A DNA stretch of 64,000 nucleotides, taken from positions 62,001-126,000 of the forward strand of contig CAMART010000005.1 in the NCBI GenBank assembly GCA_945860705.1, written 5' to 3'. The notes below the pieces were generated by a model. It did not search any database, was not told where the DNA came from, and saw nothing but the letters and a program-made list of their open reading frames with translations. A program made the translations under genes and the position numbers. This document shows positions 1 to 64,000 of this stretch, piece after piece. Source of the DNA: Chitinophaga pinensis. GTDB lineage: Bacteria; Bacteroidota; Bacteroidia; Chitinophagales; CAMDFR01. Every line of letters starts with the position of its first letter. Positions within the stretch are counted from its first letter, which is position 1.

Positions 1-1
1 A

Positions 2-3000
2 CTTTCTATAAAAATAGTAGACAATAATAATAATGGAAAACTAGAAGCTGGAGATTTCTTTGTGTTTTATGCAGAAGGGTCTACAGTATGGAGTTATGAT
101 AATGTGTCTAATTTATTTGTTCATAGCAAAAATTTATATAGTTACAAAGCGTTTTATTTTATCACAACAAATAGAGGTACTAGAAAGTCTTTTTCTACAC
201 AAGCTTCTACTGTAGGGGGCACTCCTATATCTAGTTTTGACGACTACGCATTTTTTGAGGATGAAAGAAATAACTTACTAAAATCTGGTAAATTATGGTA
301 TGGCGAAAAAATGAGTAATGTAAATAATGTACTGACTTATAATTTTGATTTTCCAAATATAGATGGTAGTGAACCCTTTAAAGTAAGGTCTCATATAGCA
401 GCTCGTTCTGTACTTGCAAATACACAAGTAAGTTTGAGTATCAATAGTGTCAATTTTCTTACTCATAATGTAGGTGTAGTACCAGGTACATATACAGCAG
501 ATTTTGCAGCAAATAATTTAGCTACAGCTTCTAGGAATATAAATACTAGTGCAATAACAGCTACTTACAATTTTTCAAATCCAGATAATAGTGCAAATGC
601 ATGGATAGATTATTTAGAAATAAATGCCCGTAGACAATTGTCTTTTACTAATAAATACATGCTTTTTAGAAATAGTAGAAATATTTCCGCAGGAGCAATA
701 TCGAAGTTTCAGTTAAGCAATGCAGGATCAAATATTGCAGTTTGGGATATTACTGATATGTTTGATGCAAAAGATCAACAAGTTAATCTTGTAGGAAGTA
801 CTTTAGAATATTCACTTACAACACCGATTATTAGAGAGTTTGTAGCTGTAGATATGAATGCTATTTCTACTTTGAGTCTTCCAAGTTTTGTTGAGAAAGT
901 AAACAATCAAGACTATCATGCAGTGGCAAGTAGCCATCCAGACATGGTCATTGTGGTATCAAATGAGCTAAGTAGTTATGCTACATCCTTAGCAAATTTC
1001 CATCAAACAAGAGATGGCCTGTCTGTATCTGTAGTGAATACTCCTCAGCTTTATAACGAGTTTTCTGGCGGTATCAGCGACCCTACAGCTATAAGAGATT
1101 TTATGAAAATGCTCTATGAGTCTGCAGGAAGTGACCCAGCTCTATTACCCCAATATCTTTTGCTATACGGAGATGCTTCATATGATCCACAGACTGGAAG
1201 GTCTCAAACAGAAAACACGTTGATTCCTACTTATGAAAGTGTAAATAGTTTATCACCTGTTGGCTCATACTGTTCAGATGATTTTTTTGCATGTTTAGAT
1301 GATGTAGAAGGTGCTGATATGAGTTCAAGTGGCAATATCATGGATATAGCAGTAGGAAGACTAGTGGCAAGAAGTGCATCAGACGCACAAGGAATAAATA
1401 ATAAGATATTTAATTATGTAGCTCCTGCTTCTTATGGTAACTGGAGAAACTCTGTTTCATTTATAGCAGATGACGGAGATAGCGAAACGCATATAGCAGA
1501 TGCTAATAACGTTTCGAATAATATGGCGTCTAGATATCCTGTCTATAATATCGATAAAATATATTTAGATGCTTATCGCATGGAATCTACGCCAGCTGGT
1601 AATAGATATCCTGATGTAAATAATGCTATTCAAAATAAATTATTTCAAGGTTCATTAATCGTAAGTTGGGTAGGTCACGGAGGTGTTCAAAACTGGGCTC
1701 ACGAGCGTATTTTTGATGTGTCAGATATAGAAGGACTTAGAAATTTTGATAGGCTACCACTTTTCTTTACAGCAACTTGTGATTTTAGTAAATTTGATGA
1801 AGAAGGCATCACTACAGCTGGTGAAAAACTTTTGCTTAATAGCCAAGGTGGTGCTATAGGTCTTGTTACTACTGTGAGATTGGTCTATTCATATGCAAAT
1901 AGCGTTTTAAATAATGCATTTTTTAATAGAGTGTTTGAGCCATATGCTGGTAGAAATCCTACTATGGGTGAGTTAGTAATGGAAACAAAAAATCTTATGA
2001 CAGATGCTGTTAATACTAGAAAATTTACCTTGCTTGGAGATCCTGCACTCACACTTGCCTATCCAGAATTCAACGTAGTCACTACTGAGCTAAATAATCA
2101 ACCTATTGCTGGTAATATAGATACTATGAAAGCATTGAAATTTATTACTATAAAAGGAGAAGTAAGAGACCTGTCAAATAATAAAATGAGTAGCTTCAAT
2201 GGTACAGTATTTCCTACAGTATTTGATAAAAAACAAACTATTACAACATTAGGCAATGGCACTAATAGACCTTATACTTTTAGCCTACAAAAAAATGCGA
2301 TTTTCAAAGGTAAAGCTACAGTTACCAATGGTGAATTTACATTCTCATTCTTAGTTCCAAAAGATATTGATTATAGTATTGGCAATGCAAAAATAAGCTA
2401 TTATGCAACAGACAATTCTACAGATGCACACGGATATACGTTTGATGCCTACGTAGGTGGAGTGGCTGATTCATTTGGAGCTGACGATGAAGGTCCTACT
2501 TTGAGAGCATTTATGAACGATGAAAAATTTGTTTTTGGTGGTACTACAAATGAAAACCCTATTTTACTAGTAAAGTTATTTGATGATAATGGAATAAATA
2601 CATCAGGAACAGGTATTGGGCACGAGATTACAGGTGTGCTTGATGCTGATGAAAAAAATAAATTGTTTTTAAATGATTTTTATGAAGGAGAAACGGATAA
2701 TTATAAGAAAGGTACCGTAAAGTATCCATTTCATAATCTCACAGAAGGTAAACATACTCTAGAAGTGAAAGCTTGGGATACTTATAATAATAGTGCGAAA
2801 GCCTATACGGAATTTATAGTAGCAAAAACACCTAAAGTTGCTTTGAGTCATGTACTCAATTATCCAAATCCATTTACTACTAGTACAAATTTTATGCTCG
2901 AGCATAATAGACCTGGTGAAGAAATAAGCATTGTGATACAGATATTTAGTCCATCTGGTAAAATAGTGAAAACTATACACGAAACAAGACAAACAGAAGG

Positions 3001-3142
3001 ATACAGAATAGATGATATTCACTGGGATGGTAGAGATGATTATGGAGATAAGATAGGAAAAGGAGTGTATATTTACAAGGTAAATTTAAAAACTTCTGAA
3101 GGAAATGCACATCAATTTGAAAAATTGGTGTTATTACAATAA
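2..3142 (+). CDS. porU: Type IX secretion sortase PorU (5' end outside window)
   Basis: Gingipain-type (peptidase C25) protease of the type IX secretion system. In known systems PorU sits on the cell surface, removes the C-terminal sorting domain of cargo and attaches the cargo to lipopolysaccharide. The frame is open from base 2, before the first possible internal start (GTG at 62), so the gene begins upstream; 1046 residues are visible. The catalytic histidine lies in GHGG near base 1675 and the cysteine in TCDF near 1785. The last 90 residues form a sorting-type domain (NYPNPF, then GKGVYIYKV). porV follows after 26 bases, the porU-porV order known from other Bacteroidota. Family assignment is firm. 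Confidence 0.93.
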   Translation, partial: LSIKIVDNNNNGKLEAGDFFVFYAEGSTVWSYDNVSNLFVHSKNLYSYKAFYFITTNRGTRKSFSTQASTVGGTPISSFDDYAFFEDERNNLLKSGKLWYGEKMSNVNNVLTYNFDFPNIDGSEPFKVRSHIAARSVLANTQVSLSINSVNFLTHNVGVVPGTYTADFAANNLATASRNINTSAITATYNFSNPDNSANAWIDYLEINARRQLSFTNKYMLFRNSRNISAGAISKFQLSNAGSNIAVWDITDMFDAKDQQVNLVGSTLEYSLTTPIIREFVAVDMNAISTLSLPSFVEKVNNQDYHAVASSHPDMVIVVSNELSSYATSLANFHQTRDGLSVSVVNTPQLYNEFSGGISDPTAIRDFMKMLYESAGSDPALLPQYLLLYGDASYDPQTGRSQTENTLIPTYESVNSLSPVGSYCSDDFFACLDDVEGADMSSSGNIMDIAVGRLVARSASDAQGINNKIFNYVAPASYGNWRNSVSFIADDGDSETHIADANNVSNNMASRYPVYNIDKIYLDAYRMESTPAGNRYPDVNNAIQNKLFQGSLIVSWVGHGGVQNWAHERIFDVSDIEGLRNFDRLPLFFTATCDFSKFDEEGITTAGEKLLLNSQGGAIGLVTTVRLVYSYANSVLNNAFFNRVFEPYAGRNPTMGELVMETKNLMTDAVNTRKFTLLGDPALTLAYPEFNVVTTELNNQPIAGNIDTMKALKFITIKGEVRDLSNNKMSSFNGTVFPTVFDKKQTITTLGNGTNRPYTFSLQKNAIFKGKATVTNGEFTFSFLVPKDIDYSIGNAKISYYATDNSTDAHGYTFDAYVGGVADSFGADDEGPTLRAFMNDEKFVFGGTTNENPILLVKLFDDNGINTSGTGIGHEITGVLDADEKNKLFLNDFYEGETDNYKKGTVKYPFHNLTEGKHTLEVKAWDTYNNSAKAYTEFIVAKTPKVALSHVLNYPNPFTTSTNFMLEHNRPGEEISIVIQIFSPSGKIVKTIHETRQTEGYRIDDIHWDGRDDYGDKIGKGVYIYKVNLKTSEGNAHQFEKLVLLQ

Positions 3143-3168
3143 CTTTGTTAATTATTATATAAAAGGAT

Positions 3169-4407
3169 ATGAATATTAGAAAATCAATTTTAGGTTTGAG
3201 CATAGTAGGTACACTACTATTGAGTCATAATGGGGATGCTCAAACCACTAGAAACGGACAGACTTTGACTGTAAATACAGTAACCACCTCAGTGCCATTT
3301 GTAAGAATAGCACCTGATGCAAGAGCTGGTGGAATGGGTGATGTAGGAATAGCTACTGCACCAGATATGAATAGTATATTTCAAAATGCTTCTAGATTAG
3401 CTTTTGTACAAGGAGATTATGGAGTAGCGATACATTATACACCGTGGCTAAGAGCATTAGTAAATGATATCAATATGGTTACTATCAATGGATATTAAAA
3501 AATAAAAAAGAAACAATCAATAGGATTAGGATTGAGATATTTTTCTCTTGGTCAAATAACATTTACTGATAATACAGGACAAACGATAAGAGATTTCAGA
3601 CCTTATGAAATGGCTGTAGATGGGCACTATGCAAGAGCATTGAGCAAAAATTTTGGAGTAGGAGTAGGTCTTAGATTCATATACTCAAATTTAGCTAATA
3701 ATATCACACCTCAAGGAGGAGAGACTATCAGACCTGGATATGCAGGATCTGGAGATTTGTCGTTTTACTACAAACAACCTATCAAGTTAGGTAAAATGAA
3801 TTCTGAGTTAAGTTTAGGATTGGCACTTACCAATATAGGAAGTAAAATCACTTATACTAACTCATCTCAAAAAGACTTTATCCCTACAAATCTAGGTTTT
3901 GGTTTTGGTTATAAAGTTGAAATAAACGAACAAAATAGCATTGGTATTTATTATGATCTTAACAAACTTATGGTTCCTTCTCCAGATGGGTCTCCAAATG
4001 ATTCTACAAGAAGAGGTACGAGTGTTGTGAAAGGTATGTTTACTTCATTTAATGATGCACCAGGCTGGTCAGATGCAAGTGGCAATTATGTAAAAGGTTC
4101 TAGGTCAAAAGAAGAATTGAGAGAATTGATGCATGGTATTGCTCTTGAATATTGGTATGCTAAATTGTTTTCAGTTAGAGCAGGTTATTTCTACGAGCAT
4201 CCTACAAAAGGTGCACGTCAATTTTTAACTTTAGGTGTAGGTGTGAAATATTCTATTTTTGGATTAGATTTTTCATATTTAGTTCCTACTTCTACAGTGA
4301 AAAATCCATTAGACAATACACTCAGATTTTCTTTATTGTTTGATTTTAATAAGTCTGCAGCAGATCCATTATTTAAAAAGAAAACTGAAGTAGCTCCTAC
4401 TCCATAA
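3169..4407 (+). pseudogene. porV: Type IX secretion outer-membrane protein PorV, interrupted by an in-frame TAA
   Basis: PorV is the outer-membrane beta-barrel that brings cargo to PorU. A signal peptide (about residues 1-24) is followed by the family's conserved start of the mature protein (PFVRIAPDARAGGMGD). After TINGY at 3481-3495 the frame meets TAA at 3496-3498, then continues without a shift as KIKKKQSIG and through the rest of the barrel to TAA at 4405. Reading through gives 412 residues, close to normal PorV length. As I recall the family, this spot normally reads GYYK, so one base (TAT or TAC to TAA) explains the stop. It may be a sequencing error, a real recent null mutation or a readthrough site. 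The sequence alone cannot decide between these. Confidence 0.85.
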
Positions 4408-4431
4408 TTATTTCTTAAAAATATAAATTTT

Positions 4432-4466
4432 AAAAAACGCATATAGATATTTATATGCGTTTTTTT
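4432..4466 (+). terminator. Rho-independent terminator after porV
   Basis: A 14-base arm AAAAAACGCATATA pairs with TATATGCGTTTTTT around a six-base loop, and the 3' arm runs straight into a T tract. It lies 25 bases after the porV stop and closes the porU-porV unit. Confidence 0.85.
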
Positions 4467-4492
4467 ATGATGCTTTATTCATTCATTATATA

Positions 4493-4500
4493 TAGTTTTG
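4493..4500 (+). promoter_or_regulatory. Bacteroidota-type -7 box (TAGTTTTG)
   Basis: Matches the TAnnTTTG consensus of the major Bacteroidota sigma factor. It ends 7 bases before the GTG start at 4508, so the transcript would begin within a few bases of the start codon. No clear -33 TTG at the normal distance was seen. Confidence 0.55.
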
Positions 4501-4507
4501 TAGACTT

Positions 4508-6991
4508 GTGAAATCAATTTTATATTCCTTCATTATTTTATTTTTATGTTTTACTACGTATGCCCAAAATACTGTAGTGAGAGGAACTGTAGTCGATGCC
4601 AAAACTAAAGAAGCCGTACCATTTGCAAATGTAGTTTTTAAAGGAACACGAATAGGAGCTATAGCAGATATCAATGGTGTTTATTTATTGACTTCAAGCC
4701 AAGCTAGTGATAGTGTTATTGTCACATACTTAGGTTATAGACCTCAAACTATAAAAATCAAAAAAAATACAACACAAGAAATCAATTTTGAGCTACAAGA
4801 TATAGGGCAAGATTTAGGAGAAGTAACTATAAAAACAAAAAGAAAAGATAAGAAAATTCCAAAAGATACTACTGCATACATGCTCTATCAAAAAGTAGTA
4901 GATAATAAACCAGTGAATAATCCTAGCAGTATTAATTCATACAAGTTTGAGTCCTATACCAAAATGGAAATGGATGTGATTAATATTGGCAAAGGTTGGA
5001 AAAAACTTATTTGGATGTTTAAACCATTTAGGTATTTTTTCTCTTTTGAAGATTCGCTAGAAGATGGTACTAAATATGTGCCCGCTCTTATTAGAGAAAA
5101 ACTCAGTACTATTTCCTATAATAAATTACCAGAAAAAAAACAGGAAGTAGTTCATGCTAGTAAGATATCTGGAATACAAAATAATTCAATTAATACAATA
5201 GCGGAATTTCAATTAGATGAAATAAATATTTATGACAATGTGATATTGATAGCTGGAAGATCTTTCATAGCTCCATTTTCACCTATAGCTAGAGGTACTT
5301 ATAAATATTTTCTCAATGACACACTGAGTATTAATGGACGTACATCCTACTTGTTAAAGTTTGCACCTATTAGCCTCGAAGACCTAGCATTTACTGGTAA
5401 TGTATGGGTAGATTCAGCTACATATGCCATACAAAGTGTTTTGATTTATCCCAATCCAAAGGTAAATTTAAATTTTATTACCGACTATAAAATCAGTCAA
5501 ACATTTATTCAAGCTAATACAAAACAATGGATAGTAAAAGATGAAAAAATAGAAGCATTGGTTACACTTTTTGACAATAGAAAAAGTATTGCAGGATATG
5601 TACGTAAAACTAACAATAGAAAAGATATAGCAGTAGATCTTCCATTTGATACAAAAAATTTTGAAGGGGACAAACTAAAATACGATACTGCACATAATGT
5701 AAAAAGTGATGAGTATTGGGCCTCCAAAAGGTTTGAGCCACTAGTGAAGAGAGAACAAATGATATACGAAGCTGTAGATTCTATGCGAAGAACCAATACA
5801 TTCAAACGTTTTGAATGGGCTGCATATTTAGTTACCTCTGCATATTTCAGAACAGGTGCAGTAGAGTTTGGAAGGTTTTATACTTTCATAAGTAGAAATA
5901 GTATAGAAGGATGGCGACCAAAATTTGGATTTAGAACCACCAATGAGTTTAGTAAAAGACTCATGTTTCAGGGGTATATAGCCTATGGGCTCAAAGATAA
6001 ACAGTGGAAATATGAAGCACTAGCTATGTACAATCCAAAAACTAAAAATGAAAAGTGGTTTCAAATCACATTAGCTACAAGATATGACTTGAATATTCTT
6101 GGTCAAACGGAAGGACTTTTTGCACCTGATAATTTTTTCTATATTTTTAGAAAAACACCTCTAGTAAAAATGATGAAAATCAGAGAAACAGTTTTTACCT
6201 TTGAAAAAGAAGTGACACAAGGTTTAAATTTGAATTGCTCTTTATCTTATAGAAGATTTTTTGCAACACCAGGAGTTTTAGATTTTACATATAAAGATGG
6301 GAGTAATCTCAAGTCTATTCCAGTTTTTACAGATGTACCTTTACAGCTAGGTATTAGATATAGCTTTGATGAAATATACCTAAAAAAAACAATTGGTAGA
6401 GCATTTGTAGCGAGTAAGTATCCAGTTTTGTCATTAGAATATACTATGGCTGTAAAAGATGTAGTTGGCTCTGATTATACGTACCAAAAATTTGATTTTC
6501 TCCTGAGACACAGGTTTCCTAGTCCTATAGGATTCACCAAGTATAGAGTGTATGCTGGGCTCATATTAGGTACTGCTCCATATCCACTGCATTTTCTTAC
6601 TGCAGGAAATACGGGTTTTATTTTTAATCATAAAAATTATAATCTTCTCAGAGATTTTGAGTTTGCAAGTGATAAATATCTAGCACTTTGGTTTGAACAT
6701 CATTTTGATGGATTTATTTTTAATAAGATACCCTATTTTAGTAAATTGAAATTAAGAGAAGTTTTATGTTTTAAGGGGCTTTGGGGAGGTATGTCTGAAA
6801 AAAACAGAAGAACATTAGAGCTTCCTAAAGATTTATTAATACCTAGTCCAATTCCATATATAGAGTGTGGTTTTGCTATTGAAAATATAGCTAAAATACT
6901 TCGAGTAGATTTTATTTGGAGAGCTACATATAGAGATTCGCCAGGAGCTCCAAAATGGGGTATAAAGTTTAGTTTTGTACCTTCTTTTTAA
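4508..6991 (+). CDS. DUF5686 family outer-membrane protein with carboxypeptidase-regulatory-like domain
   Basis: The 827-residue product has a signal peptide (residues 1-20, ending in TYAQ) and a CarboxypepD_reg-like beta-sandwich (about 23-97, with VRGTVVDAKTKEAVPFANV and the DINGVY turn). A long DUF5686 body follows, typical of Bacteroidota outer-membrane beta-barrel proteins. The final residue is phenylalanine (FSFVPSF), as is common for barrel proteins. The start is GTG: it lies directly after a promoter box and directly before the signal peptide, and no ATG fits. It is a single-gene unit. The cellular role of the family is not established, and transport or signalling at the outer membrane is only an inference. 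Confidence 0.85.
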   Translation: MKSILYSFIILFLCFTTYAQNTVVRGTVVDAKTKEAVPFANVVFKGTRIGAIADINGVYLLTSSQASDSVIVTYLGYRPQTIKIKKNTTQEINFELQDIGQDLGEVTIKTKRKDKKIPKDTTAYMLYQKVVDNKPVNNPSSINSYKFESYTKMEMDVINIGKGWKKLIWMFKPFRYFFSFEDSLEDGTKYVPALIREKLSTISYNKLPEKKQEVVHASKISGIQNNSINTIAEFQLDEINIYDNVILIAGRSFIAPFSPIARGTYKYFLNDTLSINGRTSYLLKFAPISLEDLAFTGNVWVDSATYAIQSVLIYPNPKVNLNFITDYKISQTFIQANTKQWIVKDEKIEALVTLFDNRKSIAGYVRKTNNRKDIAVDLPFDTKNFEGDKLKYDTAHNVKSDEYWASKRFEPLVKREQMIYEAVDSMRRTNTFKRFEWAAYLVTSAYFRTGAVEFGRFYTFISRNSIEGWRPKFGFRTTNEFSKRLMFQGYIAYGLKDKQWKYEALAMYNPKTKNEKWFQITLATRYDLNILGQTEGLFAPDNFFYIFRKTPLVKMMKIRETVFTFEKEVTQGLNLNCSLSYRRFFATPGVLDFTYKDGSNLKSIPVFTDVPLQLGIRYSFDEIYLKKTIGRAFVASKYPVLSLEYTMAVKDVVGSDYTYQKFDFLLRHRFPSPIGFTKYRVYAGLILGTAPYPLHFLTAGNTGFIFNHKNYNLLRDFEFASDKYLALWFEHHFDGFIFNKIPYFSKLKLREVLCFKGLWGGMSEKNRRTLELPKDLLIPSPIPYIECGFAIENIAKILRVDFIWRATYRDSPGAPKWGIKFSFVPSF

Positions 6992-7084
6992 ATAGTAAAA
7001 AAAAATTCAACAATTCTTTGTATTCATTGTTATTAGTTATAATTTTGAACTATAAATTTTATCCATTCATTTAATCCATTTTTT

Positions 7085-8374
7085 ATGTCAGATAACGCAA
7101 TCTTAAATATCGAAGGCAAAGAGTACAATCTACCAATACACAAAGGAACAGAAGGAGAGTTAGCATTAAATATTTCTAAACTAAGAGATGAGTCTCAATA
7201 CATCACTTTGGATCTTGGATATAAGAATACTGGCGCTACTACAAGTAAAATTACTTTTTTGGATGGAGAAGAAGGAATATTAAGACATAGAGGATATTCT
7301 ATAGAAGACTTAGCTGAAAATTGTACGTTTTTAGAAGTTGCTTACCTTCTTATAAAAGGGAATTTACCAAATGTAGAAGAACTAAGTACATTTCAAAATA
7401 CCATATCTAGACATACACTTGTACATGAAGATGTGAAACTGATGTTGAATGCATATCCTACAGGTGCGCACCCAATGGGAAAATTGATGGCTGTGATGGC
7501 GTTAATGTCTTCATTTTATCCAGATAGTTTAAATCCACATAGTCAAGAAGATGATTTTGCTGTTACTATGAATAGATTATTAGCAAAAATGCCTACTATT
7601 TGTGCTATGATACACAAACACAGTGTAGGACATCCAATGGTTTATCCTACTAATAATCTAAACTATGTAGAAAATTATTTGAAAATGACTTTTGGTCATA
7701 TCACAGAAGAATATGAATGTGATCCAGTGATTTCTGACGCAATGAATAAATTATTAATCTTACATGCAGACCACGAGCAAAATTGTTCTGCTTCTACTGT
7801 AAGAATGGTAGGTTCATCACATGCAAACTTATATGCATCTATCAGTGCAGGTATAGCAGCTCTTTGGGGTCCACTGCATGGTGGTGCCAATCAACAAGTA
7901 TTAGAGATGCTTCAAGAAATAAAAGATTCGGGTATTACACCACAACAACACCTAGATAAAGTTAAAAATAAAGAAGCTGGTGTAAGATTGATGGGCTTTG
8001 GTCATAGAGTATACAAAAACTTTGACCCGAGAGCAAAAATCATCAAAGGTGCTTGTGACAATGTATTGAAAAAACTAGGTGTAAATGACCCATTACTTGA
8101 TATAGCAATGAAACTAGAAGAGATAGCATTGAAAGATGAATATTTTGTATCTAGAAAACTATATCCAAATGTAGACTTTTACTCTGGTATTATCTATAAA
8201 GCATTAGGATTCCCTACTCAAATGTTTACGGTGTTATTTGCACTTGGTAGACTACCAGGTTGGATAGCTCAATGGAAAGAAATGAGAGAGAATAATGAGC
8301 CAATTGGTCGTCCTCGTCAACTATATCTTGGTGAGCCATTAAGACCATTTATAAAAATGAGTGATAGAAAATAA
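7085..8374 (+). CDS. gltA: Citrate synthase (type II, hexameric)
   Basis: Condenses oxaloacetate with acetyl-CoA to citrate, the entry step of the TCA cycle, in the cytoplasm. The length (429 residues) and N-terminal beta domain are those of the Gram-negative NADH-sensitive class. The catalytic triad is visible: His at about 265 in GPLHGGANQ, His at about 307 in GFGHRVYK and Asp at about 364 in VDFYSG. The gene stands alone between a 93-base AT-rich leader and a strong terminator, so it is probably monocistronic. Confidence 0.97.
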   Translation: MSDNAILNIEGKEYNLPIHKGTEGELALNISKLRDESQYITLDLGYKNTGATTSKITFLDGEEGILRHRGYSIEDLAENCTFLEVAYLLIKGNLPNVEELSTFQNTISRHTLVHEDVKLMLNAYPTGAHPMGKLMAVMALMSSFYPDSLNPHSQEDDFAVTMNRLLAKMPTICAMIHKHSVGHPMVYPTNNLNYVENYLKMTFGHITEEYECDPVISDAMNKLLILHADHEQNCSASTVRMVGSSHANLYASISAGIAALWGPLHGGANQQVLEMLQEIKDSGITPQQHLDKVKNKEAGVRLMGFGHRVYKNFDPRAKIIKGACDNVLKKLGVNDPLLDIAMKLEEIALKDEYFVSRKLYPNVDFYSGIIYKALGFPTQMFTVLFALGRLPGWIAQWKEMRENNEPIGRPRQLYLGEPLRPFIKMSDRK

Positions 8375-8396
8375 ATATTAAAAATGCTTAAATATG

Positions 8397-8431
8397 AAAA
8401 GTTACCTATTCGTTAGGTAACTTTTTTTTTA
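8397..8431 (+). terminator. Rho-independent terminator after gltA
   Basis: AAAA plus GTTACCTA pairs with TAGGTAAC plus TTTT around a TTCG-containing loop, followed by a run of T. It lies 23 bases after the citrate synthase stop. Confidence 0.9.
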
Positions 8432-8452
8432 TACTTGTAAAAAATAATTCCA

Positions 8453-9100
8453 ATGAAAAAAATCCTTCTGTCAAAGAAAACTTGGTTGATAGTATTTCTA
8501 TTGATGGTTTCAGTTGTTTATTTTTCTAATAAAATAGTAGAGTGGACGGCAAAGAATTATATCTATAGTGACATAGAAAAAATTCCTTATAAAAAAGTAG
8601 CTGTTGTTTTGGGTACTAGTAAAAAGATTAAATCTGGATATGACAATTATTTTTTTACCTATAGAATAGATGCAGCAGTTGCACTATACAAAGCAGGTAA
8701 AATAAAATACATAATTGTAAGTGGTGATAATCATACAAAAGGCTATGATGAATCAAACGATATGAAACAAGCATTGATAGATAGAGGAGTGCCAGGGAAT
8801 ATTATTTTTTTAGACTACGCTGGATTTAGAACTTATGATAGTATGATACGTTGCAAAGAGATTTTCGGAGAGAATGAAATTACAATTGTGTCTCAACCTT
8901 TTCATAATGAAAGAGCATTGTTTATAGCAAGAAATAAAGATATGGATGCTGTAGCTTTCAATGCGCAAGATGTATCTAAAGGATATGGATTTATGACATT
9001 GATTAGAGAAAAATTTGCCCGTGTAAAATGCATTTTAGATTTATATATTTTTCCTGCTCAAGCACATTTTTTAGGAGATAAAATTGCTATTCCAGAATAG
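8453..9100 (+). CDS. SanA/YdcF-type DUF218 membrane protein
   Basis: A 215-residue protein with one N-terminal membrane helix (about residues 10-28) and a DUF218 domain facing the periplasm. Conserved DUF218 positions are visible: VVLGTSK near residue 50, the YRIDAAVALYKAGK helix, IIVSGDN near 90 and SQPFHNERALFIAR near 142. SanA of E. coli affects envelope permeability (vancomycin exclusion at high temperature). A similar envelope role here is inferred from the family. It stands alone, with a weak TATACTTG promoter-like box at 8430-8437 overlapping the tail of the gltA terminator. Confidence 0.85.
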   Translation: MKKILLSKKTWLIVFLLMVSVVYFSNKIVEWTAKNYIYSDIEKIPYKKVAVVLGTSKKIKSGYDNYFFTYRIDAAVALYKAGKIKYIIVSGDNHTKGYDESNDMKQALIDRGVPGNIIFLDYAGFRTYDSMIRCKEIFGENEITIVSQPFHNERALFIARNKDMDAVAFNAQDVSKGYGFMTLIREKFARVKCILDLYIFPAQAHFLGDKIAIPE

Positions 9101-9104
9101 CGAT

Positions 9105-10184
9105 TTATTTTTTGACTAATTCATTGTAATATTCTAGGTATTTATTTTCCCAAGCTTTTACGGAATATTTATTCTCGATGGTTTTTCTTCCAGCTTTGCC
9201 TAGCAATAATCTTAGTTCTTCATTTTCTATTAATAAAGTAAGTTTGTCGAGCCATTCTTCTTCTGTAGATGCAAGAAATCCATTTATACCTTGTTGTATG
9301 ATTTCTGTATTAACACCTACAGAACTCATAATAGTAGCAATTTCTAGTGACATGTATTGTAGTCCTTTAAAACCACATTTGCCATTTGCCCATTTGTCAT
9401 CAGGTAAAGGCATGATTCCAACATCTATTTCTGAGAGTTGTTCTATTTCTGTTTCTTTATTCCATTTTGTAGATTCCAGATTTAAGCTCGGATAGCTGAT
9501 AGCTCTATCACAAATCATTTTAAAATATATATTTGGAAATTTTTTATACAGTTTTTCTAATGTAGGTAATAAATATTCAAAATGTTTTGCAGTAGTATCA
9601 GTACCTGTCCAGCCTACACAAATTCTAGTTTTTGTTTGTTTATTTTTATTTATATGATAAGTTGTATCTATAGTTGTTGGTATTATTTTTACATTATTAT
9701 TGTATTGTCTGGCATAGTTTGCAAGGTATTCATTTCCTACGGTGATCATATCACAATATCCAATAATTTTTTTTGTTTTATCTGGACTTTTTAAAAATGA
9801 AAATGCTTTATTGCCAGTACTTACATCTAGCAACCAAATAGAGTCATCAAAATCATAAATCAATTTTGCTTTTGATTTGGAAAGTAAATATTCGAAAATA
9901 GTAGAGCCAAATACAAATGCTTCTCTATAGATAAGTATTGCATCATATTTGTTGGCAGATAATACATTTGAAATTCTGATAAAAATATTTTTTAATACTA
10001 CTCTTACTTTTCCTAATATATTCCCAGCACCATAAAAAACCCTATCGTCAGATTCGTTGATGAAATTAGAAAAAGTAATCTCATATCCATTGGTACTTAG
10101 AAAATCTAGATATTGTTCAAATCTAAAACGCTGACCTGGCGATCTATCTTTTCTATGATGTGTAATGATTAGTAATTTTGGCAT
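9105..10184 (-). CDS. Glycosyltransferase family 4-like protein
   Basis: A GT-B fold glycosyltransferase (359 residues) that probably moves a sugar from a nucleotide donor onto a cell-surface glycan or lipid. The N-terminal half has the family's acceptor-side start (LLIITHHRKDRSPGQRFR). The C-terminal donor-binding half shows VGWTGTD, then IMPLPDD, and a KCGFKGLQYMS region with the conserved Glu-type site partly changed (SLEIATIMS). It starts one base after the enoyl-CoA hydratase stop, so the two share a transcript, although no functional link is obvious. Substrate unknown. Confidence 0.8.
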   Translation of the reverse strand: MPKLLIITHHRKDRSPGQRFRFEQYLDFLSTNGYEITFSNFINESDDRVFYGAGNILGKVRVVLKNIFIRISNVLSANKYDAILIYREAFVFGSTIFEYLLSKSKAKLIYDFDDSIWLLDVSTGNKAFSFLKSPDKTKKIIGYCDMITVGNEYLANYARQYNNNVKIIPTTIDTTYHINKNKQTKTRICVGWTGTDTTAKHFEYLLPTLEKLYKKFPNIYFKMICDRAISYPSLNLESTKWNKETEIEQLSEIDVGIMPLPDDKWANGKCGFKGLQYMSLEIATIMSSVGVNTEIIQQGINGFLASTEEEWLDKLTLLIENEELRLLLGKAGRKTIENKYSVKAWENKYLEYYNELVKK

Positions 10185-10185
10185 A

Positions 10186-10965
10186 TTATTTACCAGTAAA
10201 TATTGCTTTTCTTTTTTCTACAAATGCGGTAGTGCCTTCTTTAAAATCTTCTGTGGTCATGCACCATCCAAACATTTTTATTTCCTTTTCAAATCCATTT
10301 TCTGTTTTTGAAAAATGAGCATCTACACATTCAATAATTTTTGCCACTGCTATTGGTCCTTTGCTAGCTATTTTATTTATTATCTCTTCGCATTTTTTCA
10401 TGGCATCTTCTATAGTAGGAAGTACATGATTTGCCAATCCCAAATCTTTAGCTTCGTTAGCAGAAATCATATCTGCAGTCAACAATAATTCTATTGCTTT
10501 TGCTTTTCCTATTAGTTGTACTAATCGTTGTGTTGCGCCATATCCTGGTATGATACCAAGGTTTACTTCTGGTTGTCCAAATTTTGCATTTTCAGATGCT
10601 ATACGCATATGACAAGCCATAGCAAGTTCGCATCCACCACCTAAACAAAATCCATTGACTAGAGCAATAAATGGTTTTGGACATCTTTCTATACTATTAA
10701 ATATATCATGACCACTTGCAGAAAGTGCTACTCCTTCTGATTCTGAAAACTTTGCAAATTCTGCAATGTCAGCTCCTGCTGCAAATGCCTTAGCACCTTT
10801 ACCTGTGAGGATGGCACCTTTTATAGAAGCGTCACTGTATATGGTTGCTACTACTTGTTTTAATTCTTGCAGTAATTCTATATTCAGAGCATTTAGTTTA
10901 TCTTCTCTATTGATAGTGATATATAAAATACCTTCTTTGTTTTCTGCGATTAAGTTTTTGTACAT
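10186..10965 (-). CDS. Enoyl-CoA hydratase/isomerase (crotonase family)
   Basis: Adds water across the double bond of 2-enoyl-CoA in fatty-acid or butanoate metabolism. The 259-residue form starts at the ATG at 10965 (MYKNLIAENKEG), which matches the family start; an upstream ATG would add ten residues unlike the family. The oxyanion-hole region (KAFAAGADIAEF) is present, as are both catalytic glutamates, in GGGCELAMA and GQPEVNLGIIPG, so hydratase is likelier than isomerase. It lies downstream of a strong terminator and is followed by a glycosyltransferase. A partner for the next step, 3-hydroxybutyryl-CoA dehydrogenase, is at 54.1 kb. Confidence 0.92.
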   Translation of the reverse strand: MYKNLIAENKEGILYITINREDKLNALNIELLQELKQVVATIYSDASIKGAILTGKGAKAFAAGADIAEFAKFSESEGVALSASGHDIFNSIERCPKPFIALVNGFCLGGGCELAMACHMRIASENAKFGQPEVNLGIIPGYGATQRLVQLIGKAKAIELLLTADMISANEAKDLGLANHVLPTIEDAMKKCEEIINKIASKGPIAVAKIIECVDAHFSKTENGFEKEIKMFGWCMTTEDFKEGTTAFVEKRKAIFTGK

Positions 10966-10984
10966 ATTATTATTTCTATAAATG

Positions 10985-11020
10985 AAAAAAGTCAATAAGA
11001 TGATACTTATTGACTTTTTT
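10985..11020 (-). terminator. Rho-independent terminator after the B12-binding protein
   Basis: A perfect 15-base stem (AAAAAAGTCAATAAG against CTTATTGACTTTTTT) with a six-base loop. Symmetrical A and T tracts let it work in either direction. It separates the gltX-acidic-B12 unit from the enoyl-CoA hydratase unit. Confidence 0.88.
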
Positions 11021-11035
11021 TGTGTTTAATAAGAT

Positions 11036-11443
11036 TTAAAAATTTCTATTTTTTTCAACCCAAGATTTGATGTAATCACTAATTTCGTTTGTGTTTGTTC
11101 CTGGTGAAAATAATTCTCCAACACCCATTTCTCTTAGTATATTCATATCATCTTCGGGTATTATTCCACCACCTGTGAGTAGTACATCTGTAAGTTCTTT
11201 TTCTTTCATTTTTTCGATGATTTTAGGAAATACAGTCATATGTGCACCTGATAATATACTCACTCCGATTACATCTACATCTTCTTGAAGAGCAACGTTT
11301 ACGACCATTTCAGGAGTTTGACGTAGCCCCGTATAAATTACTTCCATACCAGCATCACGTAGCGCAGTAGCTATTACTTTAGCTCCACGATCATGACCAT
11401 CAAGCCCTACTTTGGCTACAAGTACTCTTATAGGTCTATTCAT
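11036..11443 (-). CDS. Stand-alone cobalamin-binding domain (methylmalonyl-CoA mutase C-terminal type)
   Basis: This 135-residue protein is essentially one B12-binding Rossmann-like domain. The cobalamin signature DxHxxG is present (LDGHDRG, residues 14-20), as are the SILSGAH and LTGGGI motifs that hold the nucleotide tail. Such domains occur as the small subunit of some methylmalonyl-CoA mutases, or as separate B12 proteins. No mutase catalytic subunit is in the window. The ATG overlaps the stop of the acidic protein by one base (TAATG), so translation is probably coupled. The exact partner enzyme is unknown. Confidence 0.88.
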
Positions 11444-11826
11444 TATTCTTCGTCATCGAAGTCCTCGTCTTCGTCGTCAAAGTCATCATCAAAATCGTCG
11501 TCTTCTTCTACAACATCTTCATCATCAAATTCTACTCCTTCGATATCATCTAAATCGTCGTCATCATAATCGTCTTCGAAGTCATCATCAAAATCATCTT
11601 CGTCATCTTCAAAGTCCTCGTCTAGTGATTCATAATCATCGCTCGCTACCGGAGAAGCTACTTTGTTCTTTAGCTTTTTGTCAAACACATTTTTATTCAA
11701 AAATGCATTCATCTCATCGATGTTGAGAGTTGAGGTGATTTCACCAAATTCATTCACATTTACTTCCAATCCTTCCATTGATGGAGTTTTAATGTTTTTT
11801 TCTTTTAAGGTTGCTACCCTTGCCAT
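11443..11826 (-). CDS. Small protein with an extremely acidic C-terminal half
   Basis: 127 residues. Residues 1-60 look like an ordinary folded or helical segment (ending near [10 protein letters not shown]). From about residue 63 to the end the chain is almost all Asp and Glu, broken at near-regular intervals by single Phe or Tyr (DDF, DDY). I do not recognise a named family. The tail may bind basic proteins, metal or RNA, but this is speculation. It sits 42 bases after gltX and overlaps the B12-binding gene by one base, so it belongs to that operon. The overlapping arginine- and histidine-rich reading frame on the other strand is an artefact of the GAT/GAA repeats. Confidence 0.75.
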
Positions 11827-11868
11827 AGTTTTTTGTTTTTTGTTGTATATAAATTTGATAAGATAAAA

Positions 11869-13407
11869 TTATACTAAAGAATTAAATTTTTCAAATGCAA
11901 TTTTCATTCTATTTATCACGTTTTCTTTTCCTAATAGTTCCATCATTTCATAAATAGGTGGTCCTTGCATAGTGCCAGTAATACCTATTCTTAATATTGG
12001 TCCTACATCTCCCATTCCTAAACTATTTTCTGTCATAAAATTTTTAGTGCAAGATTCAATATTTCCTGCATCAAAAGTAATAAGATTGTTTAAATCTAAA
12101 ATTAATTTTTCAAAAATATTTAATCTTTCTTTTTTCCACTTCTTTTTTATGGTAGCTTCGTCATATTCTTTTACATTTTCAAAGAAATAATAACCTATTT
12201 CTGTAAAGTCGTTTATAAAGGTAGCACGTTCTTTAGTCATACTACAAAATTTCTCAATAAATTCTGAACTTGCAATATAGTTTTTTGCGTTTATTTGTGG
12301 TTCTATGAGTATTGCTAGTTCTTTATCTGATTTATTTTTGAGGTATTGCTGGTTAAACCATTTGGTTTTTTCAAAATCAAATCTTGCTCCAGCCTTATTT
12401 ACTCGTTCTATACTAAACTCATTTACCAGTTCATCAAGTGAAAATATTTCTTGCTCGGTACCTGGATTCCATCCAAGAAAAGCCAACATATTTATAAATG
12501 CTTCTGGGAAAAATCCTCTTTCTCTATATCCTACAGATACATCGCCTGTTGCTGGGTCTGACCAAGTAAGTGGAAATGAAGGAAATCCTAATTTGTCTCC
12601 ATCTCTTTTACTGAGCTTTCCTTTTCCATCTGGTTTGAGTATCAATGGTAAGTGGGCATATTCCCATATTTCGTTTTCCCAACCCAATCCCTTTACGCAA
12701 TGAATATGTGTAGGTGCAGAAGGTAGCCATTCTTCTCCTCTAAATGCATGAGAGATTTTCATCGTATAGTCATCTACAACGTGAGCAAGGTGATAAGTAG
12801 GCATACCATCCGCTTTTAGAAGTACTTTGTCATCTATTTGAGAGCTGTTAAAACTCACCCATCCACGTATTAAATCATGAAATTTTATTTCTTCATTTCT
12901 AGGCATTTTATGACGAATCACGTATGGTTCACCACTAGCAAGTCTTGCATTCACTTCATCTTTTGAAAGTGAAGTTGAATTTTTCATATACTGACGTGTC
13001 ACACTATTGTAGCTAGGATTTTGTACTCCTTGCTTGCTCATGTTTTCACGCATAGTTTCTATTTCTTCAGGTGTATCAAAGGCATAGTAAGCATAATCTG
13101 CCTCTATCAACTGCTCAGCGTATTGTCTATACATAGGTTTTCTTTCACTTTGGCGATAGGGGCCATAAGCACCATCACCAAAACCAACTCCTTCATTTGG
13201 TTCTATACCGCACCATTTGAGTGAATCTATGATGTATTGTTCTGCACCAGGTACAAAACGGGTTTGATCAGTGTCTTCTATACGTAGTACAAAATCACCT
13301 CCATGTTTTTTTGCAAATAAATAACAAAATAATGCGGAACGCACACCACCCATATGTAGTGCACCAGTTGGGCTGGGTGCAAACCTCGTTCTTACTCTTC
13401 TAGACAT
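11869..13407 (-). CDS. gltX: Glutamyl-tRNA synthetase
   Basis: Charges tRNA(Glu) with glutamate. The 512-residue class I synthetase has its HIGH-type motif in SPTGALHMGG (residues 11-20) and its KMSKS-type motif in KLSKRDG (near 265). The C-terminal anticodon-binding part runs to the end (NRMKIAFEKFNSLV). It is first gene of a minus-strand unit continuing into the acidic protein and the B12-binding protein. Only one GluRS is in the window. No tRNA gene is near. Confidence 0.96.
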   Translation of the reverse strand: MSRRVRTRFAPSPTGALHMGGVRSALFCYLFAKKHGGDFVLRIEDTDQTRFVPGAEQYIIDSLKWCGIEPNEGVGFGDGAYGPYRQSERKPMYRQYAEQLIEADYAYYAFDTPEEIETMRENMSKQGVQNPSYNSVTRQYMKNSTSLSKDEVNARLASGEPYVIRHKMPRNEEIKFHDLIRGWVSFNSSQIDDKVLLKADGMPTYHLAHVVDDYTMKISHAFRGEEWLPSAPTHIHCVKGLGWENEIWEYAHLPLILKPDGKGKLSKRDGDKLGFPSFPLTWSDPATGDVSVGYRERGFFPEAFINMLAFLGWNPGTEQEIFSLDELVNEFSIERVNKAGARFDFEKTKWFNQQYLKNKSDKELAILIEPQINAKNYIASSEFIEKFCSMTKERATFINDFTEIGYYFFENVKEYDEATIKKKWKKERLNIFEKLILDLNNLITFDAGNIESCTKNFMTENSLGMGDVGPILRIGITGTMQGPPIYEMMELLGKENVINRMKIAFEKFNSLV

Positions 13408-13434
13408 ACGTTCTTTTTTGATTTTTTAGTACTG

Positions 13435-13442
13435 CAAAGTTA
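13435..13442 (-). promoter_or_regulatory. Promoter -7 box for gltX (TAACTTTG on the minus strand)
   Basis: Exact TAnnTTTG match 27 bases upstream of the gltX ATG, within the short AT-rich divergent region shared with the deacetylase gene. No -33 TTG at the usual distance is evident. Confidence 0.6.
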
Positions 13443-13524
13443 TATAAAATGTTGTAGACTCTTTTATACAATTGTTTTTATTTTTTACTGAAAAAAATTA
13501 AATTAATTTTATCTTTATATCCAT

Positions 13525-14136
13525 ATGAATCTATTTGTAAAAACTCCAACCATAGTTCCTTTGGTTTTGAAATCTTGTACTTGGAATAAAAGTAGGAGTG
13601 AAAAGAAAATATACCTCACTTTTGATGATGGACCTATACCTGAAGTTACAGATTTTGTTCTGGATACATTAGGTACTTTTAATATTAAAGCTACATTTTT
13701 TTGTATTGGTAAAAATGTATTAGAAAATAATAAACAATATTTATGTATTCTAAAAGAAAATCATTCTATCGGTAATCATACTATGAACCATGCAAACGGA
13801 TGGAAAACAAAAACTGCAGATTATTATATAGAAGTAAATGAATGTGATAAAATAGTAAGTTCTAAACTTTTTAGACCACCTTATGGGAAACTGAAAATTC
13901 CTCAATTAAAATTTTTAGCTACTCAATACGAAATCATCATGTGGGATGTACTTAGTTATGATTGGGTGCAGACTGTGAGCCCAGAAGAGGTACTCAAGAA
14001 TGTAAATGATAACGCTACAAACGGAAGCATAGTAGTGTTTCATGATAGTATCAAAGCATATAATAATCTAAAATATGCACTTCCTAGATTTATAGAACTA
14101 AAACTCAATGAAGGTTTTGAGTTTGGTGTTTTGTAG
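13525..14136 (+). CDS. Polysaccharide deacetylase (NodB domain)
   Basis: A carbohydrate esterase family 4 protein of 203 residues, probably removing acetyl groups from peptidoglycan or another amino-sugar polymer. NodB motifs in order: TFDDGP (residues 32-37, catalytic Asp and metal Asp), GNHTMNH (about 90-96, metal His pair), FRPPYG (about 116-121), then WDVLSYDW and VVFHDS near the end. There is no signal peptide, so it is cytoplasmic, or its export signal is not recognisable. The gene is alone. Substrate not determinable. Confidence 0.92.
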   Translation: MNLFVKTPTIVPLVLKSCTWNKSRSEKKIYLTFDDGPIPEVTDFVLDTLGTFNIKATFFCIGKNVLENNKQYLCILKENHSIGNHTMNHANGWKTKTADYYIEVNECDKIVSSKLFRPPYGKLKIPQLKFLATQYEIIMWDVLSYDWVQTVSPEEVLKNVNDNATNGSIVVFHDSIKAYNNLKYALPRFIELKLNEGFEFGVL

Positions 14137-14198
14137 TTCTTTTTTTGTCATATATTTTCATTTCTTTCAGTCAATTTTTCAGTTAAAATTTGTTTAAA

Positions 14199-14234
14199 AA
14201 AGTCAATTTGACTTTGAATCTGAAATTATTTCAG
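14199..14234. promoter_or_regulatory. Two adjacent perfect palindromes upstream of hsp20
   Basis: AAAGTCAA-T-TTGACTTT (14199-14215) and CTGAAAT-T-ATTTCAG (14220-14234) lie four bases apart with centres 20 bases apart, about two helical turns. They are 95-130 bases before the Hsp20 start, in its only upstream region. They look like paired binding sites for a dimeric regulator, or a site where the two arms fold in RNA. No regulator is identified. Confidence 0.5.
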
Positions 14235-14328
14235 CCTTTTGTAGTTGGCATCTGTATTGCTCTTCAGTAATTGTTGCAACGAACAAAAAAAATTATTTAA
14301 ACAATTAAAATCTAAAAAATAAAATATC

Positions 14329-14763
14329 ATGTTAGTATCACAATTTAAAAACAGACCAGCTTCATCTATTATCAATTTTGATGAACTTTTTGACGAACTT
14401 TTTGCTCATAGACCAAACGTGGCAAACAAATCTTTTATGCCTGCTGTAAATATCAGCGAATCTGAAAGTGGCTATCACTTAGATATGGCAATACCTAGCT
14501 TCAATAAAGAGGAAGTGAAAATAAAAGTAGAAAAAAATCTTTTGACTATCAGTGGTGAGAAAAAAGAAGAGACTACCGATGAAACTAAAAAAGTAAAAAG
14601 AAAAGAATTTAGTTATAAGTCATTTAGTAGAAGTTTCACACTGCCTGAAAATATAGAGCTTGATAAAGTAGAAGCAAAATATGAAAATGGTATATTGAAT
14701 ATCAATATTGCTAAAAAAGAAGCTCAAAAAGAAAACAATGCTATTGAAGTAAAGATTGCATAA
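14329..14763 (+). CDS. Small heat-shock protein, Hsp20 family
   Basis: ATP-independent chaperone that binds unfolding proteins and forms oligomers in the cytoplasm. The 144-residue length is standard. The alpha-crystallin domain runs from about residue 40 (FMPAVNISE) through LDMAIPSFNKEEVKIKVE to the hallmark ENGILNINIAKKE near 125. The short N-terminal arm carries FDELFDELF. The gene has its own regulatory region with two palindromes and ends at a terminator, so it is probably induced alone. Confidence 0.95.
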   Translation: MLVSQFKNRPASSIINFDELFDELFAHRPNVANKSFMPAVNISESESGYHLDMAIPSFNKEEVKIKVEKNLLTISGEKKEETTDETKKVKRKEFSYKSFSRSFTLPENIELDKVEAKYENGILNINIAKKEAQKENNAIEVKIA

Positions 14764-14782
14764 TCATAAAATAGCTAATACT

Positions 14783-14843
14783 ATAACCGTAAGATCTGCT
14801 TGTTTTTCATTGAAGAACAAAATGACTTGCGGTTATTTTTTTT
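14783..14843 (+). terminator. Rho-independent terminator after hsp20
   Basis: An 11-base outer stem (ATAACCGTAAG with CTTGCGGTTAT, one G-T wobble) encloses a second small stem (TTGTT..TTC/GAA..AACAA), followed by eight T. Its T tract abuts the promoter box of the next gene. Confidence 0.8.
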
Positions 14844-14850
14844 ACATTTG
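14843..14850 (+). promoter_or_regulatory. Promoter -7 box (TACATTTG) next to the start codon
   Basis: Exact TAnnTTTG box that ends three bases before the ATG at 14854. A transcript starting at the usual distance would have no leader, so the mRNA is probably leaderless. This also argues against the upstream TTG at 14800 as start. Confidence 0.6.
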
Positions 14851-14853
14851 TAT

Positions 14854-15426
14854 ATGATAAATATTACAGCCTATGATACAAGTTGGCCAAAAATATTCAA
14901 TGAGTTGAAAAATATATATCTTCAGCTTTTATCAGATGATATTGTATCTGTAGAGCATGTTGGGAGTACTGCAGTTCCTGGACTATATGCAAAGCCAGTG
15001 TTAGATATAGATATCATTATTTCAAACAAATCAATTTTACAAAATATAATATATAAGTTAGAAAGTGTGGGTTATATATATAGAGGTGAGTTAGGTATTG
15101 AAGATAGATTTGCATTTTCACAGGCTAAAGACGAAGTTCCCTATAATACAAGTACTAAAAGTTGGATGAAACATAATTTGTATGTATGTATAGAAGGCAG
15201 TTTGAGTCTTCGAAATCATTTATTGCTGAAGGATTATCTATTGCAAAATTCAGAAAAGGTTGAAGAGTATTCTATGCTCAAACAAAAATTAGCATTACAA
15301 TATATTGATGATATAGATAATTATGTAAAATATAAAACACCATTTATTGTAGATATACTAGAAAAACAAGGTGTAGAAAAGAGTGCAATTGATCAAATTA
15401 AAAATGCTAATGGATATGATAGATAA
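14854..15426 (+). CDS. GrpB family (UPF0157) nucleotidyltransferase-like protein
   Basis: A 190-residue member of the GrpB group, related to nucleotidyltransferases. The signature VEHVGSTAVPGLYAKPVLDI (residues 33-52) contains the GST and paired Asp positions typical of the fold. The ATG at 14854 was chosen because it gives the family start (INITAYDTSWP) and lies just after a promoter box. The biochemical role of most members is unknown. Its 3' end overlaps the start region of arfB, so the two are co-transcribed. Confidence 0.88.
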   Translation: MINITAYDTSWPKIFNELKNIYLQLLSDDIVSVEHVGSTAVPGLYAKPVLDIDIIISNKSILQNIIYKLESVGYIYRGELGIEDRFAFSQAKDEVPYNTSTKSWMKHNLYVCIEGSLSLRNHLLLKDYLLQNSEKVEEYSMLKQKLALQYIDDIDNYVKYKTPFIVDILEKQGVEKSAIDQIKNANGYDR

Positions 15427-15817
15427 GGAATTGATAGAACAAGATATAGTATATAAAGCTATAAGAAGTGGAGGCAAAGGAGGACAAAATGTAAATAAAG
15501 TTGCCACTTGTGTGCAATTGTTTTTTGATGTAAATAAAAGTACCGCACTTGATGACAAAGCAAAAGATAGAATCATTCAAAAACTACAAAACAGAATAAA
15601 TGCAGATGGAGTATTGATGCTAGATTGCTCAGAAACTCGTTCGCAACTAAAAAACAAAGAACTCGTTTTTAAAAAATTTATGCAACTTATCAATAGCGCA
15701 TTAATAGAACAAAAAAAACGAATTAAAACTAAAACGCCCAACTCAGTAAAATTAAAAAGACTCAGTGATAAAAAAAATAGATCTGAGATAAAGGCTGGAA
15801 GAAGTTTTAGATTATAA
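15416..15817 (+). CDS. arfB: Ribosome rescue factor ArfB (GGQ peptidyl-tRNA hydrolase)
   Basis: Releases nascent chains from ribosomes stalled without a stop codon. The product is 133 residues: a GGQ domain ([13 protein letters not shown] near residues 16-28) and a basic C-terminal tail (RIKTKTPNSVKLKR, then KKNRSEIKAGR) that in ArfB enters the empty mRNA channel. It has no codon-recognition domain, unlike the RF1 at 57.7 kb. Three closely spaced ATG codons (15404, 15410, 15416) are possible starts. The last gives the family-like MIDKELIEQ and overlaps the upstream stop by 11 bases. Confidence 0.9.
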   Translation: MIDKELIEQDIVYKAIRSGGKGGQNVNKVATCVQLFFDVNKSTALDDKAKDRIIQKLQNRINADGVLMLDCSETRSQLKNKELVFKKFMQLINSALIEQKKRIKTKTPNSVKLKRLSDKKNRSEIKAGRSFRL

Positions 15818-15825
15818 TAAACAAA

Positions 15826-15857
15826 AAAGGACTATTCTCCAATGAAAATAGTCCTTT
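15826..15857. terminator. Terminator between convergent arfB and the M48 gene
   Basis: AAAGGACTATT pairs with AATAGTCCTTT around a 10-base loop, with A and T tracts on the outer sides, so it can serve both converging transcripts. Confidence 0.75.
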
Positions 15858-15883
15858 AATTATTTTAGAAATGATACTTTTAG

Positions 15884-16678
15884 TTATGGAAGACTTGCTT
15901 TGAATGCATTGTAGTTGGTGATGTCACCAGTAGCATCAATAGTAGCTGTACATCCTAGCGTTGTAGCTTTAGTATCTATGTTTGTTACTCTGTTATCTGG
16001 ATTTGGATGGGTACTTAAAAAAGCTGGTGGTTGAGATGCTCCGCTTGCCACAATTTTTCTAAAGAAATTTGCAGCACCATTTGCATGATATTTTGTAGGG
16101 CAAAGGTAGCTTACTGATAAATCATCTGCCTCTTTTTCGTCAGTTCTACTGAATTGAAGCGAAACTAAACTTTGTGCGATTTGTGTTATTTGATTTTGAT
16201 TTTGACCTAATACTAAATCTATCATTGTTTGTAATCCGTATTGTTTTGTCATAGCATCTGTAGAGTGACGTGCGTCTGCATGTCCCATCTCGTGTCCCAT
16301 TACACCTGCTAGAGATGATGCGTCATCTAGATAGTCTATTAATCCAGAGTAAATATATATGTATCCACCAGGTGTACAAAAAGCATTTTGTACTGAATCA
16401 TTGTTGATGATGTATAGTTCCCATACAAAATCATTCTTATGTTCTACTTTTCCAGAGTTAAGAATATCTTGTTTCATAGCTTCAAGGTATGCATAAGATG
16501 CAGCATATGTTGTTTTGCTGAGAATAGGAAACTCTGTAGGATTAGATTCTATTTCTGCTTTTACTTGCAGTCCTAGAGTTTTGTCATCTTCGATAGAGAA
16601 GATATTAATTTTTTTACAAGTAGTAGTTGAAATTAAAAGTGACAAAAATATGATACTAATTAAAAAATGTTTTTTCAT
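15884..16678 (-). CDS. M48 family metalloprotease, probable lipoprotein
   Basis: Zinc endopeptidase of the periplasm (264 residues), related to BepA/LoiP-type proteases that work in envelope quality control. The N-terminus has a hydrophobic stretch and then STTTC-KK, a plausible lipobox with Cys22. The zinc motif HEMGH is near residue 129 (VMGHEMGHADARH), the third ligand is in the EKEADDLSVSYL segment near 187, and STHPNPDNR lies near 228. The C-terminus has no TPR domain, so it is the short form. It is a single gene ending at a shared terminator. Confidence 0.92.
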   Translation of the reverse strand: MKKHFLISIIFLSLLISTTTCKKINIFSIEDDKTLGLQVKAEIESNPTEFPILSKTTYAASYAYLEAMKQDILNSGKVEHKNDFVWELYIINNDSVQNAFCTPGGYIYIYSGLIDYLDDASSLAGVMGHEMGHADARHSTDAMTKQYGLQTMIDLVLGQNQNQITQIAQSLVSLQFSRTDEKEADDLSVSYLCPTKYHANGAANFFRKIVASGASQPPAFLSTHPNPDNRVTNIDTKATTLGCTATIDATGDITNYNAFKASLP

Positions 16679-16720
16679 TATTTTGGTTTTAAAATTGGAT
16701 ATAAAATTACTTATCTATTT

Positions 16721-17254
16721 TTAAAATAAAGTGGGAATAATCATCACACACAAAATAATATAGTAGATAGTAATAAACGTACATACAATTAATTTGCCAA
16801 AAGTTCCAGCTAGAAAACCAACCAATGTTCCAGTAGATGACTTTAGCGCTTCTTTCCACGTTTTCTTAGCATATATTTCTCCTATAAAAGCTCCTAGAAA
16901 TGGACCCACTATGATAGCAAATGGTCCCAACGGTGTACTGATAAATATACAAGCGATTATGGCTAAGTTGCTTCCCCAAGTGGCATACTTGCTTCCACCA
17001 AAGTTTTTGGTCATGAGTGATGGGAGCGTATAGTCCAATATTATAGATGCTATTACAATTAATGATAATATGACAATAATAATAATCTCAAACCAATTAT
17101 ATGTATATAGATTGCATATTGGTAATAAAAAAATAGACACCATAGCAAGTGGAGGGCCGGGAAGTCCAGGCAATACAGAACCAATATAAGCTATGATGAT
17201 TAGTATCAAGCCAAGTATCAAAATACCAATAGGAAATAATAATTCTTGATTCAT
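16721..17254 (-). CDS. DUF456 family membrane protein
   Basis: A 177-residue integral membrane protein with about five hydrophobic helices and the family's GSVLPGLPGPPLA motif near residue 28, plus a glycine-rich second motif (LGPFAIIVGPFLGAFIGE). The start is set to the ATG at 17254 (MNQELLFPIG). The longer frame overlaps udk and adds a non-homologous segment. It follows udk by 7 bases and is probably co-transcribed. Function of DUF456 is unknown. Confidence 0.88.
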   Translation of the reverse strand: MNQELLFPIGILILGLILIIIAYIGSVLPGLPGPPLAMVSIFLLPICNLYTYNWFEIIIIVILSLIVIASIILDYTLPSLMTKNFGGSKYATWGSNLAIIACIFISTPLGPFAIIVGPFLGAFIGEIYAKKTWKEALKSSTGTLVGFLAGTFGKLIVCTFITIYYIILCVMIIPTLF

Positions 17255-17261
17255 TTTTATA

Positions 17262-17906
17262 TTAATGAAAAATAGTATTGATATTATGGTCTTTTGTAAG
17301 GCCAAGTTTTTGACGAATAGTAGATGCAAGTATATTTATAGCTACCATGTTTTCGCCACCTAGCGGTACTATTATGTCTGCGTATCTTTTAGTAGGTTCT
17401 ATAAACTGCTCATGCATCGGTTTCACAGTATCTATATATCTATCTAGAGTTTGTTCTACATTTCTTCCACGTTCTATAATATCTCTTTTTATTACTCTCA
17501 GTAGTCTTTCATCAGACGGAGCATCTACAAATACTTTCACATTGCAGGCTTTTCTTATTTTAGGGTCTGTAAATAAAAGGATTCCTTCTATTATTATTAC
17601 TTCCTTGCTTTCTATAGGTATAGTTTCTTTGGCTCTAGTACAGGTGATATAAGAATAAATAGGCATTTGAATGGTTTCGCCTCTTTTGAGTGCTTCTATA
17701 TGATCAAGTAGTAAATCAAATTCTATAGAATCTGGATGGTCAAAATTGATAAATTTTCTCTGCTCTAGTGGAATATTGGAGTTGTCTTTGTAATAGGCAT
17801 CTTGTGATAATATAGCTACATGGTCTGCAGGTAGTATTTCTAGTATTTTATTTACTACGGTAGTTTTGCCCGAACCAGTTCCCCCACATATACCTATTAC
17901 TAACAT
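17262..17906 (-). CDS. udk: Uridine kinase
   Basis: Phosphorylates uridine and cytidine in pyrimidine salvage. 214 residues, with the P-loop GGTGSGKTT at residues 8-16, the substrate segment LSQDAYYKD near 34, NFDHPDS near 54, and the lid region RDIIERGRN near 140. It is transcribed away from the DinB-like gene and leads a two-gene unit with the DUF456 protein. Confidence 0.94.
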   Translation of the reverse strand: MLVIGICGGTGSGKTTVVNKILEILPADHVAILSQDAYYKDNSNIPLEQRKFINFDHPDSIEFDLLLDHIEALKRGETIQMPIYSYITCTRAKETIPIESKEVIIIEGILLFTDPKIRKACNVKVFVDAPSDERLLRVIKRDIIERGRNVEQTLDRYIDTVKPMHEQFIEPTKRYADIIVPLGGENMVAINILASTIRQKLGLTKDHNINTIFH

Positions 17907-18027
17907 ACTGTTTTATTATATTGGTGAATTAATAAAGCATAAAATTACTAAAAAATGTATGATTAGTAGATTATATACATAATTATTACTTTTATAAAAC
18001 AAAATATTGAATCTAAAAAACAAGAAT

Positions 18028-18522
18028 ATGGCAAAAATTGAAACTATATTAGAAATGATCAAAAGCGCAAGAGGACTAACTTTGTATTATCTCTCTTTGC
18101 TAAAAGATGTAGATAAAGAAAAGGTATTTGTTTGTGAAGGAAAAGAACTAAATAGTGTTCATTGGATAGTTTGTCACCTTTGCTGGACAGATAATTTTTT
18201 ATTGCTAAAATCATCTTCAACTAAAATCGATTTAGCGAAAGATTGGTTTGAAGAGTATGGTTTTGGTAGCGACCCTAAAGCTATTATTACTAAGCCAAAC
18301 TATGATGAAGCACTCGAATTATTAAATACAAACAGAGCTCAATGTATAGATTATTTATCTACTCTATCAGATGAAGAACTAGAGTCAGATAATTTATTAG
18401 ATATGAATATGGGTGGCTCGAAGGCATTGAAAAATATACTCTATCACTCTATCAGACATGAGGGTACGCATGCTGGTCATTTAGGCTGGCTTTGTAAACT
18501 TCACGGCATAAAAACAGTATAA
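18028..18522 (+). CDS. DinB superfamily protein
   Basis: 164-residue four-helix-bundle protein of the DinB/YfiT group. The metal-type histidines are in place: HWIVCHL near residue 44 and HSIRHEGTHAGHLG near 141. Many members are thiol- or metal-dependent transferases, but most have no known substrate. The ATG at 18028 is preferred over the TTG at 18007. AlkD follows after 4 bases, so both are on one transcript, which may hint at a stress or damage role (inference). Confidence 0.85.
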   Translation: MAKIETILEMIKSARGLTLYYLSLLKDVDKEKVFVCEGKELNSVHWIVCHLCWTDNFLLLKSSSTKIDLAKDWFEEYGFGSDPKAIITKPNYDEALELLNTNRAQCIDYLSTLSDEELESDNLLDMNMGGSKALKNILYHSIRHEGTHAGHLGWLCKLHGIKTV

Positions 18523-18526
18523 GTCG

Positions 18527-19192
18527 ATGCATATTTATTTGAAAAATTTAGCAAAGGCCTATAAAGAAAATGCTGTAATAAAAGACGCTCCAGCTATGGA
18601 GGCTTATATGAAAAATCATTTTAAATTTTATGGTTTAAAATCGCCACTGCGAAATGAAATCACTAAAAGCCATATGTTGCAGTACGGCAAAGTAAGTTAT
18701 GAAGATATGGAACAAGTGGTTTTTGATGCATATGCACAGCCATATAGAGAGTTGCACTATTTTGCAATGACGTTACTAGAAACTCATAAAAAAAATCTTC
18801 AAGAAAAAGATATAGAACTAGTAAAATATATGGTATTAAATAATTCTTGGTGGGATACGGTGGATTATATAGCTACTCGTGGTGCTGGTGAACTCATAAA
18901 AAAATATCCGTCATTAATCGAAGTAATGGATGAATGGAGTACGCATGAAAATATGTGGCTTAGAAGAATTGCTATTCTTCATCAAATGAAATATAAATCT
19001 AAAACAGATACAAAAAGACTTTTTTCATATTGTATTAAAAATGCAAAGGATAAGGAATTTTTTATACAGAAAGCTATGGGTTGGGCACTCAGAGAATATG
19101 CTTATGTAGATGCCAATGCTGTTTTAGATTTTGTAGCCAATCATACTTTGCCCAATCTGACAGTACGAGAAGCCAAAAAACATTTCAAGTAA
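18527..19192 (+). CDS. DNA alkylation repair protein (AlkD-like)
   Basis: A 221-residue all-helical HEAT-like repeat protein of the AlkC/AlkD glycosylase family, which excises alkylated purines such as 7-methylguanine. Family features are GLKSPLRNEITKSH near residue 36, NSWWDTVDYIA near 106 (the WD aspartate is catalytic in AlkD), LWLRRIAILHQM-type segment near 143, and FFIQKAMGWALREYA near 174. It is the second gene after the DinB-like protein. Confidence 0.93.
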   Translation: MHIYLKNLAKAYKENAVIKDAPAMEAYMKNHFKFYGLKSPLRNEITKSHMLQYGKVSYEDMEQVVFDAYAQPYRELHYFAMTLLETHKKNLQEKDIELVKYMVLNNSWWDTVDYIATRGAGELIKKYPSLIEVMDEWSTHENMWLRRIAILHQMKYKSKTDTKRLFSYCIKNAKDKEFFIQKAMGWALREYAYVDANAVLDFVANHTLPNLTVREAKKHFK

Positions 19193-19252
19193 AAAATTTG
19201 TATATTTATATAAGTGTCAGTATCTTAGTGTATTCAGTAATTAATAATATAT

Positions 19253-20395
19253 TTGAAAAAACTATTTTTTGCATATTTACTATTGAGTTGTTTTACTTGT
19301 TTTGCACAGCAAAATAAAATAAAAGAGATATTGGCACAACCCAACAAATTTGTCAATACTTACCAAATAGACAATAGAAACTATACTACATTGATGCTAT
19401 CGATGGCATATGGAAGTTCTAGTATTATTAATTCTAACGACTTAAGAAAAATAAATATTGATTTAATCAAAAGAATAGATTTGGTGTATACTGCTTTCCC
19501 TATTGGCAATTTTAATGAGCTCACAGAAAAAAGATTGCAAAGTTTATATAATTCCAATCCTGCCTTATTTGCTAATGCTAAAATAGAATGGAATCTTGTG
19601 GCACAAAATAATTGTCAAGATGTAGATGGCGCAAAATTATTGTATCATGGATATGTGATTTATTATATAGACCCAAATAAAAAACCTGCAAATATTGCGG
19701 ATATCAACTATATAAAAGAACGATTTAAAAATCCTAACAATACTGATTTTAGTAAGTTTACATTTAAGGATTCGTCTGTATTAAAAGCACTCAATAGAAA
19801 TACAGAATGGAATAAAATACTGGTTGTAGCAGATGTAACTGGTAGTATGAGTCCGTATATAGCTCAGTTACTTATTTGGTATAGACTCAATACCAAAAAA
19901 GATAAAATCATACAATGGGTATTTTTTAATGATGGAGATTTTAAAACTGAAGACCAAAAAAAACTTGGAAGCACTGGAGGTATTTATAGTACCAACTCGG
20001 ATTCTTTTGAAGTAGTATTGGCTCTTACTCTAGAAACTATGATGAATGGCAATGGGGGAGATGCCGCCGAAAATGATGTAGAAGCTTTGATAAAAGGTCT
20101 TGAACTTTGTCCAGAGTGTGAAGATATAGTGCTGATAGCAGATAATAATAGTCCGGTGAGAGATTTGAGTTTAGCCAAAAGTGTAGGTAAACCAATAAAA
20201 ATAATACTCTGCGGAAGTCAGTCAGGAGTGAATGTTCAGTTTCTAGATTTGGCAATAGATACCAAAGGAAGTATACATACAATAGAAGAGGATTTGCAAA
20301 ATTTAGTAGAGCTATCAGAAGGACAAATACTAAAAATTGGTAAACAAACTTTTAAAGTGGTAGATGGTAAAATGGTTGCCGTAAAAGGAATGTAG
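19253..20395 (+). CDS. Secreted von Willebrand factor A-like protein
   Basis: 380 residues with a Sec signal peptide (MKKLFFAYLLLS, cleavage after FAQ) read from a TTG start; no ATG lies upstream in frame near the signal peptide. The C-terminal half has a vWA-like fold: VVADVTGSMS near residue 194 resembles the metal-binding DxSxS motif with Thr in place of the first Ser, and a glycine-rich GNGGDAAEND segment follows near 263. The N-terminal half is unrecognised. There is no sorting domain or lipobox, so it is expected to be periplasmic. It lies 60 bases after alkD. Confidence 0.8.
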   Translation: MKKLFFAYLLLSCFTCFAQQNKIKEILAQPNKFVNTYQIDNRNYTTLMLSMAYGSSSIINSNDLRKINIDLIKRIDLVYTAFPIGNFNELTEKRLQSLYNSNPALFANAKIEWNLVAQNNCQDVDGAKLLYHGYVIYYIDPNKKPANIADINYIKERFKNPNNTDFSKFTFKDSSVLKALNRNTEWNKILVVADVTGSMSPYIAQLLIWYRLNTKKDKIIQWVFFNDGDFKTEDQKKLGSTGGIYSTNSDSFEVVLALTLETMMNGNGGDAAENDVEALIKGLELCPECEDIVLIADNNSPVRDLSLAKSVGKPIKIILCGSQSGVNVQFLDLAIDTKGSIHTIEEDLQNLVELSEGQILKIGKQTFKVVDGKMVAVKGM

Positions 20396-20397
20396 CT

Positions 20398-20982
20398 CTA
20401 TACTTCTTGCTCCGGATTTGTACCTATAGAATTTTCTTCTATACTTTCTATGTCTTTTAGTTGTGGAAGTTCATTGGTGTCATTCAATCCAAAATAATCT
20501 AGAAAACTTTGCGTCACTCTATAGGTCACTGGATTTCCAGCTCCATCTCTTTTTCCTGCTATTTCTATGAGCTCTTTTTCTAGTAGTTTGTGTATAGAAT
20601 AATCAGCACTTACACCACGTATTTGTTCTATTTCGCCTCTAGTTATAGGCTGTTTGTATGCTATGATAGATAGAGTTTCTAGTGCAGCAGTAGAGAGTCT
20701 TTTCTTTTCTTTTAGATTGAGCAAAATACTGATAGCTTCGTGGTATGGTGCTTTTGTAAGAAATTGAAATCCTCCACCTATTTTTCTTAGCTCAAAAGAA
20801 AACTCATCACTGATGTATTTTACTATCAGATTTTCTACTGAAGTATCTATTAATTCTTCTGTTATTTCTTCTTGTCTATGCACATATACTTTTTTGAGGC
20901 ATTCCATGATGTCTATTTTGCTTACAGGATTTTCTGATGCAAAAATTAATGACTCAATAAATAATTGTATTTCCTTTTCCAT
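20398..20982 (-). CDS. scpB: Segregation and condensation protein B
   Basis: Winged-helix partner of the SMC-ScpA condensin that organises the chromosome. 194 residues. The family core is visible: ALETLSIIAYKQPITRGEIEQIRGV near residues 99-123 and the second winged helix with KRDGAGNPVTYRVTQSFLDYFGL. A short acidic tail ends the protein. scpA is not in the window. It is read together with marR, whose stop is 9 bases upstream. Confidence 0.95.
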   Translation of the reverse strand: MEKEIQLFIESLIFASENPVSKIDIMECLKKVYVHRQEEITEELIDTSVENLIVKYISDEFSFELRKIGGGFQFLTKAPYHEAISILLNLKEKKRLSTAALETLSIIAYKQPITRGEIEQIRGVSADYSIHKLLEKELIEIAGKRDGAGNPVTYRVTQSFLDYFGLNDTNELPQLKDIESIEENSIGTNPEQEV

Positions 20983-20991
20983 TCTTAAACC

Positions 20992-21462
20992 TTATTTTTT
21001 TTTATTTAGTTTTATTATTATCTTCTCCAATAAACCATTCAAATGGTTGATTTCCTTATCATCCAGTGCCATTAAGGGCTTTTCTATTTTTTCTATATCT
21101 TCATCAATAGTATTGAGTACTTTAATACCATTATTATTGATGATAATATCTACAGCTCTTCTATCTTTTTTGCAAATAGTTACAGTTATCAAATTAGTCT
21201 TACACAATCTATTAACGATTCTCGATACATCACTATTTTTATCGAGCATTCGCTTTTTAATTGTATTGATATTGCATGCATGAGGAAACTGTCCTATTAG
21301 TATTCGCAATACGTTATACTGTTGTTTGCTGAGTTTATGGGGTTTGAAAAATTCAGCTTGATGGTCATTTATTTGATTAACAACATACAAAAGGCTTATC
21401 ATACCTTTTTGATAATCGTTTTTAAATTTTTTTTGTTTTATTAAGTCTTCAATTCCTGGCAT
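20992..21462 (-). CDS. MarR family transcriptional regulator
   Basis: 156-residue dimeric winged-helix repressor or activator. The DNA-binding core is LSKQQYNVLRILIGQ (about 44-58), the recognition helix DKNSDVSRIVNRLC (about 74-87) and the wing with KKDRRAVDIIINNNG (about 97-111). It lies between yceI and scpB, and a palindrome sits in the yceI promoter, so autogenous or local control of yceI is plausible. No ligand can be read from the sequence. Confidence 0.93.
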   Translation of the reverse strand: MPGIEDLIKQKKFKNDYQKGMISLLYVVNQINDHQAEFFKPHKLSKQQYNVLRILIGQFPHACNINTIKKRMLDKNSDVSRIVNRLCKTNLITVTICKKDRRAVDIIINNNGIKVLNTIDEDIEKIEKPLMALDDKEINHLNGLLEKIIIKLNKKK

Positions 21463-21487
21463 AAATTGTGTGTTTTTTCTGGCACAT

Positions 21488-21495
21488 CAAAGATA
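21488..21495 (-). promoter_or_regulatory. Promoter -7 box for marR-scpB (TATCTTTG on the minus strand)
   Basis: Exact TAnnTTTG match 26 bases before the marR ATG. It lies directly after the yceI terminator stem and overlaps its T tract, so marR-scpB is a transcription unit separate from yceI. Confidence 0.6.
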
Positions 21496-21528
21496 AAAAA
21501 AATGCCCAACAAAATGAATGTTGGGCAT
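21494..21528 (-). terminator. Rho-independent terminator after yceI
   Basis: ATGCCCAACA pairs with TGTTGGGCAT around a seven-base loop and is followed, on the minus strand, by seven or more T. Confidence 0.88.
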
Positions 21529-21556
21529 CTAAATTGTTGATTTAGTTATATTTTAA

Positions 21557-22132
21557 CTATTTTTTAGTTATTTCGATATTTACCACTACTTCTACTTCAT
21601 TGCTCAGTGCAAGTCCACCTTGGTCTAGTGTTTTGTTCCAAGTAAGTCCAAAGTCACTTCTCATGATAGTTGTGCTAAGTTTAAAACCAGCTCTAGTCAT
21701 TCCATAGAGATCCTTTACTGTTCCATTATATTTTCCTATAAATACAACTTCTTTAGTGACACCATGCATAGTCAATTGACCTGTAAGAGTCATTTCTTTC
21801 CCTTTCATAGTTACTTTAGATGAAGTGAATTTAATTTCAGGAAATTTCTCAGCATTGAAAAAATCGTCCCCTTTCAAATGATTGTCTCTAGCTTCATTGT
21901 CAGTGTTTATAGAATTTACGTCTATATTAAAAGCAACTTTTACATCAGAAAAATCTTCTTTGCTAGAAGTTACTTCTGCAGTAAATTTTTTGAAGTTTCC
22001 TTCAGTTTCGCTCACTAACATGTGAGTAATGCTAAATTTTACAGATGAGTGTGCATTGTCTAGTGTCCAGTTTTGAGCTTGTGTAGTTGCTATAGAAGCA
22101 ATTGTAAGGATCGATAAAATAATTTTTTTCAT
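21557..22132 (-). CDS. YceI family periplasmic protein
   Basis: 191 residues: signal peptide (residues 1-19, cleaved after TQAQ) and a YceI lipocalin-like beta-barrel, a fold that binds polyprenyl chains. Family motifs: WTLDNAHSSVKFSITHM near residue 22, the DVNSINTDNEARDNHLKGDDFF segment near 70-92, and LTGQLTMHGVTKEV near 117. It is a single-gene unit with its own promoter, operator-like palindrome and terminator, next to a MarR regulator. Confidence 0.95.
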   Translation of the reverse strand: MKKIILSILTIASIATTQAQNWTLDNAHSSVKFSITHMLVSETEGNFKKFTAEVTSSKEDFSDVKVAFNIDVNSINTDNEARDNHLKGDDFFNAEKFPEIKFTSSKVTMKGKEMTLTGQLTMHGVTKEVVFIGKYNGTVKDLYGMTRAGFKLSTTIMRSDFGLTWNKTLDQGGLALSNEVEVVVNIEITKK

Positions 22133-22153
22133 TGTTTTTTATTTTTAGTTTTA

Positions 22154-22174
22154 CAAATATAGATGTTACAACAT
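22154..22174 (-). promoter_or_regulatory. yceI promoter with an overlapping MarR-type palindrome
   Basis: The -7 box TATATTTG (minus strand, 22154-22161) is followed immediately upstream by the palindrome ATGTT-AC-AACAT (22163-22174). A protein bound there would cover the -7/-33 spacer. The neighbouring MarR protein is the natural candidate (inference). Confidence 0.55.
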
Positions 22175-22226
22175 GTATTTTTTTAAAAAAGTTCATTCTT
22201 ATTGAAAAAAATTAAAATAAATAAAA

Positions 22227-22258
22227 ATACCCCACACTCATGAATGAGCGTAGGGTAT
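22227..22258 (-). terminator. Terminator-like hairpin with no adjacent upstream gene
   Basis: ATACCC/GGGTAT and CTCAT/ATGAG arms form a stem with two mismatches. Read on the minus strand it is followed by a T-rich tract. The nearest minus-strand gene ending upstream of it is at 23041, about 780 bases away, so it either ends a long trailer or a transcript born inside the gap. Confidence 0.5.
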
Positions 22259-22522
22259 AGCCATGAAAAAAAACAAATCTATTATTAAGATTATTTGCTA
22301 TAAAGTCTGTTTAAAGTATGAAGTCAAGTAAATTAGCTTGGTGTTTTTTGGGAGCTTATACCTGCTTCTCGAACCTCGGGTCGTTGTCGAGCAGGATACA
22401 TGCATCTACGTGACACACTATAAGCGTGACTGGGCTAAACAAATCGTAAATGATTTTTACGAATACTTTGAAATGCTTTCACGCCTAGGCGTAAGAAGCA
22501 TCTTTTTTTCAAACTTGCTTTT

Positions 22523-22645
22523 TCGGATTTGTAATCCGAAAATCGCTACTATAAGCATTTGTAAAGCGTTTAATATATATATATATATATTGCTTTTTTT
22601 GCATTAAAAATGCAGATAATAAATAGTATCGGATTGCAAATCCGA
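22523..22645. repeat. Two copies of the palindrome TCGGATT-N3-AATCCGA flanking an AT tract
   Basis: Copies at 22523-22539 (spacer TGT) and 22629-22645 (spacer GCA) have identical 7-base arms and enclose 89 bases with an (AT)9 run at 22573-22590. The layout resembles a small non-autonomous or REP-like repeat of the kind seen between Bacteroidota genes. Family identity is inferred. Confidence 0.6.
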
Positions 22646-22651
22646 AACAGT

Positions 22652-22882
22652 GTGGGTGCGCGTTTAGAATTCTCAATTGATAATTTAAAATTATTTTCAA
22701 AGGAATTGATGGTAGATGATGAAATCATAAATCATTGTATTTACAAAATTGAATATAAAGGAAAAGAAATAAGTAATGATGATTCTTCAACTCGTGGATT
22801 TGGACTCGAAGTTCAATTACATGGCTAATTGGCAATAAAGGAGTTAAAATGTCCTTCCTATCCTGTTTTAGAAAAGCAATAA
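22652..22882 (+). pseudogene. Decayed gene fragment, family unknown
   Basis: One frame reads like real protein (KLFSKELMVDDEIINHC ... STRGFGLEVQL), stops at TAA 22826-22828, and continues in frame with protein-like sequence (LAIKELKCPSYPVLEKQ) to TAA at 22880. A second frame near 22960-23030 also looks coding (GLYYKVFEDTNLGINIF). No start or known domain was recognised. Best read as a fragmented, non-functional remnant. Confidence 0.4.
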
Positions 22883-23040
22883 CATAATACTCCTCCACAT
22901 GTTGTGAAAGGAAAGAGGAAGAATAGAATAAGAATGGCCACCATAGAGATTAGCACTTTACAGCAGTTAATATTAAAAAAGAATCTGAAGGTCTATATTA
23001 TAAGGTTTTTGAGGATACAAACCTTGGAATAAACATATTT

Positions 23041-23640
23041 TTATAAATCGGCAGTACAATAAGGACATTTTTTTGCAAGCATTGATATTTCACGCAAACA
23101 TTTTGGGCAATATCCGATGTTAGTAATAAATGACTTTGATTTTGTAGAATCGGAGTATCTATCATATCGCTTATTTCTTTTCTCAGTATCTTCTGATTTC
23201 ATGACGAGAAATTCTTTTAGAATACTTTGAAAGTTTTCTTTTTTCTCTTCTGGCAAAGCGAATAAACCAACTACATATACAAATTCGTTAGCAGTGGTAC
23301 CCCATCCATTAGATATTTGCAATAAATGTTTTGCAGTAAATTTAGTACTAAGCACGTTATTAACAAATTCTAATTTATCAGTTTCTGTTAAACTATCCAT
23401 AAATATTTTTTGATATTTTAGATAATTTGTGTTTGGCATAGATATACCAGCTTGAGTTTCCAGAATTTTAAATCCTATAGCATTAAACATATCTCTATAT
23501 GATTTGAAATCAAAATAGTTAATGTATTTTTTGAATATTTTTTTCATTGTCCGTTCTGCCTTAGCTCCGGGATATTGTTTTATTGCTGATAGAACCACCA
23601 TAGTAAAAAATAAAGCTAAACCAATGATTAAAAAACTCAT
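23041..23640 (-). CDS. Membrane-anchored protein with C-terminal zinc ribbon
   Basis: 199 residues from the ATG at 23640; a longer start at 23688 is possible. An N-terminal membrane helix (about residues 2-18) is followed by a helical middle with no recognised domain and a C-terminal zinc ribbon (CPKC ... CPYC, residues about 181-197). This is a common architecture of small Bacteroidota envelope or regulatory proteins without assigned function. It borders the degenerate stretch and has no co-directional partner. Confidence 0.65.
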   Translation of the reverse strand: MSFLIIGLALFFTMVVLSAIKQYPGAKAERTMKKIFKKYINYFDFKSYRDMFNAIGFKILETQAGISMPNTNYLKYQKIFMDSLTETDKLEFVNNVLSTKFTAKHLLQISNGWGTTANEFVYVVGLFALPEEKKENFQSILKEFLVMKSEDTEKRNKRYDRYSDSTKSKSFITNIGYCPKCLREISMLAKKCPYCTADL

Positions 23641-23729
23641 TATTATGTTATTTAGAATAAATAAAAAACGAAAGTAAATGCTTTTCACTAATAAATACTA
23701 TATGTTTTTTATTTATATGAAATTAAGGT

Positions 23730-23737
23730 TAAATTTG
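23730..23737 (+). promoter_or_regulatory. Promoter -7 box (TAAATTTG)
   Basis: Exact TAnnTTTG match 17 bases before the ATG at 23755. It implies a leader of only about ten bases and supports that start over the ATG-less extension from 23737. Confidence 0.55.
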
Positions 23738-23754
23738 TGTATAATATATTTTTG

Positions 23755-24708
23755 ATGAAATTAATTTCTATTATATCTATTTGTTTGTTGCTGTCGTTTT
23801 ATAGTTTATACTGCCAGACCGACCCGCCTTGTACTGCATATCAGTCGCATGATTTTGACTATATGCTTGGCGAATGGCAGATAAAAATAAATGATACCAG
23901 CACCGCATATAGTGTATTCAAAAAAGAATTTGGCAACTGTATCATGAAAGAAAACTATAAAGAGCCAGTAAAAAACTATTTGAGAACAAGTGAGGCAAGT
24001 TATAACCCAATAAAACAAAAATGGGAGCTAGTAACCTACGATAATAAAGGAGAATATTATATATTCATTGGTGTGAAAAAAGGTAAGAATATAGAACTAG
24101 AAGCGGATAAAATTTTACCCAATGGCAAAAAAATATTTTTACAACTTATTTATTCAAATATATTGGAGAATAGTTTTGTTAGAGAAATAAAAGTAGCATT
24201 GGATAGTAATAAGGTTTTTAGAACATTTGATAAAGCAAATTATATACGCATGAAAACAAGCGAAATAAACGGCAAAAAAATTTATAAAGAAATACTAGTG
24301 AATGCTAGTGCTCCCGAAATATATGAGAGATGGACACAAAAGAGTGGCATACTCAAGTTTATGGGGGAAGATTGCTATATCATCATGGAGCCTGGTGGTC
24401 CTTATGAAATTTATTTTGATATGAAACAACCTTTAGGTTTTAGAGGTTCTGAAGGTTGTACGGTATTGAGTTTTATAGAAAATAAAATGCTGTCTTTTAC
24501 TTGGAATGCCCCACCACAGTTTGCAAATGTAAGAAATGCCGATGCAAAAGCATGGGTAGTGGTAGAGCTAGAAAAAATAGATGATACACACACAAAAGTG
24601 AAATTGACTCATACTGGATGGAGAGATGGAGAAGAGTGGAATCAGGTTTATGCTTATTTTGATAAAGCTTGGACAAAAGTTCTTGAGTGGTTGAGAGATA
24701 GTTATTGA
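23755..24708 (+). CDS. Secreted two-domain protein ending in an SRPBCC (AHSA1-like) domain
   Basis: 317 residues. A Sec signal peptide (MKLISIISICLLL, cleaved near YCQ) is followed by a beta-rich N-terminal domain with HDFDYMLGEWQIKIND, similar to DUF1579-type lipocalin-like domains. From about residue 170 an SRPBCC ligand-binding domain follows (KEILVNASAPEIYERWT, then TWNAPPQFANV and HTGWRDGEEW near the end). SRPBCC domains of this type are usually cytoplasmic, so a predicted exported fusion is unusual. Ligand and role are unknown. pheS follows after 26 bases but has its own promoter box. Confidence 0.82.
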   Translation: MKLISIISICLLLSFYSLYCQTDPPCTAYQSHDFDYMLGEWQIKINDTSTAYSVFKKEFGNCIMKENYKEPVKNYLRTSEASYNPIKQKWELVTYDNKGEYYIFIGVKKGKNIELEADKILPNGKKIFLQLIYSNILENSFVREIKVALDSNKVFRTFDKANYIRMKTSEINGKKIYKEILVNASAPEIYERWTQKSGILKFMGEDCYIIMEPGGPYEIYFDMKQPLGFRGSEGCTVLSFIENKMLSFTWNAPPQFANVRNADAKAWVVVELEKIDDTHTKVKLTHTGWRDGEEWNQVYAYFDKAWTKVLEWLRDSY

Positions 24709-24719
24709 TATTTATTTAC

Positions 24720-24727
24720 TAATTTTG
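24720..24727 (+). promoter_or_regulatory. Promoter -7 box for pheS (TAATTTTG)
   Basis: Exact TAnnTTTG match that ends 7 bases before the pheS ATG, implying a very short or absent leader. Confidence 0.55.
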
Positions 24728-24734
24728 TAGCACT

Positions 24735-25742
24735 ATGCAAGAAAGATTAGAACTGATAGCCACTGAGGCAAAGAACGAATTGATACAAGATGCTGCTACA
24801 CTCGAGGCATACAGAATCAAGTATCTAGGTACTAAGGGGATCATGAAAGAGGTGTTTGAAGATTTTAAACAAATACCGAATGAAGAAAAAAAATCAATGG
24901 GTCAGTTGATTAATTCTTTGAAAAACACACTTGAAACAATCTATCTAGAAAAAAAAGAAGAACTAGAGAATACTTCTACAGAACAATCAGATACTATAGA
25001 TTATACAAAACCTGGAGCGCGAGTACCTCGTGGAGGAAGACATCCAATTCATATCATCAAAAATGAAATGATAGATATTTTTGCTCGTATTGGTTTTACT
25101 GTTGCAGAAGGTCCAGAGATAGAAGATGATTGGCACAATTTCACTGCGCTCAATACACCAGAAGATCATCCTGCTAGAGATATGCAAGATACATTTTATA
25201 TCAAAGAAAATGTGATGCTTCGAACGCATACATCGCCAGTACAAATACGTGTGATGGAAACACAAACGCCACCCATACGCATCATCACTCCCGGTAGAGT
25301 TTATAGAAATGAGACTATATCAGCAAGAGCACATTGTACATTTCATCAAGTAGAAGGATTGTATATCAATGAAAATGTTTCGTTTGCTGACTTGAAGCAA
25401 ACACTATTATATTTTGCTAAAGAAATGTTTGGACAGAATGTAGATATACGATTGCGTCCCTCTTATTTTCCTTTCACAGAGCCAAGTGCAGAGCTAGATA
25501 TCAGTTGTTTTATCTGTGATAAAAAAGGCTGTGCGGTTTGCAAAGGAAGTGGCTGGGTAGAAATAGGAGGCTGTGGTATGGTAGACCCTGCTGTGCTAGA
25601 AAATTGTAAAATAGATACAGAAAAATATACAGGATTTGCTTTTGGTATGGGTATAGAGCGTATCACCATGCTCAAATACGGTATCAATGATTTACGTATT
25701 TTTTATGATAATGATATTCGTTTCTTAAAACAGTTTTCTTAA
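24735..25742 (+). CDS. pheS: Phenylalanyl-tRNA synthetase alpha subunit
   Basis: Catalytic subunit of the heterotetrameric class II synthetase (335 residues). An N-terminal coiled coil (about 1-85) leads into the core: RGGRHPIH near 95, motif 2 (GRVYRNETISARAH near 187) and motif 3 (GFAFGMGIERITML near 300). The CFICDKKGCAVCKG cysteine-rich loop near 260 occurs in many bacterial PheS. The beta subunit gene pheT is not adjacent; the next gene is an orphan. Confidence 0.96.
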   Translation: MQERLELIATEAKNELIQDAATLEAYRIKYLGTKGIMKEVFEDFKQIPNEEKKSMGQLINSLKNTLETIYLEKKEELENTSTEQSDTIDYTKPGARVPRGGRHPIHIIKNEMIDIFARIGFTVAEGPEIEDDWHNFTALNTPEDHPARDMQDTFYIKENVMLRTHTSPVQIRVMETQTPPIRIITPGRVYRNETISARAHCTFHQVEGLYINENVSFADLKQTLLYFAKEMFGQNVDIRLRPSYFPFTEPSAELDISCFICDKKGCAVCKGSGWVEIGGCGMVDPAVLENCKIDTEKYTGFAFGMGIERITMLKYGINDLRIFYDNDIRFLKQFS

Positions 25743-25757
25743 AAAAAACATAAATGC

Positions 25758-26450
25758 ATGGAGCTCCAAATCGTACATCCTCATTATAGATGCAAAGAAA
25801 AAGAGCTCATAATGGCTTCCATTCAAGCATGGGAAAACTATATGCGACATGTAGTAAACTTCAAAAAATTTAGTCCATACTATAGCGAAGATAGAGCTAT
25901 ACATCAGTTAGCTATTATCAATGAAGTTCAAAAAAAATACTTTGATAGTAAAGAGAAAAATTCAATCGATTCTGAACAAATAAAACTACAGTGTATAGAA
26001 GTCAGTCGCAAATGGCAACTTCTCAAAAGATATATTCAAGGAGCTTATCCAAAAAAATATCATGCTTCTAAACTCGTCAATGCAGGTAAAGATTTTTATT
26101 TTACTGCGTATAGATTTAATTATGACGATATGAAAAGCCTTATAGAATCATCGACTAATTTTTTGAAAAACTATAAAGTGATTTTACAACTAGACGATAA
26201 TATGCCTGCATCATTTTATGAAGAGTATATAGAAGCTACTTTATTGTTTAATACATTATATGACGAATATAAAGTAAATAAAGAGCAGAGTAAATCGGAT
26301 AAATATGATAAAATAGATGCACTTAATAAAATCTATAAACCACTCATGGAGATGCTACATGACGCCAAAGCTATTTTCATAGATGATAAAAAATTATTGA
26401 ACTTATTTAGCTTTTATCAATTGTATGAAGAAAATATAGTTAAAGATTAA
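25758..26450 (+). CDS. Hypothetical helical protein
   Basis: 230 residues with no recognised family. The chain is rich in Lys, Glu and Tyr, appears mostly helical, and has no signal peptide or membrane helix. It starts 15 bases after pheS and is probably co-transcribed. Its 3' end overlaps the end of the convergent GSCFA gene by 11 bases. Confidence 0.7.
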   Translation: MELQIVHPHYRCKEKELIMASIQAWENYMRHVVNFKKFSPYYSEDRAIHQLAIINEVQKKYFDSKEKNSIDSEQIKLQCIEVSRKWQLLKRYIQGAYPKKYHASKLVNAGKDFYFTAYRFNYDDMKSLIESSTNFLKNYKVILQLDDNMPASFYEEYIEATLLFNTLYDEYKVNKEQSKSDKYDKIDALNKIYKPLMEMLHDAKAIFIDDKKLLNLFSFYQLYEENIVKD

Positions 26451-27399
26451 ACTTAATATTTTTATAGGTGTTTTTTAATATACTTATTTCTTTTTCTATA
26501 TTCTCTAAGAATTTTTTGTGTGCATCGCTGTAAGGATTGATAGGACGATGTGCCTTCATTAAATTTATTTTCTCTACTTTTTCTATTATTATTTTACTTT
26601 TTTCGTCTATCATCAAATTCATTACTCCATTCCAGATATATTTTATAGCTACATCATTTGGATGATTCATATCTTCTTTGTAAAATCTATAATCTCTCAA
26701 ATCGTCTAAAATGATTTCATATGCTGGAAAGTAGTAGCTGTTTTCATGTTCATTCATGAGTTTTTGTGTTGCTAATATTAAAGTAGATTTATTAATGGAA
26801 TTTGCAAAATGGCCATCTTGTGCATACCTAATAGGACTAATACTAAAAATAAATTTGCACTTAGGATTGATTGATTTTAATTGATTTAGTGATTGATTGA
26901 GTTTATCAAAAATATCTTCGATACTTGCTTCTTTTTTAGTAAATTCTTTTGCAGGTAATTTATGGCAATTGTTTACTATGAGTTTATTTTTATTGTATTC
27001 AAAATAAGTGTTGGTGCCCAAAGTGATAAATAAAAAGTCTATTTGTTTTATTTTCTCCCTTGCTTCTTTTAGTTTGGAATTAAAATATAAAAGTGTTGTA
27101 AATTCATCTTCAAAGTAAAATTCTCTATGATGCAAAAGACTTACATGTCTTTCTTGATTTTCTGTCAAATCATCTATAGTAAATATTTTGTCTGATAATA
27201 AAATATCTAAACTTTGTGCAATAGAAAGAGGATTATAAGTGATTCCAAATGGATTGATAGTAATATCAAATTGGTTTTGTTTAAATAGTTTTCCAATATT
27301 TTGAGTAAAACATGAACCGAGCATCATCAGGCTATGTTCATGACTTATAGTATTCTTGCTTTTAGGATGATTTATTAAAGTTCTAAAATTATTTGACAT
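26440..27399 (-). CDS. GSCFA domain protein
   Basis: 319 residues beginning with the family signature LGSCFTQNIG (residues 27-36) followed by NPFGITYNPLSIA. GSCFA proteins resemble SGNH hydrolases and are frequent in Bacteroidota. The later segments FLFITLGTNTYFEYN, FIFSISPIRYAQDG and DDLRDYRFYKEDMNHPND fit the SGNH blocks, with a terminal Asp-His-like pair in the last. There is no signal peptide. The substrate is unknown; acyl-ester hydrolysis on a polysaccharide is a guess from the fold. Confidence 0.9.
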   Translation of the reverse strand: MSNNFRTLINHPKSKNTISHEHSLMMLGSCFTQNIGKLFKQNQFDITINPFGITYNPLSIAQSLDILLSDKIFTIDDLTENQERHVSLLHHREFYFEDEFTTLLYFNSKLKEAREKIKQIDFLFITLGTNTYFEYNKNKLIVNNCHKLPAKEFTKKEASIEDIFDKLNQSLNQLKSINPKCKFIFSISPIRYAQDGHFANSINKSTLILATQKLMNEHENSYYFPAYEIILDDLRDYRFYKEDMNHPNDVAIKYIWNGVMNLMIDEKSKIIIEKVEKINLMKAHRPINPYSDAHKKFLENIEKEISILKNTYKNIKFNL

Positions 27400-27418
27400 G
27401 TTATTCGATATTATACTG

Positions 27419-27426
27419 TAAATTTG
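27419..27426 (+). promoter_or_regulatory. Promoter -7 box (TAAATTTG) with -33 TTTG at 27392
   Basis: Exact TAnnTTTG box, with TTTG at 27392-27395 leaving a 23-base spacer, within the Bacteroidota range. It lies 16 bases before the ATG of the YHS protein. Confidence 0.65.
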
Positions 27427-27442
27427 AGTAAATTTAATTCAT

Positions 27443-27718
27443 ATGAAAAACTTATTGTATTTTTTATTTGTAAGCATGGTTTTGAGTGCTTGTACATTCA
27501 CATCAAAAACACATGAAGAAACTTCTGAGAAAGAACCAGCTAAAACAATACTCAAAGCTAGTATGCTAGATGATACTAAAGATTATAGTTGTGGTATGAC
27601 TATGCAAGATGGAGGTATAGCTGATACTACTTTGTATAATGGTAAAGTATATGGATTTTGTGCTACAGGATGTAAAGAAGCATTTTTAAAAGATCCTGAA
27701 GCACTGCTTAAAAAATAA
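27443..27718 (+). CDS. Small YHS-domain lipoprotein
   Basis: 91 residues. The lipoprotein signal ends at Cys17 (VLSAC). The mature part is a YHS-type metal-binding domain with CGM near residue 50 and CATGCKEAF near 74-82, a pattern used for copper or other metal chaperoning. It has its own promoter. It is convergent with the Bat operon, its stop lying 6 bases from the batE stop. Confidence 0.85.
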   Translation: MKNLLYFLFVSMVLSACTFTSKTHEETSEKEPAKTILKASMLDDTKDYSCGMTMQDGGIADTTLYNGKVYGFCATGCKEAFLKDPEALLKK

Positions 27719-27724
27719 AAGCTA

Positions 27725-28462
27725 CTAAATTTTCCCTAAATCTTTTTCATTTGCCCAGCCATTTTTACCAAATTGGTTTTGGAGTAGATACCAGTTGCCT
27801 ATTTTGTCTTTTATTTCAAATTTAGACCCTGCAGGTATTTCATAATTATCACTTGCGCTTTCGCTAGGAGTGCTTTTTAGTAGCGAATTACTTTTTAGTA
27901 TTATTACTTGATTGCTTTTTTCTGTCACATTATAATTGGTATATGCTATATAATTGATAAAAATTATAGCTATTTTATAAATTGCGATACTAGAGTATAT
28001 TTTTTGCAGACTTATTTTTTTTCGTATATATAAAACAATAATAATGATTAGTATCACACTCATGAAGATGCAAGTTATTGCAATGGTGTTTCTACTTATT
28101 TTTTTAGCAAAAAATTCAACTACATTATTTGTTGTTTTTGTGTTTTCAAGTTTGTAGTCCGTTATTATTTTATTGAGTATCGCATCTATTTGTGTAGTTT
28201 CTGTTGTGTATTTTTTGGCGCGTTCGTAGTATAGCAATGCTTCTGGATATTTACCTAATTTTAAATAAGTATTTGCAGTATTCTCTAAAAGATTAGCGGA
28301 AATTATTTTGTTTTTTTCTAGTTGAGTGTATATAACTAGTGCGTTATTGTATTCTTTTTTTGAATAGAATTGGTTTGCTTTGTCAAATAATACTTCATTG
28401 CTTTCTGCATTTAGAGAAAGAGCAATAAAACAAATACAAAAAATTAAAATATATAATTTCAT
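27725..28462 (-). CDS. batE: BatE-like TPR/SH3 protein
   Basis: Last gene of the Bat operon, 245 residues. A signal peptide (1-19, cleaved after LNA) is followed by TPR repeats (about 20-100), a membrane helix near 130-150 (ITCIFMSVILIIIIVLYIRKK), a second hydrophobic stretch, and a bacterial SH3 domain at the end (WYLLQNQFGKNGWANEKDLG). The start overlaps the batD stop by 4 bases, so the two are coupled. Bat genes are needed for aerotolerance in Bacteroides fragilis, but their mechanism is unresolved. Confidence 0.85.
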   Translation of the reverse strand: MKLYILIFCICFIALSLNAESNEVLFDKANQFYSKKEYNNALVIYTQLEKNKIISANLLENTANTYLKLGKYPEALLYYERAKKYTTETTQIDAILNKIITDYKLENTKTTNNVVEFFAKKISRNTIAITCIFMSVILIIIIVLYIRKKISLQKIYSSIAIYKIAIIFINYIAYTNYNVTEKSNQVIILKSNSLLKSTPSESASDNYEIPAGSKFEIKDKIGNWYLLQNQFGKNGWANEKDLGKI

Positions 28463-30180
28463 TTACTATTCTCGAGTTCGTTTATAATTTGTTTCAATTC
28501 ATCGAGCATTTGATTTGTTTCGGCGCTATTGACAATCGGTGCGTATAAGTTTTTTTCATTATTCTCCATATGATGAATAATTTTATTTTCTAGTTCTATA
28601 CTTATTTTATTTTGTTGCAGTACAGTTGATGTTTTAGATATAGAAGAAAAATCTTCTGTAGGAAATTTATGATTTAAAAAACTAATTAATATTGCATTGG
28701 CTTCTTTATATATATCCTTAGAATTTTCTTTTTGTTTTAAGTTTTCTATACTACTAATAATACTCGATTTATTCAATGGTTTTGGTGTGTTTATCGATTT
28801 TTTAACTAATTTGAATAATATAAAACCTAGCATCAAAAACAATGGACTCGATAAAGTGATGTAATAAATTTGAGAACTGATAATAGAATTTTTTGAAGAA
28901 ACTATGTCACCTATATTTTTTTGATTAGTGATTTCTATGTCTATATTTTTTGTTGCTGTTTTATTTGCCTTAGTGTATGGAGTAGATTTTCCAGTGATAG
29001 TAAGAGGTAGGCTATCTCCATTTAAGGTTGCGTATTTATTTTCAGCAGTACTGAAATAAGTGAAATTTGCAGGAGCTATTTTATAGTCGCCAGGTTCATG
29101 TGGAGTGATAAGATATTCATAGCTTACTTCGTTTACAAAACCAGCCACAGAGTTTTCTTTTCTCACTGGGTCATATACTTCAAAACTTGGATCCATTATC
29201 AGTTCTGGAGCGCTGATATTTTTAAAGTTGCCATTACCAGTGATAGCTATTTTATAAGTAAATGGTTCATTGGTATTAGCTGTGTTTTTATTCAGCGTAC
29301 AAGCGATTTTAAAATCACCTATAGCACTACAAAAATTTGTTGGGATAGGTTGTGGTAGTTCTTTTACTTCTATAGATATTTCATCAGATTTCACATAGAT
29401 ATCTTCAAAATCTTCACCAAAAAATTGTTCAATAAAATCGGAATTTTTCTTTTTTACTTCTACATTATATTCCACAGGTGCAATTTTATGTATGCCTGCT
29501 TTTTCTGCACTTAATAATACTTTTAGACTTGTTATGGCTAAGTAGGGTTTACCATTTATTATTTCATTTTGCCTTTCATTATCTACATTATCCTTTATTT
29601 CTATAATACTAAAATTATTAAAAGTATTATTGCTTAGAATTTTCCCATTTTTAAAAGGTAGATTGGAGTATATTTTATAGGTAAGCATTATTTCTTCTCC
29701 TATATAAACTGATTTTTTATTAGGGATTACTTTAATAAAAAAATTCTTGTTGTTTGAGCTAGTATTTGTTATAAGAGGTGAAGCATTGCTAGTAGTAGGA
29801 GTGTTTCCATTAGTCACATTGATGTCTATTTCTTGTGAAAATGCTTCATTTCCGTATTTTAATATTGCTTTTGCTTTTTCTATTTTACAGATACCTGTAT
29901 GTTTTGGTTGTAAGTAGTATGACCAAGAATTTATTTGAGATATCTTGCTATTTATTATAGTTGTAGAGCTAGATATATTTGGTCCTCCCACTATATCGAA
30001 ATCTCTAAATTTAGGCACTTCAATACTACTAACATTGAGCCCTTCAGATACAAAAGCTATTTCCAATGTTTGTCCCATAGGAAGTGAAGTAGTAGCTACT
30101 TGAGTATAAAACTGCTGGGCTATACTTATTTGAAGTATAGCTAAGTAAAAAAATAGTATTAGTATTATTCTTCGTTTCAT
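28459..30180 (-). CDS. batD: BatD (BatD/DUF7939-type periplasmic protein)
   Basis: 573 residues. A signal peptide (1-21, ending AQQF) is followed by repeated Ig-like beta domains of the BatD family (the segment PNKKSVYIGEEIMLTYKIY near 150 is typical), one membrane helix near 440-460 (YYITLSSPLFLMLGFILF) and a cytoplasmic helical tail. It lies between batC (gap 1 base) and batE (overlap 4 bases). Probably presents its beta domains in the periplasm as part of a membrane complex with BatA and BatB (inference). Confidence 0.9.
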   Translation of the reverse strand: MKRRIILILFFYLAILQISIAQQFYTQVATTSLPMGQTLEIAFVSEGLNVSSIEVPKFRDFDIVGGPNISSSTTIINSKISQINSWSYYLQPKHTGICKIEKAKAILKYGNEAFSQEIDINVTNGNTPTTSNASPLITNTSSNNKNFFIKVIPNKKSVYIGEEIMLTYKIYSNLPFKNGKILSNNTFNNFSIIEIKDNVDNERQNEIINGKPYLAITSLKVLLSAEKAGIHKIAPVEYNVEVKKKNSDFIEQFFGEDFEDIYVKSDEISIEVKELPQPIPTNFCSAIGDFKIACTLNKNTANTNEPFTYKIAITGNGNFKNISAPELIMDPSFEVYDPVRKENSVAGFVNEVSYEYLITPHEPGDYKIAPANFTYFSTAENKYATLNGDSLPLTITGKSTPYTKANKTATKNIDIEITNQKNIGDIVSSKNSIISSQIYYITLSSPLFLMLGFILFKLVKKSINTPKPLNKSSIISSIENLKQKENSKDIYKEANAILISFLNHKFPTEDFSSISKTSTVLQQNKISIELENKIIHHMENNEKNLYAPIVNSAETNQMLDELKQIINELENSK

Positions 30181-30181
30181 A

Positions 30182-30928
30182 CTACCAATCTTTTTCTATA
30201 GAAAACTGATTAAATGTTTTATTCGCTTCTTTCATTTTTTCATTTGCTTTCTGATCTTGACTATTTAGAGCTTCCAATATTTTTTTAGTTTGTTCTTTAT
30301 TTAGTTTTTGGTTTTGAGGTTTTTGTTGTTCATTGTTTTTCTTCTCATCATTTTTCTTTTCTTCGTCTTTTTTATTTTTTTCTTTTTCTTCGTTTTTTTT
30401 GTCTTTATTATCTTGCTTATCGTCTTGTTTATTATCTTGGTTATCGTCCTTCTCGTTTTGCTGGTTTTGTTGATTTTGTTTTTGTTGCTCTTGTTCTTTT
30501 TTAAGTTTGCTTTGAGCATAGGCTAGATTATACTTGGTATCTATATCAGTAGGTACATTCCTTAGTGCGTTTTTGTATGCATCTATAGCTTTTTGCCATT
30601 CTTGTTTTTTTATATATGCATTTCCTATGTTGTGATAAGCACTAGCTTTTTCTACTTTGCTAGTCATGTGTTTAAGTGCCTCTGTATAATTATTTATAGA
30701 TTCGTCCCATTTGTTTTGTACTTGAGATTTCACACCAAGATTGTACCATGCGGGGGCATAGTTTTTGTCTGCATCTATTGCTCTTCTGTATTCAATATCT
30801 GCATTATCATATTTTTTATATTTGAGCAAGCTATTTCCTTCTCTCACAGCTCTTATTTCTGGGCTAGTGTACAATAGACTTGCTATCCAATCTGAAATAA
30901 AAAAAAGTAAAATCACCAATATTCTCAT
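30182..30928 (-). CDS. batC: BatC-like TPR protein with charged low-complexity tail
   Basis: 248 residues: an N-terminal hydrophobic segment, three TPR motifs (about 25-140, for example APAWYNLGVKSQVQNKWDES), then about 70 residues made almost only of Lys, Glu, Asp, Gln and Asn, and a last helix ending in FSIEKDW. The low-complexity tract creates a hydrophobic phantom frame on the other strand. It is flanked by batB (gap 1) and batD (gap 1). The TPR part probably holds the Bat complex together. Confidence 0.88.
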   Translation of the reverse strand: MRILVILLFFISDWIASLLYTSPEIRAVREGNSLLKYKKYDNADIEYRRAIDADKNYAPAWYNLGVKSQVQNKWDESINNYTEALKHMTSKVEKASAYHNIGNAYIKKQEWQKAIDAYKNALRNVPTDIDTKYNLAYAQSKLKKEQEQQKQNQQNQQNEKDDNQDNKQDDKQDNKDKKNEEKEKNKKDEEKKNDEKKNNEQQKPQNQKLNKEQTKKILEALNSQDQKANEKMKEANKTFNQFSIEKDW

Positions 30929-30929
30929 C

Positions 30930-31919
30930 TTAGTTTTTTAGTTTATTAAAAAATGAATAATCATTTGGAATAATAAAATACAATATCAAAAATATAAAAG
31001 CGATAGATATACAAAGAATAAACTGATGATCATTTGATGCATAAGTTTTTTCTTCGTAGGCCTTTTTATCCATATTATTTATTTCATCTAGTAAGTTAGA
31101 TACGGGGTCGCTCATATTTGATATAAAAAATGATACACCACCACCTTTAGAAGCTAGATTACTTATCATATTCTTATTGATAGCAGTCAACACTTTTTGT
31201 CCATTTCTATCTAATTTGAAATTTCCATTATCAAGTGGAATAGCAGTAGGAGTTTCTGTGCCTACCCCAATAGTGTGAACAATGATGCCACTAGCTCGAG
31301 CAGCAGCTATAGCTTCGTCATCTGCACCTTCATGGTCTTCGCCATCTGTGATGATGATTAAAACTTTATATTTTTTCTCCGCCTTATTAAATGCTTCTAT
31401 AGAAAGTTTCACAGCATCAGCTATATTAGTGCCTTGCATGGGTGCAAGATTTGGATTAGCTCCATTTACATACATTTTAGCGGCATCTTTATCTATACTC
31501 AAGGGCATCTGTAAATATGCTTTGCCAGCAAAAAATATCAAGCCAAGTCTATTGTTGTCTTGTTGATTGATAATTTTTGACACTAGCATTTTTGCTCGAG
31601 TAAGCCTGTTTGGTGATACATCAGTAGCCAACATACTCGTAGATATATCCATTGCTACTACGATATCTATACCTTCATTCGTTACTTTTTTTTCACCGAT
31701 ACTTAATAATGGGTCTGCAATACCAATGATTAAAAATATAAAACTGAGTGTAATAAATACTAATTTAATTATTAGTAATGTATTATTTTGATTAGCGTTT
31801 TTAGTATGAAGTATTATGAAACTCTTTTTTCTCCATGTAATAAATTTGATAGCAATAAACACTATCGGTATCGAAACCAATAAACCTAATAAATATTCTA
31901 TATGTGCAAAGTTCATCAT
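30930..31919 (-). CDS. batB: BatB, vWA-domain membrane protein
   Basis: 329 residues: two N-terminal membrane helices (about 8-25 and 48-68), a vWA domain with intact metal site (AMDISTSM near 90; the later Thr in QGTNIADAVKL and Asp in ITDGEDHEGADD), and a last membrane helix near 305. It overlaps batA by one base (TAATG). BatA and BatB are thought to pair through their vWA domains. Confidence 0.92.
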   Translation of the reverse strand: MMNFAHIEYLLGLLVSIPIVFIAIKFITWRKKSFIILHTKNANQNNTLLIIKLVFITLSFIFLIIGIADPLLSIGEKKVTNEGIDIVVAMDISTSMLATDVSPNRLTRAKMLVSKIINQQDNNRLGLIFFAGKAYLQMPLSIDKDAAKMYVNGANPNLAPMQGTNIADAVKLSIEAFNKAEKKYKVLIIITDGEDHEGADDEAIAAARASGIIVHTIGVGTETPTAIPLDNGNFKLDRNGQKVLTAINKNMISNLASKGGGVSFFISNMSDPVSNLLDEINNMDKKAYEEKTYASNDHQFILCISIAFIFLILYFIIPNDYSFFNKLKN

Positions 31920-32899
31920 TAGCTTATAGATTTTAGATAGGAGTATTGCAAAATAAAATATACTAATAACAATAAGATAGCTACTAAAGCAAATGGAGAA
32001 AAGAGTTCATTCTTTTTAGAAAATTGATCATCTAATATGATATTTTTTTCCATCAGGTCTATGTCTTTAAATATCTCTTCCATTTTGAAATTATCAGACG
32101 CATTATAGTATTTCCCATTAGTTTTTTTAGCAATATTTTTTAGCAACTCTTCATCAAATTCGCTTTTTACTGTATAAGTCTGACCAGTAAGTGGGTCATA
32201 GTTTTGCATTGTATAATCTTTCCTTCCTACAGCTATTGTATAAACTCGTATACTTTCATCAGATGCCAAATCTGCTGCTACACTTGGATCAAGAAATCCA
32301 GCATTATTTACTCCATCAGTAAGTAGTATGATTACTTTACTTTTTGATTTGCTTTCTTTCAATCTTGCTACAGCTGTGCCAAGCCCAAGACCTATTGCAG
32401 TTCCGTCCGATAGCACATTGAGTTGAAGTTTAGAGAGTTGCTCTAGCAGCGCATCATGGTCTGTAGTGATAGGACATTGAGTAAAAGCTTCTGCCTTGAA
32501 CACTACTAAGCCAATTCTATCCTTCGGTCTTGATAGAATAAATTTTTCTGCTACTGATAGCGCGGCTACCAATCTGTTTGGAAATAAATCCTCTGCGCCC
32601 ATAGAGCCAGAGATATCTAGTGATAGTACTATACTTATACCTTCGGTACTTCCTCGAGGTCTTGCTATACATGCAATAATAAAAATAGATGCAAGTATCG
32701 GTAGAAGTGGTAAATATTTTTTTAGCAATAATTTTTTTGTGTTATTATTTGCTTTGATACCCGAGAGGGTAGATACAGTGTATGGTCTAAAACTTTTCTT
32801 TTGTATAAACCAAAACCAAATAGACATGAGTATAGGTATGAGCATGAGATACCAAGCCCATTCGTTGTCAAATTGTATGTCTTTTAAATATTCTATCAC
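31919..32899 (-). CDS. batA: BatA, vWA-domain membrane protein
   Basis: 326 residues with the same plan as BatB: N-terminal membrane helices near 15-33 and 62-80, a vWA domain with SLDISGSMG near 95 and LLTDGVNNAG near 195, and a C-terminal membrane helix (FALVAILLLLVYFILQY). It overlaps the preceding gene by 4 bases (ATGA), indicating coupled translation. Confidence 0.93.
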   Translation of the reverse strand: MIEYLKDIQFDNEWAWYLMLIPILMSIWFWFIQKKSFRPYTVSTLSGIKANNNTKKLLLKKYLPLLPILASIFIIACIARPRGSTEGISIVLSLDISGSMGAEDLFPNRLVAALSVAEKFILSRPKDRIGLVVFKAEAFTQCPITTDHDALLEQLSKLQLNVLSDGTAIGLGLGTAVARLKESKSKSKVIILLTDGVNNAGFLDPSVAADLASDESIRVYTIAVGRKDYTMQNYDPLTGQTYTVKSEFDEELLKNIAKKTNGKYYNASDNFKMEEIFKDIDLMEKNIILDDQFSKKNELFSPFALVAILLLLVYFILQYSYLKSIS

Positions 32900-33876
32900 T
32901 TGTTTTTTTCTACGGTATTTAAAACTAAAGGTTTAGTTTGTTTTACAAATAGGATGGAGTCATTCATTATTTTTTCACAAGAATCATTGTTTGGTTTCCA
33001 TTTTGCAAATTTAACCAAGTCACTATGTTTCAAAATTTCCTCTAATAGATTTATTGAATCAGATTTAATAGATTTTTTCTTTTCTAAATTTTGAATGATT
33101 TCGTTGGTGGTACTCTCCATAGCTAATATCTCAAAACGCACTTCTAGATATCCCTTGAGTAAATCACTCAATTTTAAATGATGCTCTTTTGTTTTTAAAC
33201 TAGATATATCTTCTTCTATCCAAAGTTTTTTGGTTTTTAATAATTCTAATTCTTTGAGTGTATATTCAAATATGTCTTCAGGAGTCAATACTATTTTTTG
33301 TGGTGTATTTTTTTGTCTTCTTCTCCACCAAATTATTGCGAATATAATAAGTGTTAGAAGTACTATACAGCCAATTATCAATGGGATAAACTCTTTTAGT
33401 TCAAAAGGAGGAAATATGACTGACTTGATAGGCTTTATATCTATCAATGTGTCAATAGCAACAGTAAGAATACATACCCCAAAAGAATTGGAGTACAATG
33501 TATCAATGCTATTCGTATTTGTTTTGTATAAAAATTGCATAGGTGCAAACTGATAATTGCCCGCATCAAATTGTGTAATAATATACTCTTGAGTTTTGTA
33601 TTTTTGATTGAGTGTATCTATGATTTGTTCGTTGCTTTTTTCGATTACTTCAAAGCCATTTCCAAGACTGTCTTTTAGTATAGGGAAAAATACTTCGCCA
33701 TTTTTATAGGTACTTTCTAGTTTTAATTTTAGATAATCTCCAATAAGTGCAGTGTCTTTATCAAAAGAAATATTTATGGAGTTTACTTGACCAAAAGATA
33801 TAAATATAGAAGATAAAACAATAATAAGCACTATTGGTAATTTGATAATTATATTATTAGATGCAAACTTTTTCAT
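32896..33876 (-). CDS. Bat-operon membrane protein with BatD-like N-terminal domain
   Basis: 326 residues between the DUF58 gene and batA. A signal peptide (about 1-29) is followed by a periplasmic beta domain resembling one BatD module (FDKDTALIGDYLKLKLESTY near 38), a membrane helix (about 168-190), and a helical cytoplasmic half (LSDLLKGYLEVRFEILAMESTTNE) like DUF4381-type proteins. The 1-base gap upstream and 4-base overlap downstream show it is part of the complex. No gene name is established. Confidence 0.82.
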   Translation of the reverse strand: MKKFASNNIIIKLPIVLIIVLSSIFISFGQVNSINISFDKDTALIGDYLKLKLESTYKNGEVFFPILKDSLGNGFEVIEKSNEQIIDTLNQKYKTQEYIITQFDAGNYQFAPMQFLYKTNTNSIDTLYSNSFGVCILTVAIDTLIDIKPIKSVIFPPFELKEFIPLIIGCIVLLTLIIFAIIWWRRRQKNTPQKIVLTPEDIFEYTLKELELLKTKKLWIEEDISSLKTKEHHLKLSDLLKGYLEVRFEILAMESTTNEIIQNLEKKKSIKSDSINLLEEILKHSDLVKFAKWKPNNDSCEKIMNDSILFVKQTKPLVLNTVEKNK

Positions 33877-33877
33877 G

Positions 33878-34876
33878 CTATTTTCTCTTACTTCTATCTT
33901 TAAAAATATTCATTAAAAGTTGTACATAAGAATCAGTAGTACTGATACTTTTGAATTCTACACCTATACTTGAAAACATTTTTTTAGTGCTTTCAATACG
34001 TTTTGTATATGCAGTATTATAATCTAGTACATTTTTTTTATCAGATGTATCTATCCAAATAGATTCAGCTGTTTCGCTGTCTATTACTTGCATGATATTT
34101 ACATCTGGCAGTTTTATATCAAGTGGGTCGTATACATGCAGTCCTATTATATCATGTCTTTTGCTAGCTTGTTGCAAACTTTTTTTATAGTCAGTACTCA
34201 TAAAATCACTCAATATAAATGCGATACTTCGTTTTTTATTGATATTATAAAAGTACTCCAATGCTTGGTTGATATTTGTACCTGAGCTTTTTGGTTGAAT
34301 ACTTAAAAGTTCTCTTATGATGACTAATACATGTGATTTTCCTTTTTTAAGTGGAATAAATTTTTCTATCTTATCACTAAAAAATAATACACCAACTTTA
34401 TCATTATTTCTACTCGCAGAAAATGCAATGGTGCTTGCTAGCTCTACTATTAGTTCATGCTTTGTTTTGTTTCCCGAACCAAAATAAGCTGATTTACTAA
34501 TGTCTATCAATAACATTACATTCAGTTCTCGTTCCTCTTCAAATACTTTTATAAAAGGGTTATTATAGCGTGCAGTTACATTCCAATCTATAGAACGCAC
34601 GTCATCGCCATACTGATATTCGCGTACTTCACTAAAAGACATTCCTCTTCCTTTGAATGCACTATGGTATGAGCCAGAGAAAATTTGATTGCTAAGTCCT
34701 AAAGTTTTTATTTCTATTTGTCGTACTTTTTTTAGCAATTCATTTTGTGCATCAGAGATTTCGTCGTTATTAGATTTACTAATTGATTTTTGTGCATTCA
34801 TATTTCTTCTATACAAATAGACCGCAATTGCTATCAGTACAAAAAGTGTAATTAATATGATGATAATGATTTTCAA
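33878..34876 (-). CDS. DUF58 domain protein of the MoxR/Bat operon
   Basis: 332 residues: an N-terminal membrane helix (about 2-22), then the DUF58 block EVREYQYGDDVRSIDWNVTAR near residue 83 and a degenerate vWA fold with LLIDISKSAYFGSG near 121. Family members work with MoxR ATPases and vWA proteins. The start is TTG: the base triplet at 34874-34876 precedes the membrane helix, and the next ATG would delete that helix. It is separated from moxR by 85 bases of repeat-like sequence, unlike the tight spacing elsewhere in the operon. Confidence 0.9.
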   Translation of the reverse strand: MKIIIIILITLFVLIAIAVYLYRRNMNAQKSISKSNNDEISDAQNELLKKVRQIEIKTLGLSNQIFSGSYHSAFKGRGMSFSEVREYQYGDDVRSIDWNVTARYNNPFIKVFEEERELNVMLLIDISKSAYFGSGNKTKHELIVELASTIAFSASRNNDKVGVLFFSDKIEKFIPLKKGKSHVLVIIRELLSIQPKSSGTNINQALEYFYNINKKRSIAFILSDFMSTDYKKSLQQASKRHDIIGLHVYDPLDIKLPDVNIMQVIDSETAESIWIDTSDKKNVLDYNTAYTKRIESTKKMFSSIGVEFKSISTTDSYVQLLMNIFKDRSKRK

Positions 34877-34960
34877 TTTCTAATACCCAATTTTCAATTT
34901 CTAAATTCCAATTACTAATGTCTAACGTCTAATATCTAGCGTCTAATATCTATTGTCTCT
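34877..34960. repeat. AT-rich repeat spacer between moxR and the DUF58 gene
   Basis: Contains two tandem copies of a 14-base unit (CGTCTAATATCTAG at 34926-34939, CGTCTAATATCTAT at 34940-34953) and near-repeats of CAATTTTCAATTTCTAA. Thirteen bases of the unit recur in inverse orientation at 49620-49632, marking a dispersed intergenic repeat. Confidence 0.7.
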
Positions 34961-34961
34961 T

Positions 34962-35963
34962 TTAAGGTACCTCTACAGCGCCTATTATATCACTGATGAT
35001 TTTGTCTGTAGAAATATTTTCTGCCTCTGCTTCATAGCTAATTCCTATTCTGTGACGCATCACATCATATGCTATTGCTTTTACATCTTCAGGTATTACA
35101 TAAGCTCTTTTTTTGATATATGCATATGCTTTAGCCGCAAGTGCTAAATTAATACTTGCTCTAGGCGATGCCCCATACTGAATATACGCTCCGAGTTTGC
35201 TCAGTTTGTATGCTGCAGGATTTCTAGTGGCAAAAACGATATCTATGATGTATTGTTCTATTTTTTCATCCATATAAATATTTCTAACAGTATTTCTTGC
35301 TTCTAGTATTTGAGCAGTAGTAGCTATAGTTTGAAGTTTATTTACAGTATTGGAAATATTATTTCTGATGATCATTCTTTCTTCTTCTTTGCTTGGATAA
35401 GTAATCACTAGCTTGAGCATAAATCTATCGAGTTGAGCCTCTGGCAATGGATAAGTACCTTCTTGCTCAATAGGGTTTTGAGTAGCCATTACTAAAAATG
35501 GTTCTTCTAAATGATAAGTTTCACTTCCAATAGTTACTTGCTTTTCCTGCATAGCTTCCAATAAGGCACTTTGTACTTTTGCAGGAGCACGATTGATTTC
35601 ATCTGCTAATATAAAATTTGCAAAAATGGGTCCTTTGCGAATACTAAATTGATTTTCTTTTTGATTGAAAATAACCGTACCAGTAATATCTGCTGGTAAT
35701 AAATCTGGGGTAAATTGTATTCTGCTATACTTTGCGTGAATGGTACTAGCGAGCGATTTTAGTGCGAGTGTTTTTGCTAAACCCGGAACACCTTCTAGTA
35801 AAACATGTCCATTTGAAAGTAATGCTACAATCAAACGTTCTATCATGTATTTCTGACCAATCACCGCTTTGCTCAGTTCAAGTTGTATCATATCCAAAAA
35901 CGCAGCTTCGTTTTGGATTTTTTCACTCAATTCTTTAATATCTATTGATGTAGATTCATTCAT
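34962..35963 (-). CDS. MoxR family AAA+ ATPase
   Basis: 333-residue ATPase that probably acts as a chaperone for the vWA proteins encoded next to it. Walker A is GVPGLAKT (near 60), Walker B with ADEINRAPAKVQSALLEAMQE (near 118), sensor region MATQNPIEQEGTYPLPEAQLDRF (near 157), and the C-terminal lid domain contains SPRASINLALAAKAYA. It is first gene of the Bat operon, with a promoter box 24 bases upstream. Confidence 0.95.
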   Translation of the reverse strand: MNESTSIDIKELSEKIQNEAAFLDMIQLELSKAVIGQKYMIERLIVALLSNGHVLLEGVPGLAKTLALKSLASTIHAKYSRIQFTPDLLPADITGTVIFNQKENQFSIRKGPIFANFILADEINRAPAKVQSALLEAMQEKQVTIGSETYHLEEPFLVMATQNPIEQEGTYPLPEAQLDRFMLKLVITYPSKEEERMIIRNNISNTVNKLQTIATTAQILEARNTVRNIYMDEKIEQYIIDIVFATRNPAAYKLSKLGAYIQYGASPRASINLALAAKAYAYIKKRAYVIPEDVKAIAYDVMRHRIGISYEAEAENISTDKIISDIIGAVEVP

Positions 35964-35986
35964 ATTTACTAAAATATTTTATAAAG

Positions 35987-35994
35987 CAAAGTTA
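35987..35994 (-). promoter_or_regulatory. Promoter -7 box for the moxR-bat operon (TAACTTTG on the minus strand)
   Basis: Exact TAnnTTTG match 23 bases before the moxR ATG and downstream of the Sus-operon terminator. It is the only good promoter candidate for the eight-gene operon. Confidence 0.62.
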
Positions 35995-36044
35995 AATAAG
36001 TATAGCTTTATTTTGCTTATTAAATATTGTTAAGAGATAGCTAT

Positions 36045-36080
36045 AAAAAAAATGCTCACGCATTTGCGTGAGCATTTTAT
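36045..36080 (-). terminator. Rho-independent terminator after the SusC/SusD operon
   Basis: AATGCTCACGCA pairs perfectly with TGCGTGAGCATT around a very small loop, with A and T tracts outside. It separates the Sus-type operon from the moxR-bat promoter. Confidence 0.88.
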
Positions 36081-36102
36081 AATGTATTTTATAAAAAAAG
36101 AA

Positions 36103-36750
36103 TTATTGTTTTTCAAATAATCTAGGAGCCGTTCCAAAACCTGAAGCATTTATAGCGTATACATAATTCGTATCTGGGCTTAGTGTTAGTTCTTCATCTA
36201 CATAATTTCCTGTAAAGCCACCATCAGTACTATATTGAACTGGTATATCTATTGTTAAATCACTTTTTACCATCATATATATACTACCAAGTGCTGTTAC
36301 ACCACCATTTAAATTATCCGTTTTAAATAATCCTCTGGATACTTTAATAAGATTAGCTGTACCACCTCTAGCTGCGCAAAGATATTCGCCAGAAATATCA
36401 AAAGCATCTGGAACATCAGTTACTGCTACTGGCCTAGTTATAGTAGTTTCATAGCCATTTGCATTTGCTGCAGTAAATGTAACGAAATACAATCCTTCAG
36501 TGCTCAAGTCTATACCTGATACGTCACCCTCTACATCAGATACTGCTCCAGTAATATCATCTGTAAGTGTAGCACCTGCATCTGTATATGTACCTCCAAC
36601 GTTTACAGTTACTGCCTCATCACCTTTAAGTATAAGACCAGGGTATGTTACTTTTACTACTTTAGATGGAGCTTGATTTTCTATTTTTTTGCAAGCACCT
36701 ATTCCTAGAATAAGTGTTGCCATTATTGTATATAATACTATTTTTTTCAT
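36103..36750 (-). CDS. Surface lipoprotein of the SusC/SusD operon (Ig-like N-terminal domain)
   Basis: 215 residues with a lipoprotein signal ending at Cys20 (GIGACKK). Residues about 35-115 form an Ig-like domain of the DUF5011 type (GGTYTDAGATLTDD ... GLYFVTFTAANANGYETT). The C-terminal half is a beta-rich region of unknown family, like other third genes of Sus loci. It follows susD by 22 bases. Probably an accessory ligand-binding surface protein (inference from position). Confidence 0.8.
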   Translation of the reverse strand: MKKIVLYTIMATLILGIGACKKIENQAPSKVVKVTYPGLILKGDEAVTVNVGGTYTDAGATLTDDITGAVSDVEGDVSGIDLSTEGLYFVTFTAANANGYETTITRPVAVTDVPDAFDISGEYLCAARGGTANLIKVSRGLFKTDNLNGGVTALGSIYMMVKSDLTIDIPVQYSTDGGFTGNYVDEELTLSPDTNYVYAINASGFGTAPRLFEKQ

Positions 36751-36772
36751 TTATATATTTATTTTAACATGA

Positions 36773-38239
36773 TTAATTAACATCCCACCAAAGTTTCGTA
36801 CTTACTACATTGCCACTTGGTACATTAGGATTGGTAGTCACCTCTGCATCTGGCCACATAAATCTACGAGGGAATTGGCCTGCTGGAAGTACTGTAGTTT
36901 TTGAGGTTTCAAAAAAATCTGGATAGTCTGTTCTTCTATATTCAGTCCAAGCTTCAAAGTTTTGTGAGCCATTCATTGCTATCCATTTTTGAGTAATAAT
37001 TCTTTTTACTTTATCTTCTGTGCCCCCCGCAAGAGTATAATCAACCATAGAGTGAGTGAGATAGGTACTAAGATCAGATGCAATAGCAGCAGATGAAGTA
37101 GCATAATGTGCCCAAGAGAGTTCTACAGCATACTCATATTCAGCTTGACCGTCTCCACTTCCATATCCTCTAGCATTTGCTTCAGCTTGTAAGAATAAAC
37201 TTTCCCACGATGACATTAGTATCACAGGTGCTACAGCACCAATTATTTGTTCATTTATAAATGAGAAATTTCCATTACTTTGTGGAGCTGGTAATAATCT
37301 ACCTTCTCCTTGTACTACTCCAGTAAAAATACCAGCATTATCATTTGGATAATAATAATCTTCTATTCTAGGATCTGGTATTGAATCCATCAAATTGATA
37401 GATGTAGCACTAGCTAAAATATTATAGTCTACACCTAGTGCACTTACAGTAGTATATAATGGATTTTGATTTAGTTTTTGGTCTGTATAGGATACTATAG
37501 CACTTTCGCCATCATCAAGAAAAGTGGCTGTAGCCATTAAATTTGTTATTTTTGAAGATATTGCAGGATTTTTGTATACTTGTCTTAGGTATAATTTTAA
37601 TTTTAAAGTATTTGCAAACTTTAACCATAAATCCATATCTCCAGCATAGATGATATCATCTGCACCCGGAGTTACTCCTGCTGGATCTATCAATGCGATA
37701 CCTTCGTCTATAAGTTTATCTATTCCTTTATAAATGTCTTCTTGGCTATCATATTTGGGAGTAAGATTACTTGAGCCTAAAAGAGATTCTGAAAATGGTG
37801 CATCTCCCCATGCATCAGTGATCACTTGGTAGGTATACGCTTGCATAAATCTTGCTACGGCAGCATAGTTATTTTTCTTTTCTACTAGTGATTGTTTATG
37901 TACAAAATTTAAATCATTTAATACTCCAGAATATAATTGTGTCCAAGGTCTATCTGCATCTGATGTTTTATATAGATATGCATCTTCATCTTTATATTGA
38001 CTAGCATTAGGTCCTTGTGCCCAATACTGTGCCCAGATGCCACTTACTATATGCATTTGATTGCCCATAGTATAGCCTAGATATGCTTGAGCGCTAGGAA
38101 GTGCAAATTTTATATCCACATTTTCTGGATTATTTGGATTAGTATTTACATCCAAAAAATCTTTTTTACATCCAGAACCAATAATAGCAAGAACTATTAA
38201 TGCTATAATTGAATTTGTATAATTTTTATATTTATTCAT
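36773..38239 (-). CDS. SusD-like surface lipoprotein
   Basis: 488 residues, SusD-like group 2. Lipobox at GSGCKKDFLDVNTNPNNP (Cys near 24). Helical TPR-type scaffold with RPWTQLYSGVLNDLNFV near 92 and, near the end, TQKWIAMNGSQNFEAWTEYRRTDYP, typical of the family. It caps the SusC channel and captures the nutrient. The substrate cannot be told: no glycoside hydrolase or protease is in the operon, so this need not be a polysaccharide locus. Confidence 0.93.
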   Translation of the reverse strand: MNKYKNYTNSIIALIVLAIIGSGCKKDFLDVNTNPNNPENVDIKFALPSAQAYLGYTMGNQMHIVSGIWAQYWAQGPNASQYKDEDAYLYKTSDADRPWTQLYSGVLNDLNFVHKQSLVEKKNNYAAVARFMQAYTYQVITDAWGDAPFSESLLGSSNLTPKYDSQEDIYKGIDKLIDEGIALIDPAGVTPGADDIIYAGDMDLWLKFANTLKLKLYLRQVYKNPAISSKITNLMATATFLDDGESAIVSYTDQKLNQNPLYTTVSALGVDYNILASATSINLMDSIPDPRIEDYYYPNDNAGIFTGVVQGEGRLLPAPQSNGNFSFINEQIIGAVAPVILMSSWESLFLQAEANARGYGSGDGQAEYEYAVELSWAHYATSSAAIASDLSTYLTHSMVDYTLAGGTEDKVKRIITQKWIAMNGSQNFEAWTEYRRTDYPDFFETSKTTVLPAGQFPRRFMWPDAEVTTNPNVPSGNVVSTKLWWDVN

Positions 38240-38261
38240 TGTTTCTATTTTTACTTATTGA

Positions 38262-41200
38262 TTAAAAATCAGCTTTGATACTAAAGCCCATATTTCTTAA
38301 TGATGGAGTAGTTCCATATTCAAATCCTTGCGCATTACCATTACCATAGCTACTAGTTTCAGGGTCTACATAAGTATTAGCTTTTGGAGTCCATAGTGCT
38401 AAATTATTTCCAAATATACTTATTTGAAGACCAGTAATTGATTTTGTGTTTTTAAACCATTTCATTGGCAATTGATAAGATAAAGATGCCTCTCTTAGTT
38501 TTACAAAACTTCCACTTATAAGATTTGTACTTGCATCTGCTTGATCAGTCCAATAATCTTGTGAGCTGTATGTTACACTTGTATTTGCTTCGTATACTCC
38601 TGGTGCAGTTTCTATCACGCTATTAGGCATTATTGCATCTTCTCTATCATTTAAAAGTGTATTTGGCGAAGTGCCTACAAATTCTTGTAAATCTTTAGTT
38701 CTACAATAGAGTAATCCTCCTTGACGGGTATCAAATAATATATTGAATGATAGTCCTTTGTATGAAAGTTTAGTACCCCAACTTGCCAAGAATTTAGGTT
38801 GAAAAGAACCTAATATTTCTGGTTTATCATTAAGTACAGGCAACCCTGTTTCAGCACTTACTACTACGTTTCCATTAGGATCTTTTTTAGTAGTTTGAGA
38901 ATAAAATGACCCATATTCTTCACCTACTTTAGCAACTATACTCATATTGCTAAATCCACCTAAAACGATTTGATCTACACCATCGTTCAAGCTTACTACT
39001 TTATTATTGTTTTTAGTATATGTGCCATACACTTCCCATTTAAAACTATTTTTCAAACTTACTGGAATGATTTTAGCAGCTATTTCTATACCTTTATTAG
39101 TTACTACACCACCATTAATTATTTGACTAGCTAAACCTGAACTTGGTGCTACAGATACTGGAAATATTTGGTCTTTGTTTTTTGCTTGATAATATGATAC
39201 ATCAAACCATATTCTATCTTTCCACAATGATGCTTCAAGTCCAACTTCCCATGATGATGTTCTTTCTGGTTTTAGGTTTGGATTTCCACCTACATTGCTT
39301 ATGGTGTATGCGGGTACTAAGTCTGTTCCACCTGCACCTGGAAATGGTTGAGTGACAGTAGAGTTTGCAAATCCATCACCTACTTCAGCAGGTACAAAAA
39401 CATTGGTAAGTTGGTAAGGATTTGCGTCAGTACCTACACTAGCCCAACTAGCTCTTAGTTTACCAAATGATAATATCTTGCCATTATTTTCTTTGATTAA
39501 TTCACTAAATACCCAAGCTCCATTTACACTCGGATAAAAATAAGATCTATTTGATTTTGGTAATGTAGATGACCAGTCATTTCTTGCAGTTACACCTAAG
39601 AAAATCATATTTTTCCAGCTAAGATCTATACTAGAATATACCCCTACCATTCTTCTCAAAGAAGTTCTGTTCTCTACAATTGGTCTGCCTTCAGAATTTT
39701 TTAAATTATAAAAATCAGGAATTATTAGTCCATTTGTAGATGCGTATGTATTTTTAATACTTCTTTGATTAATATTATTCCCTAGTAAAAATTTAATACC
39801 TATATCATGTTTAAATTTATGGTCAATATGTGCTATGAAATCAGTATTTAATTCATTGGTTCTATAGATATCTTCAGAATACAATCCATCAAAGTGTTGA
39901 CCATCATTTTGCCCACCATCGGTTACAGCAAATCTTTTCATTCTCTCATATCGTGCATCTGTAGCATAATCATTACCTAGCCTAGCAGTAAATCCAAGCC
40001 ATTTATTAGCTTGATATTCTAGTCCTAGAGTTGTTAAAAATCTATCTACTGTATTGTCATTTTTTTGATTGTTTAATACATAATATGGATTTTGAGTATA
40101 GGCTCCATAATAGGTTTCTAAACTATTAAATGGATCATTTAAATCTCTAAGTTCTTGGATGGGAATATCCCGTGGAGTTTGAATGATTTGATCATATACA
40201 GAATAAGTACCTTGACCTTGATTAATTAAATCACCTTTAGTTCTTATATAATTAAACGAAGCAGTAGTACTCAATTTTTCACTAAATTCATGTCCTACAT
40301 TAAGTTTTATAGAATTTCTTCCATAAGCTGTAGTAGGTATCACTCCTTTATTAGTAAGATTATTATAAGATAAATAATAATTGGTTTTTTCAGTACCTCC
40401 TTGAATAGATATATTATTATTTAAAGTGATTCCGGTATTAAAAAACGAACGTACATTATTTGGAAGTGCTTCATATGTTTTTACTTTTTGTATTACATTT
40501 CCACTATCATCTAATATTTGTTGTCCCCAAGGTCTAGTTGTACCATCAAATTTTGGTCCCCAGCTCCAGTTTTCTCTAGTATCAGGTGCACCACCACCAC
40601 CTTGTCCAAATTCGTTTTGGAATTCTGGGAATCTTAGTACATTTTGAAAAGAAGTGCTAGAATTGATACTCACTTTAAATTTTCTACCAGCTTTCGCATC
40701 AGATTTACCACTTTTAGTTGTGATGATAACTGCACCATTTGCAGCTCTTGATCCATAAAGTGCTGTAGCTGCAGGACCTTTTAGTACAGTTATAGAAGCG
40801 ATATCTTGAGGATTTATATCATTTCCTCTATTGCCATAATCTATAGATTTATTGAGTACATCTGATTTACCATTAAAATCGTCACCTACACCAAACGCAT
40901 TATTATTAGTTGGCACTCCATCTACAATTATTAGTGCTTGTTGGTTTCCTAGAATGGAATTTCCACCTCTCATTACTATTCTAGTAGAAGAACCAGGAGA
41001 ACCTTGACCACTAGAAATATTAACACCAGCAACTTTACCTTGCAATTCATTCAACGCACTTCTGTCACTTGTTCTATTTAAGTCATCATCTTTAATAGTA
41101 GTGGTAGAATATCCTAATGAGCGTGCTTCTCTTTTGATACCAACTGCAGTTACTACCACATCTTTCAACATGGTTTCGTTGCTACTTAGTGCCACATCAA

Positions 41201-41471
41201 TAACAGTACTTGTTCCTATTATTTGTGTGGAGCTAGTCATGCCTATCATAGAAAATACCAGATTCTTGGCATTTGCTGGAGCATTTATGGAATATTTTCC
41301 ATTAATATCTGTGGTAGTGCCTATAGTAGTGCCTTCTACCATTACGAGTACTCCTAGGAGTGCCTCTTTTGTTTTTGCATCTGATACGGTTCCAGTGATT
41401 GTTTTTTGTCCAAAAACAAAACTCACTAAAAACATACTCATCAACATTAAGTAAATGTGTCTTTTCGTCAT
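38262..41471 (-). CDS. SusC-like TonB-linked outer-membrane transporter
   Basis: 1069 residues. A signal peptide (1-21) precedes a CarboxypepD_reg-like domain (ITGTVSDAKTKEALLGV, about 24-110), the plug domain (LQGKVAGVNISSGQGSPGSSTRIVMRGG near 143 and IIVDGVPTNN near 180, TVLKGPAATALYGSRAANGAVIITTK near 229), and a 22-strand beta-barrel ending in aromatic SIKADF. Energy comes from TonB-ExbBD, which are not in the window. It is first gene of the operon with SusD and a lipoprotein. Confidence 0.95.
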   Translation of the reverse strand: MTKRHIYLMLMSMFLVSFVFGQKTITGTVSDAKTKEALLGVLVMVEGTTIGTTTDINGKYSINAPANAKNLVFSMIGMTSSTQIIGTSTVIDVALSSNETMLKDVVVTAVGIKREARSLGYSTTTIKDDDLNRTSDRSALNELQGKVAGVNISSGQGSPGSSTRIVMRGGNSILGNQQALIIVDGVPTNNNAFGVGDDFNGKSDVLNKSIDYGNRGNDINPQDIASITVLKGPAATALYGSRAANGAVIITTKSGKSDAKAGRKFKVSINSSTSFQNVLRFPEFQNEFGQGGGGAPDTRENWSWGPKFDGTTRPWGQQILDDSGNVIQKVKTYEALPNNVRSFFNTGITLNNNISIQGGTEKTNYYLSYNNLTNKGVIPTTAYGRNSIKLNVGHEFSEKLSTTASFNYIRTKGDLINQGQGTYSVYDQIIQTPRDIPIQELRDLNDPFNSLETYYGAYTQNPYYVLNNQKNDNTVDRFLTTLGLEYQANKWLGFTARLGNDYATDARYERMKRFAVTDGGQNDGQHFDGLYSEDIYRTNELNTDFIAHIDHKFKHDIGIKFLLGNNINQRSIKNTYASTNGLIIPDFYNLKNSEGRPIVENRTSLRRMVGVYSSIDLSWKNMIFLGVTARNDWSSTLPKSNRSYFYPSVNGAWVFSELIKENNGKILSFGKLRASWASVGTDANPYQLTNVFVPAEVGDGFANSTVTQPFPGAGGTDLVPAYTISNVGGNPNLKPERTSSWEVGLEASLWKDRIWFDVSYYQAKNKDQIFPVSVAPSSGLASQIINGGVVTNKGIEIAAKIIPVSLKNSFKWEVYGTYTKNNNKVVSLNDGVDQIVLGGFSNMSIVAKVGEEYGSFYSQTTKKDPNGNVVVSAETGLPVLNDKPEILGSFQPKFLASWGTKLSYKGLSFNILFDTRQGGLLYCRTKDLQEFVGTSPNTLLNDREDAIMPNSVIETAPGVYEANTSVTYSSQDYWTDQADASTNLISGSFVKLREASLSYQLPMKWFKNTKSITGLQISIFGNNLALWTPKANTYVDPETSSYGNGNAQGFEYGTTPSLRNMGFSIKADF

Positions 41472-41499
41472 ACTTAAAAATTTTGGTTTAGTAATAAAT

Positions 41500-41527
41500 G
41501 TTAAAACTAGTTAAAATTATGTTAAAA
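41500..41527. promoter_or_regulatory. Three helically phased GTTAAAA repeats upstream of susC
   Basis: GTTAAAA occurs at 41500, 41510 and 41521, spaced 10 and 11 bases, in the divergent region between susC and the transketolase gene. Phased A-tracts bend DNA, and phased repeats also suit stacked regulators. No TAnnTTTG box for susC was found nearby. Confidence 0.4.
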
Positions 41528-41592
41528 AAAAGTCGATCTAAATAAATGTATTAACAATTTATTGTGCGTATTTTTACGTTTAAATATCTATT

Positions 41593-42435
41593 ATGAAATC
41601 TACACAAGAATTAGAACAAATAGCATCACAAATAAGAAGAGATATATTACGTATGGTGCATGCAGTAAATTCAGGTCATCCAGGCGGTTCTATGGGTTGT
41701 ACAGATTTTTTTACTGCATTATATTTCAATATTATGAAATATGAAACTAAGTTTAATATGAATGCTAAGAATGAAGATGTTTTTATTCTATCAAATGGAC
41801 ATATTAGTCCAGTATTTTATAGTACTATGGCTAGAGCAGGAATTTTTGATGTGAAAGAATTAAGCACATTTAGAAAACTAAATTCTAGATTGCAAGGTCA
41901 TCCAGCTACTCACGAGCACCTTCCTGGTATTCGAATAGCTTCAGGTTCATTAGGGCAAGGTATGTCAGTAGCATGTGGGGTAGCATTGGGCAAAAAAATG
42001 GATAAAGACAATAATCTAGTATATACACTTCATGGTGATGGAGAGCTACAGGAAGGTCAAAACTGGGAAGCTATTATGTTTGCAGCTCATAATAAAATTG
42101 ATAATTTAATTTCTACTATAGATTATAATAATGCCCAAATAGATGGTCCACTAGATAAGGTGCTCAATCTATTTGATATTGAAGCAAAATTTATTTCATT
42201 TGGTTGGGCTACATTAAAAATGAATGGAAATAATATGCAAGAAGTTGTGGATACTCTAGAAAAAGCAAAGTCTATGACTGGAAAAGGGAAACCAATTGCT
42301 ATCATTATGAAAACTAATATGGGGCAAGGAGTAGATTTTATGCAAGGAGGACATAAATGGCATGGAGTAGCACCTAATGACGAGCAACTTGCAAATGCAC
42401 TTGGTCAGTTAGAGGAAACTCTAGGCGACTACTAA
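41593..42435 (+). CDS. Transketolase, N-terminal subunit
   Basis: 280 residues covering only the thiamine-diphosphate-binding (PP) domain of transketolase. HSVGHPGGSMG-type start (VNSGHPGGSMGCTD near 24), GSLGQGMSVACG near 120 and the ThDP motif GDGELQEGQNWEA near 149 ending in NN near 178. It should pair with a separate C-terminal (pyrimidine-domain) subunit, as in archaea and many Bacteroidota. That subunit normally follows directly but is absent here: the next gene is an outer-membrane protein. Confidence 0.93.
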   Translation: MKSTQELEQIASQIRRDILRMVHAVNSGHPGGSMGCTDFFTALYFNIMKYETKFNMNAKNEDVFILSNGHISPVFYSTMARAGIFDVKELSTFRKLNSRLQGHPATHEHLPGIRIASGSLGQGMSVACGVALGKKMDKDNNLVYTLHGDGELQEGQNWEAIMFAAHNKIDNLISTIDYNNAQIDGPLDKVLNLFDIEAKFISFGWATLKMNGNNMQEVVDTLEKAKSMTGKGKPIAIIMKTNMGQGVDFMQGGHKWHGVAPNDEQLANALGQLEETLGDY

Positions 42436-42580
42436 TAAAATACATTTCTATACAATAATCTTTCTGCTTTTCTCGTTTAAATAAATACAGTATTTTGCTT
42501 GTATTTGTCAAATATTATTTTTATATTGTATTTGAAAACAAACAAAACGTTCTTTTTTTCATACTATAAAGCCAATAATC

Positions 42581-43489
42581 ATGAAAAAGAATTTATTTAT
42601 CTTTTTCTATTGCTTACTTTTTGTAAGTATAGAAAAATCTTTAGCTCAAAAACATGAGTTAGGAGTAGCTATAGGAGCATCCAATTTTTTAGGAGATTTG
42701 GGAGGAGCCAATGATATAGGAACCCCATTTATTAAAGATGTAGAAATAAAAGCATTTAGACCTGCAGCCTCGGTCTTTTATCAATACAATTTCAAAAAAA
42801 TAGTTTCAATAAATATCAGTCTTTCTGCTACAGAAGTAACAGGTAATGATAAGTGGGTAGACAATACCTATGGTACAAGATATTGGGCGAGAAGCTATCG
42901 AAATCTAAATTTTAAGTCTCCAATTATAGAGCTTACAGCTATGGTACACTTAGATTTATTGAGGTATAAAAACACTTATAAAACACATAGTTATTTCACG
43001 CCATTTGTTGGTGCAGGAGTTGGTATTTTTTATATGAATCCAAAGGCATTTTATAATGGAGCATGGGTAGCTTTACAGCCTCTGGGTACAGAAGGTCAAG
43101 GACTTCCGGGTCATAGAAAAAAGTATAGTCTTATACAACCAAATTTCCCTATCTCATTAGGGGTAAAATATCAATATAATAAACATTGGAAATTTACATT
43201 AGAATGCCTCCATCATTTTACGCTTACTGACTATTTAGATGATGTAAGTACAAACTATATAGATCCTACAGAGCTTTATGCAAATTACACGTCAGATAAA
43301 GCAGCGTTGACTTATGCATTAGGTAGGAGATCGATAGAGCTAGATAATGATAACACCTATGGAATCACTACTAGTCCAGGGCAACAAAGAGGTGATCCAA
43401 AAGATAAAGACAGCTATTTTATGTTGCTTTTTAAAGTGTCATATTTGTTTGGAACAAAAAGATATGACTACAATTGTTTTAAGAAATAA
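42581..43489 (+). CDS. Outer-membrane beta-barrel protein, DUF6089/PorG-like
   Basis: 302 residues: a signal peptide (1-22, cleaved after SLAQ), then HELGVAIGASNFLGDLGGAND, the start typical of DUF6089 proteins related to PorG of type IX secretion. Alternating beta strands follow (YFTPFVGAGVGIFYMNP, FPISLGVKYQYNKHWKFTLE) to the end. It lies 62 bases before the PorP/SprF gene and the SprB-like gene, which suggests a role in the same secretion route. The link to PorG is a similarity judgement. Confidence 0.75.
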   Translation: MKKNLFIFFYCLLFVSIEKSLAQKHELGVAIGASNFLGDLGGANDIGTPFIKDVEIKAFRPAASVFYQYNFKKIVSINISLSATEVTGNDKWVDNTYGTRYWARSYRNLNFKSPIIELTAMVHLDLLRYKNTYKTHSYFTPFVGAGVGIFYMNPKAFYNGAWVALQPLGTEGQGLPGHRKKYSLIQPNFPISLGVKYQYNKHWKFTLECLHHFTLTDYLDDVSTNYIDPTELYANYTSDKAALTYALGRRSIELDNDNTYGITTSPGQQRGDPKDKDSYFMLLFKVSYLFGTKRYDYNCFKK

Positions 43490-43551
43490 ATAAAATTTAT
43501 AGAAATGACCTATGATTTAAAGAAAAATATATATCTTAGTATGTTAAATAG

Positions 43552-44580
43552 ATGTTTATGAAGAAAAGTTTATTAATTGTTACTATTTTAAGTATTATTC
43601 TGATTTCTAATTTGAATGCCCAAGATATTCATTTTAGTCAGTACTACATGTCTCCTCTTACCTTGAATCCTGCACTCACGGCTAGTTTTAATGGTAAATA
43701 TAGAGTAGCTGCAAACTATAGAAATCAATGGTGGAAAATCACTAATAATTTTGGCACTCCTACTTTTCATACATACAGTGGATCATTTGATATGATTATT
43801 CCTACAAACTCTTGGGATAATAGTAAAATAGGAATAGGTTTGACAGTGTATGGAGATAGGGCAGGTAATGGAGCCTTGACCACACAAAGTGCATTAGTAT
43901 CTTTGGCATACCATAGGTCAGTAGATAGATTTGGTAGACATGTTATGTCTGTGGGATTGCAAGGAGGAGTGGCTACTAAGCGTGTTTTTATAAATGATTT
44001 AGTATTTGAATCACAGCTTCAAGATTTAGGATTCAATACAGATTTACCAAATGGAGAAATAGGAACTGCGGGGAAACCTGTGATTTATCCAGATGTAAAT
44101 GCAGGGGTGATGTGGCGCAGTAGTTATGATAGATTTAAATATAGTATTGGATTTAGTATGTATCATATTAATAGACCTCGAGAATCATTATTAGGCAATA
44201 GAGATTATAGACTCGATAGAAGATATGTAGTACATGCAAATGCTGAAATTAATCTATCTGATTATTTCGTAGTGGTTCCTTCGTTTTTATTTATGTATCA
44301 AGCAGCAGCTCAAGAATATGTAGGTGGTGCAGGTATAAAATATATTGTCAATGATGATACAAAATTACTAGTAGGTGCTTATTATAGATATAAAGATGCT
44401 GTGATACCAACAATAGGATTGAAATGGAAAGGACTTACTGCTGGAGTGAGTTATGATGTAAATACCTCTGGATTGAAAATAGCAACAAGAACTCAAGGTT
44501 CCTTAGAAATATCTGCAATCTATGTGTTTGGAGAAGACGACAGAAGAAGAGCAGATGAAAACTATTGTCCTGATTTTTAA
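43552..44580 (+). CDS. PorP/SprF family type IX secretion membrane protein
   Basis: 342 residues. A signal peptide (ending near LNA) is followed by the family signature QDIHFSQYYMSPLTLNPALT and NYRNQWWKI. Beta-barrel strands extend to the end (GLKWKGLTAGVSYDVN). A second ATG at 43558 would shorten it by two residues. PorP/SprF proteins bind type B sorting domains at the surface and are usually encoded beside their cargo. Here the cargo is the SprB-like gene 25 bases downstream. Confidence 0.93.
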   Translation: MFMKKSLLIVTILSIILISNLNAQDIHFSQYYMSPLTLNPALTASFNGKYRVAANYRNQWWKITNNFGTPTFHTYSGSFDMIIPTNSWDNSKIGIGLTVYGDRAGNGALTTQSALVSLAYHRSVDRFGRHVMSVGLQGGVATKRVFINDLVFESQLQDLGFNTDLPNGEIGTAGKPVIYPDVNAGVMWRSSYDRFKYSIGFSMYHINRPRESLLGNRDYRLDRRYVVHANAEINLSDYFVVVPSFLFMYQAAAQEYVGGAGIKYIVNDDTKLLVGAYYRYKDAVIPTIGLKWKGLTAGVSYDVNTSGLKIATRTQGSLEISAIYVFGEDDRRRADENYCPDF

Positions 44581-44605
44581 TATTTCATAAATAAAGCCAA
44601 AACAA

Positions 44606-47600
44606 ATGAAACATTTTTATACTTTTTTCCTTTTTTTTCTTTTTTTTTCAAATGCATATTCTCAACCATGCCTTATTTATAGTTCTACAGATACATCTTA
44701 TTGTAGGTGTTCGGGTACTGAGTGTTCACAGATTAAATCTACTGTTTCTGGGTTGAGTTTTAATCAAACTACAAGTTATTCAGTTTACAGTATCCCATAT
44801 GTTGCCACTTATCCTTGTGAAGGTCCAGGAACTAGAATTGACTTAAGTATTGATGATGTTCATTCAGCTGTTTTCCCCATAGGATTTAATTTCTGTTATT
44901 TTGGCAATACATATAATCAATGTGTAATATCTGCAAACGGTTATCTTACTTTTAATACAGCTTTAGCAACTACTTTTTCACCATGGTCATATACAGGAGG
45001 AATACCTCGTACAACTCCAGCCCAAGTATTAAATTCAATAATGTTTCCATGGCAAGATACAGATCCAGGTGTAGCAGGTGGTATTAGTGTTCAAACAATC
45101 GGTATTGCACCCTTCAGACAATTCGTTGTAAGATTTCTCAATGTAGGTATGTTTAGTTGTACTACTTTACGATTTACAGGTAGATGTATTTTATACGAAA
45201 CAACAAATAATATTGAGATGTTTATTACAAGTAAAACCACATGTCCGGGATGGAATGGAGGTATTGCTACTCAGGGCATTCAGAATGCAACAGGTACGGT
45301 AGCATTTACTGTACCAGGAAGAAATGGTACCTCATGGACTGCAGTTAATGACGCTTGGCGTTTTCAGCCTAATGGACCAGCACTTTCACAAAGTATCAAT
45401 TGGTATCAAATGCCATCGCGAACATATATTGGTTCTGGAGATTCAATAATGGTTTGTCCTAATGTTACAACAAATTATTTATCAGAATTTTACGTAGATC
45501 CTATATGCACCACACCAGGAGCTAGAATTTTTGCATATGATACAAGTACTGTTACTATTTTGCCTAGTATATCAAATCCTATTATAAATGATACCTTGAA
45601 ATGCCAAAATAACTATACATTATCTTTAGATCCAGGGTTGTCAACTTCTGGTTGTTATTCATGGAATACTGGAGCTACATCAAGAACTATAACAGTCACC
45701 TCTCCAGGCAATTATTTTGTATCACGGCGAATTAACTCTACTTCCTGTGACACTACTTATTTTAATATTGCATACATAGAACCTATGAATGTAAGTATAG
45801 ATAGTTCATCATTAAATTTAAGGTGCTATACTGATTCTGGTGGTTTTATTAGATATAAAATACTTTTTGGCAAACCACCTTACATTGTTAATGTAAATTC
45901 TATATTTACAACGTCTTCTGACTCTTTAACAAGTGTTTTTTTGACATCTGATACTTCATACATACAAATTACTGATCAAAGTGGTTGTCAATTTTTTGAT
46001 ACTATTTTTATAAATAGGCCATCCCAAATAATAGTAGATTCTATTATAGCTGATAGTGTTCTATGTTTTTCGGGAAACACTGGAAGTGCCAGAGTTTTTG
46101 TATCTGGTGGTACACCTTCTTCATTAGGCTATACTTATATTTGGTCAAATGGCTCTAATGTGTTTGATGCAACAAATTTATTATCTCAAACTTATACTGT
46201 TACAGTTGCTGATAGTAATTTATGTTTTATTGCCGATTCTATATTTATTCCACAACCTTCTCCATTCGTTATTGACTCATTCCAAGTTGATAGTGTTCTT
46301 TGTTTTGCTGGAAATACAGGTAGTGCAAGAGTATTTGCGTCTGGTGGCTCACCTTCATCATTAGGTTATACATATAGTTGGTCAAATGGTTCTACTCTAT
46401 ATAATACTACAAATTTATCATCTCAAAATTATATAGTTACAGTTACCGATAGTAATTTATGTTCAATAGTTGATTCAATTTTTATTCCCCAGCCGAATAT
46501 CCTCAGTTTAAATATATCGGGTATAATACCTATTAAGTGTATAAATGGTAATGATGGAGGAGTAATATTAGGGGGTATCGGAGGAAGTCCAACTTATGAA
46601 TATAGTATAGATGGTGTTTCATATTCACCTACTACTGTTTTGTCAGGTTTTAGTCTAGGTAGCCAAATAATAAGAATACGTGATGCAAATGGTTGTCTTG
46701 ATGATTCTACAATAGTTTTTACAAATCCATTGAGAATTTTACCTACAGTCAATTCAATAAGAAATGAATCTTGTATTGGTGCAAATGATGGATATGTGGT
46801 TATATCACCTACAAATGGAAGTCCTGGATATCGATATTCAAAAGATAATATACTTTATCAAGTGTCTAATCAGTTAAATGCATATGCACAAGGAACTTAT
46901 ACTGCATATGTAAAAGATACTAATAATTGTATAGATTCAGTAGTGTTTACTATTGGTAGAGTTGCACCATTGGTTTTAACTCTAGATAGTTCTAATGTTA
47001 CATGTAATAGAGGTAGTGATGGACAAGTCCAAGCTACTATATCAGGAGGAACTCCCACATATAGATATTCATTAAATGGTGCTCCATTTGTATTTTCAAA
47101 TATTTTCACTTCTCTTTCTCAAGGTTTATATAGAGTAGAAATAAGAGATACAAATAATTGTATTATTAGAGATAGTATTATAGTAAATCAACCGTTGAGA
47201 ATTGCACCTACAGTTCGTACTTATAATGTAAGTTGTTTCAACTACAATAATGGCAGTGTAAGAATAATTCCAACAAATGGATTTGGACCCTATTCATTCG
47301 CAGTTGATTCTTTAGTTTTTGATGTAAATGATTCTATCATAGGGATTAGTCCAGGTACTCATATGGCATATGTAAGAGATAGATTCTTATGCATAGATTC
47401 TATCAGTTTTAATATTACTCAGCCATCTGGAGTAGTAATTACACCTACCATGGTTAGAAATGTAAGTTGTTTTGGTGGTAATAATGGAATGATTAGAATC
47501 AATGTCACTAGTGGTACTTCCCCTTATACATATCTTTGGTCTTCAGGCTCAATACATGACTCAGCATCTGTTCTTATTGCGGGAATATATTTTGTTACTG

Positions 47601-49603
47601 TTACAGATGTCAATGGATGTGCTTTATCAGATACGTTTGTTATTACTCAACCTACAGTCTTGTCTGGTACTATGAGTAGAGTAAATATTTTATGTTATGG
47701 TGCTAATACAGGAACAGCCACTATTACTCCATCAGGAGGAACTATACCTTATGCTTATTTATGGAATGATACATTAGCCCAAACTACAGCCACAGCTACA
47801 AATTTAGTAGCACGAGCTTATACTGTTACCCTTTCAGATGCATTAGGATGTAGATTTGTAGATAGTATTACTTTAACTCAACCAGACTCAATAATCCTCA
47901 GCCGAACCTTTCGCAACATACGATGTTTCTCAGGCAATGATGGGCAGATAGTGGGAAGTGCAGTAGGTGGAGTAGGACCATATGAGTACAATATAGGCGG
48001 TGCATGGCAATCATCAGGAACATTCAATAGTTTAGTAGCAGGTACTTATACTCTTACAGTAAGAGACTTTAATGGATGTACTGCAAATACAAGTATTACT
48101 CTTACACAGCCACTCCGTATCATACCTACCATACTAGTAAATACACCACCACTTTGTAATGGAGGAAGCGATGGAAGTTTGCAAGTAGGTACTACCAATG
48201 GTACAGCACCATTCCAATATTCATTAAACAATATTAGCTATCAAGTAAGCAATACATTATCAGGATTGAGTACAGGCAACTATAGAGCTTATGTACAAGA
48301 TTCATTGGGTTGTATAGATTCTATTAATTTTACTATTACAGAACCATCAGTAATAGAGATAGATGTAGTGCCAACACAAAACAAATGTAATAATGATGCT
48401 ACAGGAGCCATTACCCTATCACCTAGAGGAGGAAGAACACCATACGAATATTCTATAGATGGAGGCACAAGCTTTGTGGGTACCAATACATTTGCAGGGT
48501 TAGTAGCAGGAGTATACAATATAGTAGTGAGAGATAGAAACAACTGTACGGCATCAGCAACTACCACTCTCAATAATCCAACATTATTTACAATAGATGC
48601 AAGTGGAGTAGATGTACAATGCTGGGATAGTGACAATGGTAAAATAAATATACTACCAAATGGTGGAACAACACCATACGAAAGTTATGGTATCTCACAA
48701 AACAATGTAATATTTAGCACTTCCAATGTTCCAGAATTTGCAAATTTATCAGCAGGTTTTTATTATGTAGAAGGCTTTGATGCTAATGGATGTAGAGCTA
48801 CAGATACTACAAGTATAGACAGACCACCAGTAGATACCTTTGCATTTGATATAGATAGTACAAGTTGCTATGGAGCACAATATCTAGATGGAAGTATCAT
48901 AGTAAGCGCACTAGCCAATCCACCATATACATGGACTATAGATGGAGGAGCCAGTCAAAACTTTGGAATCTTCTACGGACTTGGAGCAGGCTATCATTTA
49001 ATCATAGCAACGAATGCCAATGGATGTATCGATTCATTGATACAGTTTGTACCATTCCCACCACCGGTGATAGTAGATGTAGTGCCAGATACCGTATATC
49101 TAGAGTTAGGCGCATCACAGCAAATAAATGTAAACGTACAAAATGCAATCAATCCAACCTATGTATGGAATACGCTTCAAGGTCTGTCATGCAATGATTG
49201 TCCAAACCCAATAGTAAGTCCATACAATGATATGATCTATACAATACGAGTATATGACCACTCCCACCCACTCAATAGTAGTGAGTGCTATGGAGAAGCA
49301 ACACTCTATGTAATGGTAGAAGAACATATCAAATCGTATGTGCCTAATGCTTTCACACCGGGCAATACAGATGGAATCAATGATAAATTGATGGTATACG
49401 GAGAAGGTATCAAGAAATTACATTTTACAGTATATGATAGATGGGGAGAGTTGTTGTTTGAGAGCAATAGACAAGATATCGGCTGGGATGGAAGCTACAA
49501 AGGCAAGATACTAGGACCAGGAGTATATATCTATTATGTAGAAGCAGAATACTTAGATAGTAAGAAAGAATATTATCAAGGTAGTGTGACGCTTTTGAAA
49601 TAG
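44606..49603 (+). CDS. Giant SprB-repeat adhesin with type B (gliding-type) sorting domain
   Basis: 1665 residues. A signal peptide (1-19, after AYSQ) is followed by a Cys-rich N-terminal domain (about 20-290, with NGYLTFNT). About fourteen tandem SprB repeats of about 75 residues follow (about 395-1480), each with the pattern C.G..G...... GG..PY.Y and ending in D.NGC..S. A type B C-terminal domain closes the protein (YVPNAFTPGNTDGINDKL ... GWDGSYKGK). It is expected to be exported by type IX secretion and held at the surface by the neighbouring PorP/SprF protein, acting in adhesion or gliding. Codon choice changes near base 47880, inside the repeat region. Confidence 0.92.
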   Translation: MKHFYTFFLFFLFFSNAYSQPCLIYSSTDTSYCRCSGTECSQIKSTVSGLSFNQTTSYSVYSIPYVATYPCEGPGTRIDLSIDDVHSAVFPIGFNFCYFGNTYNQCVISANGYLTFNTALATTFSPWSYTGGIPRTTPAQVLNSIMFPWQDTDPGVAGGISVQTIGIAPFRQFVVRFLNVGMFSCTTLRFTGRCILYETTNNIEMFITSKTTCPGWNGGIATQGIQNATGTVAFTVPGRNGTSWTAVNDAWRFQPNGPALSQSINWYQMPSRTYIGSGDSIMVCPNVTTNYLSEFYVDPICTTPGARIFAYDTSTVTILPSISNPIINDTLKCQNNYTLSLDPGLSTSGCYSWNTGATSRTITVTSPGNYFVSRRINSTSCDTTYFNIAYIEPMNVSIDSSSLNLRCYTDSGGFIRYKILFGKPPYIVNVNSIFTTSSDSLTSVFLTSDTSYIQITDQSGCQFFDTIFINRPSQIIVDSIIADSVLCFSGNTGSARVFVSGGTPSSLGYTYIWSNGSNVFDATNLLSQTYTVTVADSNLCFIADSIFIPQPSPFVIDSFQVDSVLCFAGNTGSARVFASGGSPSSLGYTYSWSNGSTLYNTTNLSSQNYIVTVTDSNLCSIVDSIFIPQPNILSLNISGIIPIKCINGNDGGVILGGIGGSPTYEYSIDGVSYSPTTVLSGFSLGSQIIRIRDANGCLDDSTIVFTNPLRILPTVNSIRNESCIGANDGYVVISPTNGSPGYRYSKDNILYQVSNQLNAYAQGTYTAYVKDTNNCIDSVVFTIGRVAPLVLTLDSSNVTCNRGSDGQVQATISGGTPTYRYSLNGAPFVFSNIFTSLSQGLYRVEIRDTNNCIIRDSIIVNQPLRIAPTVRTYNVSCFNYNNGSVRIIPTNGFGPYSFAVDSLVFDVNDSIIGISPGTHMAYVRDRFLCIDSISFNITQPSGVVITPTMVRNVSCFGGNNGMIRINVTSGTSPYTYLWSSGSIHDSASVLIAGIYFVTVTDVNGCALSDTFVITQPTVLSGTMSRVNILCYGANTGTATITPSGGTIPYAYLWNDTLAQTTATATNLVARAYTVTLSDALGCRFVDSITLTQPDSIILSRTFRNIRCFSGNDGQIVGSAVGGVGPYEYNIGGAWQSSGTFNSLVAGTYTLTVRDFNGCTANTSITLTQPLRIIPTILVNTPPLCNGGSDGSLQVGTTNGTAPFQYSLNNISYQVSNTLSGLSTGNYRAYVQDSLGCIDSINFTITEPSVIEIDVVPTQNKCNNDATGAITLSPRGGRTPYEYSIDGGTSFVGTNTFAGLVAGVYNIVVRDRNNCTASATTTLNNPTLFTIDASGVDVQCWDSDNGKINILPNGGTTPYESYGISQNNVIFSTSNVPEFANLSAGFYYVEGFDANGCRATDTTSIDRPPVDTFAFDIDSTSCYGAQYLDGSIIVSALANPPYTWTIDGGASQNFGIFYGLGAGYHLIIATNANGCIDSLIQFVPFPPPVIVDVVPDTVYLELGASQQINVNVQNAINPTYVWNTLQGLSCNDCPNPIVSPYNDMIYTIRVYDHSHPLNSSECYGEATLYVMVEEHIKSYVPNAFTPGNTDGINDKLMVYGEGIKKLHFTVYDRWGELLFESNRQDIGWDGSYKGKILGPGVYIYYVEAEYLDSKKEYYQGSVTLLK

Positions 49604-49612
49604 TTTAATAAG

Positions 49613-49661
49613 TATCAATCTAGATATTAGACACTAGATTCTAAATGTTAGACAAATAGTA
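49613..49661. repeat. Dispersed AT-rich repeat after the SprB-like gene
   Basis: Holds CTAGATATTAGAC at 49620-49632, the exact reverse complement of part of the unit at 34926-34939, followed by the related ACTAGATTCTAAATGTTAGAC. It lies between the gene end and its terminator. Confidence 0.65.
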
Positions 49662-49676
49662 AAAAAGAATATTTTT

Positions 49677-49718
49677 AAGGCTAATGATTTTTGCGGAGCA
49701 AAAATCATTAGCCTTTTT
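49677..49718. terminator. Strong bidirectional terminator after the SprB-like gene
   Basis: A perfect 18-base stem (AAGGCTAATGATTTTTGC with its complement) with a GGA loop and T tract. It lies between convergent genes. Confidence 0.9.
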
Positions 49719-49722
49719 TATA

Positions 49723-50430
49723 CTAATTAAAATCTAATAAAATTGGAACATGATCACTTAGGATTAGCCATTTTTTTGAATCTCCAATTTCAAATTGGTT
49801 TATATTATTGATAATAGATTTTGAGCCAAATATATAATCAATATGATAGGGTCTATTTATTTTTTTATGAAAATAAAAAGTAGCATGGTGCTCACTGCCT
49901 TGTTCAACTTTATTGTAACTATGATAAAGGCTATCTATTTCAATATCTTTTAATTCTTTTATGACGTCAGAATGGTTCCACCATCTATTCCATTCATCCC
50001 ATTTTGTGTTACTATTAAAATCGCCAGCAATAATGATATTACTAAACAAATGTTTGTTTAATTGAAGATATTTCCAAAATTGACCGATATATCCAAAGTT
50101 AGGTGAATTATTTTTATGTGTCCATACACCTAAAAGATTAATATTGTTATTAATTCTACAAGGCAAAAAGTGTTTTACTGAATTATTATTATATGTATAA
50201 TCCCAATCTAATTTTTCAATTAGGTGTTTTTTTGATGCGAAAATACCTAAGCCTTTGTTCTTAGAATCACCAATCCATAAATAATTTGAAGCCCAATTTT
50301 TATAGTTGTCATCAATAGAAAATTCTGGGTTTTCACATTCTTGTATTATATAAATATCAGCATTATAATCTAAAAGATTAGTGAATTTTTTTCTTAATGC
50401 ACCATTGCAATTCCATGTGATAATCTTCAT
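49723..50430 (-). CDS. Endonuclease/exonuclease/phosphatase family protein
   Basis: 235-residue metal-dependent phosphoesterase of the DNase I-like fold. Motifs: ITWNCNGA (residues 3-10), IIQECE near 29 (metal Glu), AGDFNSN near 134 (Asp, Asn), and SDHVPILLDF at the end (catalytic Asp-His). There is no signal peptide, so it is cytoplasmic. Substrate is not determinable; the family includes DNA repair nucleases and lipid phosphatases. It lies 11 bases downstream of the HerA-like gene and may share its transcript. Confidence 0.88.
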   Translation of the reverse strand: MKIITWNCNGALRKKFTNLLDYNADIYIIQECENPEFSIDDNYKNWASNYLWIGDSKNKGLGIFASKKHLIEKLDWDYTYNNNSVKHFLPCRINNNINLLGVWTHKNNSPNFGYIGQFWKYLQLNKHLFSNIIIAGDFNSNTKWDEWNRWWNHSDVIKELKDIEIDSLYHSYNKVEQGSEHHATFYFHKKINRPYHIDYIFGSKSIINNINQFEIGDSKKWLILSDHVPILLDFN

Positions 50431-50441
50431 GTTTAGATTAT

Positions 50442-52013
50442 TTAAAACCCAAACAAACCAGTTTTCTTTCTTCTTGAGGTAGTACTTTTAAAACCTAGTA
50501 CGCCAAGTAATCCTCTTGTTACTTCTTTTACTACTATCTGTGTTACTTTGCTTTCTGCTACTTTTTGAAATGTAGATTTCTCTGCTTTACCACCTATAGC
50601 TTTCTTTTCTTCCTTTTCTTCTTCTACAGCTGCTTTTTCTTCTTCTGCTTGTGCGCTTGCTTCTTGTAGTTTTGCATTGAGCATTTCAAAAGCAGATTCT
50701 CTATCTAATTCTTCATTGTACTTTTTCACAAGTGCAGATGCATTTACATTGGCACTTAGTTCATCATTTGTGATCACATCCATACGGGTACGTGGTGCTA
50801 TCATCATAGTGTGAGCTAGTGGAGTTGGTATGCCTTTTTCGCTGAGTACTGTTACTAGTGCTTCACCAATACCAAGATTGGTAAGTAGTTCGTCAGCTTT
50901 ATAAAAATCGGTTACTGGATAATTTTCTGATGTTTTTTTAATAGCATCTCTATCTTTAGGCGTAAATGCTCTCAATGCATGTTGTATTTTCATACCTAGT
51001 TGACTAAGTACAGCATCAGGAACGTCTGTTGGTGTTTGTGTACAGAAAAATATCCCTACTCCTTTTGAACGAATCAATTTTATAATAGTTTCTATTTGGT
51101 CTGAAAGCGCTTTAGATGCTTCATCAAAAATTAAATGTGCTTCATCTATAAATATTACTAATTCAGGATTTTCTTTATCACCACGCTCAGGAAATTTTTC
51201 ATATACCTCTGCAAGTAAACAAAGCATGAAGGTAGAAAATAATTTTGGTTTGCTTTGAATATCTGAAAGTCTCAAAATATTGATAATACCTCTGCCGTTT
51301 TCATCGAGTCTCACTAAATCTTCTACATCAAAACTTTTTTCACCAAAAAACATTTCTGCACCTTGTTCTTCTATTTCTAGAAGTTTGCGCATCACAGCAC
51401 CTACACTAGATGTACTCACTAATCCATAAGCATCTTCTACTTCTTTTTTTGCTTCGTTAGAAATATATTGTAGTGTTTTTCTAAAATCTTTAATATCTAA
51501 AAGGGGTAATCCTTTATCATCGCAATATTTAAAAACCATAGAGACTAAGCCTGCTTGTGTATCGTTAAGCTCCAATATTTTTGATAATAAAACTGGACCA
51601 AACTCAGAAATAGTAGCACGCATTCGTACTCCTTTTTCTTTACTAATACTTAAAAATTCAGTTGTGAATTGGGTAGGAGTCCAATCAATACCTGTCTTTG
51701 AAGCACGTTCTTGAATTTTTGGATTGTCTGTTCCTTTTTGTGAAATTCCGCTCAAATCTCCTTTGATATCCATCATCAATGTGCTCACCCCATTTGCTGC
51801 TAAAGATTCTGCAAGTGCTTGAAGAGTTTTTGTTTTTCCTGTACCTGTAGCACCTGCTATTAAACCGTGCCTATTGAACATTCGGAGTGGAGCTTTTATA
51901 TGTAAACCTTTTATAGGATTGCCATCCAATACAGCACCACCTAATGTGATAGTAGCACCTTCGAAAGTATATCCTGTTTCTATACTACTTGTAAATTGAT
52001 CAATATTTGCCAT
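50442..52013 (-). CDS. HerA-like ATPase, DUF853 (YjgR) family
   Basis: 523 residues of the FtsK/HerA superfamily. Walker A GATGTGKTK (near 54), Walker B LVIFIDEAHLIFDE (near 284) and FFCTQTPTDVP (near 322) are all intact. A charged coiled segment of Ala, Glu and Lys (about 440-485) and a basic C-terminus (TTSRRKKTGLFGF) follow. Members are presumed DNA-translocating or helicase-like motors with no assigned pathway. No NurA nuclease is adjacent, though the next gene downstream is a DNase I-fold protein. Confidence 0.92.
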   Translation of the reverse strand: MANIDQFTSSIETGYTFEGATITLGGAVLDGNPIKGLHIKAPLRMFNRHGLIAGATGTGKTKTLQALAESLAANGVSTLMMDIKGDLSGISQKGTDNPKIQERASKTGIDWTPTQFTTEFLSISKEKGVRMRATISEFGPVLLSKILELNDTQAGLVSMVFKYCDDKGLPLLDIKDFRKTLQYISNEAKKEVEDAYGLVSTSSVGAVMRKLLEIEEQGAEMFFGEKSFDVEDLVRLDENGRGIINILRLSDIQSKPKLFSTFMLCLLAEVYEKFPERGDKENPELVIFIDEAHLIFDEASKALSDQIETIIKLIRSKGVGIFFCTQTPTDVPDAVLSQLGMKIQHALRAFTPKDRDAIKKTSENYPVTDFYKADELLTNLGIGEALVTVLSEKGIPTPLAHTMMIAPRTRMDVITNDELSANVNASALVKKYNEELDRESAFEMLNAKLQEASAQAEEEKAAVEEEKEEKKAIGGKAEKSTFQKVAESKVTQIVVKEVTRGLLGVLGFKSTTSRRKKTGLFGF

Positions 52014-52034
52014 GTATTTTTTTGATTTTTATTG

Positions 52035-52042
52035 TAACTTTG
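52035..52042 (+). promoter_or_regulatory. Promoter -7 box (TAACTTTG) for the SGNH hydrolase gene
   Basis: Exact TAnnTTTG match in the divergent region, 38 bases before the ATG at 52080. Confidence 0.55.
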
Positions 52043-52079
52043 TCTATCAAATGTAATGCTAAGATTTAAATATTTACAA

Positions 52080-53411
52080 ATGAAAACAAAATTTATTCTC
52101 CCGCTATTATTTTTTTATTTTTCAATTAGTGCTACTACTTATCATGTGCTATACTTAGGCAATAGTCTTACATATGTAAATGATGTGCCTGCACTAGTTA
52201 ATCAAATAGCCATAAGCAAAGGTGATACAATAGTATGGAGCCAGAATACTCCAGGTGGACATCAATTAGCCCAACATGCAACTAATCCAACATCTTTATC
52301 GTTGATTAGTGCTTATAAATGGGATATAGTTGTGATACAAGCACAGAGTCAACAAACTGCTTTCCCTGATGGACAGCTAAAAGTAGAAGTTTATCCTCCT
52401 TGCAAATTTTTGGTAGATAGTATACATAGAAACCATCCTTGTACTCGCGTGATGTATTATATGCCAGCAGGATGGAAATATGGCGATAATATGAATTGTC
52501 CAGTATTACCCGATATATGCACCTATGAAGGACAGTTTGGACGAATAAGAAAAACGCACTTAAACTTAATTGATAGTACAGAGGCAAGTATTATTCCATC
52601 CGGGGTGAGTTATAGAGTATCGCGTTTGCAAGATAGCACACTCGATTTGTGGAGTAGTGATAATGTACATCCAAGTCTAGCTGGTTCATACCTCACTGCA
52701 CTCAATATGTATGCAAGCTTTACTAATAAACCTACTTATGGGTCAAGTTTTGGTCCGATTGGTCTTACTACAGCAAACATAGTGTATCTCCAACAAATCG
52801 CTGATTCTGTAGTGTTTGATAGTTTGAGTACATGGAAGTTGGATATGCCTTTTCAAATTCTAGAAAATAACTTTGTTGTAAACGATAATCTTACTGATGC
52901 TTCAGGAATTGATATCAACAGAACTTATGCAGTATATGTAAATGATGCAAGTGCTATATATGATAGCGTTTACTATTTTTATAGAGTATCTTCTACAAGT
53001 AGATGGAATCCGTGTACTAATATAAATGACACACTTTTTTTTAATGATACATTATGTTTTGATCAAGGACAAATATTGCAAGTAGTAGAGGCATGTGGTG
53101 TTTATGATTCATTAATTAATGATGCATTTGAACCATGTTTTTTATCAATCGAATCAACTCATTTCTCCAACACATTCACACTTTACCCAAATCCAGCATC
53201 TGATAAAATAATTATAGAGAAGAAGAATAAAGAACACGAAAACTATTCAATAGAGATAGTAGACATCAATGGTAGGAAAATTATTGAAAGTGATTTTGAT
53301 GATAATATTAGTACAAAAGTAATTGATGTGAGTAAAATCAATAGTGGAATGTATTATGTTGTACTAAAAAATAAAATGAAAACATATAGTACTAAATTGA
53401 TAAAGGAGTAG
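52080..53411 (+). CDS. Secreted SGNH/GDSL-type hydrolase with type A sorting domain
   Basis: 443 residues from the ATG at 52080, which starts a clear signal peptide (MKTKFILPLLFFYF, ending near SAT). The SGNH fold shows block I as LGNSLTYVND (Ser near residue 26), an Asn/Gly region with TPGGHQLAQH, and block V as SSDNVHPSLAG (Asp and His). The last 80 residues are a T9SS type A sorting domain (TLYPNPASDKIIIE ... GMYYVVLK). Expected to be cut by PorU and surface-bound or released. Ester substrate unknown. Confidence 0.9.
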   Translation: MKTKFILPLLFFYFSISATTYHVLYLGNSLTYVNDVPALVNQIAISKGDTIVWSQNTPGGHQLAQHATNPTSLSLISAYKWDIVVIQAQSQQTAFPDGQLKVEVYPPCKFLVDSIHRNHPCTRVMYYMPAGWKYGDNMNCPVLPDICTYEGQFGRIRKTHLNLIDSTEASIIPSGVSYRVSRLQDSTLDLWSSDNVHPSLAGSYLTALNMYASFTNKPTYGSSFGPIGLTTANIVYLQQIADSVVFDSLSTWKLDMPFQILENNFVVNDNLTDASGIDINRTYAVYVNDASAIYDSVYYFYRVSSTSRWNPCTNINDTLFFNDTLCFDQGQILQVVEACGVYDSLINDAFEPCFLSIESTHFSNTFTLYPNPASDKIIIEKKNKEHENYSIEIVDINGRKIIESDFDDNISTKVIDVSKINSGMYYVVLKNKMKTYSTKLIKE

Positions 53412-53416
53412 CAGGA

Positions 53417-53893
53417 TTATTTATTCTTAGTTTCTTCCATATATTTTTTTACACCTTGTTTCATAGACTCATTAGGTAGCTTATCTATGTGTGAGTTTAT
53501 AAAATTTCTGTCTTCTATTTTATTCTTATTATAGGCTAATATTGGTGGAAGGTTCACTTGCAGACCGTATCTTATAAAACGAATTTCTACATCTTCCTTT
53601 GCATTTGATACAGCTTCTTCTACTAGTTTTTTGCCTTGAGAGATATAAGCCATCTTTTTTGGAATTGGAGCAAATCGAGCCATTGCCATACAGATGCCGC
53701 CTTTGTAAGCTTTTATCTTATTGTTCGTACTATTGTCATTTTGAAAACGAGCATACCATCTTTCGCAAAGCGCTTGATTTTCCATAGCTTTTGAATACTC
53801 ACGTCGTATTTCATCTATGCTAATTGTTTGTGCCTTTATATTCGAAATATTGCAAATTAAGATTGACGCAATAATTATTTTAAATATTTTCAT
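53417..53893 (-). CDS. Small secreted hypothetical protein
   Basis: 158 residues with a signal peptide (1-21, cleaved after IKAQ) and a helical, positively charged mature domain with two cysteines (about 43 and 68). It contains AYKGGICMAMARFAPIPKKMAYI near 62-84 and ends in a Lys-rich helix. I believe similar proteins occur in other Bacteroidota, but no named family is recognised. It is alone and convergent with the SGNH hydrolase gene. Confidence 0.75.
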   Translation of the reverse strand: MKIFKIIIASILICNISNIKAQTISIDEIRREYSKAMENQALCERWYARFQNDNSTNNKIKAYKGGICMAMARFAPIPKKMAYISQGKKLVEEAVSNAKEDVEIRFIRYGLQVNLPPILAYNKNKIEDRNFINSHIDKLPNESMKQGVKKYMEETKNK

Positions 53894-54097
53894 AATTTAC
53901 TTACAATGTAAAAATAGTGCCAATTGTTTTTAGTTTATTAATATTCTAATGAATGATTTCATTTTTTACATATAAAACATCATAAATATTATTTTATATG
54001 TAATTATTGAATAAATATAAATATTAACATTGAAATTTTGATTTTTTTACTTAGCTATACTTTTAGTAACTTAGCACCTATAAATATAAATTTTAAT

Positions 54098-54988
54098 ATG
54101 AAAAACATAAGTGTTATTGGTGCAGGAACTATGGGTAATGGTATTGCTCAAGTTTTTGCTCAAAGTGGATTTTCGGTTACACTCATAGATATAAGTTCTG
54201 AAGCATTGTCTAAGGCACTTGCCAATATTGAAAAAAACGCAGATAGAATGTTAGCTAAAGGAACTATCACAGAAGATATTAAAAAATCTACATTAGCAAA
54301 TATTATCACAGAGACAAATCTTGAGAAAGGAGTAAGCTATGCAGATTTGGTAGTAGAAGCGGCTACTGAAAATATAGATTTGAAATTAAAAATATTCCAA
54401 TCAATGGATGCTTCGGCTCCAGCACATGCTATATTAGCAACTAATACATCTTCAATATCCATCACCAAAATAGCAAGTGTTACAAAACGAGCAGATAAAG
54501 TAATAGGGATGCACTTTATGAATCCTGTACCAGTAATGAAACTAGTAGAAGTGATAAGAGGCTACGCTACAAGTGATGAAGTGTGTGCGCAAGTAATGGA
54601 AATGAGTAAAACATTAGGAAAGATTCCTACTGAAGTAAATGACTATCCAGGTTTTATTGCCAATAGAATATTGATGCCTATGATCAATGAAGCAATTTAT
54701 TCATTGTATGAAGGTGTAGCTGGTGTACATGAAATAGATACAGTGATGAAACTTGGTATGGCTCATCCTATGGGACCATTGCAGTTGGCAGATTTTATAG
54801 GTTTAGATGTATGTCTGTCTATACTTGATGTTTTATACAAAGGATTTGGGAATCCAAAATATGCTCCTTGTCCCTTACTAGTAAATATGGTCACCGCTGG
54901 ATATAAAGGAGTGAAAACAGGTGAAGGATTCTACAAATATGAAGCTGGTAGCAAAGAGCTTATAGTATCAAAAATGTTTACTAAATAA
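54098..54988 (+). CDS. 3-hydroxybutyryl-CoA dehydrogenase
   Basis: 296 residues from the ATG at 54098, placing the NAD-binding motif GAGTMGNGIAQ at residues 7-17 as in the family; the longer frame adds 20 unrelated residues. The catalytic His is in GMHFMNPVPVMKLVEVI near 140, with ATNTSSISIT near 115 and the C-terminal helical domain with RILMPMINEAIY near 188. Oxidises 3-hydroxybutyryl-CoA to acetoacetyl-CoA in fatty-acid or butanoate metabolism. Works next to the enoyl-CoA hydratase step encoded at 10.2 kb. Confidence 0.95.
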   Translation: MKNISVIGAGTMGNGIAQVFAQSGFSVTLIDISSEALSKALANIEKNADRMLAKGTITEDIKKSTLANIITETNLEKGVSYADLVVEAATENIDLKLKIFQSMDASAPAHAILATNTSSISITKIASVTKRADKVIGMHFMNPVPVMKLVEVIRGYATSDEVCAQVMEMSKTLGKIPTEVNDYPGFIANRILMPMINEAIYSLYEGVAGVHEIDTVMKLGMAHPMGPLQLADFIGLDVCLSILDVLYKGFGNPKYAPCPLLVNMVTAGYKGVKTGEGFYKYEAGSKELIVSKMFTK

Positions 54989-54994
54989 AATAAC

Positions 54995-56713
54995 TTGAAA
55001 CACATACTACAAATTATCATTTATATTTTAATAGGATTTCAAGCCTATTCTCAAAATAATGCTTATTATACACAATATGCAAATGGTAAGCTATGTTTAG
55101 AAAAAAATCAGCTAGATTCAGCATATTCATTTTTTCAGAAAAGTTTAAGTTTGAAACCAGATTTTGGTAGTACATACTATCAGATAGGTAATATCATGTA
55201 TCAAAGAAACAACTATGATTCTGCCGTTATATACTATGATAAAGCGATAAGTATTGATACAAGTATGACTGTATTCTATTTGATGAAAGGTACAGCATTA
55301 TATGAAGATAAAAAATATGAATATGCTATTGAAAACTTAGATATTGTTTTAGCTAAAGAACCTACAAATACAAAGGCATTATATAAAAAAGCACTTTGCT
55401 ATTTCCAACAAGAAAATTATGAGGCCTCTACCCCTCTCATGAAACAAGTGACAGAGTTAGACCCAAAAAATAGCAAAGCATTTAAAAATCTAGGAAGTAT
55501 ATATTATAAACAAGAAAATTATAAAGATGCTATAAGCTATTTTGAGAAAGCGGTAGTGTCAGAACCCTTTAATGTCGAGCTGTTAAATGTGTTGGCTATT
55601 TGCTATAACAAAACAGGTCTTTCAGAAAAAGCAGATGATACTTATAAAATAATTGAAAAATATAATCCACAAGATGAACAAGTGGAACTAAGTATTGCTG
55701 AAAATAAATTGAAATCAAAAGATTACGATGGAGCTAGAAATATATTTTCTAGTCTTTTGAAATCTACAGATGATAAGGCCTCCATTTATAATTATATAGC
55801 TAATACGTATTATCAAGAATCTAAGTATGATAGTGCACTTGTTTACTATGATTTAGTATATCAAAAAAATAAGAATTTTAAAGACATTGAAGAAGTCGTA
55901 GCAAACTGTTATTTCTATGAAAAAGATTATATCAATGCTATCAGCTTTTATGAAAAAGCTCAAGCCAAGAATAATACTGCTAGTATAAATAATTTTATTG
56001 GTCTATCCTATTTAAGATTGAAGAGCTTTATTAAATCAAAAACCTACTTTAAGCAAGCTACAATGATTGATAAAGATTATGCTATTGCATACTACAACTT
56101 GGGTACGGTTCACTATTTATTAAATGAATATGAAGATGCTATAAAGTATTTAAATAAAGCTAGCCTTTTAATGAAAGAGGATGCGGATGTATATAAATAT
56201 CTAGGAAAATCTTACTCAAAGGTAAATGATAATGCAAATGCGATAATTGCCTTCAATAAATCAATGAATCTAAGAGCGGATGCGAACGATGCTTTTCAAC
56301 TTGGAGTATTATATTATGAAATGAATCAATACGAGCAAGCAATATCACAATTTGAATCTGCATTAAAACAAGGGAAAAATAAAAGCGAATCATTATATAA
56401 TATGGGTTTGTGTTATTACGGACTTAAAAATTATAATGAGGCATTACAATTATTTACTGAAGCACTTGACGGTACGAGTGATGAAAAAATGGTGCTGTTT
56501 AATATTGGTAGTTCACAACTCCAATTAAAAAACTATAAAGAAGCTATTTTGAAACTTGAGCAATGTATAGCATTGGACGCAAACTATGCAAAAGCATATT
56601 ATCTGTTAGGTTTTGCAAAATATAATACAAATAAATTAAACGATGCAAAAGCTGCTTTTATACGAGCACATCAGTTAGATCCAAAATATGAAATGCCAGA
56701 TATGGTTAAGTAA
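54995..56713 (+). CDS. Long TPR-repeat protein, exported
   Basis: 572 residues from a TTG start that opens a signal peptide (MKHILQIIIYILIGF, cleaved after AYSQ). The rest is about sixteen tetratricopeptide repeats with the usual A..Y.KA pattern (for example YKDAISYFEKAV near 175 and YEDAIKYLNKAS near 380). No catalytic domain. A periplasmic or outer-membrane-associated scaffold is likely. It starts 6 bases after the dehydrogenase stop, so it is on that transcript. Confidence 0.88.
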   Translation: MKHILQIIIYILIGFQAYSQNNAYYTQYANGKLCLEKNQLDSAYSFFQKSLSLKPDFGSTYYQIGNIMYQRNNYDSAVIYYDKAISIDTSMTVFYLMKGTALYEDKKYEYAIENLDIVLAKEPTNTKALYKKALCYFQQENYEASTPLMKQVTELDPKNSKAFKNLGSIYYKQENYKDAISYFEKAVVSEPFNVELLNVLAICYNKTGLSEKADDTYKIIEKYNPQDEQVELSIAENKLKSKDYDGARNIFSSLLKSTDDKASIYNYIANTYYQESKYDSALVYYDLVYQKNKNFKDIEEVVANCYFYEKDYINAISFYEKAQAKNNTASINNFIGLSYLRLKSFIKSKTYFKQATMIDKDYAIAYYNLGTVHYLLNEYEDAIKYLNKASLLMKEDADVYKYLGKSYSKVNDNANAIIAFNKSMNLRADANDAFQLGVLYYEMNQYEQAISQFESALKQGKNKSESLYNMGLCYYGLKNYNEALQLFTEALDGTSDEKMVLFNIGSSQLQLKNYKEAILKLEQCIALDANYAKAYYLLGFAKYNTNKLNDAKAAFIRAHQLDPKYEMPDMVK

Positions 56714-56745
56714 TGTATTTCAATTAATAAAAAGATTTTTTTCAG

Positions 56746-57630
56746 ATGATAATTTATAATCCAAAAGATTGGTTCACGTTTATTTTTAAAATGCACAAAG
56801 CAGATACATTTCAAAAACTGAAATATATGCTCGTGTTTATTTTTCTTTACTCGCTTTTTATAGCTTTTTTAGAAAAAGAAGTATTTCATGTGAAAGAAAA
56901 TTCGCTTATCAGAAATGTAAGTTTGGTTCATACATTGCTTGGTTTTGTTTTGTCTCTTTTATTAGTTTTTAGAACCAACTCTGCATACGACAGATGGTGG
57001 GAAGGAAGAAAGCTTTGGGGTTCATTGACCAATAATTGTAGAAATCTAGCTCTGAAATTAGATAGTATTTTTGATGAAAGTGATAAAGATATTCGTAGTT
57101 TTTTTTCAAATAATATTTCTAATTTTACTTATGCTCTATCATATCACTTATTGTCAGAAAAAACTAGAATGATGCTCAGTGAAGAAGTAGATGATGATAT
57201 ACATTTAATATTAAAAGAAGCACACCCACCAATTCATGTAGCTCAACTCATCATGAATAAAGTTTATGACTTAAATAAATTAGGCAAAATAAGTAACGAT
57301 CAAATGTGGTTGATAAATGAAGAACTAAAGGTGTTTATGGATGTAAGTGGCGCTTGTGAAAGAATAAAAAATACACCTATCCCATTTTCGTATTCGTTAT
57401 TTATCAAAAAATTTATTTTCTTTTATATTATTACATTGCCTATGGGTTATGTTTTTTCTATAGGCTATTGGGTTGCTCCATTAGTTATGTTTGCTTTTTA
57501 TGTATTAGTGAGTTTAGAAGTAATAGCAGAAGAAATAGAAGATCCATTCAATATGGATAATAATGATATCCCTACATCAAAACTTGCTAGAAATATTAGT
57601 AGAAATGTAAAGGATATTTTAGCCTCGTAG
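56746..57630 (+). CDS. Bestrophin-like anion channel protein (UPF0187)
   Basis: 294 residues with helices near 28-46, 62-80, 225-245 and 248-265. The family's conserved FRTNSAYDRWWEGRKLWG (about 78-95) and late EEIEDPFN (near 264) are present. Bacterial bestrophins form pentameric ion channels. It starts 32 bases after the TPR gene and may share its transcript. Confidence 0.92.
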   Translation: MIIYNPKDWFTFIFKMHKADTFQKLKYMLVFIFLYSLFIAFLEKEVFHVKENSLIRNVSLVHTLLGFVLSLLLVFRTNSAYDRWWEGRKLWGSLTNNCRNLALKLDSIFDESDKDIRSFFSNNISNFTYALSYHLLSEKTRMMLSEEVDDDIHLILKEAHPPIHVAQLIMNKVYDLNKLGKISNDQMWLINEELKVFMDVSGACERIKNTPIPFSYSLFIKKFIFFYIITLPMGYVFSIGYWVAPLVMFAFYVLVSLEVIAEEIEDPFNMDNNDIPTSKLARNISRNVKDILAS

Positions 57631-57659
57631 CATAGAGTAATAATTTGAATTCTTATTCG

Positions 57660-57667
57660 TACCTTTG
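57660..57667 (+). promoter_or_regulatory. Promoter -7 box for prfA (TACCTTTG)
   Basis: Exact TAnnTTTG match 34 bases before the prfA ATG, in the only gap between it and the bestrophin gene. Confidence 0.55.
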
Positions 57668-57701
57668 TTGTCTTATATAAGGGATTTTTATATCATATAC
57701 C

Positions 57702-58778
57702 ATGTTAGACAAGTTAGAATTACTACAAGATAAATTTGAAGAAATAGAAAAAAAGCTAGGTGATCCTGAGCTTATTAGTGACATGAAGCGATACAAGCAA
57801 ATGAATAAAGAGTATCGCGATCTTGAACCTATTGTTATTGCTTTCAAATCGCTAAAAGATGCCAATAGCAATTTAGCTTTTTCAAAAGAAGTGCTCAATA
57901 CAGAGAAAGACGATGAAATGCGTGATATGGCTAAAGATGAAATAGCACACTATGAAGAAAAAATAAAAACACTAGAAGAAGAAATAAAATACCTACTCAT
58001 ACCTAAAGACCCTGAAGATGAAAGAAACGCTATAGTAGAGATACGTGCAGGTACTGGAGGTGATGAAGCATGTATTTTTGCTGAAGATTTGATGCGTATG
58101 TATACTAGATACTGCGAAACCAAAGGATGGCAAGTTGCTATCATGGACGAAACTCCAGGTGGTGTAGCAGGATATAGAGAGGTGATTCTGGAGGTAAAAG
58201 GTGCAAATGTGTATGGCGAAATGAAATATGAAAGTGGTGTGCATCGGGTACAGAGAGTACCAAAAACAGAAAGTCAAGGAAGAGTGCATACAAGTGCCGC
58301 TACAGTGGCTGTTTTGCCAGAAGTAGAAGAAGTAGATGACGTGCCAATAAATCCAGCAGATATAGAAATGCAAACATCTAGGTCTGGTGGTGCTGGAGGA
58401 CAAAACGTTAATAAAGTAGAAACTAAAGTACAGTTGACACATAAGCCATCAGGTATTGTGGTAGTATGTCAAGTAGAGCGTTCGCAGAATGGAAATAGAG
58501 AGCGTGCAATGCAAATATTGAGAACAAAACTATATGAAATAGAATTAGCAAAACACTATGGAGATATAGCAGCCAAAAGAAAAACTTTGGTAAGTACAGG
58601 AGATAGATCTGCAAAAATCAGAACCTATAATTGGCCTCAAGGAAGAATCACTGATCATAGAATAAATATGACTGTATATACATTAGATGCATTTGTAAAT
58701 GGAGATATACAAGGAATGATAGATGAGCTGAAAATGGCTGAAAATGCAGAGAAGTTAAAAGAAGGAATACTGAATTAG
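57702..58778 (+). CDS. prfA: Peptide chain release factor 1
   Basis: 358 residues. Recognises UAA and UAG and releases the finished chain. An N-terminal coiled coil (1-100) is followed by the codon-recognition region ([28 protein letters not shown]-type, about 180-208) and GGAGGQ near 229-234, the peptidyl-tRNA hydrolysis motif. Its presence and the genuine TAA stops elsewhere show that TAA is not reassigned in this genome. Monocistronic by spacing. Confidence 0.95.
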
Positions 58779-58872
58779 TAACAAGTAAAAAGTATCAAGT
58801 AATAAGATTAAAGATATTCATTTTTGAATTACTAATTAAAACTCGGTAATTATTACATATAACTTAAGCCGT

Positions 58873-58925
58873 TAACTTTGAACATTCAACATTTAACTTT
58901 AAAGATTGAACTTTGAACATTTAAC
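58873..58925. repeat. AT-rich tandem repeat in the RidA leader, with a promoter-like box
   Basis: AACTTTGAACATTCAAC (58874-58890) and AACTTTGAACATTTAAC (58909-58925) repeat with a period of 35 bases. The first copy starts inside a TAACTTTG box (58873-58880). The region is one of several low-complexity spacers in this genome. Confidence 0.55.
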
Positions 58926-58935
58926 TTATAAAAAA

Positions 58936-59355
58936 ATGGACAACACAAAAATATCTACAGACAAAGCACCAGCACCAGTAGGTTTATATCCTCACTCACG
59001 CAAGGTAGGAAATCTATTATTTCTTTCAGGCATTGGCCCACGCGAAGCAGGTACCGACAAAATACCTGGTTTATCATTTGATAAATTTGGAAATTATGCT
59101 ACTTTTGATTTTGAAGCACAATGCAGAAGTGTATTTGATAATGTAAGAATCGTACTCGAAGCAAGTGGAAGTAAATGGGGAAATCTTGTAGATGTCACAG
59201 TGTTTCTTACTAATATGAAAAGAGATTTTCAAACTTATAATAAACTATACGCTGAGTATTTCAAAGATGCTCAACCTTGCAGAACTACTGTAGAAATCAA
59301 TAGTCTACCTAGTCCAATCTGTATAGAGTTGAAGTGTATAGCTACCATAGATTAA
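58936..59355 (+). CDS. RidA family deaminase
   Basis: 139 residues. Hydrolyses reactive enamine/imine intermediates from pyridoxal-phosphate enzymes, protecting them from damage. Family features: APVGLYPHSRKVGNLLFLSG near 15, the Arg of CRTTVEIN near 118, and LPSPICIELKCIA at the end. The start is the ATG at 58936; the frame before it is repeat sequence. A longer form (with PREAGTDKIPG loop) fits the 2-aminomuconate deaminase-like branch. Confidence 0.9.
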   Translation: MDNTKISTDKAPAPVGLYPHSRKVGNLLFLSGIGPREAGTDKIPGLSFDKFGNYATFDFEAQCRSVFDNVRIVLEASGSKWGNLVDVTVFLTNMKRDFQTYNKLYAEYFKDAQPCRTTVEINSLPSPICIELKCIATID

Positions 59356-59391
59356 TTTTAAAAATTCATTTTTTCTTTTTATATTTACTAT

Positions 59392-59910
59392 ATGAGAAAT
59401 ATAGAACATCTACCACATTATACCTATCAAGATTATAAATCTTGGAAAGGACAATGGGAACTCATATATGGGATACCTTATGCTATGAGTCCTTCAGCAA
59501 AGAAAAACCATAATCGACTTGGTGGTAATATTTTTACATACATCAAATCTAATCTAAACTGCACGAAATGTGAAGTCTATTATGAAACAGATTGGATTAT
59601 TGCAGATGATAGTATAGTTAGGCCTGATATTCTTATTGTATGTGACGATATAGAAAGTGACTGGATAGAAACCACTCCCGTATTAATCATTGAAATATTA
59701 TCTGAATCTACCGCCATAAAAGATAAAAACGTAAAATTTTCATTGTACCAAGAAAATGGTGTGAAGTTTTATATCTTAATAAATCCAATAAATTACGAAA
59801 TTGAAATATTTGAGTTGATTGATAATAAATATGTATTGAATAATTCGCTTGAAGAATATATTTTTTCAGAAGCATGTACACTTAGTATGAATGTAAAAAA
59901 TGTTTTATAA
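59392..59910 (+). CDS. Uma2 family (DUF820) restriction-endonuclease-like protein
   Basis: 172 residues with the PD-(D/E)XK-like fold of Uma2 proteins, abundant in cyanobacteria and Bacteroidota. Conserved points: WELIYGIPYAMSPS near 21, VRPDILIVCDD near 77 (catalytic Asp), and LIIEILSEST near 99 (Glu). Biological function of the family is unclear, and a nuclease role is inferred from the fold. A TATATTTA promoter-like box lies just before the ATG. Its end overlaps the next gene by 11 bases. Confidence 0.88.
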   Translation: MRNIEHLPHYTYQDYKSWKGQWELIYGIPYAMSPSAKKNHNRLGGNIFTYIKSNLNCTKCEVYYETDWIIADDSIVRPDILIVCDDIESDWIETTPVLIIEILSESTAIKDKNVKFSLYQENGVKFYILINPINYEIEIFELIDNKYVLNNSLEEYIFSEACTLSMNVKNVL

Positions 59911-60397
59911 GACTTTTTATATATTGTTTGTTTTCGGTTTGTTAGTTACGTTTTCTTGCGAAGCTACTTCAAATAATTCTAAAAACGATTTTGGTAATTG
60001 GTACTCTTGTGCATCAGATGGTTTTTACCTAGAAATGATTACGAATAATAATTTTTATAGATTTAGTAGCAATCATGGATATGTGTCTGAATGGTCTGAA
60101 TTTAAGGTGAATGGAGATACATTGATTCAGTATGATGCTTCTACATTCAAAGATTCAATAATAATAAAAAAAGCATTAATAAAATATGTAAATAATAAAG
60201 AATTGAATTTGTTTTTTATTGAATCAAATGAACACTGGACTTTTTATAGAATATATGAAAAAATAAATAATATAGATAATAACAAGGAACTCACCGAAAG
60301 TACAAAACAAAGAGCCAATAAATTTAAATGTAAAGACCAACGAACTCCATCCGAAATAGAAAAAGATTCAAGTAAGGTTATTTATTTTCAGTTTTGA
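59900..60397 (+). CDS. Small lipoprotein of unknown function
   Basis: 165 residues with a lipobox ending at Cys20 (LVTFSCEA). The mature part begins KNDFGNWYSC and looks like a small beta-rich domain of lipocalin type (WYSCASDGFYLEM, FRFSSNHG), but no family is recognised. The 11-base overlap with the Uma2 gene suggests coupled expression. The C-terminal 40 residues are Lys-rich. Confidence 0.7.
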   Translation: MFYKTFYILFVFGLLVTFSCEATSNNSKNDFGNWYSCASDGFYLEMITNNNFYRFSSNHGYVSEWSEFKVNGDTLIQYDASTFKDSIIIKKALIKYVNNKELNLFFIESNEHWTFYRIYEKINNIDNNKELTESTKQRANKFKCKDQRTPSEIEKDSSKVIYFQF

Positions 60398-60404
60398 TTT
60401 TATC

Positions 60405-60431
60405 CCATGGTTTGTGAGCCACAAACCATGG
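60405..60431. repeat. Perfect 12-base inverted repeat between convergent genes
   Basis: CCATGGTTTGTG-AGC-CACAAACCATGG. The stem is strong and less AT-rich than its neighbours, but no T tract follows on either strand, so it is not a standard terminator. It may be a repeat remnant or an RNA hairpin shared by both convergent messages. Confidence 0.65.
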
Positions 60432-60466
60432 AGCGAACCAATGTGCAGAAGTGGCATCTAAATACA

Positions 60467-61309
60467 CTAATCTCCAGATTCAAAATTTAATGAATATAAT
60501 TTATTTTTATATTGTATCATTAATCTAGAGTCCCAGTCAGTAGAATATCTATAAATCTTTTCTGGTCCATATATAAGCAACGAGTCAATTAATAAAAACA
60601 GTAAACTACATATTTCATTGAGCGATCTACTATATGAAAATCCTGTTTCTATAACGAAAGGTTTATTACATATAAAATAACTTACACTATCTAAAATTTG
60701 TTTTTCGTATTCAGATATATTTAACTCATTTAATTTCCCTTCTGAATTATTATTATAATGATCTAAAATCGATATGTCAGCTATTTCAAAAGTAAGCTGT
60801 GTATAATAATCTGAGTATCTATTGAGTCCAACATAAATATTTGCAAAATCTAATGTTCCATTAATTCGACTTATTGTATTGCTATTGTCGTTAAATATTC
60901 TTTCTAATCTATTTTTTAAACTTTTATTTTCCGATAAAAGATATCTAGCAATCCAAACTGGTGTCCTTTCATTTATAAATTCTTTGAAATTAGATTCAGA
61001 AAGATAAGTTAATGATTTTTCTAATAAAAAAAGAGCGTTAGGAGTCGTAAAAAATTCATATATGCTCGAAACGAATTTTACATAGTTAGAAGTATCGTCA
61101 TCTGTAATTATATAATATTGAGCATCTAATTCTGCTATGCATTGTTCTTCATCTATTACAAATACAGTTCTTTCTATAGTAGAAGTATTACCTGAGAAAT
61201 ATGAAGCATCATAAAAGAAGATTACATCATATACTTTATCTTCTAAGTCATATATATCAATATGATAAGAAATATTTCTTATTTCAAGATTAATAGGTCT
61301 AATTTTCAT
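60467..61309 (-). CDS. Hypothetical protein, unrecognised family
   Basis: 280 residues, with no signal peptide, membrane helix or known motif. It is rich in Ile, Tyr, Asp, Ser and Asn. The first 100 residues look beta-rich (VYDVIFFYDASYF, CIAELDAQYYIITDDD), the rest helical (SESNFKEFINERTPVWIARYLLS). It is alone, bordered by a hairpin on one side and an AT-rich gap on the other. The AT richness and isolation fit an acquired gene, but this is weak evidence. Confidence 0.65.
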   Translation of the reverse strand: MKIRPINLEIRNISYHIDIYDLEDKVYDVIFFYDASYFSGNTSTIERTVFVIDEEQCIAELDAQYYIITDDDTSNYVKFVSSIYEFFTTPNALFLLEKSLTYLSESNFKEFINERTPVWIARYLLSENKSLKNRLERIFNDNSNTISRINGTLDFANIYVGLNRYSDYYTQLTFEIADISILDHYNNNSEGKLNELNISEYEKQILDSVSYFICNKPFVIETGFSYSRSLNEICSLLFLLIDSLLIYGPEKIYRYSTDWDSRLMIQYKNKLYSLNFESGD

Positions 61310-61490
61310 AACATTAATTTATATATAAATCAAAAATTACATTTTGTTTTGATATAATAATTTATAAAATTACTCAAATTTTAAATCAAAATTCAATAAT
61401 TCATCTCGTGTTTTATGCCAAACTAACCATGTATCAATGATAAACGAGTAAAGGAATTCCTTCACTAGAAGTAAGTAATATTTATTTATC

Positions 61491-61525
61491 ATTCAAAATT
61501 TAAAATTCAGTAATTCAAAATTATA
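61491..61525. repeat. AT-rich low-complexity repeat (ATTCAAAATT family)
   Basis: ATTCAAAATTTAAAATTCAGTAATTCAAAATT-type sequence directly after the ATP-grasp gene, with a related stretch at about 61375-61405. It is the same class of spacer as near 34.9 kb. The remaining bases of the 216-base gap show nothing else recognisable. Confidence 0.5.
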
Positions 61526-62557
61526 CTACCACATATCTTTGCCTTTATATTCCTTATGTTTTTTGAGAATAGCAAACCCTTCTTTTTTAGAAATTGGCTT
61601 TATGCCTTGAACTTTCATATTGTATGCTGCTATCTCATACATCTTCTTCCAATGATAAACTAGAATTGATAATCCTTTCCATAAAGAAAGATTTGGAATG
61701 TACATGTTTATTGGTTCTGCGCCTACACCATTCAATTCTATGATAGAATATTTATCAGCAAGCAACTCCTCTATCGTATCATATTTCACATCAAATCTAC
61801 CATAGTTAAAACCTTTAATTTTTTCACTTAGATTCTTAAATATATTTCCTATCTCCGTTTTATTTTCTTTTATTAAATAAAAACTAGCGCCTTTACTATG
61901 GTTTGCATTGTCTATTAATACAAGTTCCTCATTCTTATTTAAAACATGTTCAAATTTACTTTCCCATTTAAGCTTCAATCTTTCTATTTGCAAAAAAGCT
62001 CGATGGTCTTTTAATATTAATTGATACACGGTGCTCACTCCATCTCCAACTATACTTAGGAGTTTTTTGCCAACAATAGAGCTGATTTCAAAAGTATTTG
62101 TATGGATGTTTTTTATGCAAAAAACACTTAACTCATTTTCATAATCACAAAATTCTTGAATCAAATATTCATAATTTACACTATCGTGATATGCTTTTAG
62201 TTCATTTATAGAATTAATTTTTATTATTCCAAATCCTCTTTCACCTACATTAGGTTTTAGAATACATGGGAATGATATATTTTTTGCTATTTCATCTAAG
62301 TTTATTTTTTCTGCTCCATGATGTATTGAGTATTTTGGATATGAATCTCGAGGTAGCAAATCATACATTTCAGTTTTAGTATTGCCAAAAAAACCACCAT
62401 TTTTCATCGTTGGATTTACTGCACTAAAGTAAAACCACTTACCTGTTTTTAACAAGTTGATTAAATAATAAATATATACAGGAAAATACACCAAACCCCA
62501 AGGCCAGTATTCCCAAGTAGTCAATATTATCCAATATTTTTTTAACTTATTTTTCAC
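61526..62557 (-). CDS. ATP-grasp family protein
   Basis: 343 residues. The ATP-grasp core is visible: FPCILKPNVGERGFGIIKI near 96-114 (Lys and Gly-rich loop), YLIQEFCDYENELSVFCI near 130, and the metal-binding SIIELNGVGAEP near 270. Members make amide or peptide-like bonds by acyl-phosphate chemistry; the substrate is unknown. The N-terminus has a hydrophobic stretch (YWPWGLVYFPVYIYYLINLL). The start is GTG at 62557. It is transcribed away from mtaB. Confidence 0.85.
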   Translation of the reverse strand: MKNKLKKYWIILTTWEYWPWGLVYFPVYIYYLINLLKTGKWFYFSAVNPTMKNGGFFGNTKTEMYDLLPRDSYPKYSIHHGAEKINLDEIAKNISFPCILKPNVGERGFGIIKINSINELKAYHDSVNYEYLIQEFCDYENELSVFCIKNIHTNTFEISSIVGKKLLSIVGDGVSTVYQLILKDHRAFLQIERLKLKWESKFEHVLNKNEELVLIDNANHSKGASFYLIKENKTEIGNIFKNLSEKIKGFNYGRFDVKYDTIEELLADKYSIIELNGVGAEPINMYIPNLSLWKGLSILVYHWKKMYEIAAYNMKVQGIKPISKKEGFAILKKHKEYKGKDMW

Positions 62558-62604
62558 AATTACGAATTACAATGTTAATGTAATAATTTGACTTTTAAAT
62601 ATTG

Positions 62605-62612
62605 TAAATTTG
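62605..62612 (+). promoter_or_regulatory. Promoter -7 box (TAAATTTG) three bases before the mtaB ATG
   Basis: Exact TAnnTTTG match ending at 62612; the ATG is at 62616. It implies a leaderless message and excludes the TTG at 62610 as start. A TTTG at 62587 is too near for a standard -33 box. Confidence 0.6.
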
Positions 62613-62615
62613 CAC

Positions 62616-63947
62616 ATGTTTTATAATAGAAAATTTGCCCTCTATACACTTGGCTGTAAATTAAATTTTTCTGAAGGATCTGCCATCAGCAGAAATTTAG
62701 TTGCAAATGGATATCAACAAGTAGATTTTAGCGAAATAGCAGACTATTATATCATCAATACCTGTTCGGTGACAGAAAATGCAGACAAAAAATGTAAATC
62801 ACTAGTCAGACAAATATTGCGAAAAGCTGCAGAAGCAAAAGTGATTATTGTAGGATGTTATGCACAACTGAAACCTGAAGAAATTGCAAAAATTTCAGGA
62901 GTGGCTTTAGTGCTTGGTACTAATGAAAAATTTAATATAGCAAAACACATAGAAGAGCTAACAGATACTTCAGATAAAGTAATTTCTTCTGAAATCAAAG
63001 ACGTCAATTTTTATGCACCATCTTTCTCATTTGGTGAACGTACTCGTTCGTTTTTAAAAGTGCAAGATGGCTGTGATTATTTTTGTACATTTTGTACCAT
63101 ACCATTGGCTAGGGGTAGAAGTAGAAGCTCGAGTATTTCAAAAACGCTAGAGGTAGCCAATGAAGTAGCAAAAACTGGAGTAAAAGAAGTAGTACTTACA
63201 GGAGTCAATATTGGAGATTTTGGCAAAACTGAAGATGGTAGAAAAAGAACGGATGAAGATTTATATCAATTGGTAAAAGAATTGGATAAAATAGAAAATA
63301 TAGACAGATGGAGAATATCCTCAATAGAGCCTAATTTATTAACAGAAGATATTATTTCATTTGTGTCTAGTTCAAAAAAATTCATGCCTCATTTTCATGT
63401 GCCTTTGCAAAGTGGCTCAGATAAAATACTGAAAGCAATGCATAGAAAATATGAAAGAAGTCTATATCAAAGCAGAGTTGAAAAAATAAAAGAGTTGATA
63501 CCTCATGCATGTATAGGGGTGGATGTTATTGTAGGTTTCCCCGGTGAGACGGAAGAAGATTTTATGGATACATATAATTTTATACATGCACTTGATATTT
63601 CTTATCTACATGTATTTACATATAGTGAAAGAGCCAATACCAATGCTATAAAATCCAATGAAGTAGTACCTATAGAAGAAAGGAGAAGAAGAAATGAAAT
63701 GCTCCGAATATTAAGTGAAAAAAAGCGACACGCATTTTACGAACAGCATTTAAATACCTCTCGCAAAGTATTGTTTGAATCTGAAAATGATGAAGGATAT
63801 ATGCATGGATTTACAGATAACTATATAAAAGTAAAAACTAGATACGATGAGGCTCTTTGTAATTCTATACGAGAAGTTTTTATCGATAAATTATTACTTG
63901 GAGGATTTGCTGGAATAACATTTGAAAACGAAGCTATAAAAGCTTAA
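62616..63947 (+). CDS. mtaB: tRNA t6A37 methylthiotransferase MtaB
   Basis: 443 residues. Radical SAM enzyme that adds a methylthio group to t6A37 of tRNAs reading ANN codons. The N-terminal cluster domain has Cys in TLGCKLNFSEG, INTCSVTENAD and VGCYAQ. The radical SAM motif is GCDYFCTFC near 152-160 (CxxxCxxC) followed by LARGRSRS. MiaB/MtaB core segments VVLTGVNIGDFG, SSIEPNLL, PHFHVPLQSGSDKIL and GFPGETEEDF are present, and a short TRAM-like tail ends the protein. The MtaB subtype over MiaB is judged from GCKLN (MiaB usually GCQMN). Confidence 0.94.
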   Translation: MFYNRKFALYTLGCKLNFSEGSAISRNLVANGYQQVDFSEIADYYIINTCSVTENADKKCKSLVRQILRKAAEAKVIIVGCYAQLKPEEIAKISGVALVLGTNEKFNIAKHIEELTDTSDKVISSEIKDVNFYAPSFSFGERTRSFLKVQDGCDYFCTFCTIPLARGRSRSSSISKTLEVANEVAKTGVKEVVLTGVNIGDFGKTEDGRKRTDEDLYQLVKELDKIENIDRWRISSIEPNLLTEDIISFVSSSKKFMPHFHVPLQSGSDKILKAMHRKYERSLYQSRVEKIKELIPHACIGVDVIVGFPGETEEDFMDTYNFIHALDISYLHVFTYSERANTNAIKSNEVVPIEERRRRNEMLRILSEKKRHAFYEQHLNTSRKVLFESENDEGYMHGFTDNYIKVKTRYDEALCNSIREVFIDKLLLGGFAGITFENEAIKA

Positions 63948-63962
63948 TAAAAAAAATAGAAT

Positions 63963-64000
63963 ATGTGCTATCCTAGTTTTTACGATTTGTTTAATCAATT
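63963..64000 (+). CDS. Start of a gene cut by the window end, possibly lgt
   Basis: An ATG 15 bases after mtaB opens a frame that stays open to the edge. The visible residues MCYPSFYDLFNQ resemble the first residues of Bacteroidota prolipoprotein diacylglyceryl transferase (Lgt), but twelve residues are too few to be sure. Confidence 0.4.
   Translation, partial: MCYPSFYDLFNQ

Follow-up and report, generated by a model that had tools for sequence, protein, structure and literature searches.

One in-frame stop codon in porV of a freshwater Saprospirales-type genome: very recent mutation or assembly error?

PorV (LptO) is the outer-membrane shuttle of the type IX secretion system (T9SS), represented by the equivalog family NF033710 and, in Flavobacterium johnsoniae, by the structures 6H3I and 8GL6-8GLN. 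The porV gene studied here differs from these in having one internal stop, at residue 110. This situation raises a twofold question: does the stop mark a genuine loss of the shuttle, a pseudogene, a recoding site or a wrong base in the assembly—and which surface proteins would be affected if the loss were genuine? We approached both parts by analysing the window (i.e., the whole stretch of DNA under study, 64,000 nucleotides long), the genome from which it derives, and the genomes of related organisms. The relevant features of the window are collected in Table 1.

Table 1. Coordinates of porV, its parts and other type IX secretion features in the window
Feature	Position	Strand	Evidence and remarks
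porU sortase	62..3142	+	NF033707 1179 bits; intact, directly upstream of porV
porV reading frame	3169..4407	+	412 codons up to the final TAA, interrupted once; 440 bits with NF033710 when read through
Translated 5' part of porV, up to the internal stop: 109 aa with the N-terminal export signal region	3169..3498	+	
In-frame TAA, codon 110	3496..3498	+	Tyr codon in 3/3 same-genus genomes
porV after the stop: 302 intact codons and terminal TAA	3499..4407	+	dN/dS ~0.05 vs sister species
PorG-like T9SS component	42581..43489	+	NF052316 130.7 bits, cut-off 130
PorP/SprF-family member, likely the adhesin's cognate shuttle	43552..44580	+	TIGR03519 202 bits; PF11751 144 bits
SprB-repeat adhesin with type B CTD	44606..49603	+	TIGR04131 45 bits; directly downstream of the PorP/SprF gene
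Putative SGNH-type hydrolase with type A CTD	52056..53411	+	CTD 51.8 bits; DUF4886 marginal

The porV frame and codon 110 in relatives

The porV frame opens with an ATG, closes with a TAA and contains exactly one internal TAA. Read through this stop, the frame scored 440.1 bits against the PorV equivalog profile NF033710 (NCBIfam; profile positions 17-367), for which the cut-off is 250 bits, and its product matched the F. johnsoniae chain 6h3i_F over residues 37-394 with an E-value of 1.4e-65. Taken separately, the part before the stop reached 107.6 bits (profile 15-93) and the part after it 303.7 bits (profile 106-367). These results bear out the original prediction that a single TAA splits PorV within one frame and that the remainder of the frame is undamaged for about 300 codons. 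With the TAA at codon 110, the gene does not provide the uninterrupted frame that would give an exported outer-membrane barrel; the first start-type codon after the stop is a TTG at 3532, and the first ATG lies at 3610. The adjacent porU frame stays open for 263 more codons upstream, past the start of the window, and porU was also found just upstream of porV in all three same-genus genomes (G001, G002 and G003).

Codon 110 reads TAT in G001 and G002 and TAC in G003, with no internal stop in porV of any of the three, and the proposal that a single base change suffices to turn Tyr into a stop agrees with these codons. The accompanying claim that Tyr is the normal residue stands within the genus (3/3) and fails as a family invariant: across 111 distinct relatives the position is occupied by Tyr in 53, by Lys in 37 and by Phe, Trp, Thr, Gly or others in the remainder, and the F. 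johnsoniae protein (6H3I) has Asn. None of these 111 PorV relatives contains an internal stop. Likewise, an order-wide search of 199 genomes, 184 of which encode a PorV equivalog, revealed no internal stop in the PorV of any other genome among the matches listed. Some apparent 'stops inside' PorV of other relatives were discarded, as they all fell at the C-terminus, from query residue 394 onwards or beyond the aligned region, where the alignment runs into the terminal stop. The picture is that of an ordinary single-copy gene in a freshwater Saprospirales-type genome, differing from its relatives by a one-base nonsense change.

To place the stop in its genomic setting, a hexamer-coding scan for in-frame stops was run over 454 kb and then 844 kb of the source genome (31.5% GC). 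In the 844 kb, no second long gene was clearly interrupted by an isolated in-frame stop—a result that is a lower bound, because the scan missed a stop followed by a short C-terminal tail in a gene on contig C10—and most of the other sites listed were, by inspection, gene ends or shadow frames. With no comparable isolated stop in 844 kb, the porV stop exceeds chance. The gene on contig C10 (~3.06-5.11 kb; L189:60-2115) encodes a cargo protein with a type A CTD and carries an apparent frameshift near L189:700 as well as an in-frame TAA at L189:1978-1980. Stops also interrupt the homologue in G002 (contig C30), and this cargo gene is decaying in both species. Given the apparent frameshift and the interrupted sister homologue, the C10 gene was treated as a separate decay, and the idea of a genome-wide pattern of in-frame TAAs was dropped. 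Elsewhere in the source genome, a small gene on contig C3 contains a near-perfect 40-base tandem duplication (~79.9 kb; L161:19880-19980), either real or an assembly artefact, that alters its reading frame.

Selection on porV and age of the stop

The sequence downstream of the stop yielded a dN/dS of ~0.05 against the sister species G002, a value that is rough because synonymous sites are near saturation. We also compared the two branches, an approach independent of dN/dS. Polarised with G001 and G003 as outgroup, the amino-acid changes after the stop numbered 13 on the side of the source genome and 8 on the side of G002, against 61 and 42, respectively, for porU in the same comparison. Neither a raised dN/dS nor a further lesion on the branch was found, and the porV frame contains no second lesion. 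The low dN/dS and the similar branch proportions in porV and porU thus give no sign of relaxed constraint. The undecayed state of porV, together with ~120 type A cargo signals that are almost all intact, implies that the stop either arose very recently or represents a strain variant or an error in the consensus. In the same vein, intact copies of porU, sprA and 13 PorP/SprF genes, along with nearly the full set of type A cargo, would be unexpected had the only PorV been lost for long. The nonsense change at codon 110 is not old.

A check of the genome for a second PorV, suggested in the original prediction, recovered four further PorV-family genes, all intact—PorQ (C3:158 kb), PorV2 (C3:87 kb) and two unassigned members (contigs C14 and C19)—and no second PorV equivalog by the NF033710 profile. 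Three of these paralogues scored 48.8, 64.6 and 23.9 bits against the cut-off of 250, and the fourth had no PorV match. PorQ (NF033711) and PorV2 (NF052325) are intact paralogues of PorV but score far under its cut-off. PorV2 (439 bits with NF052325; L004:1420-2529) is an uncharacterised PorV paralogue found in most relatives of the order; it exceeded its cut-off in 21/25 of the group's genomes, the majority of them with an intact PorV as well.

Competing explanations for the stop

The four intact paralogues, PorQ and PorV2 among them, could suggest that porV is an old pseudogene, the lineage having given up PorV in favour of PorV2 or another family member. We consider this scenario scarcely credible: no paralogue comes near the PorV cut-off, PorV2 stands alongside PorV in most relatives and is hence no replacement arising here, and the lack of a second lesion, the low dN/dS and the branch counts reject decay of long standing. 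The persistence of purifying selection past the stop would equally be expected if the TAA were decoded as an amino acid with some frequency, giving full-length PorV, and the many residues tolerated at this position would accommodate such an event. Conserved recoding was nevertheless rejected, since the stop is absent from all relatives compared, including every other same-genus genome. Moreover, the 29 tRNAs found, an incomplete set lacking tRNA-Ala and tRNA-Ile, include none with the anticodon UUA that would read UAA; the RNA 3' of the stop shows no excess of structure over shuffled sequences (z 0.62) and no stimulating structure; TAA is the main terminator of the genome, ending 524 of 711 strongly coding ORFs; and prfA, encoding release factor 1, is intact within the window. 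Functional readthrough is accordingly very improbable, and low-level readthrough of the porV TAA, conceivable in principle, finds no support. A related idea, in which a genuine TAA, widespread in the population, acts as a switch for PorV—through leaky readthrough, or through coexisting intact and broken variants as an on/off strategy for ~120 surface proteins, e.g., under phage pressure—has, in our estimate, a very slim chance of being correct.

The explanations that carry weight are an error, a minor variant and a recent mutation. The assembly comprises 46 contigs and lacks detectable tRNA-Ala and tRNA-Ile genes and a 16S rRNA match, the last being supportive only, as the 16S search also missed 5/14 control genomes. 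Metagenome bins often come without 16S, tRNA-Ala and tRNA-Ile, and the assembly indeed looks like such a bin; the nearest relative of the source genome is a MAG, presumably of freshwater reservoir origin judging from its isolate name. Furthermore, because a random substitution in porV creates a stop in ~5% of cases, a consensus error rate of a few in 100,000 would be enough to yield a single isolated stop across 844 kb. We infer from these data, at a confidence barely above even, that the stop is not typical of the population's cells and represents a wrong consensus base in a metagenome-like assembly or a variant of a minor strain. Several considerations temper this reading. The A-rich context is not unusual, with stretches of at least six A occurring 125 times on this strand of the window; single-base substitutions are not the commonest assembly error, flanking A runs rather favouring insertions or deletions; and true recent nonsense mutations are common enough in natural bacteria to produce the same facts. 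A real, very recent nonsense mutation in the sampled population—creating a PorV null with undelivered type A cargo and displayed type B adhesins—is accordingly a serious contender, which we would put somewhat below an even chance. It would explain the clean one-base difference from the genus state and a gene not yet decayed, as expected of a young mutation, with no second PorV equivalog to mask the loss. Loss of the T9SS is viable in laboratory Flavobacterium, and the genome carries other genuine lesions, e.g., the decayed type A cargo gene on contig C10 with its broken sister homologue. Such a mutation could be transient or favoured, for instance by removing a phage receptor or a costly secretion process. 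Yet the ~120 dependent type A cargo genes are nearly all intact, which should make the loss costly and likely to be selected against, and the stop has no counterpart among the listed PorV matches of the order. Literature searches yielded no relevant report of porV nonsense mutants from nature, or of phage-resistant strains with stop mutations in T9SS genes. Overall, a consensus error, a variant of a minor strain and a genuine recent mutation agree with the data about equally well, and we lean slightly towards the first two. The alternatives originally put forward, a real null or an assembly error, were the right ones, and the codon-110 stop probably reflects either a very recent mutation or an error in the assembly of environmental DNA, with no new biological mechanism involved.

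Type IX cargo and the predicted effect of PorV loss

The source genome (2.94 Mb) contains ~120 type A CTD matches over the cut-off, one of them being the porU tail and almost all of them intact, next to 29 type B CTD matches, 13 PorP/SprF proteins (all intact) and an intact SprA. This inventory amounts to a heavy investment in type IX secretion. Within the window, genes for a PorG-like component, a PorP/SprF protein and the SprB-repeat adhesin stand in a row (42581-49603). In F. johnsoniae the shuttle gene follows the cargo gene, whereas here the PorP/SprF gene precedes its likely cargo. The CTD of the adhesin is of type B, with no type A CTD (TIGR04183) on this protein. The nearby type A protein we take to be an SGNH-type hydrolase, from its marginal DUF4886 match and the nature of the DUF4886 family.

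In F. johnsoniae, PorV collects type A cargo, and PorP/SprF proteins collect type B cargo independently of PorV (PMC12618676, PMC9143113). In line with this division, a passage of PMC8564354, citing Kharade and McBride (2015), states that an F. johnsoniae porV mutant still glides, with SprB not needing PorV. A porV mutant of Cytophaga hutchinsonii, by comparison, is affected in gliding and in both cargo classes, so the split between type A and type B is not universal. The original prediction had been that the stop should block surface display of both the SprB-like adhesin and the SGNH hydrolase. Considering the CTD types and the neighbouring PorP/SprF gene, this expectation can be kept for the putative hydrolase, which should depend on PorV, and not for the adhesin, the display of which would probably survive PorV loss; the predicted effect is narrower than first proposed.

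In a cell carrying the TAA, translation would end after 109 residues and PorV would be lost. A restart at the TTG at 3532, or at the first ATG downstream, would supply the remaining barrel without an export signal. The phenotype that we infer is that type A cargo (~120 proteins) would then miss its final place, and that type B cargo, served by PorP/SprF shuttles of its own, would for the most part continue to be displayed. Engineered porV mutants of F. johnsoniae, Porphyromonas gingivalis and C. hutchinsonii affect the same gene, and by analogy a null is expected here, with a predicted loss of type A delivery (PMC12618676, PMC8564354); in contrast to these mutants, the present change is uncultured and possibly artefactual. 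Should the stop be an error, it would call for caution, as a secretion hub then seems to be missing owing to a single mistaken base in a metagenome-like assembly. Should it be real, this genome would represent a natural porV null with ~120 type A and 29 type B signals—and, as such, a natural experiment on the PorV requirement of the two cargo classes.
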